From positions 1 to 63,998 of IMG/VR virus record IMGVR_UViG_3300033134_000083: DNA of 63,998 bases, one strand, 5' to 3'. Each line of letters opens with the position of its first letter. The stretch's first letter is position 1. Both the position numbers and the translations under genes were made by a program. This DNA is from a virus. Shown here one piece after another: positions 1-63,998 of this stretch. Below the pieces are notes generated by a model that did not search any database, was not told where the DNA came from, and saw only the letters and a program-made list of their open reading frames with translations.

Positions 1-101
1 ACTACTACTAGTACCCCCTTATCTAGCAGCAGCTGCAAAGCCTTCCGGCTGACGACTACCTCATCGGGACGCTGGCGCTTACGTAGCCACGGGTTCTTCA
101 T
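1..101 (-). CDS. Partial hypothetical protein (N-terminus only)
   Basis: The minus-strand ATG at 101-99 opens a frame that runs off the left edge of the window after 33 codons. The visible peptide begins MKNPWLRKRQRPDE and is basic. The ATG overlaps the TGA of the upstream gene (98-334) as ATGA, the usual translational coupling in this arm. No family can be assigned from so short a piece. Confidence 0.55.
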   Translation of the reverse strand, partial: MKNPWLRKRQRPDEVVVSRKALQLLLDKGVLVV

Positions 102-334
102 GGCTCCGCCCTTCCGGTAACCGGGTCAACGCCTACAGCTTCGCACAGCTCCCGGTAAGCACCACTCCTGCGAAACACCACTAGCCGCTCAGGCGGACAC
201 TGAAGAGCGGCCATCAAGTGGAATCGATTCACGGTCACCAAGTCGTTCCCATTCAGTACCTGGCGGATGGCAGCCAGTTTCTCCGCTTGGTCTAGCGCTT
301 CGTGAAAAAGCGGGTCACTGCACTGGTGTCCCAT
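98..334 (-). CDS. Hypothetical phage protein, 78 aa
   Basis: This small soluble protein has no motif I recognise. It sits in a chain of overlapping minus-strand genes: its start overlaps the end of the 315-506 gene and its stop overlaps the next start. Position in a tightly coupled operon is the main support. Confidence 0.55.
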   Translation of the reverse strand: MGHQCSDPLFHEALDQAEKLAAIRQVLNGNDLVTVNRFHLMAALQCPPERLVVFRRSGAYRELCEAVGVDPVTGRAEP

Positions 335-506
335 CGTCAGCTGTTTCCCTTCTCAAGTCTTTCCACGACCATGTACCATCTAGTTCTTCGCTGTATACGT
401 CATCACAGCGACCACACCGGTACAGAATGTACGTAACCGGTGCACCGTTTACGGTTTGGTGCTGAACTTTGACCCGGACGTGTTTGCATTGACTCCAGCA
501 CGTCAT
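315..506 (-). CDS. Small putative zinc-binding protein, 63 aa
   Basis: Two cysteine-containing clusters are visible: C-x3-C-x-H near residues 3-9 and CGRC near residues 31-34. A treble-clef or zinc-ribbon-like site is plausible. It lies directly behind the 507-1055 gene in the same operon. The function is unknown. Confidence 0.5.
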   Translation of the reverse strand: MTCWSQCKHVRVKVQHQTVNGAPVTYILYRCGRCDDVYSEELDGTWSWKDLRRETADDGTPVQ

Positions 507-1055
507 TTACCTTTCCCTCCCAAGCAACTTGATTAGCATAACAGCAGACCAAGAGACGCCAATAAGTCCAGCAATGAAAATAGCTGGTGCTATTGGCGCA
601 TACTGCTCACCAGAAAACAGTGCAACGGTGGTAACCACCGCTGCCAAAGACGCAGCCACCCCCAACATAGCCAAAGCAGCCTTACGGGCAACGTGAATGC
701 TAGTCATCTTTGTCGGCTGCTTAGGCGGCTCTGGTACACGTACGATGATTTCGCTGCCGTGCTTAGTCACGTCCCTAAGCAACCTGGCCAGTTCGTCTTC
801 GGTGATGCCCACCCGGTACGCTCGGTTACGCCGCTCGGTTACTTCGTTAGCGGTGAGCTGACCCTGGGCATACGCCTGGTTCAGCAACTCGACACAAGCA
901 TCCTTCTGCTTATCCGTAGCACGCATTCCCGTTTCCCTTTCCCTGACAAATCCTATCGCCCACCCACCCAGGCATGGGCCGCAAAGCTGAGCTACGTCAC
1001 TAACCGAACCCGGTTGAGCACGAATAGAACCGCCGCACAGCTTGCACGGCCTCAC
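507..1055 (-). CDS. Membrane protein with zinc knuckle and DUF1707-like segment
   Basis: 182 aa. The first 30 residues hold CKLC and CGPC pairs, a likely zinc ribbon. Residues about 45-95 (ATDKQKDACVELLNQAY through EDELARLLRDV) resemble DUF1707, a short actinobacterial helical domain often attached to membrane proteins. The C-terminal 60 residues contain two hydrophobic helices (AALAMLGVAASLAAVV; IAPAIFIAGLIGVSW). The likely topology is a cytoplasmic N-terminus with a two-helix anchor. The DUF1707 assignment is by eye; the membrane segments are clear. Confidence 0.55.
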   Translation of the reverse strand: MRPCKLCGGSIRAQPGSVSDVAQLCGPCLGGWAIGFVRERETGMRATDKQKDACVELLNQAYAQGQLTANEVTERRNRAYRVGITEDELARLLRDVTKHGSEIIVRVPEPPKQPTKMTSIHVARKAALAMLGVAASLAAVVTTVALFSGEQYAPIAPAIFIAGLIGVSWSAVMLIKLLGRER

Positions 1056-1243
1056 TCGCTGCTTCCTTCATTAGTTAGCTTACTATGCTGACTATTCGGC
1101 GTTTCCAGGATGCGGTCATAGTCGAAGTCGCAGTCAAGGCAGCAACACCAGCAGCTACACCGGTCATGCTCCGGGTCGCTAGCTTTGCGCTGGTCATGCA
1201 AAGCTTGAGCTTCGTTTTCGGTGTAGTAAGTTTTGATGGTCAT
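1052..1243 (-). CDS. Small Cys-rich hypothetical protein, 63 aa
   Basis: It has six cysteines within residues 29-38 (CSCWCCCLDC), followed by an acidic DFDYD stretch. This could bind metal, but no family is recognised. The stop overlaps the next start (1055), consistent with coupled translation. Confidence 0.5.
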   Translation of the reverse strand: MTIKTYYTENEAQALHDQRKASDPEHDRCSCWCCCLDCDFDYDRILETPNSQHSKLTNEGSSE

Positions 1244-1264
1244 AGCTTCACCCGATATCGATGC

Positions 1265-1555
1265 TTATGGTTTCCGTTTCCTGAACGTTTGCCTAGCTTC
1301 CAGTATGAGTGGTACTGTCAACAGCGCACCGGGGATGATAAGCAACGCAAACCACGGACGGTCATTGCCAAGCCACTGCGCAAGACCCTCGCCGATGAGC
1401 AACCCGGCAGGCAGGCTAGCCCACTGGGCCACACGCTGAGCGGACGGCAACTTGTAACGCCAGTAGTGACGCCACTGACTAGCTTCAATCCACACGAGTG
1501 CAGCTAGAGCGTGAACTTCGTGCAAGAATCTGCGTAGCCACCAATGACGTTTCAC
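1265..1555 (-). CDS. Small membrane protein, 96 aa
   Basis: A basic, tryptophan-rich N-terminus (MKRHWWLRRF) is followed by hydrophobic stretches at about residues 45-60 and 68-85 (WFALLIIPGALLTVPLIL), so one or two membrane helices are likely. The start overlaps the end of the glutamine-amidotransferase-like gene. The role is unknown. Confidence 0.5.
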   Translation of the reverse strand: MKRHWWLRRFLHEVHALAALVWIEASQWRHYWRYKLPSAQRVAQWASLPAGLLIGEGLAQWLGNDRPWFALLIIPGALLTVPLILEARQTFRKRKP

Positions 1556-2211
1556 GATCTGCTCCTCAGCAGTTCCTCCCGCGCGTTAGCCGCAGCTTCG
1601 CAAGCTGGGCATATCATGCCCTCGCAAGGCTCACCGCACGCACCGCATATCCCTGGCTGCAGGTGCGACGTGCCCAGAAAGTCAGCGTTGCTATGCCAGG
1701 CACCGTTATCCAACGTAATGCCAAGCTGCTCGTTGAGCACGGTAACGGGCTCTCTGGCTGGGTCGGTGCTCAGCACGATGGCTTTGTTTAAACCCATCCG
1801 CTGCTCCAGCTCAGCCCGTTCGGCAGGGTCCTTCAGATTCCACTTCGGCAGTATCTCCGTGGCGAACACCACTGCGTCGCTGCGTCCGTCATTCACGGGA
1901 AATAGGTAGCCGTTGTGCAGCATAACCGTCCTTGAGTCCAGCAAAACTGGGTGGTTAAACTCCAACCCTATAGGCATGCTGCCTGCGTGGCGGGAATGAA
2001 ACACAGCATGAAACAGCGGCCAGGTAAAGCGCGCTGACATGAACGAGTTGATGCAGTCAGCAGCGTCTATGCTGCGGCTAGTAATCAGCCGGTTTTCCTG
2101 CACCATAGCCCAGCCAAACCCATGCGGGTTCAGCCGGGCACCGTTCTCCAAGTGTTCCCGCTCAGGCATCACTCCTGGCGGAAGAAGCACCATGTGACAA
2201 ATTGTAATCAT
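1552..2211 (-). CDS. Class II glutamine-amidotransferase-like (Ntn hydrolase) protein
   Basis: 219 aa. The N-terminus (CHMVLLPPGVMP), HGFGWAMV, HSRHAGS, the N-HPV pair and MLHNGYL match the order of core motifs in class II glutamine amidotransferase-like phage proteins. In that fold an N-terminal Cys is the nucleophile and Asn/Gly form the oxyanion site. The C-terminus adds a CGAC...CPAC zinc ribbon. Cys sits at residue 5 rather than 2, so four residues would have to be removed, or an internal ATT used as start. No synthetase partner domain is seen, so a role in modifying a host or phage amide is a guess. Confidence 0.65.
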   Translation of the reverse strand: MITICHMVLLPPGVMPEREHLENGARLNPHGFGWAMVQENRLITSRSIDAADCINSFMSARFTWPLFHAVFHSRHAGSMPIGLEFNHPVLLDSRTVMLHNGYLFPVNDGRSDAVVFATEILPKWNLKDPAERAELEQRMGLNKAIVLSTDPAREPVTVLNEQLGITLDNGAWHSNADFLGTSHLQPGICGACGEPCEGMICPACEAAANAREELLRSRS

Positions 2212-2339
2212 TCCCTTCCTGGCGGTACAGGATAGGTTCTTGCGCTAGGGCCGTAAAGCTTCAGCGCTAGTGCGTTGCGTGCAGCCCGGCCGGTGCCATC
2301 GGTGACTTTCGAAGCGAGTAACTTCTTCCAGACCGTCAA
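2208..2339 (-). CDS. Small basic protein with TTG start, 43 aa
   Basis: A TTG at 2339-2337 opens 43 codons ending in a TGA that overlaps the next gene's ATG as ATGA. The peptide (MTVWKKLLASKVTDGTGRAA, then KLYGPSARTYPVPPG) has protein-like composition and fills an otherwise empty gap. The start codon is inferred; there is no ATG or GTG in frame. Confidence 0.45.
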   Translation of the reverse strand: MTVWKKLLASKVTDGTGRAARNALALKLYGPSARTYPVPPGRE

Positions 2340-2348
2340 CTCATGTGT

Positions 2349-2639
2349 TCATTTCTTTTTTCTCCTCATCAGTACGATGTACTTGCCTTTGAGCTTCTTC
2401 GTCAAATGGTAACCATGGCACCCGTACGGGCACCGGTACACAGAGCGAACATCGTCAGTCAAATACGCTGCCGCGTCTTCGATGCTGGCATGCCAATGCT
2501 TACCACCACACGGACGTGCTTCCCGCTTACGGCGACGTTTACGTCCACGATGTGCAGCCCGGCGGTGAGCCAGACAGCAATACACCGCATCAGGGTTCTG
2601 CGGAAAAAACAACCGGCCACAATGCCCACATACCTTCAT
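2349..2639 (-). CDS. Zinc-ribbon basic protein, 96 aa
   Basis: The N-terminal CGHCGRLF...YCCLAHRRAAHRGRKRRRKR resembles short phage zinc fingers of the CxxC...CxxxH type followed by a strongly basic tail. A second Cys pair (CPYGCHGYH) lies near residue 70. Nucleic-acid binding is likely. The start follows a good purine-rich site. Confidence 0.6.
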   Translation of the reverse strand: MKVCGHCGRLFFPQNPDAVYCCLAHRRAAHRGRKRRRKREARPCGGKHWHASIEDAAAYLTDDVRSVYRCPYGCHGYHLTKKLKGKYIVLMRRKKK

Positions 2640-2666
2640 TCCCGTTCCTTTAGCTAAATAGTACCG

Positions 2667-2783
2667 TTACCGCAGCCACCACAACCAGCGTTTACGGAAA
2701 CGGCTACACCCACACAGGGCGCATTCCTCACCAACCCGGTAGTGGTAGTGAGCCATCCAGCTATGACCACACCGGCACATCAT
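2667..2783 (-). CDS. Micro zinc-finger-like protein, 38 aa
   Basis: A start at ATGATG (2783) overlaps the upstream TGA, and the frame ends in TAA at 2667. The peptide carries CRCGH, then CALCGC, then an Arg/Trp tail (RFRKRWLWWLR). The C-x-C...C-x2-C-x-C spacing suggests one metal site. It fills the gap between two annotated genes and is too short for standard gene finding. Confidence 0.5.
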   Translation of the reverse strand: MMCRCGHSWMAHYHYRVGEECALCGCSRFRKRWLWWLR

Positions 2784-3007
2784 GACGTTGACCGAAGTTC
2801 CGCACCGTCCGCGAATAGCTCACTTACTGTGATATGGCGCAAAGCGTTTATCTCGCTTACTGTCACGTCGGGTATAACACGTCTGGCGTAAGCACGAGTA
2901 CGCTTTGTCAGCTTGTCCCACGGCAACGTTCCCTCGGTAGCTGAAGCAGTAAGAAGCATAGTAACCAAGAAGCGCTGACGCGCGATGCTTCCTTTTGCGT
3001 AGCTCAT
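2780..3007 (-). CDS. Hypothetical protein, 75 aa
   Basis: A soluble helical protein with no recognised motif. It is in the coupled minus-strand operon, its start overlapping the stop of the 3004-3285 gene. Confidence 0.5.
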   Translation of the reverse strand: MSYAKGSIARQRFLVTMLLTASATEGTLPWDKLTKRTRAYARRVIPDVTVSEINALRHITVSELFADGAELRSTS

Positions 3008-3285
3008 GGCTGGTCCTCCTCGTATGCCATGTTCAGCTGCTGGCGTACCAGCTCATCTTCCTTGGTCCACCCGTTCTGCCGCCACACGTACGGCTTGAAC
3101 GGCATCCCGTTCCTGAAACCGCGAACCACTGAATGTCCAGTGATTGGCAAGTGTTCGTCGCCCGTGTGGCGTGCCAAACCGTCACGAGCTTCCGGTTCGT
3201 AGATACGTACGTCAATCTGTGGTGGAAGCGTCAACGGCTTCCCGTCCACTTTCCGCCACCGGTAGTGGCGCCACTCTTCTCTCAT
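3004..3285 (-). CDS. Hypothetical protein, 93 aa
   Basis: It begins MREEWRHYRWRKVDGKP and is Trp- and Arg-rich. Its first 74 nt overlap the end of the 3212-3412 frame, an unusually long overlap for this operon. Both frames look protein-like, so either both are used or one terminus is misplaced. Confidence 0.5.
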   Translation of the reverse strand: MREEWRHYRWRKVDGKPLTLPPQIDVRIYEPEARDGLARHTGDEHLPITGHSVVRGFRNGMPFKPYVWRQNGWTKEDELVRQQLNMAYEEDQP

Positions 3286-3412
3286 TGTCGTTTCCTATTC
3301 CCTTGAGCTTCTGCTCCGCAGCCAGTGCGCGCTGCTTCCAGTATTCACGCTCTTCGCGTGCTTCGGCTAGTTTTGTAGTGAGTTCGTCGTACGTCATGGG
3401 CCGAAACGTCAC
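3212..3412 (-). CDS. Small coiled-coil protein, 66 aa
   Basis: Residues about 8-38 (MTYDELTTKLAEAREEREYW and on) form a typical charged coiled-coil helix. The last 25 residues overlap the following gene in another frame and have poorer composition. The function is unknown. Confidence 0.45.
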   Translation of the reverse strand: MTFRPMTYDELTTKLAEAREEREYWKQRALAAEQKLKGIGNDNERRVAPLPVAESGREAVDASTTD

Positions 3413-3576
3413 TTTCGTTCCTCCAGTTCACTGAGCGAAAACCATTGCTCCAGCTCTGCTGGTGTCCTCACGTCAGCGGTGTGCCATCCGTACTCGGACA
3501 CTCGCAGCCAATCGCCGGACTCCAGCAGGTGGATAACCTCCACCTGCCAGCGTCCGTCCTTCGTCATGTAGCTCAT
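3409..3576 (-). CDS. Small hypothetical protein, 55 aa
   Basis: I chose the ATG at 3576 (MSYMTKDGRWQVEVIHLLES) because it overlaps the TGA of the 3573-3788 gene as ATGA; the upstream extension is a shadow of that gene. It has alternating Trp/acid residues and no known motif. Confidence 0.5.
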   Translation of the reverse strand: MSYMTKDGRWQVEVIHLLESGDWLRVSEYGWHTADVRTPAELEQWFSLSELEERK

Positions 3577-3788
3577 CGGAGTTCCATGCGGCCGAATCCA
3601 TGGCCGGGAATGTTGCTGCACCGGGGCCAGTGGTAACACTGGCTAATACGGTCACCGTTGTGGCACTTCACGAACTGCCTATCCGGCTCACACTTGCTGC
3701 ACCCATCTTCTTTGCCGGGGTGCCAGAACCCGTTGCTAGCTATGTGGCCAGCAGCGGGAACACCAGGCATGACTAGCTGCGGCTTCAT
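3573..3788 (-). CDS. Small Cys/His-rich protein, 71 aa
   Basis: It contains SKCEPD, VKCHNGD, SQCYHWPRC and several His residues, which could form one zinc site. The stop is coupled to the following 55-aa gene. No family is recognised. Confidence 0.45.
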   Translation of the reverse strand: MKPQLVMPGVPAAGHIASNGFWHPGKEDGCSKCEPDRQFVKCHNGDRISQCYHWPRCSNIPGHGFGRMELR

Positions 3789-3995
3789 TCAGACCTCCAC
3801 TCCCTTTACTGCTGGGCGGATGGCGCTGCGCTTGACGGTAAAGTACTTGTCTCGGTTGTCGTCGTAGATAAGGACCTGGTCCTCGATGTGGGGGTATACC
3901 TCCACGACCCGGTAGATGACCGGGTAAGCTTGCTTGTCGTTGCGCTTCACGACCCGGTTACCGGGCTGGTACGTTGCTGCGGTATCGTTCCTCAT
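3789..3995 (-). CDS. Small beta-rich (KOW/SH3-like) hypothetical protein, 68 aa
   Basis: The ATG at 3995 (MRNDTAATYQPGNRVVKRND) is preferred over the one at 4001. It lies only 7 nt after the GTTTAC box of a conserved promoter element, so the mRNA could be leaderless. The alternating pattern QPGNRVVKR...VIYRVVEVYP...KYFTVKRSAIRP resembles a small SH3/KOW-type barrel. First gene of the minus-strand unit running towards the left edge. Confidence 0.55.
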   Translation of the reverse strand: MRNDTAATYQPGNRVVKRNDKQAYPVIYRVVEVYPHIEDQVLIYDDNRDKYFTVKRSAIRPAVKGVEV

Positions 3996-4031
3996 GTACA
4001 TGTAAACAAGTTCTGCCCCCTGGTTATTTCC
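3996..4031 (-). promoter_or_regulatory. Conserved promoter-like element A (GGAAATAA-N16-GTTTAC)
   Basis: On the minus strand GGAAATAA (4031-4024) and GTTTAC (4007-4002) are separated by 16 nt. The same boxes with identical spacing occur at 5392-5421, 5694-5723 and 35961-35990, always just upstream of a minus-strand gene. The left box lies in the loop of the hairpin at 4009-4045. Confidence 0.6.
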
Positions 4032-4045
4032 CAGAGGGCAGAACT
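4009..4045 (-). terminator. Hairpin behind the DUF932 gene, overlapping promoter A
   Basis: The arms 4009-4023 and 4031-4045 (AGTTCTGCCC... / ...GGGCAGAACT) pair with one mismatch around a 7-nt loop. It begins 12 nt downstream of the DUF932 stop on the minus strand, as expected for an intrinsic terminator. There is no clear T-run; the sequence after the stem is TGTTTAC, the right box of promoter A. Confidence 0.5.
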
Positions 4046-4056
4046 GCCGACGCTGG

Positions 4057-5340
4057 TTACTTGGCCAGCAGCATCAGCTTGGCGTGAGCCTTCGACTTCA
4101 CGTCGTCGCTGGCACCCTCCAGAATGGCCGTAGCTCTCGCCGCAGCCATCTTGTCGCCCTTCACCGCAGGCACCAAGTCCAGCCACGCCCCGCTGGTCCG
4201 CCGCGTCACCTGATGGTCCAGGTAGTCAGTCACGGCCCGCTCGGCAGCGTAAGCAGTCAAGCCAACCTGCTCCTTCTCCTTGGCGACCAGCTCCAGAATC
4301 TGCTCGCTGCGCTTGGCCGCCTTAGCGACCTTCATCTTGCCAGCGTCTTCCTCGACGGGCCACAGGCTAGCCAGCAGTTCCTGCACCTGGTCGATGGTGA
4401 TGTCGGTGCGAGCCAGCCGAGTCTCCTCCTCGGCGAACTTGTCGTAGTACTTGAGCGACAAGCCCATCGTTCGGCGAGCCTCAGCTATCCGCTGGGTTGC
4501 GGTCTTGCAGTGCCTTACGCTCCACTGCGCGTAAGCATCCCGCATCGCAAACCGCTCCGTGTTTCCGCAAGCTATCCGCCACGGTGTGGCCACACAGCGG
4601 AACGGGCTGATGCCGTCGTGGCTGTTGATGACTGCCACGTACTTGCGCACCTCATCGTTGATACCCTCGGCGTCGATGATGACCGATTCGGGTAGCTGCA
4701 TCGACACGAACACCCGACGACCACCGTATAGAGCACCAGCGGTCTCCCAGATGGCGTCGTTGCTTTCGGTGAGGTCCTGCAAGAACTGGAACCCTTCCCG
4801 GTTCTGCACCGGAGTGTAGACGTTGCCGACCACACCCAGCGGAGCCCACGTGTCGTCCCGGACGGTGACGAACTTGCCCGGCACGTCCCGTATCTCACCA
4901 TCAGCGTAGTAGTGCACTGGCCGGGTTTCGACACCCCAGTTGATGCCACCCAAGTTCAGCACTTCGTCGATGTCGCTGACGCCTTCGGGGACGACGTTAC
5001 CCAGCGCATGCCACTCCGGCTGCCGCGTGTACAGTGCCGCTGTACCGGTGGAGGTGTCCAGGTTGCTTTCCGGCAGAATCAGCGGTATCTCCGCTGGCCG
5101 GGTAGCCCGCTGAACACTGAAAATCTCGTTCCGGTCCCACCCTTCCAGCACCAGGTACCGGTTGCCGTCCAGCATGCGAATCTTGCCATCGGCGATGTCC
5201 TGGTCCAGCTTCATGTCGATTTCCGCTTGCGCGGCACCGGAGTCGTACCCGGCTATCGCCGCCTGGTTTCGCTCCACGATGGCTCTGAGCTGGGCTATCT
5301 GCCCTTCCTTCTCGGCCTTGAACTGCTCGTTGACGTCCAC
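4057..5340 (-). CDS. DUF932 (phage/plasmid-like TIGR03299 type) protein
   Basis: 427 aa with a GTG start at 5340. After a helical N-terminus (residues 1-60) come PEWHALGNVVPEGVSDIDEV, the VGNVYTPVQNREGFQFLQDL segment and the CVATPWRIACGNTERFAM segment, which are hallmarks of DUF932 proteins found in phages and plasmids. The biochemical role of the family is unsettled. It is a single-gene transcription unit: promoter element B lies 50-80 nt upstream and a hairpin lies just downstream. Confidence 0.8.
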   Translation of the reverse strand: MDVNEQFKAEKEGQIAQLRAIVERNQAAIAGYDSGAAQAEIDMKLDQDIADGKIRMLDGNRYLVLEGWDRNEIFSVQRATRPAEIPLILPESNLDTSTGTAALYTRQPEWHALGNVVPEGVSDIDEVLNLGGINWGVETRPVHYYADGEIRDVPGKFVTVRDDTWAPLGVVGNVYTPVQNREGFQFLQDLTESNDAIWETAGALYGGRRVFVSMQLPESVIIDAEGINDEVRKYVAVINSHDGISPFRCVATPWRIACGNTERFAMRDAYAQWSVRHCKTATQRIAEARRTMGLSLKYYDKFAEEETRLARTDITIDQVQELLASLWPVEEDAGKMKVAKAAKRSEQILELVAKEKEQVGLTAYAAERAVTDYLDHQVTRRTSGAWLDLVPAVKGDKMAAARATAILEGASDDVKSKAHAKLMLLAK

Positions 5341-5391
5341 GTACGTTCCCTTCGATTCCCTGTGGCTAGCCCGGCTGAGCTAGCCAACTAC

Positions 5392-5421
5392 GTAAACACC
5401 TTAGCTACGTGGTTTATTTCC
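5392..5421 (-). promoter_or_regulatory. Conserved promoter-like element B
   Basis: GGAAATAA (5421-5414) and GTTTAC (5397-5392) on the minus strand have the same 16-nt spacer as elements A, C and D. It lies 52 nt upstream of the DUF932 start and immediately behind the terminator of the preceding unit. Confidence 0.6.
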
Positions 5422-5430
5422 AGCAAGCAG

Positions 5431-5460
5431 AAAGGCCCCCGACCGAAGCCGAGGGCCTTT
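5431..5460 (-). terminator. Rho-independent-like hairpin
   Basis: AAAGGCCC (5431-5438) pairs with GGGCCTTT (5453-5460), an 8-bp perfect stem closed by CC/GA-rich sequence, 18 nt after the stop of the 62-aa gene. It separates that gene from the DUF932 promoter. Confidence 0.6.
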
Positions 5461-5477
5461 GGGGCGTGAGATGAGGC

Positions 5478-5666
5478 TTAGCTCAAGCACATCTCGGTGA
5501 AGTGCCGAATCACTCGCTGACCGCTATCCAGCTTGACCTTAAAGTAGCCGTAGCCGCCGTCCTCGACCAGCTTGCCGGTGACGTTGGAGCCAGCAAGAGT
5601 GACCGAGTCGCCGACCTTTAGAGTGCACTGCTTGGCTTGCTCAGCCAGCCTGTCGATGAGTCCCAT
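5478..5666 (-). CDS. Small beta-rich hypothetical protein, 62 aa
   Basis: I chose the ATG at 5666 (MGLIDRLAEQAKQCTLKVGD) because it follows GGAACAGGGAAC and lies 28 nt after the promoter C right box. The body (VGDSVTLAGSNVTGKLVED, then FKVKLDSGQRVI) looks like a small KOW/SH3-like barrel. Single-gene unit between promoter C and the hairpin at 5431-5460. Confidence 0.6.
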   Translation of the reverse strand: MGLIDRLAEQAKQCTLKVGDSVTLAGSNVTGKLVEDGGYGYFKVKLDSGQRVIRHFTEMCLS

Positions 5667-5683
5667 GTTCCCTGTTCCTTCCC

Positions 5684-6310
5684 TCACGTACATGTAAACG
5701 TGTTGGGGTGCTGGTTTATTTCCCTCAGGAAGCCCATCAGCTGGCTGCCGATGTACTCGGTGAACGCAGGGGGGATGGCTTGGCGAGCTTCGGTGTTGGT
5801 CATCCAGGTGCAACCCATCGCATCAGCGAAGGCCCGTTCACCCTTGTGCATGAACGGAAGCAGCGACCGGTTGCCTGAGCACTGACACGGTTGTATCAGC
5901 TCGTAGGCAGTCCAGTTGCCTCGCTGGAAGTCACGGTGGCGCTTCACCTTCAAGCCAAACTGGGTGCCGCACAGCCGGTAGTCAGCGCGCAGCCCAGCTT
6001 CCGGCACGTTTTCCACTACCCACGGCACCGAAACTACTGATAGCCGCTTCAGCATGGGCGTCAGTAGGTCTGAGTGGTCGTCGCGTGACCCTCGCCACGC
6101 TGTTACCCTCGCAAACCGCTGACAAGGCGGCGAAGCATGGATGGCATCGAAGCTATCCAGCGGGTACGTCATAGCATCGGCTTGAATGAACTCAAACGGG
6201 AAGTGTGGCTGCGGTGCTATGTCCACACCGACAACGGTGAAGCCAGCTTGACTGTAGCCCATTGCTGCGCCACCAGAACCACAGAACAAGTCCAGCAGGA
6301 GAAAAGTCAT
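5684..6310 (-). CDS. C5 cytosine-specific DNA methyltransferase
   Basis: 208 aa. Motif I DLFCGSGGAAMGY, motif IV SPPCQ with the catalytic Cys, motif VI ENV and the C-terminal motif IX/X-like region AIPPAFTEYIG are in the usual order. It is shorter than restriction-type enzymes (usually over 300 aa), so the target-recognition domain is small, as in many phage orphan enzymes. It would transfer a methyl group from SAM to cytosine in phage DNA, most likely against host restriction. No cognate nuclease is nearby. The start overlaps the stop of the upstream gene. Confidence 0.85.
   Translation of the reverse strand: MTFLLLDLFCGSGGAAMGYSQAGFTVVGVDIAPQPHFPFEFIQADAMTYPLDSFDAIHASPPCQRFARVTAWRGSRDDHSDLLTPMLKRLSVVSVPWVVENVPEAGLRADYRLCGTQFGLKVKRHRDFQRGNWTAYELIQPCQCSGNRSLLPFMHKGERAFADAMGCTWMTNTEARQAIPPAFTEYIGSQLMGFLREINQHPNTFTCT
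5694..5723 (-). promoter_or_regulatory. Conserved promoter-like element C
   Basis: GGAAATAA (5723-5716) and GTTTAC (5699-5694) on the minus strand, again 16 nt apart. The element is inside the last codons of the methyltransferase gene, so the boxes double as coding sequence (REIN...NTFT). Confidence 0.6.
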
Positions 6311-6663
6311 GCACTGTCTACTTCCACGCTAGTAAGTGGATGACCTTGCGCGTCGTGTACGCCAACCATATCCTCCGTGACCATGACGCCTGCTGGGACG
6401 AGGTACTTGACGGACTTGCGGCTGCCACGTTGCTTATGGTTACTGCCCGCTTCCCGTAGTAGTCGGCCAAAAGCGGTTCCAGGGAAATACAACGTCCCGT
6501 CATCGCGCCGGTAGGAGCTTTTCTCCGCCTGCTCTCGGGGAGTTCCGTACCCAGTCGTTATAGCGCGGGTTGGCGTTTCCACTTCGTTTTCCTCAGTAAA
6601 GCGATGCATTAGCAGAGGGGAAATACCCTCCACTACAGCAGTAAAGGTTTTGATGTCTACCAA
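6307..6663 (-). CDS. Hypothetical phage protein with TTG start, 118 aa
   Basis: A TTG at 6663 sits 6 nt after GGAGGGAAAAAT, a much better site than the upstream ATG. The sequence (MVDIKTFTAVVEGISPLLMH, then GTPREQAEKSSYR, LYFPGTAFGRLLREAG) resembles a conserved actinophage protein of unknown function. It is first in the minus-strand unit and divergent from the portal gene. Confidence 0.6.
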   Translation of the reverse strand: MVDIKTFTAVVEGISPLLMHRFTEENEVETPTRAITTGYGTPREQAEKSSYRRDDGTLYFPGTAFGRLLREAGSNHKQRGSRKSVKYLVPAGVMVTEDMVGVHDAQGHPLTSVEVDSA

Positions 6664-6682
6664 ATTTTTCCCTCCAGAAATA

Positions 6683-6718
6683 GCTGAAGTCACCAAAGAC
6701 ATCTTCGGTGACTTCAGC
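6683..6718. promoter_or_regulatory. 36-bp near-perfect palindrome between divergent gene blocks
   Basis: GCTGAAGTCACC (6683-6694) and GGTGACTTCAGC (6707-6718) are perfect inverted repeats, and the inner AAGA-CA-TCTT pairs too. It is the only strong dyad in the 182-bp gap between the minus-strand arm and the plus-strand virion genes, so it could be an operator or a bidirectional hairpin. Most of the rest of the gap is a run of GCC/TGCC-type degenerate repeats (6722-6810). Confidence 0.5.
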
Positions 6719-6824
6719 GCCGTTCCCTTGGATTGCCTTGGCCAGCATCGCCTTGCCTGGCCATGCCGTGCCCGGCCCCGCCAAGCCGTGCCCAGCCTGG
6801 CACCGCCTAGCCTGAAAAAACTAG

Positions 6825-6830
6825 TATACC
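6825..6830 (+). promoter_or_regulatory. Possible late promoter box (AGTATACC)
   Basis: TATACC preceded by AAAAAACTAG lies 16 nt before the portal ATG. Similar A-rich CTATACC boxes precede five other virion genes (21018, 28734, 29918, 32366, 34043). No convincing -35 box is visible. Confidence 0.35.
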
Positions 6831-6845
6831 CTGCGGCGGTGCGCG

Positions 6846-9701
6846 ATGCCTAAGGGCGGAGCAGTTCTAGCTGGATTGAGAGCAGCCCAATCCACCGCTG
6901 TTAACCCAACCATTCAGCCGTTGGGCGGCAGCGTTTCTCCGTTGGCTGCGCAGTATTCACAGTGGACACTCGGTCGCACACAGCAATCGACCGCTCTCCC
7001 GAGAGACCCAATTGAATTTTTGACTGGTGCCTTCGGCCCCCTGAGCCCCATCCAGCCCGTTGGTATCGACACTCCACCACCCGATGCGGAACGACCCGAA
7101 CCACGGCGCTGGCAGTACCCCGTCGGGTGGAACATGCCGGTTGGCATGCCCGGCACCGAAGGACTCAAACTAGCTGACTTCCAAACCCTGCGCACCTACG
7201 CTGAGGTGTACTCCGTCGCTAGAGCATGCATCCAGCTACGCAAAGACGAAATGCTCGGCATCGGCTGGGACATCGGCCCCACCGCTGACGCAGCCAAAGC
7301 TATGCGAGGCAGCAGCAGCGCCATGGCCGACTTTGGCAAACGCCGCGACGAAGCACTCAAGTTCTTCACCCAACCCGACCCCAACTACAACGACTTCACC
7401 AGCTGGTTCTCCGCAGCCCTGGAAGACATGTTCGTCATCGACGCGTTGTCGGTGTATTTGCATCCCACCCGCATCCCCGGCAAGGGCCTGTTTGGCACTG
7501 ACTTGGGCGGGTTGGACATTATCGACGGCAGCTCCGTCCGTCCACTGCTGGACCTACGGGGTGGTTCACCTAGCCCACCCAACCCCGCATACCAGATATA
7601 CCAGTACGGCATTCCCCGCGTTGACTTGATGACCATGCTAGCCGAACAAGACATTAAAGACTTGGGTAAACCGGTTGCGCAATACCGGGGCGACCAGCTT
7701 CTTTATCTGCCCCGATACCCGAGAACGTGGACGCCGTACGGGCAAGCCCCGTTGGAACGCTGCATCATCCCCGTTATCACGGGGTTGCGTAAGCAGCAGT
7801 ACTCCATGGATTACTACCTGGAAGGTTCCATTCCCGGCGTCTACATTTCCCCTGGCGACCCGAACATGACGCCAAACCAAATCCGTGAAGTTCAAGACAG
7901 CCTGAACGCTATCGCTGGTGACGTGGCGTACAAGCACAAGGTGTTGATGCTGCCCGCTAATAGCAAAGTGGAGCCGCAAAAACCACCAGAACTAGCCGAC
8001 CAGTCCGACGAAATCATCATGACTCAAGTATGCATGGCATACAACGTCATGCCGATGGAGCTAGGCATTTCGCCGAGGGTGAGCGCTACCCAATCAACGG
8101 GTGCAGCTAACCAGATGGCTAAAGCCTCGCAGGACATTCAGGAACGCAAGTCGCTTGGTCCTGACTTGCTATGGCTAAAGGCTGCCTTGTTCGACCGCAT
8201 ATTGCAGGACTTTTGCGGGCAAATGGACATGGAATGGAAATGGGATGGTTTGGAGGAAGATGAGGACGAACAAACCCTAACCACACTCCTTGTAGCCCAA
8301 ATCGGCGCTGGCCTGTCCTCCATTGACGAAGCACGCATTGAACTAGGTCGCCAGCCATGGGGCCTACCCATTACTAGCGACCCAGGCTGGGCGGGACAGA
8401 TGGGCTTCACACCACTAGGCCAAATCAGCCTCACAGGTGCACCAGAACCCGGAGTCGCCCCACCCACTCTTCCGCAGCCCGGTCAAGGTGGCCAGCCCGG
8501 TACCCCATTCTCTCCTGGTGGCACCACCGCAGGCCCCCCCTCAGGTGCGTCCCCACAGTCTCCTATGGCGCGTATACCCGCTGCCGGTGCAGCACCCCAG
8601 CAAGCTAACGCTGGACCGGCTACAGCTAAACCTACGCCGTTCCCTGGTGGTACCCCAGCTCATGCTGCTGCTCAAGCAATAGCTTCAGCCGAGCATGCCC
8701 ATCCCATTCCTAAAATGGCAGGCGAGCTGGCCGCTTCCACTCTGGCTAACGCTGGGACGGTGGACCCGCCTACCAATGGTAAGTATAAAGCGACTCTAAG
8801 TGAGCTAGATGCTCTACGCCGCCATCTGCACAAAGGACGCCAAATCAGCACCTGGGAACGTCGCCACATCCCCGGCTCCACCCTCGCTAGCATCAGCGAA
8901 GACCTCGCTAAGGGTTTGAGCATCGACCAAGCAGTGGACGTAGCCGCAGCGCTGCTACCCAAAGTAATCGAAGGAACCATACTCAAGGTCGGTCCCGAAG
9001 GGTTCATTCACGGCTATGTATGCGTACGCCCACCCTGCGGCAAGATAGGTGACGCAGTAGACCACTCGGTCCACGGCCCCGGCGTCGTCACCCACGTAGA
9101 CGACAACGGCACCATGCACGCCCGGTTCGCTGATGGCACCGAAGGAAAACTAGGCAAACCAAAAACATCCATGGAATCGGCAGTACGCCAGCGCCGCATC
9201 GACGCTGCCGTTGCCCAAGCTATGCACCCTCAAGGCCGGGGAGACGAAGCAGTACTGCCCTGGACTAGAGGCGCTGACCCAGAAGAATCCGCTCAGCGTT
9301 TGCAAGAAGCGACCGCTAAAGCACCACACGAACTAACCGACGAAGATGTACAAGGACTCACCTACGAAGACAGCCTGAAACTGCTAACTCACGTAGCACA
9401 CGGCTCTCACGAATACAGCGAAGAACGAATTGACAAAGCAGTGAACGACCTTCAGCAGCAAATGCACGAACTTAAGGACATGGCTCAGCGAGAGATAAAA
9501 GACGAGCATGACATTGAGCTGCTGAAAGCCACCAAACAGAAATTCTTCTGGCACACCGGCATGGTCCTCGGCGGAATTGCCGTAGGGCTAGCATCCATTC
9601 CACTCGCAGGCCTTCCCGCTATCGTTGCTCTAGTAAGCGGCGCGCTAGGAGCATTCCCTGGCCTCGGCATGGAACTCGTTGACCTCATTCGAAAGTGGTA
9701 A
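6846..9701 (+). CDS. Portal protein with long C-terminal extension
   Basis: 951 aa. Residues about 90-560 match HK97-type portals: the EVYSVARACIQLRKDEMLG entry, DGSSVRPL, YLPRYPRTWTPYGQAPLE and the VCMAYNVMPMELGIS segment. The portal forms the dodecameric DNA gate at one capsid vertex. A Pro/Gly-rich linker (about 560-650) leads to an extra region: a GPEGFIHGYVCVRPPCG segment near 720, a helical stretch, and a C-terminal pair of hydrophobic helices (MVLGGIAVGLASIPLAGLPA; IVALVSGALGAFPG). Ordinary portals are about 450-550 aa, so the last 300-400 residues are additional and may enter the virion or contact a membrane. Confidence 0.88.
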   Translation: MPKGGAVLAGLRAAQSTAVNPTIQPLGGSVSPLAAQYSQWTLGRTQQSTALPRDPIEFLTGAFGPLSPIQPVGIDTPPPDAERPEPRRWQYPVGWNMPVGMPGTEGLKLADFQTLRTYAEVYSVARACIQLRKDEMLGIGWDIGPTADAAKAMRGSSSAMADFGKRRDEALKFFTQPDPNYNDFTSWFSAALEDMFVIDALSVYLHPTRIPGKGLFGTDLGGLDIIDGSSVRPLLDLRGGSPSPPNPAYQIYQYGIPRVDLMTMLAEQDIKDLGKPVAQYRGDQLLYLPRYPRTWTPYGQAPLERCIIPVITGLRKQQYSMDYYLEGSIPGVYISPGDPNMTPNQIREVQDSLNAIAGDVAYKHKVLMLPANSKVEPQKPPELADQSDEIIMTQVCMAYNVMPMELGISPRVSATQSTGAANQMAKASQDIQERKSLGPDLLWLKAALFDRILQDFCGQMDMEWKWDGLEEDEDEQTLTTLLVAQIGAGLSSIDEARIELGRQPWGLPITSDPGWAGQMGFTPLGQISLTGAPEPGVAPPTLPQPGQGGQPGTPFSPGGTTAGPPSGASPQSPMARIPAAGAAPQQANAGPATAKPTPFPGGTPAHAAAQAIASAEHAHPIPKMAGELAASTLANAGTVDPPTNGKYKATLSELDALRRHLHKGRQISTWERRHIPGSTLASISEDLAKGLSIDQAVDVAAALLPKVIEGTILKVGPEGFIHGYVCVRPPCGKIGDAVDHSVHGPGVVTHVDDNGTMHARFADGTEGKLGKPKTSMESAVRQRRIDAAVAQAMHPQGRGDEAVLPWTRGADPEESAQRLQEATAKAPHELTDEDVQGLTYEDSLKLLTHVAHGSHEYSEERIDKAVNDLQQQMHELKDMAQREIKDEHDIELLKATKQKFFWHTGMVLGGIAVGLASIPLAGLPAIVALVSGALGAFPGLGMELVDLIRKW

Positions 9702-9703
9702 CC

Positions 9704-9886
9704 ATGGATAAACCCAACTCCGCCACTCTGCAACGAGCCGAGGAAATTCTCACTCAGGCACTGATGGACAACGGAGTCAGCGAACAAGACGCCCGCGCTG
9801 CTGCACAAAAACTCGTGACCATTCAGCAAAGTTTGCCGGAATGGCCGCCACCACCAAATGACCCGGGGCCAACCATATCCGAATAA
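9704..9886 (+). CDS. Small helical protein, 60 aa
   Basis: The ATG at 9704 (MDKPNSATLQRAEEILTQAL) directly follows the portal TAA. It is one predicted helical hairpin ending in a Pro-rich tail. No family is recognised. Confidence 0.5.
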   Translation: MDKPNSATLQRAEEILTQALMDNGVSEQDARAAAQKLVTIQQSLPEWPPPPNDPGPTISE

Positions 9887-9896
9887 ACTACATTGC

Positions 9897-10079
9897 ATGG
9901 ACTTGGACGACTCCTCGCCTCGCTGTGAATCATGCGGTCACGTACTTGAAGACGACGACTGCGGATGTACCTGCTGCTTTTATGAAGACGACGAACCCAT
10001 AGAGGAAGTTTTCGCTTTCTTTGACACTGGCGAAAAGGGCACAACCGCTCCCCCGGAGGCACCTGAGCACAGCCGATGA
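9897..10079 (+). CDS. Small acidic zinc-ribbon protein, 60 aa
   Basis: I take the ATG at 9897 (MDLDDSSPRCESCGHVLEDD). CESCG and CGCTCC form a four-Cys knuckle, followed by a very acidic tail. Its end overlaps the start region of the ParB-like gene. Confidence 0.5.
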   Translation: MDLDDSSPRCESCGHVLEDDDCGCTCCFYEDDEPIEEVFAFFDTGEKGTTAPPEAPEHSR

Positions 10080-10863
10080 CGTTAAACGTCAACTCAGCGC
10101 CGACTACCCCGAAAACACCCTCGGCTGGATAAGCAACCAAGACTGGAGCGGACCCAAAGAAATACCCCTTAGTAATGTCAACTTCACCAACCGCAAAAAA
10201 TGGAACGCCTGGCACGAACCGCAAAGGGTAGCTAAGTTCGCCCGGCGGATAGCTAAGCGCTCTAAACAAGGTCGCCGCATCAAACCCGTCGTTCTCGTTG
10301 ACACTCCCGACAGCGACAAAAACCGTGACCTGATGATAGTGGACGGTCATCACCGCTCCCTCGCTTACCAAAAGCTGAACAAGCCGGTCTGGGGATATGT
10401 TGGCCGGACCAGTAAAGTTGAGGGACCTTGGGATGAACTCCATGCAAAACAGCGCGCAGTAGAAGGCCGAACAACTACAGATGACGACTATGGGTACGAG
10501 CCAAAGGGTAAAGTAGCTACCACGATTGCTGCTATGGCCCATGGGACGAGCGATAGCCAGCGTGAAGACGGCCATAAGCAGCAATCGTGGCAAGCTTGGG
10601 AACTTGACCGAGACCACGCCAACCAGCTAGCCGAGAACTTGCAGCAAGCCCTAGCTAGCGCCGTAGACACCCACTCCATAGCTCAAGAATGGGCCGACAT
10701 TGTAGCCCGCCAAGCACTAGGTCCTGGTGCTGCGGAAAGCTACGTGATGGCGAGAGCACCACACATCCAGCAAGCCATAGAGAACGTGCTAGGCCCAGCA
10801 TGGGAACAGGCATGGCAGCTAGGTGAACAAGCAGCTCAGCATCAGCTAGCGGGAGGTACCTGA
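10063..10863 (+). CDS. ParB/sulfiredoxin-like domain protein in the head module
   Basis: 266 aa from a proposed CTG at 10063, three nt after GGAGG; the first ordinary start in frame is a TTG at 10021 inside the previous gene. The VVLVDTP...RDLMIVDGHHRSLAYQKLNKP segment is the GxHR-type core of the ParB N-terminal/sulfiredoxin superfamily. This domain recurs in actinophage head proteins, where its role is unknown. The C-terminus is helical. The neighbours are portal and MuF. Confidence 0.65.
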   Translation: MSTADDVKRQLSADYPENTLGWISNQDWSGPKEIPLSNVNFTNRKKWNAWHEPQRVAKFARRIAKRSKQGRRIKPVVLVDTPDSDKNRDLMIVDGHHRSLAYQKLNKPVWGYVGRTSKVEGPWDELHAKQRAVEGRTTTDDDYGYEPKGKVATTIAAMAHGTSDSQREDGHKQQSWQAWELDRDHANQLAENLQQALASAVDTHSIAQEWADIVARQALGPGAAESYVMARAPHIQQAIENVLGPAWEQAWQLGEQAAQHQLAGGT

Positions 10864-13800
10864 CTACTCCCACTACTCAGCAGCAGTCACCTCCGCAGCC
10901 CAGCGCTCTTGATGACCTCATCGCCCTGCTCCTGCTCACCAGCCCTGCTCTAGCAGCCTGGATAGCTACCCGCCGCAGCAGCGTCCGGAGCATGACCAAC
11001 ACCCGTCTAGCTCAGCTAGCAGCCGTTCTACGTGGCTTCCAGCAGTCAGCACTAGCCGGTGAACCAACCAATCCAGATGACCTGGAACACCAACTCAACG
11101 CTGTCCTAGCCGGTCCCGCTGTCCTCCCAGCCGACCAGCTACCCGAGCCAGGTTCCACGGGAAACACCTACCGTGGCCAGCCAGCTACCGGCCCAGCGCA
11201 AAGCTCCGCTGCTAACGTCGGGCAGACGGAAGTATCCGCTGCTATTGGTGCTGCCGCACATAACGTATACCGCAGCGACCCGGACGTGGACTACTCCGAA
11301 TGGCTAACCGCCGAGGACGAAAAAGTCTGCCCTATCTGTGTAGCTAACCAGGAAGCAGGCCCGGTTCCTATTGGCGCACCGTTTCCATCAGGGGTGCCGT
11401 TTCCACCGGCGCATGTGAACTGCCTACCGGGGGATGCCCTTGTATCGGCCCGTAGCCGTATCACGGGTGCGACGTCTCGGATATACGACGGTGAGCTGGT
11501 CTGCATCCGCACTCTGGCTGACAAGCTCCTTTCCGTCACCCCCAATCATCCGGTACTGACGGACCATGGCTGGATTGCGGCTGGTCTCCTGAAGAAAGGA
11601 GAAAACGTAGTTAGCGCTAGCGAGAGTGAGCGGAAACCGGGAATTGACTACGATAACGAGAACATGCCAGCCCGCATTCAGCAAATAGCGGAAGCGTTCT
11701 TGTGCTCGCGCAACGTGACTACCGCTGAAGTGCCATTGACCGCCGAAGATTTCCACGGCGACGGAGCTGGTAGTGAAGTCAGCATTATAGGGACCTATCG
11801 CAGTTTGCGTCCCGTACTCAAGACCGAGAGAGTTCAAGTAGGTGGCAAACAGCCGTTCCAATGCGGACACATGTACATCGCTCGGCGCGGCTTCACGGGT
11901 TTGCGCTCTAGCGATTCGCCGTTCCAGCGAGTCGGTATTTCCACGCCGAGCCACGTTAGCAGCAATAGTAAGAGCGCTACGCTCTTCGGCAGTAGTTTGC
12001 GCCATGCGGACGTACATGCTTTCGCTACGCCCTCTGGGCTTGACGTCGTTTTGCAGCAGGATGCGGCGGATAACGTTACGACTGACGCCAAAAGATTCAG
12101 CAAGCGCTTTTTCGCTCTCACCCTTGGTGTAGCGGTCGAGCAGGTTGCTGAGGTCTGGCGGGTCCCATTTAGCGGGCATGTGTATAACCTTGAGACAGTT
12201 GATGGGTGGTACATCGCCAATGGCATTGTAACTCACAACTGCCGGTGCACGACTACTCCCAGTGACTATCGTGCGGTGCCTGCGTTTGAAGCTCAGCAGG
12301 AAGCAATGCCCATGCGCCGTTTCGGCCTGCCGCATACTTCAGCGAGCCGGGAACGTGAACTGCAGAACGTGCCCAGTGAAACAACCGTGCTTCATGTAAC
12401 AGCAGAGCTAGAAAAAGGCGCCCCTGAGGGGAACATTTCCGGTGTCACCTTCGGTCCGCTTGCTAAATGCGTCTCCTGTGGCTGCGGTCTACCCCATGAT
12501 GACCACGGAGACGCCCGTAACATTACCCAGGAAGACGTTGAAGCCGCAGGAGCCGCAGTGGGTATAGCACCCGGCCAAGCCGCATCCAACATTGCTGACG
12601 CTTGGCGTGCGATGATGGTAGACGAAGCTGGCGCCAGGCAAGCGGACCAGGCATCCAAAGGCTGGCACGACGCGTGGCTGCATGAACTACGCGGCGGCCA
12701 CGGCGAATGGATTGGCGTTGGTGGTGACGTACCACACTTCGCTCAGCATGGCTCCACCCACGTCGAAGTAAAACCCCTCGTTAACGGCGACCACGAAGAC
12801 ATCAAACAGCGAGTTGGTAACCAGCTAAACCACCAAGCACAATGGGTGCCTAACCTTGCAGTCAGCTACCACGCTCACGTAACACCCGACAACGAACCCG
12901 ACTCTGGGCACCACCAATGGGGTTCCATCGTCATCCGCCAGCATGAACTATCAGACGACCAGCTACCCCACACCGTAGCCCACCAAATGGGTCACGCCGT
13001 TCACGACGCATTCCAAGGCGGTGCCGCCACCCAATACAACTCCAAACTGGGCGACATAAATCTGTGGCGCAAACTTTCTGCGGCTCTCGGCGTCAAAGAC
13101 CCGCCATTCACTCCTCGTAGCCACGGACGTGGTTACGTAACTCCTATGGTGTCCACCGACTGGGTGCGCCGCAACCGGGCCGCTATCCGGGACCAAGTCT
13201 CTAACCAAGCCACCGCTAACGTGGACGAGTTCATCGCCGAACTATGGGACCAGTTCACCACATCACCTAACCCTAGCCCCGTCGCTCAAATATTCGGCGA
13301 CTACGTGATGCAAAATTTGCCGTCACGCACCCACAACCCCCTTCTCGGGGAACTAGCCATGGCCGGTGGCAGCGTCGGCGGCCGCCGCAAATCCATGCAA
13401 GACTACTGGATAGCTAAAGACCTCCGCACTGCCTGGGAACACGAACTACGAGACCGTCACGGCAAATGGGCTAAAGCCGTTACCGAAGCACTGAAAACCG
13501 CACCCGACGCTCATGTAGCATCGGCTGATCGCAACGCTGAACATGTCGTGTTCACTATCGGCGACCCCAAGACCGCTGACCACGTTGTCACTATCGTGCC
13601 CGGCATGAACCCGCACTGGGAACATTTGCCCGCCGAAACAAAAGCAGCTTCCCGGATGAAAGCAGCCGTCGAAGCCAGAACCGGTAAAAAAGTCGCTGCC
13701 ATTCTCTGGGCTGGCTACAAACCACCGCAAAACTTTGCTTCGGCTAGCGACAAACTAACCGCGCAACACGCAGCTAAAGACCTTATGCGCTTTCAACGCC

Positions 13801-15371
13801 AGCTACGCAAAGACAACCCCAACGCCCACCGCACCGTTATCGGTCACTCCTACGGCAGCGTCGTCTCCGGTGAAGCAGCCCGCCACCTACCCAACTTCGC
13901 CGACGACCTCGTGCTCATTGGCTCACCCGGCACCTCGGCACACAAAGCAACCGAGTTCAACGTCCCCGACGGTCACGTATGGGTAGGAGCCCACTCCAAA
14001 GACCCCGTAGCTGGCGTATCCCGAGAACTACGCTTCCACTACGGCGGCAGCCCAGCCCGGCCAGCCTTTGGCGCAAAGGTATTCAACTCCGAAGTGCCAG
14101 GGGCTCAGTTCAGCACTCCGCTGCACAGCAGCGTTGGAGTGCTCGGACGAATGTGGCCCCAGACCAGCGAAGCTGACCCCGTAGCCATGTCAGCAGGAGC
14201 GCACTCCAGCTACTGGCGGCCCAACTCCAACGCCTGGAACGCAATGACTGCGATAGCATCAGGCGACCCTATTATCGAAACACCCGGCATTCCCGGCCAG
14301 CCACTCGTCGTAAAAGGCTGGCACGACGCCTGGCTACATGAGTTCCGTGACCCACGTGGCCACTGGGTGCACGAAGGACCACCACCAGCAGTACAGGACA
14401 TGGTCAAACACGGGTGGACGTTCCACGGCACCCCCGGTTCCCACCAGCACGCTAGTTTCCTATCCTCTGCTGCTGACCTAATGCGAAGCCAGCCACAGCT
14501 ACGTCCCCTAGCTGAGACGCTGCGCCGAGCATCAGCGGAGATGAACAAAAAACACCCCGACGTAGCCCACCAAGTACTCCTAGGTGCAGCTAAGCAAACA
14601 CACTTCGCAGCCCTGAAAACCGGTGACGTTAACTTGCGTCACGCAGCATTCGCGTTGCATTACCACGGCGACCTCCTAGACGACTTGCACCTCACCGGTC
14701 GCAGTGACTTGCCGGAAACTCGTGAAGCTGCGGATGCACGCCGCTCCCTGGAAGCCGACCTGAAGTCCGGCCAGCACGACGTTCAATACCCTGGCCATGG
14801 ACAAATGGGCGAAACGTCGTTCGTCCGGTTCAATAACGGTTCCCGGTGGGTGCGTAAAGGTGACGCAGCTATCGACCAAGACCGCGAAATTCTCTCCAGT
14901 CGGGTAGCGGATGCCCTCGGCGCTCGGGCACCGGAAGTTATCCCCGACTCATCATGGAACCCTACCGACAAACACCCCGTTGTCTGGGAGCCCATGCTGC
15001 CGCACCCTACCGCTATCGACTTGGAACGCGGCAAAGACTACGATCCCGACAAAGTGTTCTCCGGCCCTGAAGGTCAGCGAATTGGCGTTCTTGACAAAAT
15101 CATATCCAACCAAGACCGCAACGACGGAAACTGGCTCGTAGACAGTAACGGACTTCCTGTTCCTATCGACCACGGCCAAGCTTACTTTGACAACGACTAC
15201 GCCCCATCCAGCGAGTTTTCCACCAAACTAGACCCGACATCCATTTCGCCTGCGCAATGGGATGAGTGGGCAGGAAAACTCGGCGCTCTCAGCCCAGAGT
15301 TCTCCGCGCTCAACCGAGGAGACTGGTTTCAATCAATGATGCAGTCATTCCAAAGTCTGAGGCCATCATGA
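10860..15371 (+). CDS. Giant MuF minor head polyprotein with intein, proposed CTG start
   Basis: 1503 aa from a CTG at 10860 (three nt after GGAGG); the first ATG is at 10992, but protein-like sequence (LTTPTTQQQSPP, LIALLLLTSPALAAWIA) continues upstream in frame with no other start. Domains in order: MuF/SPP1 gp7-like head domain interrupted by an intein at the conserved NC-RC site (11421-12239); a zincin-like segment with VAHQMGHAVHD (about 12970); a DUF1023-like alpha/beta hydrolase with GHSYGS (about 13843); and a kinase-like domain with NQDRNDGN and PIDHGQAYF (15106-15190) as in HipA/PI-kinase folds. WLHELRD..GxW-type linkers separate the modules. MuF proteins are injected or head-associated, so the enzymes may be virion effectors. 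Confidence 0.8.
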   Translation: MTTPTTQQQSPPQPSALDDLIALLLLTSPALAAWIATRRSSVRSMTNTRLAQLAAVLRGFQQSALAGEPTNPDDLEHQLNAVLAGPAVLPADQLPEPGSTGNTYRGQPATGPAQSSAANVGQTEVSAAIGAAAHNVYRSDPDVDYSEWLTAEDEKVCPICVANQEAGPVPIGAPFPSGVPFPPAHVNCLPGDALVSARSRITGATSRIYDGELVCIRTLADKLLSVTPNHPVLTDHGWIAAGLLKKGENVVSASESERKPGIDYDNENMPARIQQIAEAFLCSRNVTTAEVPLTAEDFHGDGAGSEVSIIGTYRSLRPVLKTERVQVGGKQPFQCGHMYIARRGFTGLRSSDSPFQRVGISTPSHVSSNSKSATLFGSSLRHADVHAFATPSGLDVVLQQDAADNVTTDAKRFSKRFFALTLGVAVEQVAEVWRVPFSGHVYNLETVDGWYIANGIVTHNCRCTTTPSDYRAVPAFEAQQEAMPMRRFGLPHTSASRERELQNVPSETTVLHVTAELEKGAPEGNISGVTFGPLAKCVSCGCGLPHDDHGDARNITQEDVEAAGAAVGIAPGQAASNIADAWRAMMVDEAGARQADQASKGWHDAWLHELRGGHGEWIGVGGDVPHFAQHGSTHVEVKPLVNGDHEDIKQRVGNQLNHQAQWVPNLAVSYHAHVTPDNEPDSGHHQWGSIVIRQHELSDDQLPHTVAHQMGHAVHDAFQGGAATQYNSKLGDINLWRKLSAALGVKDPPFTPRSHGRGYVTPMVSTDWVRRNRAAIRDQVSNQATANVDEFIAELWDQFTTSPNPSPVAQIFGDYVMQNLPSRTHNPLLGELAMAGGSVGGRRKSMQDYWIAKDLRTAWEHELRDRHGKWAKAVTEALKTAPDAHVASADRNAEHVVFTIGDPKTADHVVTIVPGMNPHWEHLPAETKAASRMKAAVEARTGKKVAAILWAGYKPPQNFASASDKLTAQHAAKDLMRFQRQLRKDNPNAHRTVIGHSYGSVVSGEAARHLPNFADDLVLIGSPGTSAHKATEFNVPDGHVWVGAHSKDPVAGVSRELRFHYGGSPARPAFGAKVFNSEVPGAQFSTPLHSSVGVLGRMWPQTSEADPVAMSAGAHSSYWRPNSNAWNAMTAIASGDPIIETPGIPGQPLVVKGWHDAWLHEFRDPRGHWVHEGPPPAVQDMVKHGWTFHGTPGSHQHASFLSSAADLMRSQPQLRPLAETLRRASAEMNKKHPDVAHQVLLGAAKQTHFAALKTGDVNLRHAAFALHYHGDLLDDLHLTGRSDLPETREAADARRSLEADLKSGQHDVQYPGHGQMGETSFVRFNNGSRWVRKGDAAIDQDREILSSRVADALGARAPEVIPDSSWNPTDKHPVVWEPMLPHPTAIDLERGKDYDPDKVFSGPEGQRIGVLDKIISNQDRNDGNWLVDSNGLPVPIDHGQAYFDNDYAPSSEFSTKLDPTSISPAQWDEWAGKLGALSPEFSALNRGDWFQSMMQSFQSLRPS
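11421..12239 (+). mobile_element. Intein 1 in the MuF domain (273 aa), dual-coding
   Basis: Block A starts CLPGDALVSA with Cys1; block B is SVTPNHPVLTDHGW with the TxxH motif; blocks F/G are GHVYNLETVDGWYIANGIVTHN, followed by Cys+1. All catalytic residues for canonical class 1 splicing are present (Cys1, block B His, penultimate His, terminal Asn, +1 Cys). Removal joins PPAHVN to CRCTTTP, a typical MuF motif. The middle 160 residues contain no LAGLIDADG or HNH motif on this strand; the endonuclease is on the opposite strand. Confidence 0.92.
11424..12179 (-). CDS. Antisense homing endonuclease 1: HTH + Vsr/PD-(D/E)XK-like
   Basis: 251 aa from the ATG at 12179; its TAG is the complement of the intein's second codon. 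Residues about 12-48 (SNLLDRYTKGESEKALAESF, then GVSRNVIRRI) form a helix-turn-helix. Residues 105-205 hold LNSLGLEYGTQTAIGPYNADF, AVEIFGGQWH and RFRYLLNAGWHVLVIVV, the layout of Vsr/DUF559-type nucleases; candidate active-site residues are Asp134, Glu143 and His150. It lies wholly inside intein 1, and its codons are in register with the sense codons. Homology to the second antisense gene (15887-16864) argues strongly that it is real and not a shadow. Confidence 0.85.
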   Translation of the reverse strand: MPAKWDPPDLSNLLDRYTKGESEKALAESFGVSRNVIRRILLQNDVKPRGRSESMYVRMAQTTAEERSALTIAANVARRGNTDSLERRIARAQTREAAPSDVHVSALERLFATYLNSLGLEYGTQTAIGPYNADFTTSSVAVEIFGGQWHFSGSHVARAQERFRYLLNAGWHVLVIVVNSRFPLTLASANYVFSFLQETSRNPAMVRQYRMIGGDGKELVSQSADADQLTVVYPRRRTRDTATGRYKGIPR

Positions 15372-17131
15372 TTACGGTTCACACTCAAGCAGGTAAACGC
15401 GGCACCATCCACATCGAAAACAACCGCCTCAAAGGGTCCACCCCTGCACTGCAACGCGTCGCTGACCAAGTACAAAGCCGCATCGGCAGTGCTCAGGACT
15501 CGTACCACTATCTGCTGCGCAGCTCCAATGGTTATGTCCAATACGCGGAAGCAGGCCACCAATCACCCGATTCAGCTAAGGTACAGCTACCCGACTCACA
15601 GGGACGCCCATCGGAGCTATGGATTGCTAAAGAAACTGTAGCCATGCTGGAAGACGTGGAAAAAAGAAAGTCTCCGCGAGGTAACGCTCAAACTTTGCGT
15701 GACTACTGGACCGGCCATGGTCACGGGGGACCCACCCACCACGCATTCGAGCGAGCCATTGCGTGGGGTACGCCCGGTGACTTCGACCGCTGTGTAGCCA
15801 TGGTCACTGAACACGCCAAAATGAGCCCGGAGCACGCCAAGGGCTACTGCGTTACCGAAGACGCTCGCGTGCTTTCGGCTGGAAGCTCACTCCGATTGCT
15901 GGGCAGCTTTGAACGGTATTACATCGGGGATGTCATCGCTATTACTACTTCCACCGGTAACCAGCTCACCGTTACCCCGAATCACCCGATAGCAACACGG
16001 AGCGGCTGGGTTCCGGCTGCGGAACTCCAGCCAGGAGACCACGTCCTGTGCAGCCTCAGCGCTGAACGCATGATACGCCAAGACGAAGATGACATCGTAC
16101 CCCGCATTAAGCAGGTAGCGCAGTCGCTGTCCTTGGCGTTCACCACGGTGACGCGGGCCGTAGATTTCCACGGCGATAGTACCGATGGCGAGGTCCACGT
16201 TGTACGGGCCAACAGCCTTTTGGTGGACGATGCCCTCAACGCCATGCTCGCTGAGCATGCGGGCGAACTGCTCCTCGTCGGAAGCGACCATGGGATTCGC
16301 CTGGCGCGTGCGGGCAGCCTTGAACCGGTTCTTAGCTCCAGTTCCGCCGGGAGTCCCGTAAACGCGGGGCAGGCTAGGGTCAGCTGGTATCCGATGGTCA
16401 GCGGGGATGTGGTTGCGTCGCAGAACGTTGTAGACGCTGCTGATCGAGCAGCCCAAAGCCGAAGCGACTACTTCGGCTTTATCTCCGGAAACGAAGCAGC
16501 TGATGATAGTCGCTTCATCCAGGTCGGCCTGGAACCCGTTATTCGCGTGCCTAATGGCAACGCAGTTTGCTCTCAACACGTCGCTGATGGTGTTCCGGCT
16601 AGCGCCAAGCCGTTGAGCAACGTCGCTAACCTGAAGTCCGGTTTTGTAGAGAGCAACTACCTCGGCGTCCGTGTAAGTCCGGTGACGAACGAAGCCAGCA
16701 GCACGGCGCGGACCACGCTGGACTTCAACGCCTCTCTCGCTGAGAAGCTTCTTTACGGTTCGATGGCTGACTCCGAGACTCGCCGCGATTTTCGTCAGTG
16801 GCTCTCCGTCGATGTAGCGTTGCGCGATGTTGTCTCCGTCGAGCGAAGGTCGTTCAGCGGTCATGTCTACGATCTTAGTACAGATACCGGAGTCTTTACA
16901 GCAGAGACTTTGGTATCTGGCCCGTGCAATCTTCGCCACCATGACGCGCTAGGCATCTGGCCCGCTACCCACGCTAAGGACATTAGGGAAGCAGAAGGCA
17001 AGGAGAAGGTTTCTGCAGCCAGTTTGGCGAAAGTCGGACCGCACGGCTGGGCACATGACTGGAAAGACGTAGACCCTGCGTTACTGGGTTTGGTCAGAAA
17101 AAGAGCAAGCCGACCAAGCGGCCCGGTATGA
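15368..17131 (+). CDS. Head-module protein interrupted by intein 2
   Basis: 587 aa with the intein, 228 aa without. The ATG at 15368 overlaps the MuF stop as ATGA. The extein begins MITVHTQAGKRGTIHIENN (a beta-rich domain). Around the insertion it reads CVAMVTEHAKMSPEHAKGY / CNLRHHDALGIWPATHAK, a conserved-looking helical segment. The end (KVGPHGWAHDWKDVDPALLG) carries a GPxGW/H motif like those in the portal and MuF extensions. The function of the extein is unknown; position suggests a head or injected protein. Confidence 0.75.
   Translation: MITVHTQAGKRGTIHIENNRLKGSTPALQRVADQVQSRIGSAQDSYHYLLRSSNGYVQYAEAGHQSPDSAKVQLPDSQGRPSELWIAKETVAMLEDVEKRKSPRGNAQTLRDYWTGHGHGGPTHHAFERAIAWGTPGDFDRCVAMVTEHAKMSPEHAKGYCVTEDARVLSAGSSLRLLGSFERYYIGDVIAITTSTGNQLTVTPNHPIATRSGWVPAAELQPGDHVLCSLSAERMIRQDEDDIVPRIKQVAQSLSLAFTTVTRAVDFHGDSTDGEVHVVRANSLLVDDALNAMLAEHAGELLLVGSDHGIRLARAGSLEPVLSSSSAGSPVNAGQARVSWYPMVSGDVVASQNVVDAADRAAQSRSDYFGFISGNEAADDSRFIQVGLEPVIRVPNGNAVCSQHVADGVPASAKPLSNVANLKSGFVESNYLGVRVSPVTNEASSTARTTLDFNASLAEKLLYGSMADSETRRDFRQWLSVDVALRDVVSVERRSFSGHVYDLSTDTGVFTAETLVSGPCNLRHHDALGIWPATHAKDIREAEGKEKVSAASLAKVGPHGWAHDWKDVDPALLGLVRKRASRPSGPV
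15848..16924 (+). mobile_element. Intein/Hint domain 2 (359 aa), dual-coding, atypical C-terminus
   Basis: Block A starts CVTEDARVLSAG, block B is LTVTPNHPIATRSGW, and block F is SGHVYDLSTDTGVFTAETL. The junction then reads VSGP before the +1 Cys, where intein 1 reads VTHN. The penultimate His and terminal Asn needed for canonical C-terminal cleavage are therefore absent. The element could be a degenerate intein, an N-cleaving Hint domain or a variant mechanism. The central 240 residues overlap the antisense nuclease gene. Confidence 0.85.
15887..16864 (-). CDS. Antisense homing endonuclease 2: three HTHs + Vsr/PD-(D/E)XK-like
   Basis: 325 aa from the ATG at 16864. Three helix-turn-helix repeats are visible at about residues 10-45 (LTKIAASLGVSHRTVKKLL), 64-100 (VSDVAQRLGASRNTISDVL) and 118-152 (EVVASALGCSISSVYNVLRR). 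The nuclease domain at 195-290 has AVGPYNVDL, AVEIYGPRH and RLRYLLNAGYDVIFVL, matching endonuclease 1 motif for motif (Asp224, Glu233). The gene lies wholly within intein 2, and its codon register is the exact complement of the sense codons. More HTHs than in endonuclease 1 suggest a longer or different target site. Confidence 0.85.
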   Translation of the reverse strand: MTAERPSLDGDNIAQRYIDGEPLTKIAASLGVSHRTVKKLLSERGVEVQRGPRRAAGFVRHRTYTDAEVVALYKTGLQVSDVAQRLGASRNTISDVLRANCVAIRHANNGFQADLDEATIISCFVSGDKAEVVASALGCSISSVYNVLRRNHIPADHRIPADPSLPRVYGTPGGTGAKNRFKAARTRQANPMVASDEEQFARMLSEHGVEGIVHQKAVGPYNVDLAIGTIAVEIYGPRHRGERQGQRLRYLLNAGYDVIFVLAYHAFSAEAAQDVVSWLEFRSRNPAAPCCYRVIRGNGELVTGGSSNSDDIPDVIPFKAAQQSE

Positions 17132-17292
17132 GGCTGCTGGCTACCGAGGAGACTTGTACCCCTGGGACGCGCTACGGCACGCCGAGGAAGGCAAGGAGAA
17201 GTAAGCCGTTCTCGGTAGCCAACTTGCTGAAGTTTCAAGTAGAGTTCATAATCATGTGACGGGCATAGCTATGCCCGAGCTACGGGAGGTTC

Positions 17293-20200
17293 CTGTCCGA
17301 GTTCCGTGACCCCGTGGCGCAGAAACTAGCTCAAGCTCTTAAGAGCTATAACCCGGACCAGCCTCGTGGCGCACACGGCGAGTTCGGTTCGGACGGTCAG
17401 TCGGCTCAATCAGCTGCTCAATCAGCGCAAAAAAAGTCGCTGCTGTCTCAAGCAAGCGACTTGGACCAAGAAGCAGCGGACATCCAGTCCACCATTAAGT
17501 CGCTGAAAAAAGAGCAAGCATCCTACCTAGCGCAAGCTAAAGCAGCTGAAGCGTCGTCTAGCTCCTCTAGTAGCTCAACTTCCTCTACGTCAACGTCACC
17601 AACGGTAACTGGAACAGCAGCCGGTTCCACTTCCGCTACATCTGCTGCCGCTTCCACGGCTACTACAGCAGCCCAGTACGAAGCTGACGCTGCTGCAGTA
17701 GGTAAGCAGATAACCACTCTGCAAATCAAAGTCAACTCGTTGCATGCTCAAGCTAACCAGCTACGCGCTCAAGCAGCAGGCATCAAGTCGGACGGGACAG
17801 ACAGCCGCCTACTATCTGGCATTCGCCAAGACCTTGGGCAGTCTGTCCCTAACCAGAATTATATACCCAAATCAACACGGAGGTCCGTGGCGGCCACTCT
17901 AACCGACCAGCAGGAAGCTAGCTTCAGCTTCCCGATATTGAAAACTGAGACGACCGCTGATGGCGACCTGCTGGTTTACGGTAAGGCCACCGATGGAACC
18001 GTGGACACGGACGACCAGATTGTTGACCCTGGCTGGTCCAGTAAGGCACTAACCGACTGGCTGTCCACTGGCGCTAACCTACGTGTTCAGCACAACCCGC
18101 ACCGTGACCCCGCCGGTATTGGACTCCAAATCGACGCTGACCGTGACGGCGACGGTAGCCACTACCTCAAGGCTCTGGTAGTAGAACCAACTGCTAAGAA
18201 GCTCGTCAGCAAGGGTGCGCTGCGCGCTTTCTCCGTTGGCATTATGCGGCCCCGCATTGTTACGGATATGAAAGCTCGCGGCGGGCGGATTGTTGACGGT
18301 GAACTGGGCGAAGTCAGCCTCGTGGATCGCCCTGCTAACCGCAACTGCACCTTCACTCTCGTCAAAGCCGACAAGAAGGGCCGTGCCGAGTGGTTGGGTG
18401 CCTTGAACAGCGACCCCGACTTCCTCGCTAAGTCACTTACCCCATCGCCTGCTGATGTAGCCCGCATGATTGGTAAGCGAGCAGTTGAACCGGGCCCCAG
18501 CCGCCCCAACGTCCAGCAGAGCGAGATTCCCACCTACTTCGCTGACCCGGTAGCTAACCGGCTCCAGGAAGCACTAAGACTGGAGAAGCGCGACCTGCCC
18601 GGCGGCGGCAACGTGGACTCTGGCGGGCAAGACCGCAGCGACATGCCACGTAAAGACTTCGCTGGTCCGAACGGCACGTTCCCCATCGAAAGCCAAGGCG
18701 ACGTAAGCGACGCCGCTAGCCTGGCGCACCATGCTGACAACCCGTCCGCTGTCCGTAGCCGCATTCGCTCCATTGCCCGCAGGAAGTGGCCGGACATGAA
18801 ACTGCCACCGTCTCTCGACGGCGACGGTGACGATAAAAGCGCCGAAGCTGACTTGGAAAAAGCAGGCATGAAAGCCTGCCCGAACTGCGGCAAAAATTAC
18901 CACGCCGACTCCAAGATGAGCAAATGCGAAAACTGTGGCCACAAACTTCCCGTGGTTAAAGCCGACAGTGAATGCTCCACTTGCCACGGCAGCGGCAAAA
19001 TCCGCGAAGGTCACATGAAGTGCCCGGACTGCGGCGGCAGTGGCGTTATGAAGGGCGTTTCGAACTTCGGAGACAAGAAAGCCCCCGCGTTTGGCTCCGA
19101 CGAAGACGAAGAAGACGACAACGAGAAGGTGGCTAAGGGTCACGACCAGGACATGGGTGACCGCATGCAGGAAGACGACGATAACTCCGGCGAAGGCGAC
19201 GGAGACAATGACGATGATGGCCAAGACACTTCTGACGACGATGGCGTAGGCGAAGAAGACAACATTAAGCAGGCCGTTCCCACTACTGGGAAACTGTTCT
19301 GCCCGTCCTGCGGCAGCAAAGTCAAAAAGTCCGGCAACTTCTGCCCTGGTTGTGGCGCGAAGCTAGCCATGCCCGACAAAACCAAACACGTCATTCCGCA
19401 TTCTCACCCCTCGCCTGGTGACAATGTACGGGGCAAGAAGACTAAGCCCGTTGCTCCACACCGGGAACCAGACGGTCCCCAGACCGAAGATTTCGAAGCA
19501 GATTCCGGCATGCAAGACGGGGATGCAAAGGGGGGTAAGCCACCAGAGCCGTCGCCCACGTGGACTAAGGCACGCGGTTCCACCGACCCGTCCACTGGTG
19601 TAGCGCACACTCCTGGCACTACCGAGGGTCCCAACCCTGGTAGCGAAGAAATGCGGCCTGAGGAAGAGTACGAAGTCGGCCACGGTGAGGAAGACAACCG
19701 TCCGTCTTCACCCGATGGGATGGCTCAGTACGCGAACATGAAGATGCGTGTTACCGAAGCGCCGTACACCATCATGCGGATGCACGACGCTCTATGTGCC
19801 GCCTACGACGGTTTCGACGTGCTAGCTGAATACCCCAGCCTGAAGACTTTCGCCGATGCAGTGGACGCTGAGAGCTGGCGGGAGCTAGCTAAGAACGTTG
19901 TGGCTGAAGGCAACCTGCACCTTGGGCAGAGTGCTCTAGCCGTTGCTAACGCAGCCGAAGCACTCAAAGCAATGGACCCTGCTGCGGTGGAAGACGGCCG
20001 GGCACTACTCCGCAAAGACTTCACCAGCATGTACCCCAACGTGCACTTGAGTCCGGGCCAGATTACTGCTCAGCAGTTCAACCGGCCCTACATCAGCGAA
20101 GGTCACGCACCGCTGTCGGCTGCACCCATGGGAAGCCAGCCATCGGCTCCTACCCCACCGGCCCCTCCGTCTGCTTCCCAGTTCACCCGAGGCCCACTCA

Positions 20201-20931
20201 CCGAAGGTCACGAGTCTCCTAGTCCCGGCAATGGCGGCAACCGCCCAGCAAGCTTCGCTCAGCCTTCCATGGGCAGCTTGAGCGCCCCTAAGGGCGACGC
20301 GTCTGCTGCCATTGCCGTCATCCACGACCACATTGTCAACGAATGGCCGGACCTGTGCACCATGAGCACCACCTACGTCCAGCCAGCAGCTAAGAACGGC
20401 ATCGACGCTACCAGCGGTGCTGGCAGCCAGATTGCTAACCAGATTCGCCGCCACCAGCAGCGTCAGCAAGCTCAAGCTGGTCCTCAGAACATCACCAAGG
20501 GTGAAGGTCTCGTGCCAGTCACTAAGAAGCAGATTGGCAAGGTCGCCGGTAGCGGCCTCACTGAGAAAGCACTCAAGAACGTTCTCGCAGCCGAGCTGAG
20601 CAAAGCTACAGCTACCCTGACCGATACCATCAACAACTACCGTGAGCAGAACGAAATGCTGGTTAAGCAAGTCGGTGACTTGCAGCACCAGGTTGACATT
20701 CTCGGCTCACAGCCCGACCCGAACCAAGCTCCAATTCGCAGCGTAACGGCCTATCCGCCCAATCTCGAAAGCGGTGCTGTCGCCCAGGACCGGCGGTCCT
20801 TGGTGGACGAGATGGGCGAGAAGATTCGCGCTGAAAAAATGCAGTTCCTTAAGTCGCTTGCTAACAGTGGCGACCCAGTAGTGCGTGAAGGCGCTCAAGC
20901 CCAGATTCAGAAATTGCTGATGGCGCCGTGA
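17293..20931 (+). CDS. Prohead protease fused to a zinc-ribbon/acidic scaffold
   Basis: 1212 aa from a CTG at 17293, three nt after GGAGG (MSEFRDPVAQKLAQALKSYN); a GTG at 17314 lacks a ribosome site. Residues about 40-190 are coiled coil with a Ser/Thr-rich stretch. Residues about 210-355 are an HK97-type (U35-like) prohead protease with His in NLRVQHNPHRD and Ser in LRAFSVGI. Then come CPNCG...CENCG, a DnaJ-like CSTCHGSG...CPDCGGSG, a long Asp/Glu-rich tract, CPSCG...CPGCG, and a helical C-terminus like a scaffold delta domain. It should direct and then mature procapsid assembly with the downstream capsid protein. Confidence 0.85.
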   Translation: MSEFRDPVAQKLAQALKSYNPDQPRGAHGEFGSDGQSAQSAAQSAQKKSLLSQASDLDQEAADIQSTIKSLKKEQASYLAQAKAAEASSSSSSSSTSSTSTSPTVTGTAAGSTSATSAAASTATTAAQYEADAAAVGKQITTLQIKVNSLHAQANQLRAQAAGIKSDGTDSRLLSGIRQDLGQSVPNQNYIPKSTRRSVAATLTDQQEASFSFPILKTETTADGDLLVYGKATDGTVDTDDQIVDPGWSSKALTDWLSTGANLRVQHNPHRDPAGIGLQIDADRDGDGSHYLKALVVEPTAKKLVSKGALRAFSVGIMRPRIVTDMKARGGRIVDGELGEVSLVDRPANRNCTFTLVKADKKGRAEWLGALNSDPDFLAKSLTPSPADVARMIGKRAVEPGPSRPNVQQSEIPTYFADPVANRLQEALRLEKRDLPGGGNVDSGGQDRSDMPRKDFAGPNGTFPIESQGDVSDAASLAHHADNPSAVRSRIRSIARRKWPDMKLPPSLDGDGDDKSAEADLEKAGMKACPNCGKNYHADSKMSKCENCGHKLPVVKADSECSTCHGSGKIREGHMKCPDCGGSGVMKGVSNFGDKKAPAFGSDEDEEDDNEKVAKGHDQDMGDRMQEDDDNSGEGDGDNDDDGQDTSDDDGVGEEDNIKQAVPTTGKLFCPSCGSKVKKSGNFCPGCGAKLAMPDKTKHVIPHSHPSPGDNVRGKKTKPVAPHREPDGPQTEDFEADSGMQDGDAKGGKPPEPSPTWTKARGSTDPSTGVAHTPGTTEGPNPGSEEMRPEEEYEVGHGEEDNRPSSPDGMAQYANMKMRVTEAPYTIMRMHDALCAAYDGFDVLAEYPSLKTFADAVDAESWRELAKNVVAEGNLHLGQSALAVANAAEALKAMDPAAVEDGRALLRKDFTSMYPNVHLSPGQITAQQFNRPYISEGHAPLSAAPMGSQPSAPTPPAPPSASQFTRGPLTEGHESPSPGNGGNRPASFAQPSMGSLSAPKGDASAAIAVIHDHIVNEWPDLCTMSTTYVQPAAKNGIDATSGAGSQIANQIRRHQQRQQAQAGPQNITKGEGLVPVTKKQIGKVAGSGLTEKALKNVLAAELSKATATLTDTINNYREQNEMLVKQVGDLQHQVDILGSQPDPNQAPIRSVTAYPPNLESGAVAQDRRSLVDEMGEKIRAEKMQFLKSLANSGDPVVREGAQAQIQKLLMAP

Positions 20932-20937
20932 AAAGAG

Positions 20938-21003
20938 GGAATCCCTACTTTTAGTTCCGCAACGGGTTTGGGCTTCGCACCCATCTTGGGAGCAAGGATT
21001 CCC
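20938..21003. repeat. Inverted repeats upstream of the capsid gene
   Basis: GGGAATCC (20938-20945) and GGATTCCC (20996-21003) pair around a 50-nt loop that itself holds a short TGGGCTTCGCACCCA hairpin. It could end the protease transcript or structure the capsid leader. Confidence 0.35.
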
Positions 21004-21017
21004 CTTACACCAAAAAA

Positions 21018-21024
21018 CTATACC
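21018..21024 (+). promoter_or_regulatory. Possible late promoter box (AAAAAACTATACC)
   Basis: The best copy of the A-rich CTATACC box, 28 nt upstream of the capsid ATG and before an AGAGG ribosome site. The inference rests on recurrence before six virion genes. Confidence 0.4.
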
Positions 21025-21051
21025 GTAAGACAGCACCCGCGAAAGAGGTAC

Positions 21052-22923
21052 ATGGCTGACATTCTCACCACGTCCGACGTGGTACAGGAAGCCGCCACTG
21101 AGGCCAGTTGGTACGATACGCCAGTCGATATGCTCGCTGGCCGTATGCCTGAGGCAGTGAAGGGGGCGGGTTACGCTCGTCCAGGCGGCAATAAGGTCCT
21201 GGATAACCAGGACGAGATTTTCGACCGTTCCTTTAAGGCTACTAAAGCGCTTAGGGCGGCTACTTTCAAGGGCTATCACGAGCCGGAAACGGTCCGTAAG
21301 AGCCTTAACCCTAATTTCACCAGCCAGTTCGGCAACTTCCTTGCTGCCGGTACTCCTGGCTTTGGTAACCAGGGTCTTACCGAACTGGTTAACCAGATTA
21401 ACTCCGCTTTCTCGCAGACTGACGCGCTGAAAAATTTCACGCTGACTGCTCCGCTGGCGTCCGGCTTCGTGCCGTTCGACCTCGTAGCGCCGTCACGGCT
21501 TATCTACCCGGTCTACAGTCCGCTGAGGAACAAGATTCCTCGGACGCCTGGCCAGGGCACTAGCCGTAGGGTGAAGGTCGTCACTGGTGTTTCTGGTTCC
21601 CAGACTGGCAGCCAGGGTGTTATCGACATTTCCATCCCGGAACTAGTCGCTGGTAGCTCCATTTCGGGTACCTGGCCGCTTAACCTGCCCGCTTCGGGTA
21701 GTCAGACGGCTATTGACCTGAACGTTCCCTACCAGTTCTTCGGGCTGACGGAAGCGTTGTCGTGGCTGGCTCAGTTTGGTGGCCAAGGCTTCGAAGACAT
21801 TTCGGCTCTTGCGAACCTGATTCTCCTGCAAGAGTTCATGCTCGCCGAGGAGTACGCCATGCTGGCGGCTACGCCAGTTAACTTGGCTGTTCCCAGTGCG
21901 CCGACGTGCACCACCCGGCTGCCCGGCTCCAACGAGACGGCTATCACTGACTCGTCTGGTTACGTGTCGGTGTGCGTTACCGCCACCAACTTCTACGGCG
22001 AAACTATCGCTTCGTCAGTTACGTCCACTGCTGTTACTAACAACACCTACGTGCTGGACGTAACCATTTCTCCGGTAGCTGGTGCCCAGCAGTACAACAT
22101 TTACGTCTCCAACTCCCAGAACGCGCTTTCTACTGTCTGCTACCTTCAGGTCGGCACTAGTATTCAGGGCTCTACTACGTACACCGGGTACCAGACGGTT
22201 AATAGTGCCGGTGGCCACAAGTTCACCATTCAAGGCGTTCTGGCATCGTCTAGCAACGGCACCCCACCCACCGTCGACACTGGTACGGGTAAGTCCACCC
22301 GGATGGCTGGGATGATTCCTACTCTGTCCGGCCAGGCCGCTACCGCTGGCGTGTACCCAACTTCCCCTTCAGTATGGGAAGGCGGCTACGTCAACCAGTC
22401 GCTGGGTACGCACCTGTCCATCAGCGCTGTGAACACGGCACTCCAGTCGCTCTTCGACGGCGGTACTGGTACTTCTCCTGGCGCGTTCCGGGCCGACCCT
22501 GCCGAACTCATTGGTGAGGGCGGCGACATCATGCGCATGTCCAACGACATTGTGCAGTCCGGACAGGCCACTACTTACCAGCTTCTGGTCAACCAGAGCG
22601 AAGTTGACGGCATCACGTCCGGTGCTGCGGTCAGCCAGTTCCAGAACCCCATTACCCGGTCGAAGATTCAGCTTCTGGTGCACCCCTGGCTTACCCAGGG
22701 CACTGCGATGCTGATGTCCTACACCCTTCCCTTCACTTGGTCTAACGTGGCCAACTGTTGGGAAATGGTCATGGTGCAAGACTACTTGTCCATTTCCTGG
22801 CCCGTTATCGACGCTACGTTCCGTTACTCTCTGTTCCAGTATGGTGCGCTCGTCGCTCAGGCTCCCTATTACAGCGGCCTGCTTCAGGGCATCCAGGTAA
22901 GCGATACGACTCCCTATTCCTGA
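21052..22923 (+). CDS. Major capsid protein with inserted Ig-like domain
   Basis: 623 aa from the ATG at 21052 (AGAGG-TAC-ATG). The helical N-arm (EASWYDTPVDMLAGRMPEAV) and the body (TALKNFTLTAPLASGFVPFD-like segments, LVHPWLTQGTAMLMSYTLPF) resemble large actinophage HK97-fold capsid proteins. Residues about 280-400 (TRLPGSNETAITDSSGYVSV, GETIASSVTST, AGAQQYNIYVSNS) look like an inserted fibronectin/Ig-like surface domain. It follows the protease/scaffold gene and is bounded by a promoter-like box and a strong hairpin, as expected for the most abundant virion protein. Confidence 0.85.
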   Translation: MADILTTSDVVQEAATEASWYDTPVDMLAGRMPEAVKGAGYARPGGNKVLDNQDEIFDRSFKATKALRAATFKGYHEPETVRKSLNPNFTSQFGNFLAAGTPGFGNQGLTELVNQINSAFSQTDALKNFTLTAPLASGFVPFDLVAPSRLIYPVYSPLRNKIPRTPGQGTSRRVKVVTGVSGSQTGSQGVIDISIPELVAGSSISGTWPLNLPASGSQTAIDLNVPYQFFGLTEALSWLAQFGGQGFEDISALANLILLQEFMLAEEYAMLAATPVNLAVPSAPTCTTRLPGSNETAITDSSGYVSVCVTATNFYGETIASSVTSTAVTNNTYVLDVTISPVAGAQQYNIYVSNSQNALSTVCYLQVGTSIQGSTTYTGYQTVNSAGGHKFTIQGVLASSSNGTPPTVDTGTGKSTRMAGMIPTLSGQAATAGVYPTSPSVWEGGYVNQSLGTHLSISAVNTALQSLFDGGTGTSPGAFRADPAELIGEGGDIMRMSNDIVQSGQATTYQLLVNQSEVDGITSGAAVSQFQNPITRSKIQLLVHPWLTQGTAMLMSYTLPFTWSNVANCWEMVMVQDYLSISWPVIDATFRYSLFQYGALVAQAPYYSGLLQGIQVSDTTPYS

Positions 22924-22927
22924 TGCA

Positions 22928-22976
22928 CTAAAGGGAAGCCGAGCGCAACGGGGGGGAACGCTCGGCTTCCCTTTAG
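22928..22976 (+). terminator. Strong 18-bp hairpin after the capsid gene
   Basis: CTAAAGGGAAGCCGAGCG (22928-22945) and its perfect complement (22959-22976) enclose a 13-nt loop, four nt after the capsid stop codon. There is no T-run, so it may terminate, attenuate or stabilise the 3' end. Confidence 0.65.
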
Positions 22977-23005
22977 CTACCATAGCGCAACCTTAAGCGA
23001 GGAGC

Positions 23006-23284
23006 ATGGCATCTGTCCCAATTAGCATCAGCACAACTGCAACGCTAATCCACACCCCAAGTACCACCAGCAACGAAACCGTTTGGGTGCACGTTGACAC
23101 TGCCAGCCCCCTCGTGTACTTGGGTGGCGCGTCGGTCACGTCGTCTACGGGACTGCCATGCGGTCCTGGGAGTGACGTGTCGCTTTACAACTTGGGTGTA
23201 GCCACAGCAGCTCCAGCTATTTACGGAATCGTAGCTAGTGGCAGCGTTGCCGGTTCGGTAAAGCTGTCCACGAACACGTCGTAG
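23006..23284 (+). CDS. Small Ser/Thr-rich virion protein, 92 aa
   Basis: The sequence (MASVPISISTTATLIHTPST, then VYLGGASVTSSTGLPCGPG) is beta-rich. The pattern VHVDTASPLVYLGG resembles short head decoration or fibre proteins next to capsid genes. ATG after GCGAGGAGC. Confidence 0.5.
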   Translation: MASVPISISTTATLIHTPSTTSNETVWVHVDTASPLVYLGGASVTSSTGLPCGPGSDVSLYNLGVATAAPAIYGIVASGSVAGSVKLSTNTS

Positions 23285-23303
23285 AAGAGGAATATAACTA
23301 GCG

Positions 23304-23579
23304 TTGCCCAATTCCATGTCGCAATCAACGATTACCTGCGCTGCTCCTGCTGACGGGGTCAGGCTAGCTACAATGCTACGCCCGGCTTCAGCTTGGAAAA
23401 CCACGCCACCACCCGATGTGGTAGAAGGCAACGGCGGTTCCGTCACTTTGTACTGGTGGAAAGCTGTAGTTCCTTCATCTGCTGTAACTACTGCAGTGAG
23501 CACTAACCGCAGCAGCGTCAGCTCTGCTATCAGCGTTTCGCACTCCGTTGCGGGTGTGATTACTAACAGCAAGCTCTAG
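23304..23579 (+). CDS. Small virion-associated protein, 91 aa
   Basis: Beta-rich Ser/Thr sequence with one clear segment, GNGGSVTLYWWKAVVPSSAV. The start is uncertain: a TTG at 23304 or ATG at 23316. It lies between two other putative head decoration genes. Confidence 0.5.
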   Translation: MPNSMSQSTITCAAPADGVRLATMLRPASAWKTTPPPDVVEGNGGSVTLYWWKAVVPSSAVTTAVSTNRSSVSSAISVSHSVAGVITNSKL

Positions 23580-23596
23580 AGAACCTTGGGAGGTTC

Positions 23597-24232
23597 TTGC
23601 CCAGTTCAATCATTAACCCGCAAATCAACGAAACTCTCGCCCCGTACCAATTTGACGCTGCGGTAACCATTTCCGGTGCGAACGTCAACGGCGGCACGTC
23701 TGCCCTGTCCCCAGCCCTGTACGCTTTGAAGGGCTGGTCGTTCCCGCTGATCCTTGCCGGTGGCACCACCGCGGCTATCACCACTGGCTCGGTGTACTTG
23801 TCGCAGATTACGCTGCCGATTAACACCACCTTTGGTAGCGTGTACTTCTACAATCTGGGCACGGGGTCGTCCACGACAGCGTTCGCTGGGGTGTACTACG
23901 TAAACACGTCGTCCACCGCTACTCTAGTGGCTTCCACGAACAGTTTCACTACGCTCAGTTCGGCGGCGGCCTGGCGCACTGCTGCGCTTACTGCCCAATT
24001 CACGACCACCGCCACGGGCACCTATTACGCAGCGCTGCTGTGCACGGGCGGTACTGGTCCCACCATGCTTACTGCTGCCGCTAACCCGACCGCTACTGCG
24101 CTGGAAGGGCCCATCGCTACGGCGGGTTCTTACCCATTCGCCATCAACGGCACTGGTGCTTCCGCGCTGTCCACCCAGCTGACTTTGTCCAGCAACACTG
24201 GGGCTATTCCTCTGTGGATGGGGCTCGCCTAA
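23597..24232 (+). CDS. Beta-rich virion protein (possible head fibre), 211 aa
   Basis: TTG start at 23597, three nt after GGGAGG. The repetitive Thr/Ala/Gly sequence contains VYLSQITLPINTTFGSVYFY and GTYYAALLCTGGTGPTML, typical of phage head-fibre or decoration proteins made of stacked beta-sandwiches. It ends the capsid module before a 17-bp hairpin. Confidence 0.6.
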   Translation: MPSSIINPQINETLAPYQFDAAVTISGANVNGGTSALSPALYALKGWSFPLILAGGTTAAITTGSVYLSQITLPINTTFGSVYFYNLGTGSSTTAFAGVYYVNTSSTATLVASTNSFTTLSSAAAWRTAALTAQFTTTATGTYYAALLCTGGTGPTMLTAAANPTATALEGPIATAGSYPFAINGTGASALSTQLTLSSNTGAIPLWMGLA

Positions 24233-24236
24233 GCGG

Positions 24237-24279
24237 CCGTGCCCCGCACCTTTAGGGGAAACAAAGGTGCGGGGCACGG
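24237..24279 (+). terminator. 17-bp perfect hairpin
   Basis: CCGTGCCCCGCACCTTT (24237-24253) pairs perfectly with 24263-24279 around a 9-nt loop, directly after the head-fibre-like gene. It separates the capsid module from the sugar cassette. Confidence 0.7.
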
Positions 24280-24298
24280 TTTCCAAATTTAAGGGAGG

Positions 24299-25492
24299 AT
24301 AAGGAAAATTCGTATTCTCTGGTCGTCTAATGCGCCCTTCGCAGCGACGGGGTATGGAACCCAAACTGCTACCTGGCTACCGAGGATTAAATCGCTTGGC
24401 CATGAAGTAATAGCTGTTGCTCCGCCGTCATTTGCTGGGTCGCCGTTGAACTGGAACGGTATAACGGTTCTTCCTGGGTGGCGGGACGGAATCGGTAACG
24501 ACATTCTGCTAGACCATTACCGTCGCAGCGAAGCCGACGTGCTCATCACGTTGTGCGACGCGTACATGCTGGCACCCGAGATGCTCAGCGAAATGAACGT
24601 AGCCCACTGGCTGCCAGTTGATTGCTACCCTATGAACTTCCGCGACCAGGCCAGCATGAACCAGACCGGTGCGTTGCCGATAGCTATGAGTCAGTTCGGC
24701 CGGGACCAGCTAAAATCAGCCGGGTTTAGTCCGCGTTACATTCCGCACGCTATCGACATTACAACATTCTCACCACCCGCTAACCATAAGAAGCAGCGGG
24801 AAAGCATCGGACTGAGCGACAACACGTTTGTCGTTGGCTTGAACGCTTACAACAAAGACGTAATGCGAAAAGCGTTTGGGGAGCAGATGCTGGCGTTTGC
24901 GGCGTTCCGCAAACGCCACCCTGACTCAATGCTGCTGGTTCACTCCGCTGTGGCTGAACCTACTGCCGTGGACTTGCAAGCCCTAGCTCATGCCTGCGGG
25001 ATAGAAAAAGCTATCCTATTCCCCGACCAGTACAGCTATGCAGTTGGCACGATGACTGCTGAGAACATGGCTTCCTGGTATGGAGCGCTGGACGTTCTCA
25101 CTAACTGCTCCTACGGCGAGGGTTTCGGTCTGCCCATCCTCGAAGCCCAAGCTACCGGCACCCCGGTTGTCGTCACTGACGCTTCGTCCATGACGGAGCT
25201 GTGCGGTAGTGGATGGCTAGTTCCCGGTGATAAATTCTGGGTTCCGGCTCACCGGGGCTGGTGGATGCGACCGGACGTGTCATCCATGACTGCTGCGTAT
25301 GAGTCCGCATGGCAAGCACGCGAAAACGGTACCATGCCCGCGTTGCGGGAAAAGGCCCGCCAGTTCGCCCTCAAATACGACGCCGACGTAGTACTCAAGG
25401 AATGCTTCGCTCCGGTACTGGACGAAATCCAGGGAAACCTTCCAGTCAAAGAAGGTGTCAGCAGTGGCATTCTCCCTGAAACGGTACCATGA
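24299..25492 (+). CDS. GT-B (GT4-like) glycosyltransferase with noncanonical start
   Basis: About 397 aa. The conserved N-terminus (KIRILWSSNAPFAATGYGTQ) lies before the first ordinary start (TTG at 24446). The only possible starts are ATA at 24299, AGG at 24302 (three nt after GGAGG) or ATT at 24308. The C-terminal half has SYGEGFGLPILEAQATGTPVV, the E-x7-E-type nucleotide-sugar site of GT4 enzymes. It probably transfers a sugar to a virion protein or starts a glycan. First gene of a five-gene cassette. Confidence 0.8.
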   Translation: MRKIRILWSSNAPFAATGYGTQTATWLPRIKSLGHEVIAVAPPSFAGSPLNWNGITVLPGWRDGIGNDILLDHYRRSEADVLITLCDAYMLAPEMLSEMNVAHWLPVDCYPMNFRDQASMNQTGALPIAMSQFGRDQLKSAGFSPRYIPHAIDITTFSPPANHKKQRESIGLSDNTFVVGLNAYNKDVMRKAFGEQMLAFAAFRKRHPDSMLLVHSAVAEPTAVDLQALAHACGIEKAILFPDQYSYAVGTMTAENMASWYGALDVLTNCSYGEGFGLPILEAQATGTPVVVTDASSMTELCGSGWLVPGDKFWVPAHRGWWMRPDVSSMTAAYESAWQARENGTMPALREKARQFALKYDADVVLKECFAPVLDEIQGNLPVKEGVSSGILPETVP

Positions 25493-26132
25493 CTTTTACA
25501 ATACCCTCGGCTTTAACCAGTCAAGTGCGTTTATCCAATGGACTATCAAGGAACACGAAGCAGCTATCCTAAGCGAAAACTGCGTCGGTGCTAAATCAGT
25601 AGTCTCAGTGGGAACGTTCGGCGGTCTTTCGGTAGCAATAATCCTGGATGCTATGGCAGACGATGGGATACATTACGGCATCGACCCGTTTTTCCCCAAG
25701 TATTGCGCGCAGGACAATTACCGAGATGTATACGACGCTACTGTCGCTCACTTTCGCCGCCCCGGTCAGCAGACCGTAACCTTTCCTGGGTTTGCTTCCA
25801 TCCCCGGCGAGGAGCTATCCCAAAACGCCAGTGACGGGGAGCCTCCCATTGAGTGGCATCAGCTAAAGCGCGTACCACCCGGCGTGGACGTGTGTTTCAT
25901 CGACGGTGACCATCACGACCCAGTGCCCCTGAATGACTTCCAGGAAGTGTGGCCACTAATTAAGCCCGGAGGCCGCGTCCTCCACCACGACATTTCCAAC
26001 TCGACGTGGGGACCACACGCTGTTTCGCTGCTGAACTACATAAGGGAACTACCGGACGCAGACCTCTGGACTGATACGTCAGGTGAAGACGGAATCGCTG
26101 TAGTAACCAAAAAGGACGTGACCGCTACTTGA
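25455..26132 (+). CDS. Class I SAM-dependent methyltransferase-like protein
   Basis: 225 aa. AKSVVSVGTFGGLSVAIILD is a motif I-like glycine-rich strand-loop; GIDPFFP and VCFIDGDHHD match the acidic motifs of Methyltransf_24/O-methyltransferase proteins. It likely methylates a sugar or nucleotide-sugar in this cassette. The start overlaps the glycosyltransferase by 38 nt, so a later GTG at 25464 is possible. Confidence 0.7.
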   Translation: MSAVAFSLKRYHDFYNTLGFNQSSAFIQWTIKEHEAAILSENCVGAKSVVSVGTFGGLSVAIILDAMADDGIHYGIDPFFPKYCAQDNYRDVYDATVAHFRRPGQQTVTFPGFASIPGEELSQNASDGEPPIEWHQLKRVPPGVDVCFIDGDHHDPVPLNDFQEVWPLIKPGGRVLHHDISNSTWGPHAVSLLNYIRELPDADLWTDTSGEDGIAVVTKKDVTAT

Positions 26133-26821
26133 GCGTTGCCATTGTCAGCACCATCTACGACAACTATGACGCACCGTACATTCCACCCGAGCAAGACATC
26201 GAGTGCGAATGGGTCATGGTCACCGACCGGCCTCGTAGCTGCGCACCGTGGCGAGTGGTAACCGAACCAAGGCCGCATCTGCCTCCCCGGCTGGCGGGTA
26301 AAGTGCCCAAGACGCATTCCCGGCATTACACCGATGCTGACGTGGTTATCTGGACTGACGCTAACGTGGAAGTCACAGCTCCAGATTTCGCGTCATGGTG
26401 CGTAGCTCAACTCGGTGACAACCCGCTGAAAGCGTACGTTGACCCAGGTCGCGCTACTGTCCACGAAGAAGCTGCAGCTTCAGCAGTGTCGCCACGTTTC
26501 CACGGCCAGCCGTGCGTCGACCAAGCCGACTTTTATGTGAAGAACGGTTTTCCACCCGACTTTGGCACGTGGTGGACTGGGCTAGTGATTTACGGGCCCA
26601 ACTGCCCGTATTTCGGCGACGAATGGCTGAGTGAAATCACCCGCTGGTCGCTGCAAGACCAGATAGCTATCGGCTACATGTTTTGGCAGTACGGCATAGA
26701 CCCCAAACTAGTGTCTATCAAACCGGACTGGACCCGTCCCGACAACGGTTACGGAGGCTGGCACGGCCGAGACGGCGTGCACGACAAGTTCCGCATGCAT
26801 AACCACCGGCATGACCTATGA
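26129..26821 (+). CDS. Glycosyltransferase-like (DUF616/TOD1-type) protein
   Basis: 230 aa, TTG start overlapping the previous TGA. The opening SVAIVSTIYDNYD, a CEWVMVTDRP-type second strand and VVIWTDANVEV with an acidic pair resemble the DUF616/TOD1 glycosyltransferase-like family; the end contains KFRMHNHRH. Substrate unknown. Confidence 0.6.
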   Translation: MSVAIVSTIYDNYDAPYIPPEQDIECEWVMVTDRPRSCAPWRVVTEPRPHLPPRLAGKVPKTHSRHYTDADVVIWTDANVEVTAPDFASWCVAQLGDNPLKAYVDPGRATVHEEAAASAVSPRFHGQPCVDQADFYVKNGFPPDFGTWWTGLVIYGPNCPYFGDEWLSEITRWSLQDQIAIGYMFWQYGIDPKLVSIKPDWTRPDNGYGGWHGRDGVHDKFRMHNHRHDL

Positions 26822-27705
26822 AAGCACTCGTCACTGGCGACAAGGGTTTCATCGGCAGCCACGTTGCCAGTGAACTAAAATCCCGTGGCTACGAAGTGCA
26901 CGGCTACGACCTAGTTGACGACCGGGATGTGCGTAACCTACGTGGCGGCAGCCGCTACGACCTGATTATTCACTGCGCTGCCGTAGTCGGCGGACGACGG
27001 GTCATGGACTGGACCCCGCTGGAGCACGCAGTCAACCTGGCCATTGACGCGGCGTTGTTCCAGTACGCCCACCGTATTCGCGCTGGCCGCGTGGTGTACT
27101 TCTCTAGTTCCTGCGCATACCCCGCCATCTTGGGGGCTATCAACGGCCGGAAACTAGCCGAAGGCGACATCAACCTGGCTCAGCCACGGTGGCCGGACCA
27201 GCTTTACGGCTGGACCAAACTCACCGGGGAGCTACTCGCCCAAACAGCACGCGAAGCTGGCGTGCCTGTAAGCGTGGTACGGCCGTTCTCGGTGTACGGC
27301 CCACGTATGCGTGAAGGCTTCGCTGTCCGAGGCTTCCTGGAGCAGGTACAGCGCCGTAAAGACCCCGTCTCAGTTTGGGGTAACGCCGACCAGGTTAGGG
27401 ACTACATCCACGTAGCCGATGTAGCTAAGGCTGTAGCCACAGTAGCCGAGCAGCACATCGACGGCCCGGTCAATTTGGGCACTGGCGTTGGCACATCCCT
27501 AGCCGAACTAGTAGCCATGATGAGTGAAGCAGCAGGCTACGCTCCGACTGTGGAAGTGAACCGTGACATGCCCGCTGGTTACCCGTACCTCGTTGCGGAC
27601 GCCAAACTGCTGCACACGTTCTGCCCGCCGAGAATGGCGCTGGAAACCTACCTAGCTGAGGTGCTGGATGCTCGTCATGGTGCCGTCCAGGGAACGTCCC
27701 CGTAA
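26818..27705 (+). CDS. NAD-dependent nucleotide-sugar epimerase/dehydratase (extended SDR)
   Basis: 295 aa. TGDKGFIGSH is the Rossmann glycine motif, FSSSCAYP holds the catalytic Ser, and LYGWTKLTGE holds the YxxxK pair. RPFSVYGPRMREG and VRDYIHVADVAKA are typical of GDP-fucose synthase or UDP-hexose epimerase relatives. It should make the activated sugar used by the neighbouring transferases. Confidence 0.85.
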   Translation: MKALVTGDKGFIGSHVASELKSRGYEVHGYDLVDDRDVRNLRGGSRYDLIIHCAAVVGGRRVMDWTPLEHAVNLAIDAALFQYAHRIRAGRVVYFSSSCAYPAILGAINGRKLAEGDINLAQPRWPDQLYGWTKLTGELLAQTAREAGVPVSVVRPFSVYGPRMREGFAVRGFLEQVQRRKDPVSVWGNADQVRDYIHVADVAKAVATVAEQHIDGPVNLGTGVGTSLAELVAMMSEAAGYAPTVEVNRDMPAGYPYLVADAKLLHTFCPPRMALETYLAEVLDARHGAVQGTSP

Positions 27706-28330
27706 CGTAGCCCGGTTCGCTCAGGCAGCCCAGCAAACCGCTACCACGGCTGACGTTGTGTTCATCTTTGATGAAGACGACCCGCTCCTAGCCGAATCCA
27801 TCAAAGCAGCAGGACCGTGGCGTTACGTCACCCAGCCACGCATGATTACCGTGCCTAAGGTTAACCACTTTGCTATGGCTAACTTGGACTACCCAGTGCT
27901 CATGTTCGCTGGCGACGACTGCATACCCCAAACCAAAAGCTGGGATGAACAACTAGCCGACGCTGCCGCAACTGGTTACGCCTACCCCAACGGACTAGGC
28001 CGCACCGACATACCAGAACACGTAGCTATCCGCAGTGACATAGTCGAAGCCTTGGGCTGGTTCATGCTGCCTGTTTTGTCCCACTACTACACGGACAACG
28101 CCTGGGCTGACCTAGGCAACGGCGCCAAATGCATTACGTACCTGTCTGACGTGGTTTTGGAGCACCGTAACCCGCTGTACCGCAAAGGCCCCAAAGACCA
28201 CGTCCTCAGGATGGCTGAACTACGCGGCGACGCCGACCGAGCTGCATACCAGCAATGGCACGACGACGGCTTTGCTGATGATTTGAAAACAGTGCAGCAG
28301 GTTACTGCCGGATCAAAACTTCAAGGATAG
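27668..28330 (+). CDS. GT-A-type glycosyltransferase-like protein
   Basis: 220 aa. The start (MLVMVPSRERPRNVARFAQA), FIFDEDDPLL and MFAGDDCIP give two acidic motifs in the layout of GT2/GT-A enzymes, where DxD binds the metal-sugar nucleotide. It overlaps the epimerase end by 38 nt and closes the cassette. Confidence 0.7.
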   Translation: MLVMVPSRERPRNVARFAQAAQQTATTADVVFIFDEDDPLLAESIKAAGPWRYVTQPRMITVPKVNHFAMANLDYPVLMFAGDDCIPQTKSWDEQLADAAATGYAYPNGLGRTDIPEHVAIRSDIVEALGWFMLPVLSHYYTDNAWADLGNGAKCITYLSDVVLEHRNPLYRKGPKDHVLRMAELRGDADRAAYQQWHDDGFADDLKTVQQVTAGSKLQG

Positions 28331-28335
28331 CCCCC

Positions 28336-28605
28336 ATGCCCCGCATTTCGCTCCCTCCCGGCTGTTACGGAGCCAAACTCCCTACCCGTGAAGTAAACGA
28401 CAAACCCGGTGGTCACATCACCGTGACCGACCAGGAAGCACGCTGGATAGCTAACAGTAGTAATGGCCAGCTAGGCATCCTTTCCGCCACTCAAGCGCTT
28501 AGCTTCGGCACAAAGAAGAGCCGGTTGTGCCCTAGCTGTGCTCGGTTGTGGAATGCGTGGTCGGCTGAGTGCCCTCGTTGTGGGGCTGAGACTCAGGAAG
28601 CATAA
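28336..28605 (+). CDS. Zinc-ribbon protein, 89 aa
   Basis: The C-terminal CPSC...CPRC pair forms a zinc ribbon; the N-terminus (LPPGCYGAKLP, GGHITVTDQEARWIANS) resembles short phage head-to-tail region proteins. Its 3' end overlaps the antisense DUF397 gene by 74 nt. Confidence 0.55.
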   Translation: MPRISLPPGCYGAKLPTREVNDKPGGHITVTDQEARWIANSSNGQLGILSATQALSFGTKKSRLCPSCARLWNAWSAECPRCGAETQEA

Positions 28606-28726
28606 GCACTTCAACGCAATTGCCGTTTTCAGCGCTAAACGACGGCTTCTTCCATTCAGCTGGCGGTAGCACCTCAACGCAATTGCCGTTGAGGTTGCTC
28701 AAGGAAGATTTTCTCCAACTATTCAC
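28532..28726 (-). CDS. DUF397-type protein with two tandem half-repeats, 64 aa
   Basis: GTG start at 28726. Two copies of the DUF397 signature are present: WRKSSLSNLNGNCVEVL and WKKPSFSAENGNCVEVL, about 21 residues apart. DUF397 proteins are abundant in Streptomyces and relatives, usually beside Xre-type regulators or in development and abortive-infection-like loci. Here the gene is alone, on the minus strand, inside the plus-strand virion operon. A TATAGT box (28739-28734) eight nt upstream suggests leaderless transcription. The last 22 residues overlap the plus-strand gene and may not be functional. Confidence 0.7.
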   Translation of the reverse strand: MNSWRKSSLSNLNGNCVEVLPPAEWKKPSFSAENGNCVEVLMLPESQPHNEGTQPTTHSTTEHS

Positions 28727-28733
28727 ATTAGCA

Positions 28734-28741
28734 ACTATACC
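28734..28741. promoter_or_regulatory. Shared ACTATACC / GGTATAGT box
   Basis: On the plus strand it is the late-box sequence 19 nt before the 28760 ATG. On the minus strand it gives TATAGT, a good -10 box for the DUF397 gene. It may serve both directions. Confidence 0.4.
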
Positions 28742-28759
28742 ACAAAAGGAAACCCCTGC

Positions 28760-29410
28760 ATGGCTGTTTATGCCCGCAGCGACGTAGCTTCCGTCGCTAT
28801 CCCTGTCAGCGACGGAGGTTGTGGTGACATCCACTTCCGACCCGTCGTCCAGGGCGCACCCGCTAAAGTATGGAAGCTAACTTGTGGCCCCTGCGAAACC
28901 TACCTCAAAAGGGACATCACTGCGTCCACTATCGAGTGGACTGACAAAGAACACGTCAAACACATTTACAACACGTCCACTTGGGGTGACGACCCCACCC
29001 GCATTCCGCTCACTCCCGACGAGGAACGCGTGTCGAACTCGATGGAGAAGCAAGGCAAGGCGGCCATGGCGTCCGTCTTCGAAGGAATGGCTAAAGGCTT
29101 TATCACCGAACAGCAGCGCGCCACAGCCGCCGACACGGAAGCCTCCATCTACGCTCAAGCGCAAACGCAGGCTGCGAAAGAAATCGAAGACCTAAAAGCC
29201 CAGATTGCTGCTCTCCAAGAAGCCTTCGGTACTAGTCAGCCGCTACGACGCGAGAAGAAAGGGACCATCGTTCCCGAGAGCCCGAACCTTCCCACCGGCC
29301 TAAAGGGCATCTGCCCAGAATGCGGTGGGCCACTCCGTAAACCGGGTCAGCGTGGCGCCACTCCGAAAGTGTGTACTAGCTGCAGAGCTAAAGCAAAGGT
29401 GTTAGCTTAG
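28760..29410 (+). CDS. Virion-region protein with C-terminal zinc ribbon, 216 aa
   Basis: An N-terminal CxxC-bearing beta domain (GGCGDIHFRP, KLTCGPCETYLKRD), a central helical stretch (residues 90-150) and a C-terminal CPECG...CTSC ribbon. Similar proteins occur between capsid and connector genes in actinophages; the role is unknown. Confidence 0.6.
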   Translation: MAVYARSDVASVAIPVSDGGCGDIHFRPVVQGAPAKVWKLTCGPCETYLKRDITASTIEWTDKEHVKHIYNTSTWGDDPTRIPLTPDEERVSNSMEKQGKAAMASVFEGMAKGFITEQQRATAADTEASIYAQAQTQAAKEIEDLKAQIAALQEAFGTSQPLRREKKGTIVPESPNLPTGLKGICPECGGPLRKPGQRGATPKVCTSCRAKAKVLA

Positions 29411-29441
29411 GTTGTCGTGGCGGCGGCGGGGCGCACCCAGT

Positions 29442-29609
29442 ATGCACGGAAGCGAGTGCCAGCGTTGTGGCACGAGTGGGCGCGGGCGTACTGGACGGCG
29501 CTCTGCCATCGCCACCTGCCGTAGCTGCGGAAAGCAAATCTGCGAGAAGCATGCCACGTGGGATGGCGAAAATTATTTGTGCACATTCTGCAAAAGAAAC
29601 GGCCTTTAA
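29442..29609 (+). CDS. Small treble-clef zinc protein, 55 aa
   Basis: From the ATG at 29442: CQRCGTSGRG, CRSCGKQICEKH and CTFCKR give eight ligands, enough for two metal sites in a cross-brace arrangement. It directly follows the previous zinc-ribbon gene. Confidence 0.55.
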   Translation: MHGSECQRCGTSGRGRTGRRSAIATCRSCGKQICEKHATWDGENYLCTFCKRNGL

Positions 29610-29910
29610 CCGTATCTTCTCTGGCTACCGTCGGGACTGTGGCCCGCTTCTTGTCTGGCTTTCGTTTTCACCGTGAGCCTGCCTGGCGTTCGATAGGCTC
29701 TGGAAACTGCAAGCTTGATGGCTTTCGCAACATCTCTGGCTTTCGCACCCTTTCTGGGATGCTGCAACGACGATGGCTACCGTTCCACCCCTGAGCCGCC
29801 GGTTCGCTGGCTATCGCATCACCTTTGGGCGGTTACTTACCTTAGCTATCGCGCGAGCGCTGGCTAAGGACCGCGCTGTATCTGGCTATGGTTGCAATCA
29901 TGGGTTACAT
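29610..29910 (+). repeat. Gene-free spacer with degenerate TGGCTWTCGC repeats
   Basis: About 300 nt with no convincing gene. Copies of (C/A)TGGCT(T/A)TCG or close variants start near 29621, 29658, 29680, 29720, 29736, 29773, 29809 and 29884, with irregular spacing of 16-75 nt. The same core recurs at 32100-32360. The purpose is unknown: RNA structure or a protein-binding array are possibilities. Confidence 0.5.
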
Positions 29911-29917
29911 TTTTTAA

Positions 29918-29924
29918 CTATACC
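29918..29924 (+). promoter_or_regulatory. Possible late promoter box (TTAACTATACC)
   Basis: CTATACC after a T-rich run, 17 nt before the TTG of the connector gene and 8 nt before its GGAGG. Confidence 0.35.
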
Positions 29925-29940
29925 CCTAGGACGGAGGTCC

Positions 29941-30873
29941 TTGGCCGTATATGGACCGGGCACTCCGTATCTGACCCCTCAGCTGCTGACGAATGCGCCG
30001 ACTGGAATAACGTGGAAATCAATTCCGAATCCACGGGCTACACCACCTGAGCAATATGCTGAGCAAATCAATATATGTGCCCGTGCTACCAGCATAGTTG
30101 ACACCGCGTGTAACCAAGTAATACGTGCCACCATTGACACGGAAACTCATTACGGCCCTGACTATTACGTCACTATCAATAGCCAGACTGGCGTTGGTCG
30201 CATCGAGTTGCAACGCTGGCCCATTGTTCAAGTACTTGGTGGGCAGTGGAACAGCGCTGCTACGTTCCCACCGGACTGGCAGCCCATCGCTGAGAACCAG
30301 TTCGCTATCGAACGTCCCATCATCGGTCTCTACGGCACGTCAGCACCGTCTGACGCTGGCGAAGGCGGCCAGGCTGTCCTGGTAGCACCCGGCTACCTAA
30401 CGTGGGCTTACGGACGCCGTGGTATACAGATCCAAGTTCAGTACGTCAACGGCTGGCCGCACACATCGCTGACGGTAGCTGCGACGGCTGGTAGTTCCGT
30501 AGTTCAAGTAGATGACTGCACCGGCTGGGCTCCCGTTACGTCCGGCGGCCAGGGCGCAACGGGAGTCCTTAAAGACTCATCCGACCAAGAACCCGTCACG
30601 GTAACAGCAGCCAGCACTACGGCCGGTCCCGGAACTTTGACGCTAGCGTCGCCGCTAGAGTTCGGTCACGGCGCTGGGGTACTGCTCACCACCATTCCAG
30701 AACAGCTTCAGCAAGCCACTATCCTGTTCGCTGCTGCTCAAGCACTTGTCCGGGGTGCGACCGCCACCACCATTCAAACCATTAGCGGCACCGGTCAGGC
30801 TACAGCCGCAGGAGCGGACGAGCTAAACCAGCAAGCCAGGGCTCTTTGCGTGCCATACAAGAGAGTTTGGTGA
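29941..30873 (+). CDS. Head-to-tail connector (adaptor-like) protein
   Basis: 310 aa from the TTG at 29941, three nt after GGAGG; upstream codons are non-coding spacer. It begins MAVYGPGTPYLTPQLLTNAP and has an N-terminal helical part (QYAEQINICARATSIVDTAC), a beta-rich middle and a helical end (LQQATILFAAAQALVRGATA), the layout of HK97 gp6-like adaptors. Confidence 0.65.
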   Translation: MAVYGPGTPYLTPQLLTNAPTGITWKSIPNPRATPPEQYAEQINICARATSIVDTACNQVIRATIDTETHYGPDYYVTINSQTGVGRIELQRWPIVQVLGGQWNSAATFPPDWQPIAENQFAIERPIIGLYGTSAPSDAGEGGQAVLVAPGYLTWAYGRRGIQIQVQYVNGWPHTSLTVAATAGSSVVQVDDCTGWAPVTSGGQGATGVLKDSSDQEPVTVTAASTTAGPGTLTLASPLEFGHGAGVLLTTIPEQLQQATILFAAAQALVRGATATTIQTISGTGQATAAGADELNQQARALCVPYKRVW

Positions 30874-30937
30874 GCGTGCTATGAAACGGAAGTCAGCGGA
30901 GTATGCTGGCGGTACGGTCCCAGGAGAGCGGAGCCTG

Positions 30938-30951
30938 ACCGCTAGCGGTTC
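30938..30951. repeat. Short perfect palindrome (ACCGCTAGCGGT)
   Basis: A 12-bp dyad in the 126-nt gap between the connector gene and the HNH gene. It is too short to call a terminator with confidence. Confidence 0.3.
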
Positions 30952-30999
30952 CGAGGGCTATCGGGAGGGGATGCCGTTCGACTCGGCGTCCCGACTGTT

Positions 31000-31548
31000 T
31001 CAGGACTCCTGGGACCCTCGGCGGTACTCCCATAGCCGTCGAACGTTTTCGCTGTTAGTTACCGTTTCCATGTGCGCTGGGTTACAGCAAAGAATGTTTC
31101 GGCACAGATGGTCAATAGTTAGACCCGCTGGAATCGGTCCTACTATTAGTTCGTAAGCAAACCGATGAGCCCCAACTACTTCTTCGCTGGTAATTCCGAA
31201 GCGTCCGTACCCGTCGCTAGTCGTCCCTTCCAGCCACGGCCAGCACTCTTCCGCGTCGCAGCGCTGAACCTTTCCCCAGAAGCGCTCCTCCACCGGAAGC
31301 CCTTGAGGGCGCACCATAAGCAATGGATCACCATTGCGCTTCCAACGGTGATAATGAAGCGAACACCAGCCGCGCGCTAGTCGTACGCCTTCACATCCTT
31401 CTACAATGCAGCTTGTGTCTACTGGATGCCATCGCGATGGCTTAAGGATTGTCGCGTTTCCGTGCTTACGCCATCTTTGGTAGTGAAGCGTACACATATC
31501 CCGGCAGAAGGCAGGCCGCTCGCAGTCAACGATTGAGCAGTTTGTCAC
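31000..31548 (-). CDS. HNH homing endonuclease (free-standing, GTG start)
   Basis: 182 aa on the minus strand between connector and tail-terminator genes. Two N-terminal zinc modules (CSIVDCERPAFC...CTLHYQRW and CIVEGCEG...CSLHYHRW) precede the nuclease: VVGAHRFAYEL, GLTIDHLCRN and CCNPAHMETVTNSENVRR are the H, N-containing and H motifs. Such genes spread into phage operons by cutting intergenic or genic sites. The GTG start lies in the loop of a hairpin (31529-31559), which may restrain its translation. Confidence 0.85.
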   Translation of the reverse strand: MTNCSIVDCERPAFCRDMCTLHYQRWRKHGNATILKPSRWHPVDTSCIVEGCEGVRLARGWCSLHYHRWKRNGDPLLMVRPQGLPVEERFWGKVQRCDAEECWPWLEGTTSDGYGRFGITSEEVVGAHRFAYELIVGPIPAGLTIDHLCRNILCCNPAHMETVTNSENVRRLWEYRRGSQES

Positions 31549-31559
31549 CGCTCAATCGT
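31529..31559 (-). promoter_or_regulatory. Hairpin enclosing the HNH start codon
   Basis: ACGATTGAGC (31529-31538) and GCTCAATCGT (31550-31559) pair perfectly around 11 nt that contain the GTG at 31548-31546. One arm encodes residues C-S-I-V of the protein. Confidence 0.6.
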
Positions 31560-31585
31560 ACATTAAGGAGGGCCGAGCCTCGCCG

Positions 31586-32086
31586 GTGAATAGCTGCCAG
31601 CTCTACATCAAGAACATGATTAACGGGTTGACCGTACCGGGGAACGCTAACTCCCTCCTGGCGTACATCACCCCAGAAGACCCCTTTGACGACACTAACC
31701 CCGCTGCGTACATCTGGCCCAGTACCGGCAACGAGGACCGGCAAGCCGTTCCCCGGGTTGGCGCTGACATTTACAATCCTACTCAAGCGGGCTGGAAAAC
31801 TCTCACCCACGACCTGGACATTTACCTAACCTGGTTTAACGACGACAGCGACCCTAACGCTGACATCTCATTCCCAGCCGTCCTTGACGTCGTCATGTAC
31901 ACGTACCGGTCTAGCGCTAACCCAGCCGTTGTAGCTGACCCGCTAACCGGGCTGCAATCCCAGCTTATTGACGTGGGTGAACGCATGACGTACCGAATGG
32001 CTGGTATTCACGCTACAGCCGACCAGAGGTGGCTGAGGTACGACGCGCAGCTCACCTTGACTATCATTGAAGAGCTGCAAAGCTAG
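31586..32086 (+). CDS. Tail terminator-like protein
   Basis: 166 aa, GTG start. The order (short helical N-terminus, YITPEDPFDD, HDLDIYLTWFNDDSDPN, a strand-rich middle and LRYDAQLTLTIIEEL at the end) resembles lambda gpU-like tail terminators. The position between connector and major tail protein fits. Confidence 0.6.
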   Translation: MNSCQLYIKNMINGLTVPGNANSLLAYITPEDPFDDTNPAAYIWPSTGNEDRQAVPRVGADIYNPTQAGWKTLTHDLDIYLTWFNDDSDPNADISFPAVLDVVMYTYRSSANPAVVADPLTGLQSQLIDVGERMTYRMAGIHATADQRWLRYDAQLTLTIIEELQS

Positions 32087-32099
32087 GTCGGCCAGCTCG

Positions 32100-32360
32100 C
32101 CGGATCTTTGGCTCACGTCTGTGGGGTGGAACCCGCAAGGTCTATGGCTATCGCATTGCTGTTGGGCCGCGGTGTCCCTGGCCTTCGTCCTCCCGCTGGA
32201 ACCTTAAAATCGCGGCCCTCATGGCTAACGTTGGCTGGCTGGCTGGGCAGAACCGCTACATCTGTGGCTATCGCGCCCGGCTTGGGCCGTGTGCCCCCTG
32301 GCTTTCGTCTTCCCCATGGGACCGCAGTATGTTTGGCTTTTGCGGTGATTATGGACTTTA
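32100..32360 (+). repeat. Gene-free spacer with a ~60-nt direct repeat and TGGCTATCGC cores
   Basis: About 300 nt with no supported gene. Two ~60-nt copies begin near 32141 (TCTATGGCTATCGC...) and 32263 (TCTGTGGCTATCGC...), sharing the TTGGGCCG, CTGGC(C/T)TTCGTC and CCC blocks in the same order. The core is the same as in the 29610-29910 spacer. Confidence 0.5.
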
Positions 32361-32365
32361 AAGCA

Positions 32366-32373
32366 AGTATACG
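32366..32373 (+). promoter_or_regulatory. Possible late promoter box (AGTATACG)
   Basis: A TATACG box 17 nt before the major tail protein ATG, with GGAGG three nt before that ATG. Confidence 0.3.
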
Positions 32374-32389
32374 CTAATACCGGAGGTAA

Positions 32390-33682
32390 ATGACTGCGAT
32401 AGTCATCGCAACGCCGCAGCCTGTTTTCCCAGTCTCTGAGCGTTTTGTCGGCATTGCCCGGGAAACTACCTACGGTACTGCGGTCAACCCTGCCTACACT
32501 ATACCTCTCACTTCGTTCACCCCGTCCGACAAACCCGTATGGGTTATGGACGAAGCATGGCGTGGTGCCATGGCGGGCGAGTACGACATGCTGCAGGGTC
32601 CCATCTGGGCTGAGACAGCGTTCGCTGGTCCGGTATACGGCGACACGGTTGGGCACCTGCTTTATAACATCTTGGGAGATTATACCCAGTCAGCTACCAG
32701 CACTACGCCCACTACGACGCTGTCGTCAGCAGTCGCGTATGGGGTGGGCACCATTCCCGTAGCTACCGGTACGTCATTCACCAACGGTATGTATGTGGAA
32801 GTGTTCCAGAGTGGGAGCACCGGCCCGGCTGAAATCTGCCAGGTATCCAGCTCCACGTCAACTACTATCGTGTTCTCGGCTGCTACACCCATTCGGTTTG
32901 CCCACTCGTCTGGTGCGACCGTCACAAACACGAACGTGTCGGCTGGCACCTACACCAACACGTTTACGTTGCTGAACGGAACTGTAGGCCAGGACGCTAT
33001 GGGCGCCGGTCAGCCACCAAGCCACACCTTCACCGACCGCACCCAAGTACCAGGGTCCGCAGGCAACCTCGCCGCTCAGTACGCGTTTGGGTGTTTGTCG
33101 CAGCTAACCCTAACGGGTAGCGCCCAGGGAATTTTTATGCACTCAGGGAACCTGACCAGCTTCTCCTACGCACAACCTAGCGCTGCGCCCACCGCTAACG
33201 TGTCCTCGGTGCGTGCTACGCCAAACTGGCGCTCCACCATCGGCGTCAACGGAACCGTGTCCGGCTCCCCCGTGGACGACATCACCGAATGGGAGTTCGC
33301 GCTGAACCGAGTCGTGGAACCCATCCCCACCACGGACGGTACGCAGTCGCCATACACCATAGCCCGAGGCAAGTTCACTGCTACCGCGAAGCTTACGTTC
33401 CAGCCTAGCGTTGACTTGTCTGCGCTGACTTACATGTTGAACAACACTCAGCCGCAGCTACAAATCATCTACTCAAACGGCCTATCGGGTACCAGTAACA
33501 TTACGTACACGATTAATGTTCAGCTAGGTGCGTTCGACACGGCTAACATCAACGAGTCTTCGGCACTGTTCGGGTACGACGTAACCGCTAAGCTGATTGC
33601 TAACACCACGAACGGCATTGGCTGGTCCGGTAGTTACTCACCAATCAGCATTGCTATAGCTAATTCGATTCCAGTTTACTGA
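32390..33682 (+). CDS. Major tail (tube) protein
   Basis: 430 aa. RFVGIARETTYGTAVNPAYT and WVMDEAWRGAMAGEYDMLQG are typical of long actinophage tail tube proteins; EWEFALNRVVEPIPTTDG and a beta-sandwich C-terminus follow. Residues about 100-170 (TTTLSSAVAYGVGTIPVATG) look like an inserted Ig-like surface domain. It is followed by a strong terminator, as usual for this abundant protein. Confidence 0.85.
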   Translation: MTAIVIATPQPVFPVSERFVGIARETTYGTAVNPAYTIPLTSFTPSDKPVWVMDEAWRGAMAGEYDMLQGPIWAETAFAGPVYGDTVGHLLYNILGDYTQSATSTTPTTTLSSAVAYGVGTIPVATGTSFTNGMYVEVFQSGSTGPAEICQVSSSTSTTIVFSAATPIRFAHSSGATVTNTNVSAGTYTNTFTLLNGTVGQDAMGAGQPPSHTFTDRTQVPGSAGNLAAQYAFGCLSQLTLTGSAQGIFMHSGNLTSFSYAQPSAAPTANVSSVRATPNWRSTIGVNGTVSGSPVDDITEWEFALNRVVEPIPTTDGTQSPYTIARGKFTATAKLTFQPSVDLSALTYMLNNTQPQLQIIYSNGLSGTSNITYTINVQLGAFDTANINESSALFGYDVTAKLIANTTNGIGWSGSYSPISIAIANSIPVY

Positions 33683-33688
33683 TGAAAA

Positions 33689-33714
33689 AGCCCGGACGGG
33701 CTTCCGTCCGGGCT
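33689..33714 (+). terminator. Intrinsic terminator after major tail protein
   Basis: AGCCCGGACGG (33689-33699) pairs with CCGTCCGGGCT (33704-33714) around a 4-nt loop, starting 7 nt after the stop codon. Confidence 0.75.
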
Positions 33715-33743
33715 CCTCCCAAGAAGCTTATCCGGTGAGTACC

Positions 33744-33890
33744 TCAATGAGAGCTCCTTTCCGGGTTCCGCTGGGTGCGCGCCGGGTTGTTCTTAGTCCG
33801 GCGATGCTCAGCCGCATACCGGGCACACTTAACCCGGTTACGCCCATGCTTGCGGTTCTTGTGTCCCTGCTTACGCGGGGCTCCTGCCAT
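33744..33890 (-). CDS. Small very basic protein on the opposite strand, 48 aa
   Basis: ATG at 33890 with GGGAGGTG seven nt upstream. The peptide (MAGAPRKQGHKNRKHGRNRV, then KCARYAAEHRRTKNN) is about one third Arg/Lys and resembles small nucleic-acid-binding phage proteins. It is the first minus-strand gene after the tail tube terminator. A TATAGT box on its strand lies near 34048-34043. Confidence 0.55.
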   Translation of the reverse strand: MAGAPRKQGHKNRKHGRNRVKCARYAAEHRRTKNNPARTQRNPERSSH

Positions 33891-34042
33891 TGTGGTTCAC
33901 CTCCCTTCGGCTGGCTAATGCCTGCCTGGGAGATGGCGCAGAACCATCGCGTATCCTCCTTCCTGTGAGCTTCGCTTCAGCTTTGGCTTCCGCTGCTTCC
34001 ATGGCAACGTATGCCCTCGCTCCTACTATGGAGCTAATACTT

Positions 34043-34050
34043 ACTATAAC
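34043..34050. promoter_or_regulatory. Shared ACTATAAC / GTTATAGT box
   Basis: It precedes the tail chaperone gene on the plus strand by 17 nt. On the minus strand it offers a TATAGT box for the small basic gene 150 nt away. No -35 box is evident. Confidence 0.3.
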
Positions 34051-34066
34051 CCGTGAAAGGGAGGCA

Positions 34067-34513
34067 ATGAAACTGGAATTGACTAGCGGTCAGTGGATTG
34101 AGCTGCGTGATGTTAACCAGCTCACCGCAGGTGACAAACTAGCGCTTCACGCATCCACCGAACTACCGATGCAAGGCAGCCAGATTGACGAGTTCGCCGA
34201 AGGCCGTGGTACGTTCACGTTCAGCCTGGGCACGGTCGATGAGCAGTTGTACGGCGTTCTAGCACGCATCATCCAAGCATGGAGCTACCCGTACTGCCTG
34301 CCTAAGGACGACATTTCCCGAGACTTGGACACGGGTAAGCGTACGTATGCGGATAGCTTGGCCCGGCTACCGCTCGATGACTGGAACGAACTAGAAGAAG
34401 CCACTGCCGAGCACATGAATAAGCTGCGGCAGTCCCCAAAAGGGCGCAAAACGACCTCTACTACCTCCGGGCGTTCCTCACGGGCAAAGGTCGAGAACTC
34501 CCGCCCGGCCTAG
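34067..34513 (+). CDS. Tail assembly chaperone (gpG-like)
   Basis: 148 aa from the ATG at 34067 (GGAGG-CA-ATG). The N-terminal fold (MKLELTSGQWIELRDVNQLT) and the ARIIQAWSYPYCLP and PLDDWNELEEATAEH segments match the gpG-like chaperones of long-tailed actinophages. It is the short product; a -1 frameshift near its end gives the long form. Confidence 0.8.
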   Translation: MKLELTSGQWIELRDVNQLTAGDKLALHASTELPMQGSQIDEFAEGRGTFTFSLGTVDEQLYGVLARIIQAWSYPYCLPKDDISRDLDTGKRTYADSLARLPLDDWNELEEATAEHMNKLRQSPKGRKTTSTTSGRSSRAKVENSRPA

Positions 34514-34653
34514 ACCCGCTTACCCTTCGGCGTTGTCTTTACCTCATCAAGTTCCGGCTTACCCCCGAGGAAGCTGACGCGCTGCCGGTAGAGGTGGACC
34601 AGTGGCTGCTGCCAGTCTGGCTGACTATTCAGAAGATTGAGAACGGCCAATGA
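34067..34653 (+). CDS. Tail assembly chaperone fusion (gpGT-like) made by -1 frameshift
   Basis: At C-CCA-AAA (34435-34441) a -1 slip takes the ribosome into the frame reading RAQNDLYYLRAFLTGKG and on to a TGA at 34651-34653. The added 70 residues (DPLTLRRCLYLIKFRLTPEE, QWLLPVWLTIQKIENGQ) have clear coding character and no start of their own. Gene order before the tape measure supports the lambda-type G/GT strategy. Confidence 0.8.
34435..34441 (+). promoter_or_regulatory. Slippery heptamer CCCAAAA for programmed -1 frameshift
   Basis: The zero frame reads xxC CCA AAA, a perfect X XXY YYZ heptamer, 25 codons before the end of the short chaperone. Confidence 0.75.
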
Positions 34654-35159
34654 CCCCAGACGAGCTACCCGCCTACATGGACGCATTGCTTAGCCGGGTC
34701 AACGAAGGAGGTCGCGCTGCATGCGACGGAATGGTCGCTGCTTTCGACAAAGGCATTAAAAGCGACGAGCTGATTCGCACTACCGGGCATCCGTCAGCAC
34801 CAGGTTCCCCGCCAGCGCTGGAAACAGGGCGGCTACGGGCTAGTTTCCGCATCAAGCACGCTGAAGAGATAGGCGCTTACCGGTGGCGTTCATCGGATGC
34901 ACCGAACACAGTTTACGCACACATCCAGGAATACGGCGGAGATATTTGGGCTAAACATACGTATGTGGACAAGCGCACTGGTGTGACCCGTCCCGGCTTC
35001 CTTCGATGGAAGGGTGGGGACGGGGGCTTTCATTTTGCCCGCCACGTTCACCTACCCAAACGCCCGTACATGCACCCGGCAGCTATCAGAATGAGTGGAG
35101 ACGGCACCCTGCGTAAAGGTGCCGTCTCCGGTTTCGAGCGCGAAATGGGCTGGGATTAA
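34650..35159 (+). CDS. HK97 gp10-like tail completion/connector protein
   Basis: 169 aa starting in the ATGA overlap with the chaperone fusion. ALETGRLRASFRIKHAEE, YAHIQEYGGDIWAKH and LPKRPYMHPAAIRM are hallmarks of HK97 gp10-like proteins. Its place after the chaperones rather than before the tail tube gene is unusual. Confidence 0.75.
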   Translation: MTPDELPAYMDALLSRVNEGGRAACDGMVAAFDKGIKSDELIRTTGHPSAPGSPPALETGRLRASFRIKHAEEIGAYRWRSSDAPNTVYAHIQEYGGDIWAKHTYVDKRTGVTRPGFLRWKGGDGGFHFARHVHLPKRPYMHPAAIRMSGDGTLRKGAVSGFEREMGWD

Positions 35160-35323
35160 CGAATCCGGTACTTGCCCCGAACTGGTGGCTTCTCACCCGC
35201 CCGAACCTGTTCGTCGTAGGCGTTGGCGTATAACTGCTCCGCGTTAACGCGAGTGCCATGCGGAGCGTTCGTCGCAGCCAGCCGCTGAAGGCGAACAAAA
35301 GGTTGTTCCGCCGAAGCGTCCAT
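35156..35323 (-). CDS. Small protein, third gene of the antisense island, 55 aa
   Basis: ATG at 35323 (MDASAEQPFVRLQRLAATNA, ending GEKPPVRGKYRIR). Its stop overlaps the convergent stop of the gp10-like gene by a few bases. It overlaps the end of the 85-aa gene by 80 nt. Function unknown. Confidence 0.5.
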   Translation of the reverse strand: MDASAEQPFVRLQRLAATNAPHGTRVNAEQLYANAYDEQVRAGEKPPVRGKYRIR

Positions 35324-35501
35324 CAGCTGTTTCGTACTGGACCGTCCTCAGTACGTCGCCCCTGAGGTCGCTCATAGCCCGTGCAACGCGGACAGCTTCA
35401 GCCAGAATTTCGTCCGGCGCAGCATCCTCGGAGACAACGGTACCGGTGCTCAGCTTACGTACAACTTCGAACTTGACGGTAACGTCCACTTGTTCGTTCA
35501 C
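35244..35501 (-). CDS. Small protein, second gene of the antisense island, 85 aa
   Basis: The GTG at 35501 overlaps the stop of the upstream gene (GTGA) and follows GGGAAGG. It is strand-helix in character (NEQVDVTVKFEVVRKLSTGT, then EILAEAVRVARAMSDL). The last 27 residues overlap the next gene and have poorer composition. Confidence 0.5.
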   Translation of the reverse strand: MNEQVDVTVKFEVVRKLSTGTVVSEDAAPDEILAEAVRVARAMSDLRGDVLRTVQYETADGRFGGTTFCSPSAAGCDERSAWHSR

Positions 35502-35935
35502 CACCTTCCCGTTGCTGGAAAGTGCATCTCCAGCGTGTCGTCCACTTTGTGGTGCCGCCCCTGAGGCTGCGGCAGCGGCTTCGTATCCATTGCCCGGTGC
35601 CATGTAGCTACCAGAGGCGGTTGCGCCGCCTGCGTAGCCCTGGAGCTCGTACGGGTGACTATCCAAGCGACGCTGCGAACCACGACAGCAGTGATAGCTC
35701 CGAGGGTGGCGAGCACCCAAGCAGCGAACATGACCGTACGCCGGTCCATGAACACCCGCCGGAATATCAGCGCTGCGTCCCTGAGCATGATGAACGGCAA
35801 CGCTAGCCCCACGGTGGCGAACACCAGCGGCCACGGCATCCAAACCACCGTCTGCCTGCGGTAACGCCGCTTCGGTTGACGTGCGTACGAACCTCTCAGC
35901 AGCTCACTGCGCTGAGAGGTTGTGTTCCTTTCCAT
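35498..35935 (-). CDS. Membrane protein, first gene of the antisense island, 145 aa
   Basis: The ATG at 35935 (MERNTTSQRSELLRGSYARQ) follows ATGAGGGAATC and promoter element D. A basic N-terminus leads to hydrophobic helices at about 32-48 (WPLVFATVGLALPFIML) and 68-90 (MFAAWVLATLGAITAVVV). It is placed between tail assembly genes but transcribed against them. Confidence 0.6.
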   Translation of the reverse strand: MERNTTSQRSELLRGSYARQPKRRYRRQTVVWMPWPLVFATVGLALPFIMLRDAALIFRRVFMDRRTVMFAAWVLATLGAITAVVVRSVAWIVTRTSSRATQAAQPPLVATWHRAMDTKPLPQPQGRHHKVDDTLEMHFPATGRW

Positions 35936-35960
35936 GATTCCCTCATTTCGTCTCGTACGT

Positions 35961-35990
35961 GTAAACACCTAGCGTACTCTGATTATTTCC
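35961..35990 (-). promoter_or_regulatory. Conserved promoter-like element D
   Basis: GGAAATAA (35990-35983) and GTTTAC (35966-35961) on the minus strand, with the same 16-nt spacer as elements A-C some 30 kb away. It sits 26 nt upstream of the antisense membrane gene and ties this island to the left-arm regulon. Confidence 0.6.
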
Positions 35991-36058
35991 CGTTTAGGGG
36001 GTGGTGACTGAGGTGCCGAGTCTGGAAGATGTGACTCAGCGCTTCTTAGGAAGCGTTC

Positions 36059-38659
36059 ATCGCTGATGTTGCCGAGTATGTAGGCCCCCTGCGCGACGCT
36101 ATCGTCGCGGCGAAGGAGTTCGCTGACGCTAACCACCAAGACGATGATGCGCTGGAGGAGCTAAGAAGCGAACTAGACCGCACCCGTGAGTCCCTGGTTG
36201 ACGTACGCACTGCGCTAGATGAGACGCGGGACTCAATCAGCCACTTGGATAAGTCGGTTGAAACCCTGGCGCTAGCTATGGCGCATACTAGGGATGACAC
36301 CGAAGAAACCGCTGAAGCCATGGACCAGCTACGGGACCATGGCGAGGAAGCAGCCGAGTCACTCAAGCAAGTCCGTGACGCATCCATCGAAGACGACGTT
36401 GCGCTTGACGGGGTACGGGACCGAGCCGAAGAATCAGCCAGTGCTCTAAGCCGACTACGCGACAAAGCCATCGAAGCTGCTGGTGCGCTCACCGGGTTGG
36501 GAGCTGCTGCCGATGCCGCTAAGGGTGCGGATGCTGCAGGTGGCGGCGGTATGGGCGGCATGGTCTACCTCATCGGCGCTCTTGTCATTGCTATCGCTGG
36601 TGTGCTCCCCGCAGTAGCCGCTATGGGAGCATCCATTGGCGCTTTCGCTGGATTTGCTATCCCCACCTTTGAGAAAGTCTGGAAAGCAGCCTCTTCCGGC
36701 AAAGCAGCTATCGACGCGCTACCCGCACCGCTAAGGACAGCCGCCGAGGAACTAAAAGGTCTCGAAAACGAGTACCTCAGGTTTGCTAAAGCGTTCCAAA
36801 CTCCGGTAGCGCAAATCATGTCCCAAGCGCTGGGAATTGCTTCCGACATTTTGCCCAAGTTCATACCATTGGCAATGGCGGGCGCTAAAGCGGTCAGCGC
36901 ATTGCTAACTGTACTTGACCAGGGCCTGCGTTCCACCGGTTTCACTGATTTCCTGGCCCTTATGACTAAGATGGCCGTGCCCGCTACGATAGCGATTACG
37001 CACTTGCTTGGCGCCCTTATGGGATTCCTGGGAACGGTCATTCGGGAAGTAGCACCAGCGTCCATTCCGTTCACCAACTTCTTGACCACTATCGTCAAGG
37101 ACCTGACTGGGCCGCTGGCTGCTGCGCTAAAGCTAGGCGTGGAACTGCTCACCGGCTTGGGTAAAGCACTCGAACCGCTGCTGCCGATGCTGATGACGTT
37201 TGCGTCGGTACTGCTGAATGACGTGGGCAGCAGCTTCATGGAATTGGTGCCGCTGTTCAAAACGCTAGCCACTGATTTGGTACCAGCGTTGCACGCAGCG
37301 ATTAAAGGCATCGAGCCAGTTTTCGCTAACTTGCTGACACCCAACAGCCCACTCCTTTCGGCGTTCGCTGCGCTACTCAAAGTGCTGCCCGATGTGGTTA
37401 AAGCCTTTACCCAGTTGATGAACTTTATTGACACCCACCCATTTATGACCAGAATAGCAGTCGACATTCTATCCACTGTTGGCGCTATTTTTGCGTTCCA
37501 GAAAGTTATCGGGCTTGTCGCCGTTGCTCTAAAGCTCCTGCTAGCTCCCGTCATGGCCATTGTGGACGCCATGAAAGCACTGAACTTGGCGTTTGGTTTG
37601 TCCGACCCCGTACTAGCCCTCATCGTTATCGCCATCGCTGCGCTAGCTGTTGGGCTGTACGAACTGTACGAACACTCCAAACTAGTACGCGACATTGTTC
37701 ACGACGTAGCCCAAGCGTTGAAAACCGCTTGGGACACAGCTCTGCACGCAGCAGGCGACGTAGTGAGGTGGTTCATTTCCGGACCCCTGGCTGCCATTAA
37801 AAGTGCTATAGCTGATTTGGCTGCTTGGTGGAAAACTCACGGCCAAGCCATGGAAGAAGTGGCTAAAGTTATCTGGACAGCCATTTCCACTGACATTAAG
37901 GTAGCGTGGGACCTCATTGTTGCAGTCCTGAAGGTAGGGATGGCGGTTCTGCAAGCTGTCTGGGGTGTAGCGTGGGCCATCATAAAAGGCGTCGTTGAAA
38001 CCGTCTGGAACGTTATTAAGACTATTGTGGATGATACTTTCCACGAAATACTAGACATTGTTGGAATCATCCTAGACTTGCTGACTGGGCACTGGCACCA
38101 AGCCTGGGAAGACATGAAAGCTCTTGTCAGCACAGTCCTCAATGAAACTGTTGATGTTATTGGGGAAATTCTGCGTGGCTTGGTTAGTACCATGTACAAC
38201 GCAGGAGTGGCAGCTATCATGGGGTTGGTGCACGGTATCGAGTCCGTAGCTGGCGACGTAAAGTCAGCTATCGGCGGCATCGCTCACGATATTGCCGGAG
38301 CTATCGGGCTTTCCCCAGCCGAGTATGGGCCGCTGTCCGGTTCCGGTGCACCGGAAATCCGTGGTCGCCACTTCTCCGAAGCACTTGCCCAGGGCATCAT
38401 CTCAGGACGAGCAGCAGTGCAAGGAGCTATCCGCTCTCTATCCGGCACTATGGCCTACGGTGGCGTAGGCGGCTCCATGACGGGAGCTACAAGTGCTGGG
38501 GTACACGTCACTGTCCCGGTCACCATGGCCCCAGGAATGGGGGCTCTCACGTCACCCCAGTTCCTCCAAGGCATCCAGCCAGTTGTCCAGGAAGCCATCC
38601 TGAGGTATGTGCAACTCAACCAGAGCAGCGGCATAGCCGCTTACAACCGACGTTCCTAG
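36059..38659 (+). CDS. Tape measure protein with unclear start
   Basis: 866 aa if it starts at ATC 36059, five nt after AGGAAG. Coding character (IADVAEYVGPLRDAIVAAKE) reaches back to the stop at 36047, yet no ATG, GTG or TTG occurs in frame before 36245. A GTG at 36001 with a good AGGGGG site opens a +1-related frame of 21 codons that ends at 36066, so a +1 shift is the alternative. The body is long, helical and Ala-rich, with hydrophobic segments (MVYLIGALVIAIAGVLPAVA; DPVLALIVIAIAALAVGLYE) and a Gly-rich end, as in tape measure proteins that set tail length. Confidence 0.8.
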   Translation: MADVAEYVGPLRDAIVAAKEFADANHQDDDALEELRSELDRTRESLVDVRTALDETRDSISHLDKSVETLALAMAHTRDDTEETAEAMDQLRDHGEEAAESLKQVRDASIEDDVALDGVRDRAEESASALSRLRDKAIEAAGALTGLGAAADAAKGADAAGGGGMGGMVYLIGALVIAIAGVLPAVAAMGASIGAFAGFAIPTFEKVWKAASSGKAAIDALPAPLRTAAEELKGLENEYLRFAKAFQTPVAQIMSQALGIASDILPKFIPLAMAGAKAVSALLTVLDQGLRSTGFTDFLALMTKMAVPATIAITHLLGALMGFLGTVIREVAPASIPFTNFLTTIVKDLTGPLAAALKLGVELLTGLGKALEPLLPMLMTFASVLLNDVGSSFMELVPLFKTLATDLVPALHAAIKGIEPVFANLLTPNSPLLSAFAALLKVLPDVVKAFTQLMNFIDTHPFMTRIAVDILSTVGAIFAFQKVIGLVAVALKLLLAPVMAIVDAMKALNLAFGLSDPVLALIVIAIAALAVGLYELYEHSKLVRDIVHDVAQALKTAWDTALHAAGDVVRWFISGPLAAIKSAIADLAAWWKTHGQAMEEVAKVIWTAISTDIKVAWDLIVAVLKVGMAVLQAVWGVAWAIIKGVVETVWNVIKTIVDDTFHEILDIVGIILDLLTGHWHQAWEDMKALVSTVLNETVDVIGEILRGLVSTMYNAGVAAIMGLVHGIESVAGDVKSAIGGIAHDIAGAIGLSPAEYGPLSGSGAPEIRGRHFSEALAQGIISGRAAVQGAIRSLSGTMAYGGVGGSMTGATSAGVHVTVPVTMAPGMGALTSPQFLQGIQPVVQEAILRYVQLNQSSGIAAYNRRS

Positions 38660-38668
38660 CGGAGGTAC

Positions 38669-40618
38669 TTGGCCACTATCCCTCCCAACACCCGCGCTGT
38701 TGGCACTGTCAATCCCGCTGGCGACATGGACAACGTGGCCGACGTGCTATCAGTGCTGACTGGCACTACGCCCGGCGGTAGTGTTTCCACTGGCGTTGCC
38801 AGCATCTTCGCGGCCGGTTTGTACGACCCTCGTGCCTACGGAGCCGTAGGCAACGGCGTCACTCCCGACGACGCAGCTATCCTAGCTGCTATTACTGCTA
38901 TGCCACAGCCTGGCGGGTTCCTTAACTTGGGTGGTGCTCCCACTGCTTACACCATCACCCAGCCGATCGTCATCCCGTCCGGCTGTTCCGTCATCGGTTC
39001 CGCTGCCGCACCACCCGGTAAATACCGGGACGCTCCCATACCAACTCAACCTAACGTGGTAGTCAGTAGTGGCAGCGCTATTCCCTCTGTTATAGCTTCT
39101 CCCGCGTTTCTAGCTCCTGCCAACGCGTCGTATACAGCTACTGGGAACCCCAGCGTGTTTACCGTCAGTGGGGCGACTGTATGGGACGGTGCTCAAGTTA
39201 TCCTAGCGACCGGTACCCCACCCACGGGGCTTTCCAACAACACCATCTACTATGCAGTAAACGCCAGCGGCAGTACTACGTTCTCGCTAGCTACTAGCGT
39301 TGGCGGGTCAGCGCTTGGGTCAGGAAGTACGACAGGAACCATCTCCGGTGTTCCTACTCCCGACAGCGCTATCCTTATCAGTGGGCTAGTTGTAGACGGT
39401 AGCGGAATATCAGGAACCGGTAACGGCATTTCTCTGCTCGCTGGGGCTAGCTCCATTTGGGCTTGCGGAACACAAAACACCTCCGGTTACGGCATCCTAT
39501 GCACCAACACTACGTCGGCGGGTACAGCCACGCTCACCACAGCCGTCCAAGACGAAGACGGCGTTTACTTCTGCCGCGTTTACAAACCAGGTTCGCACGG
39601 GATTTTCATTCAGTACACCACCCCCGGCGGAACCATCACTGATGGTTACGTCATGTACAACATCGTTGACCAGGACTTCGACGGCACTGGGATTGCTATC
39701 TACTGCCAGAACATGGCGGACTGGCAAGTAATCGGAAACCACGTCTACGCCTGCCCAGTCGGCGCTTACCAGTTGTATAGCTGCAACGAAGCCACCATCG
39801 CCGACAATAGGGCGGACAACTGGGGTCAAAACTCGGTGTCAGCTACAACGTACGTCGGTTTCAACATTGAAGTTACTCCATTCGGGCGTACTACAATCCG
39901 GGGAAACCGCTGCTACACCAAAGAATCAGCTGGTGGCGGCGCCGGGAACTTCATCTACTACCAAATCGGCCCCGGTGGCACTAACCAAGCCAACGAAGTT
40001 GAGTTCCTCGACAATAGCTGCCGCCAAGTACTAGCTGGCACATCGGGTACATCCACCGGGTACTCGTTCAGTGCTACCGGCAGCGGGTCGCTAACCGTCA
40101 TCGGTGTCAACAGTCCCCTCACCGCCGAAGTTGGCACATCCGGCACCCTCATCTCCGCTATACCCACCGTTAGCGGTACAGTTACTTTCCCCGGTTACGA
40201 CGGTTCAGTGTTCCAATCCACACCGGCTAACCCGGCATCGACGACTTCCACAGCGCCCGTTATGGCCGGTCTAGCTGTGGAGCTACAACCCCAGGTAACC
40301 GGCAAGTACTGGGTTAGCGCCAGCGGCATGGCGGGTACGTCCACCACTACCGCCATCGTTACCATCACGGGCCGCTACGGCACTCCGTTCAGCAGCGCTC
40401 CCGCTCAGGGCGCTGCTTCAACTGGTACAACATTCGGCGTTCAGCAAACGCCTAAAGCAGCAGCGGCAGGCGGATTCGCAGCGTTCAACATTATGGGCAC
40501 CATTACGGGGTTGACTCCCGGCACCACATACTGGGCCGACTTTGCTTACCAGACCGCTAACGCTTCCGACCCGGCATTCATCGAAAACATTCAGTTCCTG
40601 TTCCAGGAATGCTCGTGA
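38669..40618 (+). CDS. Pectate-lyase-like tail spike / beta-helix protein
   Basis: 649 aa, TTG start three nt after GGAGG. LYDPRAYGAVGNGVTPDDAA is the N-terminal signature of Pectate_lyase_3 tail spikes. The middle shows parallel beta-helix turns (GIAIYCQNMADWQVIGNHVY, TTIRGNRCYTKES). The C-terminus is a Ser/Thr-rich beta-sandwich. Probably a receptor-binding or polysaccharide-degrading virion protein. Confidence 0.75.
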   Translation: MATIPPNTRAVGTVNPAGDMDNVADVLSVLTGTTPGGSVSTGVASIFAAGLYDPRAYGAVGNGVTPDDAAILAAITAMPQPGGFLNLGGAPTAYTITQPIVIPSGCSVIGSAAAPPGKYRDAPIPTQPNVVVSSGSAIPSVIASPAFLAPANASYTATGNPSVFTVSGATVWDGAQVILATGTPPTGLSNNTIYYAVNASGSTTFSLATSVGGSALGSGSTTGTISGVPTPDSAILISGLVVDGSGISGTGNGISLLAGASSIWACGTQNTSGYGILCTNTTSAGTATLTTAVQDEDGVYFCRVYKPGSHGIFIQYTTPGGTITDGYVMYNIVDQDFDGTGIAIYCQNMADWQVIGNHVYACPVGAYQLYSCNEATIADNRADNWGQNSVSATTYVGFNIEVTPFGRTTIRGNRCYTKESAGGGAGNFIYYQIGPGGTNQANEVEFLDNSCRQVLAGTSGTSTGYSFSATGSGSLTVIGVNSPLTAEVGTSGTLISAIPTVSGTVTFPGYDGSVFQSTPANPASTTSTAPVMAGLAVELQPQVTGKYWVSASGMAGTSTTTAIVTITGRYGTPFSSAPAQGAASTGTTFGVQQTPKAAAAGGFAAFNIMGTITGLTPGTTYWADFAYQTANASDPAFIENIQFLFQECS

Positions 40619-43600
40619 CTGTTTCGGTAACCGTAGCCGGTAGTGCCTCATATTCAGTGCCAGCCTCGGCTGGTGTTGTTCCACTGCCACCAGCTTGGCC
40701 GTTGCAAGTTTCCGTTGCTAACACTGCAGGCGACTGGATGATAGCGTGCATCACGTGGCGGCAAGTGAACGAACTATGGTCCTTCAACGTTTCCTTTGTG
40801 CCATCAGCCAATAACTTCTTTATTGTTACAGCCGCCCAGTCGGAGTCAATTGAAGTATCGCAAACTTTCACTGACACCCTTAATGCTGGTGTTACGTTCA
40901 CCGTCACTAATATTATCGGTGAAGGGGCGGATGCTTACGTTTACTTCACTCCTGACGCGACCACCGTCATGGCATACCCCGACGTAGTGTTCCAAACAGG
41001 CGTGACTATGTCCGTTGCCGACGACGTGCATAACTGGTGGTATCCCGTGGGTATACCCATGGGCACGTCCAGCAGTGCTGGCGTCACCCGATGCTCTATC
41101 TGGGCAGCGCCAGCAGCTAGAGCCGCTAACTATGTTAGCGTCGCTCCGACTGAAGGATACCTGGGCGTATCATGCCTAGTTTTCGACGTTGCTGGGCTCT
41201 CGCCCTGGTCAACGGTAGTTGATACTTCCACCACGTACCTTAACGACAACAGCGCTATAGGTCTGACTGCCAGCGCCGAAGGCCAGGAATGTATTGCACT
41301 AGCCGTAGCCGGTTCCGACAACGTAACGGCTGGCATTGCTCCCGAAGCAGGCGATGGCTGGGGAACCCAATACACAGTCAACTCAACTAACGGAGTCAAC
41401 ACCGAAGACGACATTGAATGCGACGCTACCTGGCAAATAAGCAGTGGCACTACTGAAATAGTTTGGACAGCAGATTTTAACGTCGACTTCTGCGCTATCA
41501 TCGCTACTATTACGGTAAGTGGCACGCCGCTCATCGCTGGGGTCTACGGTCCGGTTTACACCACGTACTATCCAGGTGGCGGCCAGTCTGCTAACTGGCC
41601 CTACACCATCGCTGAGATAGGGCTCGGGGCTGGGGCTGGCACCCCAGCCGACCAAATCAACTGGGTGTCGCTCAGTCAGCCTAGCTCTACCCGTAGCCGC
41701 ATGCTGGCCAGTCAGCTCACCCAAGGCCGCCAGTACACGCTAGACCAACTGCAAACCGGCCAAGGCACCATGGTGCTAGACGACCCAGACCAAGTGCTTA
41801 TCCCACCCGGCTCTGGTGCGTTCGCTAACGGCATTGACTCCGGTACACCGTTCCGTATCCGGCAAGCATGGACGGGTGGAAACTGGCAGGTACAGTTCTC
41901 CGGCAACGGGTCAACGTCCTCTCCCCAAATTGACACTGAAAGCATTTTCACTGTTTCGCCGGGGAGCACGTACTCGGCATCGGCGTGGCTAGGAACCTCG
42001 GTTGAATGGGCGGATGGGCTAACGGTTTCCATTCACTGGCATACGTCCGGGGGTAGTCTCATCTCCGTTACGTCGTCGTCCTCGGTTACGGGTCCCTCAG
42101 CTGAGCTAGCAGTAGCTAACGGCATCGCACCGGCCACTGCTGCTACAGCTAACGTTATTATCGCTGCTACCGGTACCCCTCCCGCATCCACTGTCTTCTA
42201 CGCCGCAGCAGCAGAACCAAGCACTGGGTGGCTTGTTATCCCGTCAACGATTACTTGGACTGCCGAGAACGGCGCTACATCAACTAGCCTAGGCACATGG
42301 TCGAGAGACCGTAACGGCCCGCCGAACATCACTCCGTGGTACATCAGTCAAGCTGGTTACTTTCAACGCTGGCCACCAAGCTGGTCAGCGGACACATATC
42401 GTGGCCAAGTCCAAGCCACTATTGCGGACTCGTGGGCGTACACGAACCGTCAGCTGAAAAGCTGCCTACGGCAGGAAGTGCTTGCCGATGGTCCATACGC
42501 GTACTGGCCGCTGAGCGACTCGGCCGGAGTACTGGCTGCCAGCAACATTGCTCCGGGGAACACGAACACGCTTAACGTAGTGCAATCCCGTGAAGGCGGT
42601 ACGTCGACTAACCAAGCGTTTGGGGCTAACTCGGCGGGGCTACCCGGTGACCAGGTAACGACCATCACTACGTCAAGCCGGTCGTCTTCTAGCCCCGGTA
42701 TGTGGCAGCAAGCGGGCAGCACTGGCAGTACCGGCTACACGCTGCAATGCCAAGACAGCCGTTACCCGCCGATTTCCAACGGTCTAACTGTAAGTATGTG
42801 GTTCCAGTCCACGTCGGCGGCACCACTTGATGCTGACGCTGCGCTCATTGACCTAAGCGGTACTCAGGAAATTCTTGGTTTGTCCCTCCTCAGCAGCACC
42901 GGTGACCTGACTTTTAGTTACTACACTGCTGCTGGTGTGCACGAAGTTGTTGGCAGCCTAACGGGTAACGTGTCCACCGTGGCTGCCATGCAACTAGTAA
43001 CCGCTACGTTTAACCAGTCTTCATACAGCATTTTCTACAACGGTAGCCTCGCTACGTCGGGCGCTTTCGCCGCTGATATTGTCAGCCAGTTCTCCACTGT
43101 GTGTTTTAACGGCCGGGTGAACCGTGTAGAAACCGACGCTTTCTACAACGGCTACGTGGCCCATTGCAGCATTCACCCATACCAGGTGACACCCTCTCGG
43201 ATAGCAGCCTGGTATGCAGCCGGATACTACTGCTACGCTCCCATTCTAAATAGCGAACCTGAAGGTGAACTATCCACAGCGCGAGTCCAGCGCCTGCTGG
43301 GCTACTCCGGGATTAGCGGCCCCCGTAGCATTCAAACCGGCCCAAGCGTAGACGCTCCCTCGTCGGCTATTCAGCAACCGCAGATGGTTTCCATGCAAGA
43401 CATTGGCGGTCAGCCAGCAGCTACATCGCTCACCAATATCGCTGCGTCCACGGTGCCGTCACTGATGTACGTCGCTCCCACGGGTGACGTGGTGTATACC
43501 AGCAAAGAGCTGGTATACAACGATGCGGTTAAGTGGGTGCTTGGTGACGATATAGCAGCCGGTGAAATACCAATTCAAGGCAGCTACGCACCAGATTACG

Positions 43601-44121
43601 ACCCAGCCCGTACCGTCAACGACATTCAGCTTACTCAGCTAGACGACCAGTCCGTTACTGTACCCCAAGACTCGGTGCTGGAAATTAACAGCATCAACAG
43701 ATACGGTGACCAGTCCTACCAAGAAACCGGGTACGTTCAACCTGACTTGCTCACCCCTCCCCCGTATGGCGGCCCCAGCGAGCAAACCCTAGCCGACTGG
43801 ATAGCCGAAACTAACGCCTCCCCGAAGCTCAGGGTTGCCCAGGTGACCGTAGACGCCGCTAGCCACCCCGCAGCATGGCCGTTCGTGCTTCAAGCCGCTG
43901 TAGGCGATGTGGTGACCGTCAACGTGCGTCAGGTTACAGCGATGAGCCAGCTCGTCTCCATTACGGGACGCATCACGCAAACTCAGCGCACACTGTCGTT
44001 CGGCCCGCAAGTAGTGGGCTCAATCATGTGCATCCTGGACATCGCCCCAGATACAGCCGCCCTAACCTGCGACTCACCAACTCTAGGTCAGCTAAACGGC
44101 CAAAACGTGATGGTTTGGTGA
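40609..44121 (+). CDS. Large minor tail protein with LamG-like domain
   Basis: 1170 aa, start overlapping the spike gene. Residues about 320-440 (GPVYTTYYPGGGQSANWPYT, RQYTLDQLQTGQGTMVLDDP) resemble the hub-type domain of actinophage minor tail proteins. AYWPLSDSAGVLAASNIAPG to about residue 880 is a LamG/concanavalin-like domain, probably binding carbohydrate. The end (DPARTVNDIQLTQLDD, LRVAQVTVDAASHPAAWPFV) resembles the C-terminal part of tail-tip hub proteins. Confidence 0.7.
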   Translation: MLVTVSVTVAGSASYSVPASAGVVPLPPAWPLQVSVANTAGDWMIACITWRQVNELWSFNVSFVPSANNFFIVTAAQSESIEVSQTFTDTLNAGVTFTVTNIIGEGADAYVYFTPDATTVMAYPDVVFQTGVTMSVADDVHNWWYPVGIPMGTSSSAGVTRCSIWAAPAARAANYVSVAPTEGYLGVSCLVFDVAGLSPWSTVVDTSTTYLNDNSAIGLTASAEGQECIALAVAGSDNVTAGIAPEAGDGWGTQYTVNSTNGVNTEDDIECDATWQISSGTTEIVWTADFNVDFCAIIATITVSGTPLIAGVYGPVYTTYYPGGGQSANWPYTIAEIGLGAGAGTPADQINWVSLSQPSSTRSRMLASQLTQGRQYTLDQLQTGQGTMVLDDPDQVLIPPGSGAFANGIDSGTPFRIRQAWTGGNWQVQFSGNGSTSSPQIDTESIFTVSPGSTYSASAWLGTSVEWADGLTVSIHWHTSGGSLISVTSSSSVTGPSAELAVANGIAPATAATANVIIAATGTPPASTVFYAAAAEPSTGWLVIPSTITWTAENGATSTSLGTWSRDRNGPPNITPWYISQAGYFQRWPPSWSADTYRGQVQATIADSWAYTNRQLKSCLRQEVLADGPYAYWPLSDSAGVLAASNIAPGNTNTLNVVQSREGGTSTNQAFGANSAGLPGDQVTTITTSSRSSSSPGMWQQAGSTGSTGYTLQCQDSRYPPISNGLTVSMWFQSTSAAPLDADAALIDLSGTQEILGLSLLSSTGDLTFSYYTAAGVHEVVGSLTGNVSTVAAMQLVTATFNQSSYSIFYNGSLATSGAFAADIVSQFSTVCFNGRVNRVETDAFYNGYVAHCSIHPYQVTPSRIAAWYAAGYYCYAPILNSEPEGELSTARVQRLLGYSGISGPRSIQTGPSVDAPSSAIQQPQMVSMQDIGGQPAATSLTNIAASTVPSLMYVAPTGDVVYTSKELVYNDAVKWVLGDDIAAGEIPIQGSYAPDYDPARTVNDIQLTQLDDQSVTVPQDSVLEINSINRYGDQSYQETGYVQPDLLTPPPYGGPSEQTLADWIAETNASPKLRVAQVTVDAASHPAAWPFVLQAAVGDVVTVNVRQVTAMSQLVSITGRITQTQRTLSFGPQVVGSIMCILDIAPDTAALTCDSPTLGQLNGQNVMVW

Positions 44122-44122
44122 C

Positions 44123-45235
44123 ATGAGCTTCCCGCCGATTCCCGTTCCGTCCACATGGAACGAAGGGGAAATAGTCCCCGCCGAAATACTGCGAGACGAC
44201 GTTTCCAGCACTGTTCAGTTCCTCGCCAACCGCCCCACGTTCGTTGGTAACGACCCCACCGGTCCCTCCGTTAGCGGCACCGAACCCATGCCCGTGGAAG
44301 AACTAAACGACACGTGGAACGGGCACGCTGACGGTACCGACCCCAGCCAGTACTTCTGCCAAGCCCCCGGCTGGTACCTATGTCAAGCCGACATCCCATT
44401 CGACTACACCACAGCCACCGAAGTTCAGTTCGCTGCCGGATTTGCCGGGCTAAGCAGCGGAGTTGCATTCGGCCCCAACTGGGGTCCCCTTACTGAAAAC
44501 GGTTCCGGTTGGGTGCCCGTAGCTCGCTCATGCGACCTCATCATCATGCACGGTCAAGGAGCTATCGGTGGTGCTGGCGACTACGTCGAGTTTTACCTAT
44601 TCGCTGGGACGGGGACCACGCTGGTTACCAGCACCACCCAGCTACCCACCGTTTCAGTTCGGTGGGTAGCTAAAGTCAGCGGCGTCACCGGACTCCCCGT
44701 GCCCACTAACCCGGCGTGGCCTGTACCACCCGATTACATCACGTCAGCGGATATGAACGCCAACGTGCGTGATACGGTACGGTTTCTAGCCTTCCCACCC
44801 ATCTGCAAGGCCGTGTACACGCCGGGGACAACAACATTGCCGTCGCAAACGTTCCCTGCTGGCACTGTCGTAGCCTTCGGAGTGGACGACGCCGTTGTTG
44901 ATAACTATGACGGTTTTACAGGGGGGACGGGGAGTAATTACACTGCGGCGGTAGCAGGGAACTACTTCTGCTATGGGCAGATAAACCTGAACAGCAGCGC
45001 TAACGACGCTATTTACTGCGCTGGTTTCAGCGTCAACAGTGGCACTACGCAATGGGGTGACTCCGTCAAAATGGTAGCCACCGCAGCCGGTGGTGCTTCC
45101 GTAACTAAACGGCTGCGTTTGGACGAAGGCGACGTACTCCAATTCGTCGCCTCGCAGGACAGCGGGGCCAGCATCGAATACAACACGACCGGAGCAAACC
45201 AAACTAGGTTCATTGTCGTGTGGGAGGGCGCTTGA
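44123..45235 (+). CDS. Minor tail/receptor-binding protein with C1q-like end
   Basis: 370 aa. Two similar beta-sandwich units: the first has GWYLCQADIPFDYTTATEVQ, the second GNYFCYGQINLNSSANDAIY and RLRLDEGDVLQFVASQDSG, a layout like C1q/TNF-type jelly rolls on phage tail fibres. Starts ATG in GTGACATGAG. Confidence 0.6.
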   Translation: MSFPPIPVPSTWNEGEIVPAEILRDDVSSTVQFLANRPTFVGNDPTGPSVSGTEPMPVEELNDTWNGHADGTDPSQYFCQAPGWYLCQADIPFDYTTATEVQFAAGFAGLSSGVAFGPNWGPLTENGSGWVPVARSCDLIIMHGQGAIGGAGDYVEFYLFAGTGTTLVTSTTQLPTVSVRWVAKVSGVTGLPVPTNPAWPVPPDYITSADMNANVRDTVRFLAFPPICKAVYTPGTTTLPSQTFPAGTVVAFGVDDAVVDNYDGFTGGTGSNYTAAVAGNYFCYGQINLNSSANDAIYCAGFSVNSGTTQWGDSVKMVATAAGGASVTKRLRLDEGDVLQFVASQDSGASIEYNTTGANQTRFIVVWEGA

Positions 45236-45765
45236 GTGCCGGTCCCGACCCTGTAGTTCCGCGCTTTCCCGCTGGAAAAGCGCCGCTACCATCGGATTTC
45301 AACACTTGGATTCAAGCACCGTTCACCTTCTTGACCACTAAGGTAATGTTTCGGGCCCAATACGAGGGAACGCTGTCGTTGACAGGAGACGCTTTTACGA
45401 AAATACCGTACGACACCATCCTGGAAGACCCATACGACGGCTGGGACGCCACGAACCACACATGGATGGCACCTACGGGATGCACCGGCTGGTACGAAGT
45501 AACCATGACAGCGTTTGCCGACGAGTTCGGCACTGACCACGACACTATTCAAGCAGTGCTTTACCTCGACGGTGCCCTGTACGCTCAGCCGTCCGGAATT
45601 TGGGGTGCCGAAGGTCACTCAACGGGTTGCTGCGCTCAAGTAGATTTGCCGATGACTGGCGGCTTCGACTACATCTCTGGCTACATTTTCGTCAGCACCA
45701 CCGTGGACACTACCGGCGAAACGGGACAATACCCTACCATCGAGGTAGTGTGGATATCGCTATAA
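45232..45765 (+). CDS. Second C1q-like tail tip protein, 177 aa
   Basis: A TTG at 45232 overlaps the previous TGA. A short N-terminal attachment (PSDFNTWIQAPFTFLTTKVM) precedes a jelly-roll pattern (GWYEVTMTAFADEFGTD, IQAVLYLDGALYAQPSG) like that of the previous gene. Possibly an alternative or accessory receptor-binding unit. Confidence 0.55.
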   Translation: MSAGPDPVVPRFPAGKAPLPSDFNTWIQAPFTFLTTKVMFRAQYEGTLSLTGDAFTKIPYDTILEDPYDGWDATNHTWMAPTGCTGWYEVTMTAFADEFGTDHDTIQAVLYLDGALYAQPSGIWGAEGHSTGCCAQVDLPMTGGFDYISGYIFVSTTVDTTGETGQYPTIEVVWISL

Positions 45766-45807
45766 CTAACCGAGTCCAGGGAATCCCCTGGCTAGATGGG
45801 GGAGGAC

Positions 45808-46233
45808 GTGGACCCGGCATGGATTACTGCAGCGCTAGCGCTTCTCGCAGCAGTTTTCACGTGTTTCATTACGCTTGGCCGAGTAATCTGGCGAATATGC
45901 AAGGGGCTGCTCCAATTTCTGGGTGACCTGAACGGCACACCCGCTCGTCCTGGCGTGCCCGCAGTCCCCGGAGTTATGGAGCGTCTTAGCTCAGTAGAGC
46001 GCCAGCTAACAGCAGTAGCTGTTGAAACAAAACCCAACGGTGGCACGTCCATGCGTGACATTGTGCACCAAACTGCGGTCGATGTTGCTGAAATGAAAGC
46101 AGCCATGCATCGCATTAACGGAAAAGTTAACACGAATACTGAGTCGCTTAACCATTTGTCTAAACGAGTAGAGCAGTTTGAGGCAGAACGCCAAAAACGA
46201 GAAAGCAACGAAGAAACCGAGGTTACTAAGTGA
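45808..46233 (+). CDS. Holin-like protein: one membrane helix plus coiled coil
   Basis: 141 aa from the GTG at 45808, two nt after GGAGG (an ATG at 45796 is less well placed). The N-terminal helix PAWITAALALLAAVFTCFIT spans the membrane; the C-terminal half (SMRDIVHQTAVDVAEMKAAM, LSKRVEQFEAERQKR) is coiled coil. This resembles DUF2746-type actinophage holins. Start of the lysis module. Confidence 0.65.
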   Translation: MDPAWITAALALLAAVFTCFITLGRVIWRICKGLLQFLGDLNGTPARPGVPAVPGVMERLSSVERQLTAVAVETKPNGGTSMRDIVHQTAVDVAEMKAAMHRINGKVNTNTESLNHLSKRVEQFEAERQKRESNEETEVTK

Positions 46234-46469
46234 ATACCCGGGTTACAATCTTCATTCTCGTATGTGTTCTCGTAATGGGCGTAGCCGACCTAGCTGCTTC
46301 CTGGGTTATCACTAATGCCAGCCAGCATCGTTGGTGCTCCACCTTGATAACACTAGACAACGCTGACCAATCTGCAGAAAAAGCTCCAGCGTCAGAAAAG
46401 CCAAAGGGTGCGTACTCGTTTGCGCTTATTAGAGATTTCCACAACCTGAGAGACGAGTTTTGCGGCTAG
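46230..46469 (+). CDS. Small membrane protein of the lysis cassette, 79 aa
   Basis: A single N-terminal helix (VTIFILVCVLVMGVADLAAS), then RWCSTLITLD and a conserved-looking tail ending in Cys (RDFHNLRDEFCG). Small proteins of this layout, with W-C and a C-terminal G-C/C-G, accompany lysis genes in Streptomyces phages. Role unproven. Confidence 0.55.
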   Translation: MNTRVTIFILVCVLVMGVADLAASWVITNASQHRWCSTLITLDNADQSAEKAPASEKPKGAYSFALIRDFHNLRDEFCG

Positions 46470-46633
46470 TCCTTCGGTTTAATGATTGACCGTAACCCGA
46501 ATACGCCCCTGCGCTTAGCCCGGTCCTTCCTGGCCGAATGAAAAGTCTTCATGGGCTTACCGGTTCGGCGGTTGATACACCGCTCACCGGAGCGGCACCA
46601 GCACTGCCCACAGGGCACATCCCTAGTACTCAT
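46466..46633 (-). CDS. Small basic Cys protein on the opposite strand, 55 aa
   Basis: ATG at 46633. MSTRDVPCGQCWCRSGERCI carries four Cys, followed by a basic stretch (HSARKDRAKRRGV). It overlaps the stop of the small membrane gene (convergent) by four nt and is coupled to the upstream minus-strand gene. Confidence 0.55.
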   Translation of the reverse strand: MSTRDVPCGQCWCRSGERCINRRTGKPMKTFHSARKDRAKRRGVFGLRSIIKPKD

Positions 46634-46787
46634 CCTGCTTTAGTCCTGCTGCTTTAGCCAGCTCCTGAGCATGCCGCCTCAGCCTTTCCAATCGGAGCCT
46701 AAGAATATCGACCCGGTTCATCAGATCAGCATATGCAGCAGCTACGTCGTCATCCAAAACAGGCCATTCTTCACTTCCCGGTTTCAT
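46623..46787 (-). CDS. Small helical protein on the opposite strand, 54 aa
   Basis: ATG at 46787 (MKPGSEEWPVLDDDVAAAYA), then a long amphipathic helix (MNRVDILRLRLERLRRHAQE). Its TAG overlaps the next gene's start. Together they form a two-gene minus-strand island between lysis genes. Confidence 0.55.
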   Translation of the reverse strand: MKPGSEEWPVLDDDVAAAYADLMNRVDILRLRLERLRRHAQELAKAAGLKQDEY

Positions 46788-46813
46788 ACTGCTACCCTAC
46801 TACACGGAGGGGC

Positions 46814-47287
46814 ATGGCGGAATTTTATGATGCAGTTACTCCCAGCAACATTCCAAATGGCAGCTACGCTGTCCTGTATGCTGACGGCCTCTACAAGGCC
46901 ACCAGCGAGCAAGCGTCTCGGTTCCGGGGGGTACTGTGGAACACCGTCTACGGCGGTAAGGCCGCAGCCAGTTACTCCGCGTGCATCGACTATGAACAAG
47001 GCAACCCTTCATTCGAAGGCAACGCTCTGTACGAATGGGCGGCCGAACGTAAAGCAATGAATGCACACGGCCGCGTTTACTGCGACCTAAGTAATTACCC
47101 GCGTGCTAAGGCAGCAGTCGCCGGGCTAGGGAACATCGTCTGGTGGCTCGCCACGCTAGACGGCAACAAGCTAAACCCCTACTACGTTCCAGACCTATGG
47201 GCGGTGCAATACCAGGGCGGCATGGACGCCGAATACGACGTCAGCTGGCTGTACGGCCCGTGGATATACCCCCCGTTGAAGCCATGA
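46814..47287 (+). CDS. Putative endolysin, GH25-like/DUF1906-like
   Basis: 158 aa from the ATG at 46814 (GGAGG-GGC-ATG). A barrel pattern is visible: AVLYADGLYKA, ACIDYEQGNPSFEGNALYEW (acidic DYE), HGRVYCDLSNYP and PDLWAVQYQGG. These are the order and residues of GH25/DUF1906 glycoside hydrolase-like proteins. No cell-wall binding domain is seen. Position between holin-type genes supports a lysis role. Confidence 0.6.
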   Translation: MAEFYDAVTPSNIPNGSYAVLYADGLYKATSEQASRFRGVLWNTVYGGKAAASYSACIDYEQGNPSFEGNALYEWAAERKAMNAHGRVYCDLSNYPRAKAAVAGLGNIVWWLATLDGNKLNPYYVPDLWAVQYQGGMDAEYDVSWLYGPWIYPPLKP

Positions 47288-47514
47288 GTAGCGTCGAAGC
47301 CAAGGTGGCAGCCAGCAGTTCCACGTCCATCCTCACCGGAGTCATCACCTGGATACTGGTCACGTACGTGCCTGTGTTCCACTCCGGCCTACCGGGCCCG
47401 CTAGCCACATTCCTGCCCTGGATGGTCTCTGCGGTACTTGGAGCTACGGCTGGGTACTTTGCCCCGCACACCAACGCTCCGGCTGCTCCCTCATCGTCTC
47501 AAACAGGTAGCTAG
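47284..47514 (+). CDS. Holin-like protein with two membrane helices, 76 aa
   Basis: Start in ATGA overlap with the endolysin gene. Helices at about 15-32 (TSILTGVITWILVTYVPVF) and 43-62 (FLPWMVSAVLGATAGYFAP), then a Ser/Pro tail. Its last 71 nt overlap the convergent Nudix gene. Confidence 0.6.
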   Translation: MSSVEAKVAASSSTSILTGVITWILVTYVPVFHSGLPGPLATFLPWMVSAVLGATAGYFAPHTNAPAAPSSSQTGS

Positions 47515-47953
47515 CTAGGGACGTGCTGTACTCAAGCATGTCGCTCAACGGCAACTCGTTCTCACTGTGCCAGCTAAGCGGTAGTTCCGGGTCGGCCACA
47601 GTGTTGCCCTTAGCAACAGCTACGTAAACGTGGTCAAGGTGGTAGTGATACTCATTAAGTCCGTTGTCGCGGGGCATTTCTACTTGTACCAGCCACCATG
47701 GTAGTGGACGGTGCCGTTCCGGCTTATGGCGAGCCGGTGGATGCGGCATAACTAGCTCCGCTACTATGCCTGCTTCCTCCTCAATTTCCCTCAGCGCAGC
47801 CTCGTGTGGTTGTTCACCGCTTTCCACGTGACCACCTGGAGTCATGAGCTTGCCCCAGATGGGGTGCCGTATAAGCCCTAGCTGCCACCCGCTGCTATCC
47901 TGACGAAACAGGAACGTGCTAGCAGTGGCATGCGTAGCTACGTACGCTGCCAC
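47444..47953 (-). CDS. Nudix hydrolase
   Basis: 169 aa. The Nudix box is complete: GGHVESGE...REIEEEAGI, with the metal-binding REIEEE core. It hydrolyses nucleoside diphosphate derivatives; in a phage it could sanitise nucleotides or act on RNA caps, NAD or nucleotide-sugars. The 3' end overlaps the plus-strand holin gene tail to tail. Confidence 0.85.
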   Translation of the reverse strand: MAAYVATHATASTFLFRQDSSGWQLGLIRHPIWGKLMTPGGHVESGEQPHEAALREIEEEAGIVAELVMPHPPARHKPERHRPLPWWLVQVEMPRDNGLNEYHYHLDHVYVAVAKGNTVADPELPLSWHSENELPLSDMLEYSTSLASYLFETMREQPERWCAGQSTQP

Positions 47954-48180
47954 TTGTTAACCGGACCCGTCGAAGCAGTTGTAGCGTTCAGGTCACGTTT
48001 GTTGCTAGGACGACACCGGTCACATGACGCAGCACCGGGGAAATGTGCGTGGGACTTGCTGCGCTCCTTCTTTCGTAGCCGCTTCCGCTGCTTCGGAGTC
48101 AGAACATGGTCTTCCGGTACTGGCAGCTTCCAGCCCCCTTTCTGCACCCGGTAATTCTGATCCCGCTCCTCAGCTAGCAT
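47938..48180 (-). CDS. Small very basic protein, 80 aa
   Basis: Rich in Lys/Arg in the middle (TPKQRKRLRKKERSKSHAHF) with a CDRC pair. It resembles small phage nucleic-acid-binding proteins. It overlaps the Nudix start by 16 nt. Confidence 0.5.
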   Translation of the reverse strand: MLAEERDQNYRVQKGGWKLPVPEDHVLTPKQRKRLRKKERSKSHAHFPGAASCDRCRPSNKRDLNATTASTGPVNKWQRT

Positions 48181-48194
48181 TTTCCGTTCCTTCC

Positions 48195-48223
48195 AAAGCC
48201 CCCGCCTAGGCGGGGGCTTTTTT
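48195..48223 (+). terminator. Strong intrinsic terminator, GC stem plus T-run
   Basis: AAAGCCCCCGCC (48195-48206) and GGCGGGGGCTTT (48209-48220) pair perfectly; TTT follows on the plus strand. It would stop late plus-strand transcription after it has read through two antisense genes (47444-48180). On the minus strand it also closes the Cys-rich micropeptide unit. Confidence 0.8.
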
Positions 48224-48226
48224 GCG

Positions 48227-48340
48227 TTACTTTGTACAGTTCATATGGCAACCACTTCCGTGGCAACCGCTGCCGTGGTCACCGTGGCAGCAGCCATGAC
48301 ATGAACAGCTACAGGTACTAGCATCCGGGCAGCCTTTCAT
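48227..48340 (-). CDS. Metallothionein-like micropeptide, 37 aa
   Basis: ATG at 48340 to TAA at 48227. The peptide has 9 Cys and 5-6 His in 37 residues (MKGCPDASTCSCSCHGCCHG, then CHGSGCHMNC). No hydrophobic core exists, so the fold would depend on metal or disulphides. It overlaps the previous micropeptide's stop as ATGA, supporting translation. No family is recognised. Confidence 0.55.
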   Translation of the reverse strand: MKGCPDASTCSCSCHGCCHGDHGSGCHGSGCHMNCTK

Positions 48341-48411
48341 GACCGACCGTAACAGCACGAGCAGTAACCGCAGTGCCGCCCTTCCTTACACCGGTCGCAT
48401 TGCCTACGCAT
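48337..48411 (-). CDS. Cys-rich micropeptide, 24 aa
   Basis: ATG at 48411, TGA overlapping the next ATG. MRRQCDRCKEG...CGYCSCC has six Cys in 24 residues, arranged as C-x2-C and C-x2-C-x-C-C. It overlaps the end of the 119-aa gene by 8 nt, so it is part of the same operon. Confidence 0.45.
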   Translation of the reverse strand: MRRQCDRCKEGRHCGYCSCCYGRS

Positions 48412-48763
48412 CGGCTAGCACCATCAGGTCGCTCATGCCCATGACAGTATGCTTAGCTATCAGGCGTACGTCTTCCTCGCTGCGTAGGTCGTCGTTAAAC
48501 CCCTCTGGCGAGTACCAGTCCTGGTTGAACAAGGTCTGACATGCGCGCTTAAACGACTGAGTGAAAGCCCAGTCCAGCGTCAAGTCAACGTTAGTACAGC
48601 CGCTGCCGTCCATTTGGCCCGTAGCGCGATACCAGCAGCCGCGTAGACAGTACCCTTGGTCGTCGTTTCCCAGCTCACCCTGGAGCCACCCGTACTTGTC
48701 CCAAACGGTTTGCATAGCTTCGGCTACGGCACTCAAGTACTGTTCCGCCTCGGCCCGGTTCAC
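48404..48763 (-). CDS. Hypothetical protein, 119 aa
   Basis: Helical N-terminus (EAEQYLSAVAEAMQTVWDKY) and a middle GYCLRGCWYRATG with paired Cys. No family is recognised; it is in the minus-strand operon following the 146-aa gene. Confidence 0.55.
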   Translation of the reverse strand: MNRAEAEQYLSAVAEAMQTVWDKYGWLQGELGNDDQGYCLRGCWYRATGQMDGSGCTNVDLTLDWAFTQSFKRACQTLFNQDWYSPEGFNDDLRSEEDVRLIAKHTVMGMSDLMVLADA

Positions 48764-48774
48764 CTTTCCCCTTT

Positions 48775-49215
48775 CTAGTCCCAGCAGCTTGGGAAGTGCT
48801 CGGCCAACAGTCGCAGTGCTTGCTGGGCTTCCTCGATGTAACGGTTGTCGTAGTCATCCCAGTGTTTATGGTAAGCCAGTAGCGGCTCCGATATGCGAGT
48901 TAGCACATCATCCCACTGCTCTAACGTAATGTCACTGGGGTAACCGTGCCCGTGGTTGCGCAAAGAAGCTATAGAGCTACCAATTAGCTTAGCTAGGTAA
49001 CTATCGAGACTCCAAACGTCACGGTCGGCCCAGCCACGCTTGGAGCGCTGGTAACGCCAGCGTAGCCTAACCCACGGTTGTGGGCGAGCTAGTTTTCCAA
49101 GGTTACGCCGCAGGTACCAATACGTCCGTCTCGGCGCTGACCTGAATGGGTGAGCAGCCTCCCACGCTTTGCGTGCTTCCCACTCGGCTATGTAGTCTCG
49201 CCACTTAGTGGCCAC
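48775..49215 (-). CDS. Hypothetical protein, 146 aa
   Basis: An Arg/Trp-rich N-terminal half (YWYLRRNLGKLARPQPWVRL) and a helical C-terminal half (ITLEQWDDVLTRISEPLLAY). Similar sequences occur in actinophage operons; function unknown. Confidence 0.55.
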   Translation of the reverse strand: MATKWRDYIAEWEARKAWEAAHPFRSAPRRTYWYLRRNLGKLARPQPWVRLRWRYQRSKRGWADRDVWSLDSYLAKLIGSSIASLRNHGHGYPSDITLEQWDDVLTRISEPLLAYHKHWDDYDNRYIEEAQQALRLLAEHFPSCWD

Positions 49216-49239
49216 TTATGCACCCTCCGCCCAACTCAG

Positions 49240-49311
49240 CGGCCCTGGAGGGAATCGAACCCCCATTTACGGTTCCGTAGACCGCAGCTCTATCCGTTGA
49301 GCTACAGGACC
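49240..49311 (-). tRNA. tRNA-Arg (ACG)
   Basis: Cloverleaf on the minus strand: acceptor GGTCCTG/CAGGGCC, D-stem GCTC/GAGC, anticodon stem GCGGT/ACCGT with loop CTACGGA (anticodon ACG), T-arm GGGGG-TTCGATT-CCCTC. CCA is not encoded. Confidence 0.9.
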
Positions 49312-49320
49312 CGCCACTAC

Positions 49321-49890
49321 CTAGCTTCGCTCCGGTTTAACTAGCTCCACAGGAGCTAGGGATTGCTGAATTTCCTCCAAGGTAACTACGGCCGCTTGTA
49401 TAGCGCCAAATCCAAGTCTGTAACCGGGCATCACGACGCGTGGCAAACAGTTAACGCACCAGCCGCACACATGCCCACCGTACACAGCGTAGCCCCTGAG
49501 AGGCGTACCACAACCACTCAAGCACATAGTAGGCGGAGTAACGTCGATGACGCGCTGTTTCTGCGCTCGCCACCCGTCGCGGTGTTCGATAACCCGACCA
49601 TACAACTCGGCAGTCATAACCCAGCTTTGTCGGTGTCTATCGGCAACTTTCATGGCATGAAACCCGCACCGGCATCCAGCCGGGTCCGGCACTGGATGCG
49701 ATAGGCCCGCTCCGCACTGGGCTACATCCACCGCTTCGTAACATATATTCACACCAGCGCCAGTAAAGGCTGCCCGTGTGCCGTTCCAGCGAATACGGCA
49801 TAGTTTAGTTACCCGAATGGGTTCCGCATGCGGAGAAGGCACCGTAGGAACGGTCTCAGTCGCAGGAGCTGGTATAACCGGCCAGTTCAT
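49321..49890 (-). CDS. Cys-rich conserved phage protein, 189 aa
   Basis: The ATG at 49890 follows GGGAGGA; the upstream 44 codons overlap another small gene. CRCGFHAMK, SWVMTAELYGRVIEHRDGWR and two further Cys clusters (CLSGCGTP; CGWCVNC) resemble a conserved actinobacterial/actinophage zinc-containing protein of unknown function. Confidence 0.6.
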   Translation of the reverse strand: MNWPVIPAPATETVPTVPSPHAEPIRVTKLCRIRWNGTRAAFTGAGVNICYEAVDVAQCGAGLSHPVPDPAGCRCGFHAMKVADRHRQSWVMTAELYGRVIEHRDGWRAQKQRVIDVTPPTMCLSGCGTPLRGYAVYGGHVCGWCVNCLPRVVMPGYRLGFGAIQAAVVTLEEIQQSLAPVELVKPERS

Positions 49891-49912
49891 TCCTCCCATC
49901 GTCCCGTGCCAC

Positions 49913-50035
49913 TTATGATGGGACGACATCAGGTACCAGCTCAGGCTCGGCCGGTGCTTCCTCCGGGATAAAGTCCGGCACCTCGGCTGGGTCGGGAACT
50001 TCGTACTGCTTTTCCTGCTCACCGATTTCCACCAC
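49913..50035 (-). CDS. Small acidic Pro-rich protein, 40 aa
   Basis: GTG GTG start at 50035/50032 after GAGGTGC. The peptide (VEIGEQEKQYEVPDPAEVPD, then EEAPAEPELVPD) is acidic and proline-rich, likely disordered. It fills a gap upstream of the 189-aa gene. Confidence 0.45.
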   Translation of the reverse strand: MVEIGEQEKQYEVPDPAEVPDFIPEEAPAEPELVPDVVPS

Positions 50036-50067
50036 GCACCTCTTCCCTAAACGTTTTTTCCTTGCCC

Positions 50068-50400
50068 CTACAACCAGTTTGCTAGCTTCCTAGCCAACCG
50101 GCCCATAGTATTGTCCTGAAAACGCTTATGGTGCACAACGGCAGCTCGTGCACGGTCTAGCTCCTGCTGCCGCCCCTTCATAATTGCTGGCGGCCGTCCC
50201 TGCCTTTCAGCTTTCTGCAACCTCCGCTCGGCAGCCACGACTCGCCGTTCAAGCCTTTGCTTTGTTTCGGCTCCCTGACTTTCGGCAGCAAATACAGCGT
50301 TTCGAGCATCAATTGTACGCTGAGCGTTTAGTTTAGCGTCAGCTCGTTCCCGCCACTGCGCATACTCAGCAGCTTGTTTGGCGTCGCGTCTAGCACCCAT
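50068..50400 (-). CDS. Basic coiled-coil protein, 110 aa
   Basis: Almost entirely helical (ETKQRLERRVVAAERRLQKA, QQELDRARAAVVHHK), with many Arg. Function unknown. Confidence 0.55.
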   Translation of the reverse strand: MGARRDAKQAAEYAQWRERADAKLNAQRTIDARNAVFAAESQGAETKQRLERRVVAAERRLQKAERQGRPPAIMKGRQQELDRARAAVVHHKRFQDNTMGRLARKLANWL

Positions 50401-50475
50401 TCCCTATCCCATTTTCCCTGAGCCCCAGCGAGCTACCGAACTGCTCCACCCCCGCGTTGCTTGAACAACTTAATG

Positions 50476-51033
50476 CTACCCGCTTTGCTGAGTCTGCGCT
50501 AGCGTTTTGAGTGCCATAACCATCTCAGCTAGTGCCTGGGGAACCCTTCCCTGCGGGTCCAAGTCCTCGGCCTCAACTGTACCCTCGCCCCGGTTTTGAC
50601 GTACCCAGTACAGTTCCCCACTAGTGCTACAGGCCAACATCTGACGCTGTTCGATGCGTTCTGGCTGGAGATGAATTTCATGCTCAGCCGAAGCCCGGTT
50701 TAGCCGCTCCGCCTTTTCGGTACCAAAGTCGGCTTGGTCTAGGACAACGCCCCATGCCTCGAAGCGGAACGCTACGCCAGCTAGCCCGGCAGGTACTGGT
50801 GGAGCAGGTGGCTTGTCTGGAGGCAACGTGTCGTAGTTCAGCAAGCCGTTAGCTAGCCGAGATACCACCTCGGGCGGGTCTACTAGCTTCCAAAAAATCT
50901 CGTTCAATTCAAAGCTAAGCAACTCCAGCTCACTGTGGCAATCAGTCACAAAGTAAAGCTCGGGGCACTCGTCCCATTCGGTGCGTTCGCTTAGTGCCGC
51001 TGTAAGCAACCGGATAAAGCGTTTGTCTCTCAT
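50476..51033 (-). CDS. Hypothetical protein, 185 aa
   Basis: Two parts joined by a Pro-rich linker (PPDKPPAPPVPAG). The first has ELYFVTDCHSELELLSFELN; the second has FRFEAWGVVLDQADFGTEKA and GELYWVRQNRGEG. No catalytic motif is recognised. Confidence 0.55.
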   Translation of the reverse strand: MRDKRFIRLLTAALSERTEWDECPELYFVTDCHSELELLSFELNEIFWKLVDPPEVVSRLANGLLNYDTLPPDKPPAPPVPAGLAGVAFRFEAWGVVLDQADFGTEKAERLNRASAEHEIHLQPERIEQRQMLACSTSGELYWVRQNRGEGTVEAEDLDPQGRVPQALAEMVMALKTLAQTQQSG

Positions 51034-51054
51034 CTATTCCCCTAAGGGGGTAAA

Positions 51055-51096
51055 GGCAGCGCCTCCGGTCGGCCGGAACTCTCCGGAGGCGCTGCC
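51055..51096 (-). terminator. 14-bp GC hairpin behind the AAA+ gene
   Basis: GGCAGCGCCTCCGG (51055-51068) pairs perfectly with 51083-51096, starting 10 nt after the AAA+ stop on the minus strand. Confidence 0.7.
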
Positions 51097-51105
51097 AGGT
51101 TTTGC

Positions 51106-52650
51106 TCAGCTAGACCCGTTGCGTGTGTCGACCGGCTTGACTTCGAACGCCATGCCGTCGAACTGCGTGCGCTTGAGCACGCTCTCAGCAGCCTTAACCA
51201 CGACCCGCTGCACAGCACCATCCACCGTGTCCAAGTCGGCAGCTTCGTCCGCTGCTTCCATCATCTCTAGCTGACGCCTCAGCCCGTTAGCCGCAGCCAC
51301 CAAATCCTCAGTGGTGATAACCGAAGGGTGACCGTTGTTACGGGCAATGGAGTAGCGCACTGCTCGCTGAGCGGCTTCCACTGCGTAGGCGGGTACGTAA
51401 CCCTTGAACGCCTCGGTTACAGCTTCGTAGTCGATGTCCTTGAGCAAATGCGCAGGCAACGTCACCTTGATGAGCTGTTCGGTGGCTTCCCGCTCCAGCG
51501 GACCCAGATGAATCACCGAGTCGATACGCCCTGGCCGCAGCATGCCCTTTTCAATCAGGTCAGGGTAGTTGGTGGTGAACCCGACCATGATTTCCGCGTT
51601 CTTACCCGCGACGTTGTCCATCGCGTCCAGAACTTTCCCTATCTGCGCACGGGACGCGTTCTTGTTGGCCACGTTGTCCACGTCCTCGACCCACACCACA
51701 GCCGGAGAGTAAAGCTGAGCGGTGCGCAGAGCCACCAGCGGGTCGTCTTCCGGGCGGACCAGAATGAACGTCCAGCCGTGCTGGGTAGCGTGCTGAGCGG
51801 TCAGTGCCCCTGCCAGGGTCTTACCGACTCCAAACGTGCCTTCCAGCAGGAACGCGCGCTTGAGCGGAATGTTGTGCTTACGCAGTTCCTCGGCATGGTC
51901 GGTGATAGTCCACACGTTGGCCTGAAGCTGTTCAAGCTCCCCGGCGTTGTAAACAACCGACCGGGGGTCCACTGCGTGTTCCTTGAAGAACCCAGGTATG
52001 TCGGCGCCGTTGATAGCCTTGCCCCGGTAGATGGAACGTTCCCGTAGTTCGTCTTCCACGACGGCGAAGAAGCCTTCGATGATGGTCCGGTACTTGTGTG
52101 GTGCCACCACCGAAATGCACGACAGGATGCCCTTCACGGGGTCGCGCACAGCGCCCACGTCAAACACGGCGTCAAGGATAGAGAACTTAATCTCATTCCA
52201 CGGCACCTGTATCGACTTCCCCGCTGCCACCTCGATGGAAATGAGCTTCGGGTGGTGTTCCTGGCCGAACATGTCATACCAGGACTTACCGATGCCAGCG
52301 GTGCCGAACAGTTTCACCATCGCCCGGTTAAACGCCGCCGCACCATCATAATGACGGTAAGGAAACGTCTTAGCGAACTCGAACTTCTTCTCCTGCTGCT
52401 GCTCGGCTTCCCGTAGGAGCTGACGAGCCCGCTTGAACCCTTCCGGCCCAGCTAGACTCGCTGGGAGCACAATCGCTGTGCCCTCGAACTTGATGTCGTC
52501 ATCACCAACTGCACCGGAGCCAAGCTGCGACAGCACCTCCATCAGCCGCTGCCGGTCCGTCTCCTCCTGCGAGACGACTTTCCCCTGTACCGGTTCGTCC
52601 TTACGAGGGGAAAGCATCTTCATGATTTCCGCCGTACTCATCTCAGCCAT
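51106..52650 (-). CDS. AAA+ ATPase
   Basis: 514 aa. Walker A GTFGVGKTLAG (about residue 280), Walker B VVWVEDVD and the LRPGRIDSVIHLG arginine-finger region match the classic FtsH/Cdc48-like AAA subfamily. The N-terminal 240 residues are family-specific and might recognise a substrate. Proteins of this layout are common in actinophages, where they may remodel host or phage complexes. ATG at 52650 after a GGGGAACGG site; the hairpin at 51055 ends the unit. Confidence 0.85.
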   Translation of the reverse strand: MAEMSTAEIMKMLSPRKDEPVQGKVVSQEETDRQRLMEVLSQLGSGAVGDDDIKFEGTAIVLPASLAGPEGFKRARQLLREAEQQQEKKFEFAKTFPYRHYDGAAAFNRAMVKLFGTAGIGKSWYDMFGQEHHPKLISIEVAAGKSIQVPWNEIKFSILDAVFDVGAVRDPVKGILSCISVVAPHKYRTIIEGFFAVVEDELRERSIYRGKAINGADIPGFFKEHAVDPRSVVYNAGELEQLQANVWTITDHAEELRKHNIPLKRAFLLEGTFGVGKTLAGALTAQHATQHGWTFILVRPEDDPLVALRTAQLYSPAVVWVEDVDNVANKNASRAQIGKVLDAMDNVAGKNAEIMVGFTTNYPDLIEKGMLRPGRIDSVIHLGPLEREATEQLIKVTLPAHLLKDIDYEAVTEAFKGYVPAYAVEAAQRAVRYSIARNNGHPSVITTEDLVAAANGLRRQLEMMEAADEAADLDTVDGAVQRVVVKAAESVLKRTQFDGMAFEVKPVDTRNGSS

Positions 52651-52665
52651 TCCGTTCCCCTTTTC

Positions 52666-52854
52666 CTACTTGGTAGCAATCTGGTGCCAATGCGAAAGGA
52701 TGTAGAAAATAGTGTCTATAGCTGGCGCAATAAGCCCCCAGATAATAGCGTGAAGTACGGTAACAAGAACTGGGCCACCAAGCAGCAAAGCTATCTTAAC
52801 CCCAATGCCAGCAGTTACGATGCGCTTTAGTTTCTCGTACCAGTCCCGTAGCAT
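52666..52854 (-). CDS. Small membrane protein, 62 aa
   Basis: A central pair of hydrophobic helices (VKIALLLGGPVLVTVLHAII; LIAPAIDTIFYIL) follows a basic N-terminus. It directly precedes the AAA+ gene. Confidence 0.55.
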   Translation of the reverse strand: MLRDWYEKLKRIVTAGIGVKIALLLGGPVLVTVLHAIIWGLIAPAIDTIFYILSHWHQIATK

Positions 52855-52874
52855 CGTTTCCCTTTCCCTAAAGG

Positions 52875-53171
52875 TTAGCTTAGCCCATTGCCGCCAGCGG
52901 CGCCGTCTTTTTCGCCAGCCCAGCGTGCGGCTTCTTGCACAGCAATCATAGTTTCGATGACGTGTTCGCGTAGCTCCGGGTCATCAAGTCCGCATGGAAC
53001 ACAGATGAGGAACTCGGTAAGCCCAGGATACGGGTTTGGCTGAGCCGAATCGCGGTAGACCGGCTGCTGGCAACGGCTGCATGCGTCCACAACAGCAGTA
53101 GCTACAGGTTTGCCGTTCATTTCCGCTACCCGTGGGCATATGCGAGCTACAACATCCTGTTCCGCGTCCAC
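52875..53171 (-). CDS. Zinc-ribbon protein, 98 aa
   Basis: A GTG at 53171 (MDAEQDVVARICPRVAEMNG) follows AAAGGGAAC. CSRCQQ and CVPCG form a split zinc ribbon; the C-terminus is helical. Confidence 0.5.
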   Translation of the reverse strand: MDAEQDVVARICPRVAEMNGKPVATAVVDACSRCQQPVYRDSAQPNPYPGLTEFLICVPCGLDDPELREHVIETMIAVQEAARWAGEKDGAAGGNGLS

Positions 53172-53332
53172 ACTGTTCCCTTTCGAAAGCTTTAAGGCAA
53201 GGAGAGACCCCCTGAGCCGCACTACTAAGATGTTCAGTCCTTTCGCCAAGGCTTGCGTGCCCTGCCGGGCACACGTACGTCTCTCCCTGCAGGTGGCACA
53301 CTACTTAATCTTCGCCGTGTGCTAGGGCGGCG

Positions 53333-53404
53333 TCGGGATGGGCTGGATTGAACAGCCGACCTCTCGGTCCCAGGCCGAGTGCTCTACTACTGAGCTACAT
53401 CCCG
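53333..53404 (-). tRNA. tRNA-Pro (UGG) with unusual C33
   Basis: Acceptor CGGGATG/CATCCCG, D-stem GCTC/GAGC, anticodon stem CTCGG/CCGAG, T-arm GGCTG-TTCAATC-CAGCC. The loop is CCTGGGA, which places TGG at 34-36 but C, not T, at position 33. Confidence 0.85.
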
Positions 53405-53475
53405 TTACCGGGAATGGCAGGGCGGAGCTTGGGGCCTAGCCATCCCCGGCGTATGAGCGTTTACAAAACGCTACT

Positions 53476-53841
53476 TTACCCTATATCTGGTGTCGTGGGT
53501 GCGGCATTATCCCACCAACGCCGCCCGGCCTGCCACTCGGCCCGGTGCTGGTCACACAAGGTCTTTATCCAAAAAGCTGACGCTTCACCGCAGGTGCCAG
53601 GTTCGCCGCACCATTCGCAAATAGTGACAGACTTTGCGGTGGCTACGCCTACTGCCTGCATTAGCGGCAACTGCCGGTTATCCATGCTCAGGTAGACGCG
53701 TAGCTCACCGAACTTTTCCTTAACCTGTGCCACCTGATAGTCCGGGTTAACCGCGAGCAGTTCCTCGTGTAGCTGCTGCACCAGCGGCACCCACCCTGGT
53801 CCTACCGAGTCGTCTACTAGCCACTCCGGTAGCTGGTTCAT
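53476..53841 (-). CDS. Conserved phage protein with Cys pair, 121 aa
   Basis: The ATG at 53841 (MNQLPEWLVDDSVGPGWVPL) follows GGGAAACGAC. VGPGWVPLVQQLHEELLAVN, QVKEKFGELRVYLS and CEWCGEPGTC are in the order seen in a conserved small phage protein of unknown role. Confidence 0.6.
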   Translation of the reverse strand: MNQLPEWLVDDSVGPGWVPLVQQLHEELLAVNPDYQVAQVKEKFGELRVYLSMDNRQLPLMQAVGVATAKSVTICEWCGEPGTCGEASAFWIKTLCDQHRAEWQAGRRWWDNAAPTTPDIG

Positions 53842-54620
53842 GTCGTTTCCCATTCCATAGTGCGAACATTCAAAATAGCCCAGTTGTTGTCCATGCCGTC
53901 GCAAGCCAACCCAGTTACTTTTACTACGCCGTGGTTCATCTGCACTGGCTTGGAGTATGCCATGTGGTAGTGGCCGTGAATCAAGTAACTTGGTTGAACT
54001 ACGTTTACTACGTTCTGCAGCAGTTCGCGGTGAGCTTCTGCTGCTGGAATCTGCGGTAGCCACTCCCGTGGTGGTGGCGGTAGCGTTAGCGTTACCCCAG
54101 CCGGGCAGTCATGGGTAAGCATCACGTCAGCTTGCCCTACTTGGGACACTGATGCTGCCTGCCCAGGAGTGATTGCTTCTTCCGGGAACCAGTCCTCGCC
54201 TTCGGTGAGCAGGTCCTTATCGACGCTTACAGCACCGCCCAGGGCTAGCCATTCCCGGCTATGCCATAGCCACCGGGACCCACGAGGTAGCCACCGAACC
54301 CTAGGTCCAGCTACAGCCACCGACCGCGAGTCTTGCGGAACGTTCCAGTCGCCTCGGTACGATGCGAGCGCTGGGTGGTCCTCATGGTTTCCGTCGAGAA
54401 ACATGAACGTCATATTCAAACGCTCCAGCCACTCAGCTACCGAGTACAAGTAATAAAGACCCCCCGCAGCGCCTGGCCAGAACCCGAAGTCGCCTACCTG
54501 AACGGCGAGCTTAACCGACTCGCCGCTAAGGCGTGCTGCTATTTCGGGCAAGATAAAAGAACTCCACCTAGTGTTAGCGTGCAAGTCTCCCACTACTGCT
54601 ATGCGCTCTGGTTTACTCAT
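53838..54620 (-). CDS. Metallophosphoesterase (calcineurin-like)
   Basis: 260 aa. The five metal-binding motifs are present: GDLHAN, VGDFG, GNHED, LTHD and HGHYH. It hydrolyses phosphomonoesters or diesters; the substrate is unknown. It is coupled to the 121-aa gene by overlap. Confidence 0.85.
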   Translation of the reverse strand: MSKPERIAVVGDLHANTRWSSFILPEIAARLSGESVKLAVQVGDFGFWPGAAGGLYYLYSVAEWLERLNMTFMFLDGNHEDHPALASYRGDWNVPQDSRSVAVAGPRVRWLPRGSRWLWHSREWLALGGAVSVDKDLLTEGEDWFPEEAITPGQAASVSQVGQADVMLTHDCPAGVTLTLPPPPREWLPQIPAAEAHRELLQNVVNVVQPSYLIHGHYHMAYSKPVQMNHGVVKVTGLACDGMDNNWAILNVRTMEWETT

Positions 54621-54997
54621 CGTGTTCCCTGTGGTACCGGTCGTAGCACTGGGCGGGTGGGACGCTCGGCTATTTTGCGCCGCATCTTGGCAATAATAGC
54701 CTTAGTTTTGCTACCTAGAGCTAGCTTCTTACGGTCCTTACGGCGCTTCTTCCATTCCATCCACGCACAGTACGAGTACAAGGCAATAGCAGCAGCGCTG
54801 AAAAAGATTACTGGCCCGTTCTCGACGCAGACTCCACCAGCTAGTATCACGAAAGCGCAAATGTCAGCGATGACCCAGTATGCAAGTCTGCTGAATACAG
54901 AACGCCGTAGAAAACGGTAGCTTACTAGTTCGGTAAAGATAAGCGTTGCGGTAACAGTAAAGCCAGCTTCTAGTAGCATCAAGCCGATGTTTTTCAT
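54617..54997 (-). CDS. Membrane protein with basic tail, 126 aa
   Basis: The ATG at 54997 follows GGGAAAGGAAC. Hydrophobic helices at about 5-25, 38-55 and 62-78 (NIGLMLLEAGFTVTATLIFT; LAYWVIADICAFVILAGG) precede a strongly basic C-terminus (KKRRKDRKK). Confidence 0.55.
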   Translation of the reverse strand: MKNIGLMLLEAGFTVTATLIFTELVSYRFLRRSVFSRLAYWVIADICAFVILAGGVCVENGPVIFFSAAAIALYSYCAWMEWKKRRKDRKKLALGSKTKAIIAKMRRKIAERPTRPVLRPVPQGTR

Positions 54998-55254
54998 GTT
55001 CCTTTCCCTTTTCCAACCGGTCGCCCTCCCTGTGACGGCCGGTAATGCAGATACCACGTGTATATGTCTCGCAAAGCGAACAGGTATCGCTTCTCTCCTT
55101 CGATAGTTATTTCATACCGCTCTGGAAAGCCGTTGTTTTTGCGTCGCGAATACCACACCCATACTTGCTGGCGAGTATGCGGTTTGCCGTCCAGACGGGG
55201 AGCGCGTTCATCCAGCATCCGGGCAGCATCCGTGAATCCGCCATAGTGCTCCAC
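54994..55254 (-). CDS. Helix-turn-helix (excisionase-like) DNA-binding protein, 86 aa
   Basis: GFTDAARMLDERAP plus TRQQVWVWYSRRKNNGFPER matches the winged HTH pattern of MerR/Xis-like small proteins, where QVW(V/Q)W and GFP lie in the recognition helix and wing. It could be a regulator or excisionase. Confidence 0.55.
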   Translation of the reverse strand: MEHYGGFTDAARMLDERAPRLDGKPHTRQQVWVWYSRRKNNGFPERYEITIEGEKRYLFALRDIYTWYLHYRPSQGGRPVGKGKGT

Positions 55255-55989
55255 CTATTTGCTCCGCTGGCCCGGAAGCAAGTGCTCTGGGAAGTTAAGC
55301 TTGGTGTCACTGCCGAAGCGTAGCTTTGCGGCAGTGTCGTAGGCTTGTGCAGCTTCTAGCTCGGTATCAAAGCTGCCGATGTAACGGTTCGGCGCTGTGC
55401 TCCCGAACCTAGCCATCCACTTACTGTGGCTCGGGTAAACGCCACGGTATTCGGAATGCGAAACCCGTGGAAGCGGAAGTTGCACAGATTCCAAGTTCGG
55501 AAAGTTAAGCCACGCAAATTCGCCAAAGTATTCGCGCGCTGCTGAGTCATAAACACGCGCAGCATCGACTTCCGATTCGTACTGACCGAGCCACAACATG
55601 TGGTTTCCCACATTAATGCCAGCTCGCCATTTGCCGGTGTCCCGGCGGTAGAACACACCCTTGAACTGGGACGAGCTGTTACGGCTGCCACGCTGATTTC
55701 GCACGTTCTGCTGCTGGGTGGCAGGACGCAAGTTCCACCGCTGGTTGTTCAATCCGTTCCCGTCTTTGTGGTCTACGCCCTTCAACCCCATAATCAGGGT
55801 GTGCATAAAGAGCGTACGCTTTTCTCCGTTCATGCGCGCATTTGTAATAGCGTAGGGACCGTAATGGCGGCCGTGCCAAACATAGTCGCGAACGTTCCAC
55901 CGATGCTGCGTAACGAGGCGGTAGTCACCTTCGTCCACAAGAGCAACTCTGCCAGCAGCTTTCTTGCCGTACAGAAAGACTTCTTTCAT
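55255..55989 (-). CDS. HNH endonuclease with two AP2 domains
   Basis: 244 aa. An N-terminal domain leads to the HNH core (LIMGLKGVDHKDGNGLNNQR, then NLRPAT). Two AP2/ERF-like DNA-binding domains follow (FKGVFYRRDTGKWRAGI and YRGVYPSHSKWMARF, each with a LGxYxxxxxAAxxYD-type end). This is a known architecture of homing endonucleases. It is wedged between small genes with an ATGA overlap upstream. Confidence 0.9.
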   Translation of the reverse strand: MKEVFLYGKKAAGRVALVDEGDYRLVTQHRWNVRDYVWHGRHYGPYAITNARMNGEKRTLFMHTLIMGLKGVDHKDGNGLNNQRWNLRPATQQQNVRNQRGSRNSSSQFKGVFYRRDTGKWRAGINVGNHMLWLGQYESEVDAARVYDSAAREYFGEFAWLNFPNLESVQLPLPRVSHSEYRGVYPSHSKWMARFGSTAPNRYIGSFDTELEAAQAYDTAAKLRFGSDTKLNFPEHLLPGQRSK

Positions 55990-56339
55990 TTACCGCTTCC
56001 CCTCATTCCTGGCAGTAGATAGTCCTCATCCGTAACCTGGGGATAAGTTCCCGGTAGCTCCGGAGCAATAATGTTCAGCATCTGAGCCAAGTATGCTACG
56101 TCGCGGCGGTGGTTACGGTGGCGGCAATCCAAGCCACGGCAATGATGCTGGTTACACATGCGCCGAGTGCGGACGGCAGCCATGCGCATGTTGGACCAGT
56201 CACCTTCGTCCAGCATCGACCCAGCTAGCAGATGGGTTTCTACTAGGTAGCCTGGCTGAGGTGAACGTCCCGGTGGCGGTGTATCAGCCCGGTTTAGCCG
56301 TGACTCAGTCACTTCGCTAGGGCTGGGACGGTAAGTCAC
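55986..56339 (-). CDS. Hypothetical His/Cys-containing protein, 117 aa
   Basis: A middle segment (MCNQHHCRGLDCRHRNHRRD) is rich in Cys and His and could bind zinc. Its end overlaps the HNH-AP2 start; its start overlaps the end of the 429-aa gene. Confidence 0.5.
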   Translation of the reverse strand: MTYRPSPSEVTESRLNRADTPPPGRSPQPGYLVETHLLAGSMLDEGDWSNMRMAAVRTRRMCNQHHCRGLDCRHRNHRRDVAYLAQMLNIIAPELPGTYPQVTDEDYLLPGMRGSGK

Positions 56340-57628
56340 TATTCCTCCCGCTGACGGCGCAGCCGGGCAGTTAGCTGCTGGATTTCCGTAGCTAGCCTGC
56401 CGTTCTGTTCCCGCAACCGCCGATTCTCGGCCAGGATGCCACTCAGGTAGTCAGCTACCTGGTCGGGTGTAATACGCTCGGCAGCTTCTACAACTTCTAC
56501 GACGGGCGTGGTCGGCGCTGGGACCGGCGTGGGGGCGGGCTTGACCCGTGTTGCATGCTTGGCTGCGGCCTCGGTGTGCAGCGCCTCGGCAGCGCTCAGC
56601 GCTGCTTCGTACGCTTCGGTGCCGAAGGTAAGCGCATGCGACTTAGTCAGGTGCAGCCGCATGGGTTCCGCAGCAGCTTTGTCGCCACTGTAGAGCTTGC
56701 GGGGGCAAAACGGGCACGGCCAGTCCCGGTACGAACTGTACGGGTGCGCCGCGTCTTCGTGGCGTGACCGAAGGTAAAAGTGGCTGAACGGCTTTCCGCA
56801 TTCCGGTTCCCGGCAAGTGCACTCCTCCTCCGCGCTGCTAACCGCGGGCGCTTTTACCTCCGCTGCTGGTGCCGGACCCAAATGGTAAAGCCCACTCCAG
56901 TGGTAAATTAGGTTACCGTCTACCATGTTCTGCAGATAATGCATCGTGTTCTGGTAGCTGGCCGGGTAACTATCAGCAACTATGTAGTCGTGGAGCTGCT
57001 GGCCAGTGGCTGAACCCAGCGCTTCTAGCGCTTTGGTAATCCAGTCTTCGGCGCTGCGGTGCACTAGGAACACATGGCGAGAACGCCACCGGGAGCTTTC
57101 CATCTCCTGACCGCATATGCCACCGTCCACCGGGTAAGTGCATATTAGCTTGTACTGCACTGGTTCCGGAACGCGGTCTTCGCCAGCTTCGGCAGCAGTA
57201 ACCTTAACCGTAGTGGCAGGTGGTTCGGCTGGTTTCAAAGTGGGCTTAACTTCGCTGAACTCGCCTCGCACCCACCACAGCGACGGTACGCTACGGTTGC
57301 CCTGAGTGATGCAAATCAAGTTTCCGCTGGTGCGCAGGTAGCGGTTCAGGTCACGCTTGGCATGCTTGACTGCCTGGTCGTCGTTGTTAGCCATCCACGC
57401 CCAGATGTCTTCGATGATGGGGTTGACCCAGCCACGCCAATGCCAGCCAGGGATGCCGTCATGTTCGGCAGGCTGCGGATTCTTATCTACTGCTGCCCGC
57501 TGTAGCACAGCACGGTGCACAGCGTACGCAGCTAGCGTCATGCTCTCTGGCTTAGACAGGTCCGGTACGTCGTCGCTGGCTATTTCGGTAAGGTCGCGTC
57601 CCCCTACCTTTACTCGCATGTCGGCCAT
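56339..57628 (-). CDS. Multidomain zinc-finger protein, 429 aa
   Basis: An N-terminal winged-helix-like part (WVNPIIEDIWAWMANNDDQA, YLRTSGNLICITQG) and a second one (ALGSATGQQLHDYIV, NTMHYLQNMVDGNLIYHW) are joined by CxxC-bearing fingers (CREPECGKPF...H, CPFCPRKLY...H), then a Pro-rich linker and a C-terminal coiled coil. The layout suggests a DNA-binding regulator. GGTAAACAAGTAA, shared with the 63455 gene, lies upstream (57655-57643). Confidence 0.55.
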   Translation of the reverse strand: MADMRVKVGGRDLTEIASDDVPDLSKPESMTLAAYAVHRAVLQRAAVDKNPQPAEHDGIPGWHWRGWVNPIIEDIWAWMANNDDQAVKHAKRDLNRYLRTSGNLICITQGNRSVPSLWWVRGEFSEVKPTLKPAEPPATTVKVTAAEAGEDRVPEPVQYKLICTYPVDGGICGQEMESSRWRSRHVFLVHRSAEDWITKALEALGSATGQQLHDYIVADSYPASYQNTMHYLQNMVDGNLIYHWSGLYHLGPAPAAEVKAPAVSSAEEECTCREPECGKPFSHFYLRSRHEDAAHPYSSYRDWPCPFCPRKLYSGDKAAAEPMRLHLTKSHALTFGTEAYEAALSAAEALHTEAAAKHATRVKPAPTPVPAPTTPVVEVVEAAERITPDQVADYLSGILAENRRLREQNGRLATEIQQLTARLRRQREE

Positions 57629-57677
57629 GCTGCCTGCTTTCCCTAGTTCCCGTTACTTGTTTACCCAATATACACGC

Positions 57678-58235
57678 CTAAAGCCACTGAACCGCGTTAA
57701 TCGCCGCAGCGATGGGTTCGTCTTTGGCCGCAGCTAGCTGAAGCAGTGTTTGAGCTGGTGCCGACAGCCCGTCTAGACCGCTGCCCGCTGGCGACTTGGG
57801 GTCGTGCAGCCGTTCCACTAGCTCGTCAGTAGTAGCGCACTGGTGCACCGTGAAACGGTCCTTCTCGGTGTCTACTATTTCCTCCGGCTCCAAGTCGTCC
57901 AAGTCACCCGGTTTACACGCTGCGCACGGTTCCGCATCGTCATCTAGGGTGGCATTATGCACGGGAATCAAGCCGTTGTGGCAGCGACTTTCGTGTTTGT
58001 GATACACCACCGAGCGTCCCACCACTTGCAGTACGTAACCCCGTGGCCCAACCGGCACCAGCGGTGACGTTGCTTCCCCCGCGTCGTCCCGCTTCACTTC
58101 CCAGTCCCGGTAAACAGTCATTTCAATCCACCGGGGCCGGTATGGTGTTTCAGTGCTATGCTCAGCAAGCAAAACACCATAAAAGCCCCGCCGCCCTAGT
58201 GCGCCACGGATGAGGTGTTCACGAACATCATTCAC
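57678..58235 (-). CDS. Hypothetical protein, 185 aa
   Basis: Beta-rich N-terminal half (YGVLLAEHSTETPYRPRWIE, YVLQVVGRSVVYH), a CAAC pair in the middle, then acidic and helical. First minus-strand gene from the divergent region 58236-58365. Confidence 0.55.
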   Translation of the reverse strand: MNDVREHLIRGALGRRGFYGVLLAEHSTETPYRPRWIEMTVYRDWEVKRDDAGEATSPLVPVGPRGYVLQVVGRSVVYHKHESRCHNGLIPVHNATLDDDAEPCAACKPGDLDDLEPEEIVDTEKDRFTVHQCATTDELVERLHDPKSPAGSGLDGLSAPAQTLLQLAAAKDEPIAAAINAVQWL

Positions 58236-58365
58236 TTCGTCCCCTTCCCAACTGCTCGCTTCCCTGGCGCTACGTTAAGCTTACCCGCTTCTTCGAGTAG
58301 CCCAAGGTGCACGCGATAGCCAGTAATGAGGCGGCTGCCCGGAAAAAGGCGGGTAAACTTAGTAC
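58236..58365. promoter_or_regulatory. Divergent intergenic region
   Basis: 130 nt between diverging genes. It contains GTTAAGCTTACC (58272-58283) and GGGTAAACTTAGTAC (58351-58365). TAAACT lies 7 nt before the plus-strand ATG, so that mRNA may be nearly leaderless. No standard -35 box was seen. Confidence 0.35.
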
Positions 58366-59061
58366 ATGGATAACACGAATGGAAACGCAAAAATTTCCCG
58401 TAGTCACCTTGAGAAAGCGCTATGGGAAATGACTGGCTGGCAGGGCGACCAGGTAGTTATTGACGGTATTCTGCTAATTCACGACGCTATCGTCGCTTCG
58501 GACGCTGAGAGCTTGGCTAAGTCCCCGGAGTCGTTCCGCGAAGGCTACTACCACTCGCTGGTCACCATGGCCGAAGCTGTGCTGGACACGGGTGGACGAA
58601 TGCGGCTGGTGCCACCGGAAGCAGAACCAGTGCTGAGGGCTGGCGACGTGGACGCTTTGGCTGCCGCCATCCTAGCTAAACTTCCGGTAGCGGCCGAGCG
58701 GGCCGACGATGAGCGGTTGCTCGCCAACCCGGACTTGCTGGAAAGCCTGGAGCAGATGCACCAGGCCGACGTGGGACCGGAGGTGATTCCGGCCCGCGAG
58801 GAAGTAGAAGTAGAAGTAGTAGCCCCTCCTGCTGCTGACGCAGTTGTCCCTGGGTTGAGTGAAGCCGAAGTAGCGAAGTTCATGGCTACGCTAACCGAAC
58901 AGGACGAGTTCACCGGCGATATCAAGTGCACTACCTGCAGCGCTCGTGAAGGGCATGATGTATACAAGCCATACACAGACTTCTACCGCGACAGCAAGGG
59001 GGCGCACGGCAGAAAATCGCGCTGCAAGACCTGCGAACAGAAGCGCAAGCGTGGAGAGTAA
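58366..59061 (+). CDS. Hypothetical protein with C-terminal zinc finger, 231 aa
   Basis: N-terminal helical part (SHLEKALWEMTGWQGDQVVI), an acidic/Val-rich linker (REEVEVEVVAPPA) and a C-terminal CTTCSAREGH...CKTCEQKRKR module like those in phage DNA-metabolism proteins (similar to the zinc segment of HNH/VRR proteins). First gene of a rightward unit. Confidence 0.55.
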   Translation: MDNTNGNAKISRSHLEKALWEMTGWQGDQVVIDGILLIHDAIVASDAESLAKSPESFREGYYHSLVTMAEAVLDTGGRMRLVPPEAEPVLRAGDVDALAAAILAKLPVAAERADDERLLANPDLLESLEQMHQADVGPEVIPAREEVEVEVVAPPAADAVVPGLSEAEVAKFMATLTEQDEFTGDIKCTTCSAREGHDVYKPYTDFYRDSKGAHGRKSRCKTCEQKRKRGE

Positions 59062-59070
59062 TTAAAAAGC

Positions 59071-59125
59071 TAGCCAGGGGCCCAGAGGGTTAGCGGAAGT
59101 CAATGAACTCGGCGGCCCCTGGCTA
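59071..59125 (+). promoter_or_regulatory. Long-loop hairpin in a leader
   Basis: TAGCCAGGGGCC (59071-59082) pairs with GGCCCCTGGCTA (59114-59125) around 31 nt, between two plus-strand genes and just before the 59147 ribosome site. Terminator or translational control is possible. Confidence 0.4.
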
Positions 59126-59146
59126 CACCAAAAAGGGGAAACACAA

Positions 59147-59689
59147 ATGGGAATATCTCAAGCTCAACTCGGCTGGATGGCTGCTGTTCTCGACCTTAAA
59201 GGAATGTGTATAAGAAAGAGAAACAAAACCCGAGCCACTCCGCAACTCGTCCTCGTTGTCGAATCACGCGAGCATGCAGTTATCCGTAAGCTAGCTGAAA
59301 TGACCGGCAGCAATCCGGAAGCTAAACGCCCCGCTGATATAAAGGAATGGATGCGGCGTGGTTGCGTGGAGCACTGCCCGCAACCCCACCAACATGTCCA
59401 CGACGAAAAGTGGAGTATGCCGCTCACGTCCCGGTGGACAGTAACCGGTGTAGTCGCTGGCATTGTGCTTTACAACTTGGCACCATACTTTGTCAGCGAC
59501 AAGCCTTACGCAGCTTTCGCCGAGGAGGCGCTGCGTAACGCGGTGCTGACCGGTCAAGGTTCCGGTGCCAGCAAAGCGGCGATAGCCCGGCTGGTTACAC
59601 TGGGCTGGGATTTGCCGCCGGAGCTAGCCAGCGACTTGCTAGAGCTAGCTGCACTAGCTGCTGGCGTGGAAAAAGCCAAAAGCGCATAA
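59147..59689 (+). CDS. Conserved phage protein, possibly LAGLIDADG-like fold, 180 aa
   Basis: The opening QLGWMAAVLDLKGMCIRKRN aligns loosely with the helix-strand start of LAGLIDADG proteins, and LVLVVESREHAVIRKLAEMT follows in the expected order, but the acidic catalytic residue is not at its usual place. WSMPLTSRWTVTG and a helical end follow. Possibly a non-nuclease descendant; function unknown. Confidence 0.5.
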   Translation: MGISQAQLGWMAAVLDLKGMCIRKRNKTRATPQLVLVVESREHAVIRKLAEMTGSNPEAKRPADIKEWMRRGCVEHCPQPHQHVHDEKWSMPLTSRWTVTGVVAGIVLYNLAPYFVSDKPYAAFAEEALRNAVLTGQGSGASKAAIARLVTLGWDLPPELASDLLELAALAAGVEKAKSA

Positions 59690-59697
59690 GTAGCGGC

Positions 59698-59770
59698 GGG
59701 GTGTTAGCACAATGGTTAATGCAGCGTCCTTTTAAGTCGTGGATTCCGGGTTCGAATCCCGGGCACCCCA
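59698..59770 (+). tRNA. tRNA-Lys (UUU)
   Basis: Acceptor GGGGTGT/GCACCCC, D-arm GCA...TGC, loop CTTTTAA (anticodon TTT), T-arm CCGGG-TTCGAAT-CCCGG, discriminator A. The anticodon stem GCGTC/GTCGT has one T-T mismatch. CCA is completed only by chance flanking sequence. Confidence 0.85.
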
Positions 59771-59785
59771 CCAAAAGGAGTGACC

Positions 59786-60052
59786 GTGCCTTCCGATGAA
59801 ACTAACGACCGGGGCGAGCTAACGTTCGCGGAGCAAACCCGGTTGCTGAACACACTACCCGGCAGTGAGCACCTAGAACCCGAAGTGCACCAGTACTGCT
59901 CCGAGCATGACCAGCCGCTGGATTGGTGTTTTCACCGGGCCACACCGCACGACGACCCGTGGTATGACGCACCTCCCGGCCCTCCGGTGCTTCCGGAGAT
60001 TATGGCAGCGTGGGCTCAGCGTAAGAAGCGGATGAAGGAGCCTTTGGAATGA
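59786..60052 (+). CDS. Hypothetical protein, 88 aa
   Basis: The GTG at 59786 lies 5 nt after AAAGGAG (a GTG at 59780 is also possible). It is acidic with CSEHDQPLDWCFHRATP, perhaps a metal site. Starts 15 nt after the tRNA-Lys. Confidence 0.5.
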   Translation: MPSDETNDRGELTFAEQTRLLNTLPGSEHLEPEVHQYCSEHDQPLDWCFHRATPHDDPWYDAPPGPPVLPEIMAAWAQRKKRMKEPLE

Positions 60053-60324
60053 AGCCCGAGGACATTCATCCCGAGCTGAAGGAGATTCTGGACCGCCGAG
60101 CCGGAAAGGTGCATTCGTCCACGGGTTCAGTTATGTCAACGTTGGCTGAAATACTTACCCGATACGAAGAGCTGCGGCAAAAGCCGCGCCCACGTCGGTT
60201 CTGCCCTCGCTGCGGAGTCACGCGCGCTATCGGGGACGAGCATGCGTGTAAGCCTGAGGCTGTTGCTTCCTGGCAGCAGCGGCTCGCAGAATGGGCGGAG
60301 CTAGAACGAAGGGAACTGAAGTGA
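60049..60324 (+). CDS. Small protein with zinc ribbon, 91 aa
   Basis: ATGA overlap at both ends. Helical N-terminus, then CPRCGVTRAIGDEHAC and a helical end. Precedes the ERF recombinase. Confidence 0.5.
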   Translation: MKPEDIHPELKEILDRRAGKVHSSTGSVMSTLAEILTRYEELRQKPRPRRFCPRCGVTRAIGDEHACKPEAVASWQQRLAEWAELERRELK

Positions 60325-61076
60325 ACGACGAAGCGGTTCGTAAGCACGTAGCTGCCCAGAACCCTGACGAAAGCCAAAAGCAAAGCGGCAGTAAGCCAAC
60401 CGTGGTCGAAGCTCTGAACAGCGTCAAGAGTGCTATAGGGGCGGTCGGAAAGTCGGAACGTAACGCGCAGCAAGGGTATAACTTCCGTGGTGTGGACGCG
60501 GTGGTGAACGCCGCAGCACCGCTGCTGAACAAGCACGGCATCGTCATCATGCCGATGCTCAAGCAGGTGCACTACGACACGGTAGCGGTGGGCAGGAACC
60601 AGACCCCGATGGCTCATGCCCGAGTGCAGGTGGTGTACCGGTTCTACGGTCCGGGCGGTGACTGGATTGACGCCGAGGTGCCGGGCGAGTCCATGGATAG
60701 CGGCGACAAAGCCACACCCAAAGCTATGAGCGTGGCGTACCGAATAGCACTACTGCAAGCCTTGAACCTACCCACCGATGAACGCGACCCCGACGAGGAC
60801 AGCTATGAACGCTCAGCGGAGCCGGAAGTGGTGCTGGCGTCACGGGAGCAACTCGTGGAGTTGCGTACGCTGCTAACTGGCTTGGGTCACACCGACCGGG
60901 CTGAATGCCTGGACATAGCGGAACAGCTAGTCGGCCACAAGCTGGCTGACAACCCAGGGAACCTTACTGCCGATGAGATAGGCGGCATCAACGCTGCGCT
61001 CAAGCGCCTTAACGGCGAGTCGGAGAAGCTGGATGAACTACTGGGTGTGGAATCTGGCGGCGTCGGTTATGAGTAA
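60321..61076 (+). CDS. ERF-family single-strand annealing protein
   Basis: 251 aa from the GTG at 60321, overlapping the previous TGA. GYNFRGVDAVVNAAAPLLNK, HARVQVVYRFYG and PGESMDSGDKATPKAMSVAY then RIALLQALNLPT are hallmarks of the ERF recombinase family (GxxFR, DKA...A.S.AyK). It promotes annealing of complementary single strands in phage recombination and repair. The C-terminal 80 residues form a helical accessory part. Confidence 0.85.
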   Translation: MNDEAVRKHVAAQNPDESQKQSGSKPTVVEALNSVKSAIGAVGKSERNAQQGYNFRGVDAVVNAAAPLLNKHGIVIMPMLKQVHYDTVAVGRNQTPMAHARVQVVYRFYGPGGDWIDAEVPGESMDSGDKATPKAMSVAYRIALLQALNLPTDERDPDEDSYERSAEPEVVLASREQLVELRTLLTGLGHTDRAECLDIAEQLVGHKLADNPGNLTADEIGGINAALKRLNGESEKLDELLGVESGGVGYE

Positions 61077-61296
61077 CTTGTATGACCGTGGTTTCCGGCT
61101 CACTATGGTGTGTCTCGTAGCGTATTTCGTATTGGTGGCCAATTTTCTTAGCTCAGAAACTCCATGGGCGCTGCAAGCACTAGTTATGCTCGGCGCGTGC
61201 AACATTTACTGGATGGGTATGCGGATAACCCTGTGCTGGGTGCTGCTTAATGAGCAAAACTGGCCAGCAGCACCAGCTCGGGAACGTATACTATAA
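61069..61296 (+). CDS. Small membrane protein, 75 aa
   Basis: The ATG at 61069 overlaps the ERF stop. Two hydrophobic helices (FRLTMVCLVAYFVLVANFL; LQALVMLGACNIYWMGM). Confidence 0.5.
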   Translation: MSNLYDRGFRLTMVCLVAYFVLVANFLSSETPWALQALVMLGACNIYWMGMRITLCWVLLNEQNWPAAPARERIL

Positions 61297-61363
61297 CTAA
61301 GACGGCCCCAACCCGGAGTCATGGAAACAAAAGAGGAGACATGGCTATTCCGAAAGGAAAGCT

Positions 61364-61789
61364 ATGTCGACTACGAGGTCGCCACGTTCACCCCGTTGGG
61401 ATCTGCTGGGGCACTATCAGGTCCGCATCAACGATGAGCTGTTTATCAACCGCTGGCGCTTTTTGCAGAACCCGCTATTCGCAGTTCTGCTAACGCGCAT
61501 ACACGGAAAGGATACTGAAAGGGACCCTCATAACCATTCCCGGCCGTTCGTTACTATCGCGCTTACGGGCGCTTATGCCGAGCGTGTATGGCCGAACCCA
61601 CGTAACCGGGAACACAGTTACCTGCGGAAGCATTACCGGTTCGTGCCGGTGCTAGTACGCCAGAACGAAGCACACCAGATAGTTCACATCGTGGGCAAGC
61701 TACGTACTTTGGTATTGGCGGGGCGCCACCACGGAACGTTTTACTTCTGGACTTTGCAGGGACCGGTAGACATGAGGGACTACCACTAG
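61364..61789 (+). CDS. Cupin-like conserved phage protein, 141 aa
   Basis: DPHNHSRPFVTIALTGAYAE and a second H-rich strand (AHQIVHIVGKLRTLVLAGRH) match the two cupin motifs with HxH and GxY. Function in phages unknown. Start ATG 61364 after AAGGAAAGCT. Confidence 0.6.
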   Translation: MSTTRSPRSPRWDLLGHYQVRINDELFINRWRFLQNPLFAVLLTRIHGKDTERDPHNHSRPFVTIALTGAYAERVWPNPRNREHSYLRKHYRFVPVLVRQNEAHQIVHIVGKLRTLVLAGRHHGTFYFWTLQGPVDMRDYH

Positions 61790-61800
61790 GGAAGCAATTA

Positions 61801-61834
61801 GCAGGGCCCCGGAACCCAGAGTTCCGGGGCCTGC
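61801..61834. terminator. Bidirectional hairpin between convergent genes
   Basis: GCAGGGCCCCGGAAC (61801-61815) pairs with GTTCCGGGGCCTGC (61821-61834) with one bulge, 11 nt after the cupin-like stop and 4 nt after the stop of the minus-strand gene. Confidence 0.75.
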
Positions 61835-61837
61835 TGC

Positions 61838-62503
61838 TTACGGGGTGTTTTTCAGCCGGAGACGTTCTCTGGCTACAGCAACAGCAGCAGCTAGTCTCAT
61901 GCTGGCGTCATCCAGCCCAAGCTGGATGCCAATCTGCCGCTGAGTGTAACCTTCCTCCAGCATCTTCATGGTCCTGGTGATGAGGTCTTCCAGCGCGGCG
62001 TCGTTGCTGAACCGCATGTCGTCCCGCCCGGCTACTGTCGTAGCCATCTGAGCGCGATGCTGGTCGTTCTCCAGAATCATCCTTAGCTGCTCACCAACTG
62101 CTATTAGCTGGCCAGCCAGGCTACGTGCTTCTGTTATCCAGGCCCGTGCGTTTGTGTTCCTGGCTTCATCTACCGCATGCGCAAAAGCGTTACGGTAGTT
62201 AACTCCTTTCATTTCCGCCAGGAACGATTTGATACTGCGGGTGACTGTTTCACCTAGGTTTTCCAGTACTGGGTCGGTACGCCAGTCGATGGGTTCGGGC
62301 TCCGGCTTAAGGCTAAGTTTCCCAACCACCCGCTTGGGGCGGTTGGGAAACACCACGTCCAAGTCCTTGCTGACAGTGCCGTTGTCAGTATCCAAAGCCC
62401 TGACAATCTGCATGACGCTGTAGCCGTTTTTGTATAGCTTGAGCGCCGCATCTCTACGCCGGGCTATCTGTTCCGGCGTAGCACGTGGTCGGCGCTGGTT
62501 CAC
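61838..62503 (-). CDS. Double HTH DNA-binding protein, 221 aa
   Basis: The GTG at 62503 overlaps the ParB-like stop (GTGA). An N-terminal HTH (ALKLYKNGYSVMQIVRALDT, then NGTVSKDL) and a C-terminal one (MLEEGYTQRQIGIQLGLDDA) flank a helical middle. A regulator or a small-terminase-like protein is possible, but no large terminase is nearby. Confidence 0.55.
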   Translation of the reverse strand: MNQRRPRATPEQIARRRDAALKLYKNGYSVMQIVRALDTDNGTVSKDLDVVFPNRPKRVVGKLSLKPEPEPIDWRTDPVLENLGETVTRSIKSFLAEMKGVNYRNAFAHAVDEARNTNARAWITEARSLAGQLIAVGEQLRMILENDQHRAQMATTVAGRDDMRFSNDAALEDLITRTMKMLEEGYTQRQIGIQLGLDDASMRLAAAVAVARERLRLKNTP

Positions 62504-63315
62504 TGCAACTTGCCGGACTTCATGGCGCGGTTGTAGTCGTACAGAACCATGTCCCGGATGCCCCGCCACGACGGGCTGGTGGACGCCTTGTACGCCAGCC
62601 ACTGCGCTGCCGTCTTCTGGCTCAGCTTCTCCTTGAGCCGCTGCATGTTCAGCTGCGGATAGGTGGCCACGAGGTCACCGATAGCCCGCAGAATAGCAGC
62701 GTCAAAGCGCCGCCCTGCCATGTTGGACTCCTCCGGGATGGCGTAGGTGATTGAGTCCAGCGTTTTCCGCAGAAGCTCAGCACCAGCCTGCGGGCTAAGC
62801 GGCTTAGCCTGCGTGCCGTGAATGAGCCGCATCACGGTGCCTGCCGCCTTGATACCTCTGGCTGACTGGGCATCGGTGATGATGAGCCCCAGGGACTCGA
62901 TGACTCTCTCGGCTTCGACTTCGTGTGCGTCACCAGCGAGGACCCGCATACGCCATTCCTGCACCCGGTTGTGTGGGCGGCGCCCCTTGGCGATGCCAAG
63001 AGCGACCGCTGCTTCGTCACCCAGACCGTCCACGTCGGGCAGTAGTACTGCCCAGATTTCAGAGTCCGGGTCCCGCTGTTCCAGGCCCAGCTTGCGGTGC
63101 TGGCCTTCGGTAGCGACCAGTTTCCCGTCCGAGCGCTGCACCAGTGTAAGCACTTCGGCCAGCGCCCAATCCCACCGGGTAGCAATCCGGTCGACCTTAC
63201 TGGGGTCGATGGACCGCTGTACCCGCTGGTCCACGACAATGTCGCCGACTCTTACCAGCCCGATTGACCGTGGGTCGCTGGCCCCTCCTGGACCTTTTAT
63301 CCAGTCTGTTGCCAT
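62500..63315 (-). CDS. ParB-like N-terminal domain protein, 271 aa
   Basis: I chose the ATG at 63315 (MATDWIKGPGGASDPRSIGL) behind GGGAAGGGAAG. VGDIVVDQRVQRSIDPSKVD and LVATEGQHRKLGLEQR are the ParB/Srx domain core (GxHR variant: EGQHR). The rest is helical. Coupled with the HTH gene; may regulate or process DNA. Confidence 0.7.
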   Translation of the reverse strand: MATDWIKGPGGASDPRSIGLVRVGDIVVDQRVQRSIDPSKVDRIATRWDWALAEVLTLVQRSDGKLVATEGQHRKLGLEQRDPDSEIWAVLLPDVDGLGDEAAVALGIAKGRRPHNRVQEWRMRVLAGDAHEVEAERVIESLGLIITDAQSARGIKAAGTVMRLIHGTQAKPLSPQAGAELLRKTLDSITYAIPEESNMAGRRFDAAILRAIGDLVATYPQLNMQRLKEKLSQKTAAQWLAYKASTSPSWRGIRDMVLYDYNRAMKSGKLQ

Positions 63316-63454
63316 AGCAGTTTGCTTCCCTTCCCTTGGCAGTGAAACTGCTTTTGGATTCATACTATACAACGCGGATGCACCGAAACGCGCTTAGCCG
63401 CCAAAACGCTGAGGCGGACTAGTTCTTCCCTGGTAAACAAGTAAGCTTACTACC

Positions 63455-63625
63455 ATGCTAACCACTATGCTTTGTCACGTTTTGAGCGCAGGTAAGTCAC
63501 ACGACCCTCAGTTGCCCAAGTACCCACGCTGGCTACGGCACCGACTAGCCACCCGTCCCTGGGTACTCAACCGGGTTGAGTACAACGGCGAGTGGGCCAT
63601 CTGGGAGCCCCGCAGGCGGCCCTGA
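63455..63625 (+). CDS. Small basic protein, 56 aa
   Basis: ATG at 63455 (or 63467), TGA at 63623. It reads PKYPRWLRHRLATRPWVLNR, then EYNGEWAIWEPRRR. Upstream are GGTAAACAAGTAA (63432-63444) and the palindrome GTAAGCTTAC (63441-63450). The next 188 nt hold no gene I can support. Confidence 0.5.
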   Translation: MLTTMLCHVLSAGKSHDPQLPKYPRWLRHRLATRPWVLNRVEYNGEWAIWEPRRRP

Positions 63626-63813
63626 GTTCGCTCCTGAGCCCTCGGCGCTACGTAGCCCGGCTAGCTCCTAGGGCAACACTTCCTGAGCGCTCCTAGCGCT
63701 GCCAGAATCCCTTAGGGGATGCTGGCCAAGACGTGTCCTCCCGGTGGGTCGCAAGTTAAGGTTGGTTCCACACTCGGCGCGGTTCAGCGCCAGCCTTCGC
63801 GTGAGGGAGGTCG

Positions 63814-63873
63814 ATGAGCACTGCCGGTACTCACGCGGTTGGCTACCAGCGGTTATGGGCTGGGCCAGGCTAG
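63814..63873 (+). CDS. Possible 19-aa leader peptide
   Basis: The ATG at 63814 has GAGGGAGG five nt upstream, a stronger site than that of the overlapping 63855 gene. It ends in TAG at 63871 inside that gene. It may couple translation to the downstream start; function unproven. Confidence 0.35.
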   Translation: MSTAGTHAVGYQRLWAGPG

Positions 63874-63998
63874 ACGACGGCTTCTACGACCATCCTAAGG
63901 TCATTAGTCTTGTTCGCTTGGGTAAACTAGGTTGGTCGGCTCTAGGGCTCTGGACAGCTTGCCTCAGCTGGTCGTGCGTTCACCCAAGCCGACCCCTA
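63855..63998 (+). CDS. Partial replication-protein-like gene (N-terminus)
   Basis: ATG at 63855; the frame runs off the right edge after 48 codons. MGWARLDDGFYDHPKVISLV and LGWSALGLWTACLSWS match the conserved N-terminus of phage replication/HTH proteins that begin W-x-R/K-L-D-D-x-F-x-D-H-P-K. The rest lies outside the window. Confidence 0.6.
   Translation, partial: MGWARLDDGFYDHPKVISLVRLGKLGWSALGLWTACLSWSCVHPSRPL

Follow-up and report, generated by a model that had tools for sequence, protein, structure and literature searches.

What is a gene of the DUF397 family doing in the structural region of a phage, and how much of a DUF397 protein does it encode? DUF397 proteins act together with XRE/WhiJ regulators as their partners; filamentous actinobacteria encode them in large numbers, and they are still poorly understood. 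The gene considered here lies in a viral metagenome record, IMGVR_UViG_3300033134_000083, whose whole stretch of 63,998 nt is referred to here as the window. The phage is laid out as a head block (portal, head proteins and protease), a glycosyltransferase/epimerase block, a pair of conserved genes (zr89 and g216), a head-tail connector gene and a tail block with the tape measure. The glycosyltransferases and a nucleotide-sugar epimerase, located between head and tail genes (24446-28330, plus strand), recur in part in some relatives. The connector-like protein shows a distant similarity to the head-to-tail adaptor of Arthrobacter phage Sonali; the host is probably an actinobacterium, for which the sole indications are the DUF397 family and remote phage matches. 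The DUF397 ORF sits between the glycosyltransferase/epimerase block and the connector gene, and the gene layout confirms that it runs antisense inside a rightward virion region, as a first-pass annotation of this DNA had proposed. The features of the locus are as follows.

28336..28605, plus strand: conserved zinc-ribbon gene (zr89), left border of the slot
28606..28759, no strand: 154-bp insert in a variable slot, with 48% GC against 57% for the window
28532..28726, minus strand: orphan ORF of two truncated DUF397 units, GTG start, 64 aa
28670..28717, minus strand: DUF397 N-unit 1, WRKSSLSNLNGNCVEV, matching profile positions 2-20 of 55
28607..28654, minus strand: DUF397 N-unit 2, WKKPSFSAENGNCVEV, matching profile positions 1-23 of 55
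28532..28606, minus strand: read-through tail LMLPESQPHNEGTQPTTHSTTEHS in the place expected of the C-half, nearly all of it antisense to the zinc-ribbon gene
28605..28654, no strand: direct repeat copy 1, the DNA image of unit 2
28668..28717, no strand: direct repeat copy 2, the DNA image of unit 1
28734..28739, minus strand: TATAGT, a -10-like box preceded by TG; it lies 7 nt before the GTG start, and no -35 partner was found for it
28760..29410, plus strand: conserved 216-aa gene (g216), right border of the slot

Is the match to DUF397 genuine? The ORF translates as (GTG)NSWRKSSLSNLNGNCVEVLPPAEWKKPSFSAENGNCVEVLMLPESQPHNEGTQPTTHSTTEHS and carries the unit WRKSS..GNCVEV twice. In a profile search it matches Pfam DUF397 (PF04149) in two stretches, with 50.2 bits against a curated cut-off of 24 bits (E 2.9e-13), and it also matches PHROG 10815 (E 9.5e-12). 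At the DNA level the two units form a direct repeat of 50 nt, 72% identical and with a spacing of 63. A degenerate codon pattern for GNCVEV, GGNAAYTGYGTNGARGT, searched with one mismatch allowed, occurs at two sites only in the whole window, one in each unit, where 0.03 would be expected by chance. The profile match, the DNA repeat and the rarity of the pattern together mean that the ORF is real and not a chance reading. The first-pass annotation had called the ORF, its strand, coordinates, GTG start, both motifs and the tandem repeat from the letters alone, and had named an HMM search as the check; all of this is borne out. The profile search found no DUF397 match in the 64-kb record beyond these two. 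Outside the record, a DNA search of phages gave no match, a phage protein search with the 64-aa sequence gave chance matches only, and no close relative of the phage carrying the same ORF was found.

Which part of the domain is present? Both matches end at positions 20-23 of the 55-position profile. The N-half motifs of PF04149, W..SS..S and CVE (C.E), are present twice, and the C-half (the RDS motif, strands 3-4 and the terminal helix) is absent from the ORF and from the whole record, in which no C-half remnant or full DUF397 gene supplied in trans was found. When aligned with 26 further tandem proteins of the DUF397 family, the ORF product keeps all the N-half invariants (W, C, V and E in unit 1; W, C and E in unit 2) and has nothing similar to the C-half, V.VRDSKDP.GPVL.F...W..F, after unit 2. 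What follows instead? The second GNCVEV ends at 28607 and the stop codon of zr89 occupies 28603-28605. Unit 2 ends where this stop begins, and therefore the 24 residues beyond it are in essence read from the opposite strand of the 3' end of zr89, a gene that more than 20 related phages have conserved. The ORF is a duplicated N-half of DUF397 without its C-half. Both this restriction to the N-half and the antisense nature of the tail had escaped the first reading, whose 'compact two-repeat version' is misleading in that the C-half is gone. Could the C-half simply have been lost from the contig, the true phage carrying a full DUF397 gene? The record is a metagenome contig, which leaves room for an assembly error, yet the join falls exactly at the neighbour's stop codon with both flanking genes intact, and the collapse of a repeat would delete a unit, not the C-half. 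An error of this kind is very unlikely.

Is the duplication itself unusual? At least two N-units were found in about 30 distinct viral and about 11 cellular proteins, in a tally that itself required the C-half and came from DNA-pattern scans of viral contigs (metagenomic, so that some may be host fragments) and from a screen of 396 actinobacterial genomes. The collected proteins have from two to six N-units: three in L003, five in L148 and six in L121/L150, the last from a 97.9-kb phage contig (IMGVR_UViG_3300036790_000317) related to the window phage (63% in the connector protein). In three sampled host genomes about 4 of 67 DUF397 matches are extra N-units before a full domain, and the domain table of a Streptomyces coelicolor study has split DUF397 matches in 4 of 15 XRE-linked proteins (PMC10364602). 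Tandem N-units are thus not confined to this phage, and the duplication is not new. What distinguishes the window protein is the missing C-half, which every other tandem protein inspected retains (printed sequences, by eye, in separate sets collected without the C-half requirement of the tally); no second protein without it was found among them. Actinobacterial tandem proteins, for example SCO2514, SCO4177, SCO4300 and SCO6128, each XRE-linked and with two DUF397 matches (PMC10364602, Table 2), and L126 from a Stackebrandtia MAG, share with the window copy a short extra N-unit (W.K.S..S....CVE) ahead of another, but in L126 and the other host sequences read the C-half is kept. Likewise, the multi-unit IMG/VR phage proteins L003, L148 and L121/L150 repeat the N-unit and, unlike the window copy, retain the C-half, and several such multi-unit genes lie in tRNA arrays. 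A repeat protein of another kind is encoded by a viral ORF in L144 (12691-12801): a unit of roughly 22 residues, of the form YSYDWKLTACVQVPAD and not DUF397-like, recurs in it about nine times.

What would the loss mean for the fold? In the published description, DUF397 folds into four strands and a helix; C.E lies in strand 2, and strand 3 ends with RDS (PMC7159879). For the tandem protein L126, AlphaFold predicts a confident small core (pLDDT 84-90 in residues 41-70) made of the last CVEV strand followed by two further strands and a helix, that is, the C-half. Taken together, the published fold and this model imply that the window copy misses most of the core. The window peptide is predicted with no strands and no fold (mean pLDDT 48.5, pTM 0.18); with 27 sequences and a 64-residue peptide, this failed prediction is a weak sign of disorder. 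The extra upstream N-unit of the intact L126 is also predicted to be unfolded, so N-units may be linear motifs able to work without the core. A fold search with the L126 control model returned nothing significant, and a sequence search found no solved DUF397 structure. The same contrast holds for BldB, which belongs to the DUF397 family, although it fits the domain comparatively poorly (PMC10294661): its domain is full-length, whereas the window peptide is without the C-half.

How did such a gene come to lie between zr89 and g216? Related loci were fetched via the connector gene (34 in total), and both border genes could be placed in 18 of them. The gap measures 2-45 bp in nine; in the remaining nine, 203-1674 bp of other sequence lie there, frequently with a leftward gene. 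DUF397 is missing from the slot in all 18 and occurs elsewhere in 4 of the 34 related records. As the gap is empty or differently filled in the relatives, this spot is a variable cargo slot, of which the DUF397 ORF is one lineage-specific occupant. The ORF is present in one phage yet absent at the same site in relatives, which is one mark of phage cargo genes (morons), and the GC content of the slot falls in the lowest 2.4% of the window. Five relatives seem to have a leftward slot gene in common (L093:2806-3189, L098:2721-3128, L099, L100 and L102, minus strand), when the translations are judged by eye. The rightward virion region of the window contains a further leftward insertion, an HNH endonuclease gene (PF13392, E 3e-14) at 31000-31548 (minus strand), and the relative L085 has two HNH matches near the corresponding place. 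Direct searches with the g216 protein in viral contigs gave no match, and no connector relatives were found in the 396 actinobacterial genomes, in a search run without a positive control.

Would the gene be expressed? The TATAGT box that the first-pass annotation assigned to the ORF is present (28739-28734, minus strand), but a promoter scan found no -35 partner for it, and a promoter of the ORF is therefore no more than plausible. A leaderless start at the GTG is possible because the box is only 7 nt away. Leftward sigma-70-like promoters with both boxes are present in the relatives L094, L098 and L102, directly behind the start of g216, and at this position the window has alone the -10 region of the GGTA.. 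type that is common to those relatives.

Could the product be a working DUF397 regulator, or a toxin-type partner of an XRE protein? Family membership by HMM and the existence of HTH-DUF397 pairs in phages speak for such a role. The first-pass annotation regarded DUF397 as characteristic of actinobacterial chromosomes next to Xre-type genes; 12 phage records match the family too, and DUF397 in a phage is thus not new. Known actinophages carry full DUF397, and the DUF397 gene comes directly after an HTH/DNA-binding gene in all three phages whose context was opened (Streptomyces phages Picard, Success and Samy). The window gene resembles these in being a DUF397 gene of an actinophage and in matching PHROG 10815, but theirs is a full single-unit domain preceded by the HTH/DNA-binding gene. 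The DUF397 proteins of the S. coelicolor study also follow an XRE gene (PMC10364602). The window copy is an orphan: its neighbours are the zinc-ribbon gene and the 216-aa gene, with no adjacent XRE/DUF5753 gene as in XRE-DUF397 pairs of the Scr1/Scr2 or WhiJ-BldB type, and in the record there is no match to DUF5753 and HTH_31 gives sub-threshold matches only. A toxin role has been proposed for DUF397 proteins (PMC2701414), but overexpression of 14 S. coelicolor XRE/DUF397 pairs was not toxic (PMC10364602), which weakens the toxin or antitoxin idea, the antitoxin-like form of which was entertained in the first reading. With the C-half missing as well, a working regulator or toxin partner is hardly credible here.

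The reading that we favour, with a probability of about 0.57, is that the gene is captured DUF397 cargo trimmed to two N-units, its core lost. A tandem-N-unit DUF397 (BldB-like) gene would have been captured into the variable slot between two rightward genes, oriented leftward behind a -10 element. Its C-terminal half (strands 3-4 and the helix) would have been lost later, an order that we also infer, with the trimming stopping at the stop codon of zr89. This would leave two N-units with a meaningless antisense tail and no XRE partner, most likely with little or no functional product; if expressed, its sole possible action would be that the N-units weakly and competitively bind a host DUF397 protein or XRE partner. 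We favour it because the profile matches cover positions 1-23 only while other tandem proteins keep the C-half, and because unit 2 abuts the zr89 stop with a tail antisense to a conserved gene. The low-GC slot, variable in 18 relatives without DUF397, points the same way, as do the single promoter box where L094, L098 and L102 have two, the unfolded peptide beside the confident L126 core, and the results for DUF5753 and HTH_31. Against a trimmed relic, both units are intact, in frame and with their N-half invariants, which is unexpected after long decay. Their codon usage is ordinary for the phage (a foreign-usage test was not significant), and the failed fold prediction is weak evidence if N-units act as linear motifs.

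The N-half invariants kept in both units speak for a functional minimal decoy, a leaderless 64-aa protein whose two N-units bind host DUF397/XRE (WhiJ-like) proteins and disturb regulation or a DUF397-linked defence, in line with the interference with a host system raised in the first reading. BldB, which is not a DNA-binding protein, forms hetero-oligomers with many paralogs (PMC10294661), DUF397 copies without an HTH gene have been linked to VMAP conflict systems (PMC7159879), and the N-unit itself seems to be amplified, since phage proteins, including one from a relative of this phage, have it in up to six copies. The lack of a second protein without the C-half, of a predicted fold, of a complete promoter and of conservation in relatives makes the decoy doubtful. 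A broader version is a step less likely: the N-unit would be an autonomous binding motif, which phages would raise to 2-6 copies to make orphan, multivalent decoys directed at host DUF397/XRE or at DUF397-linked conflict systems, and the window gene would be the minimal form, with the C-half dropped. A natural copy with N-units only, together with phage copies that have as many as six, would help to tell which half of the domain does its work and whether phages target the DUF397 network. Should the copy be a relic, as in the captured-and-trimmed reading, it would still be a record of a variable cargo slot in phages of an uncultured group.

The multi-unit genes have a further feature in their surroundings. 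The six-unit protein (L150:6706-6828 and L121:1330-2046), which has six tandem N-units and two C-half-like segments, is encoded in a region with about 30 tRNA genes. Of 30 multi-unit viral DUF397 genes, 7 have a tRNA gene within 1 kb, whereas only 1 among 72 chance-match loci does (Fisher P 7e-4, in a post hoc look); the seven are in L009, L016, L025, L051, L145, L150 and L153, several of them in large tRNA arrays.
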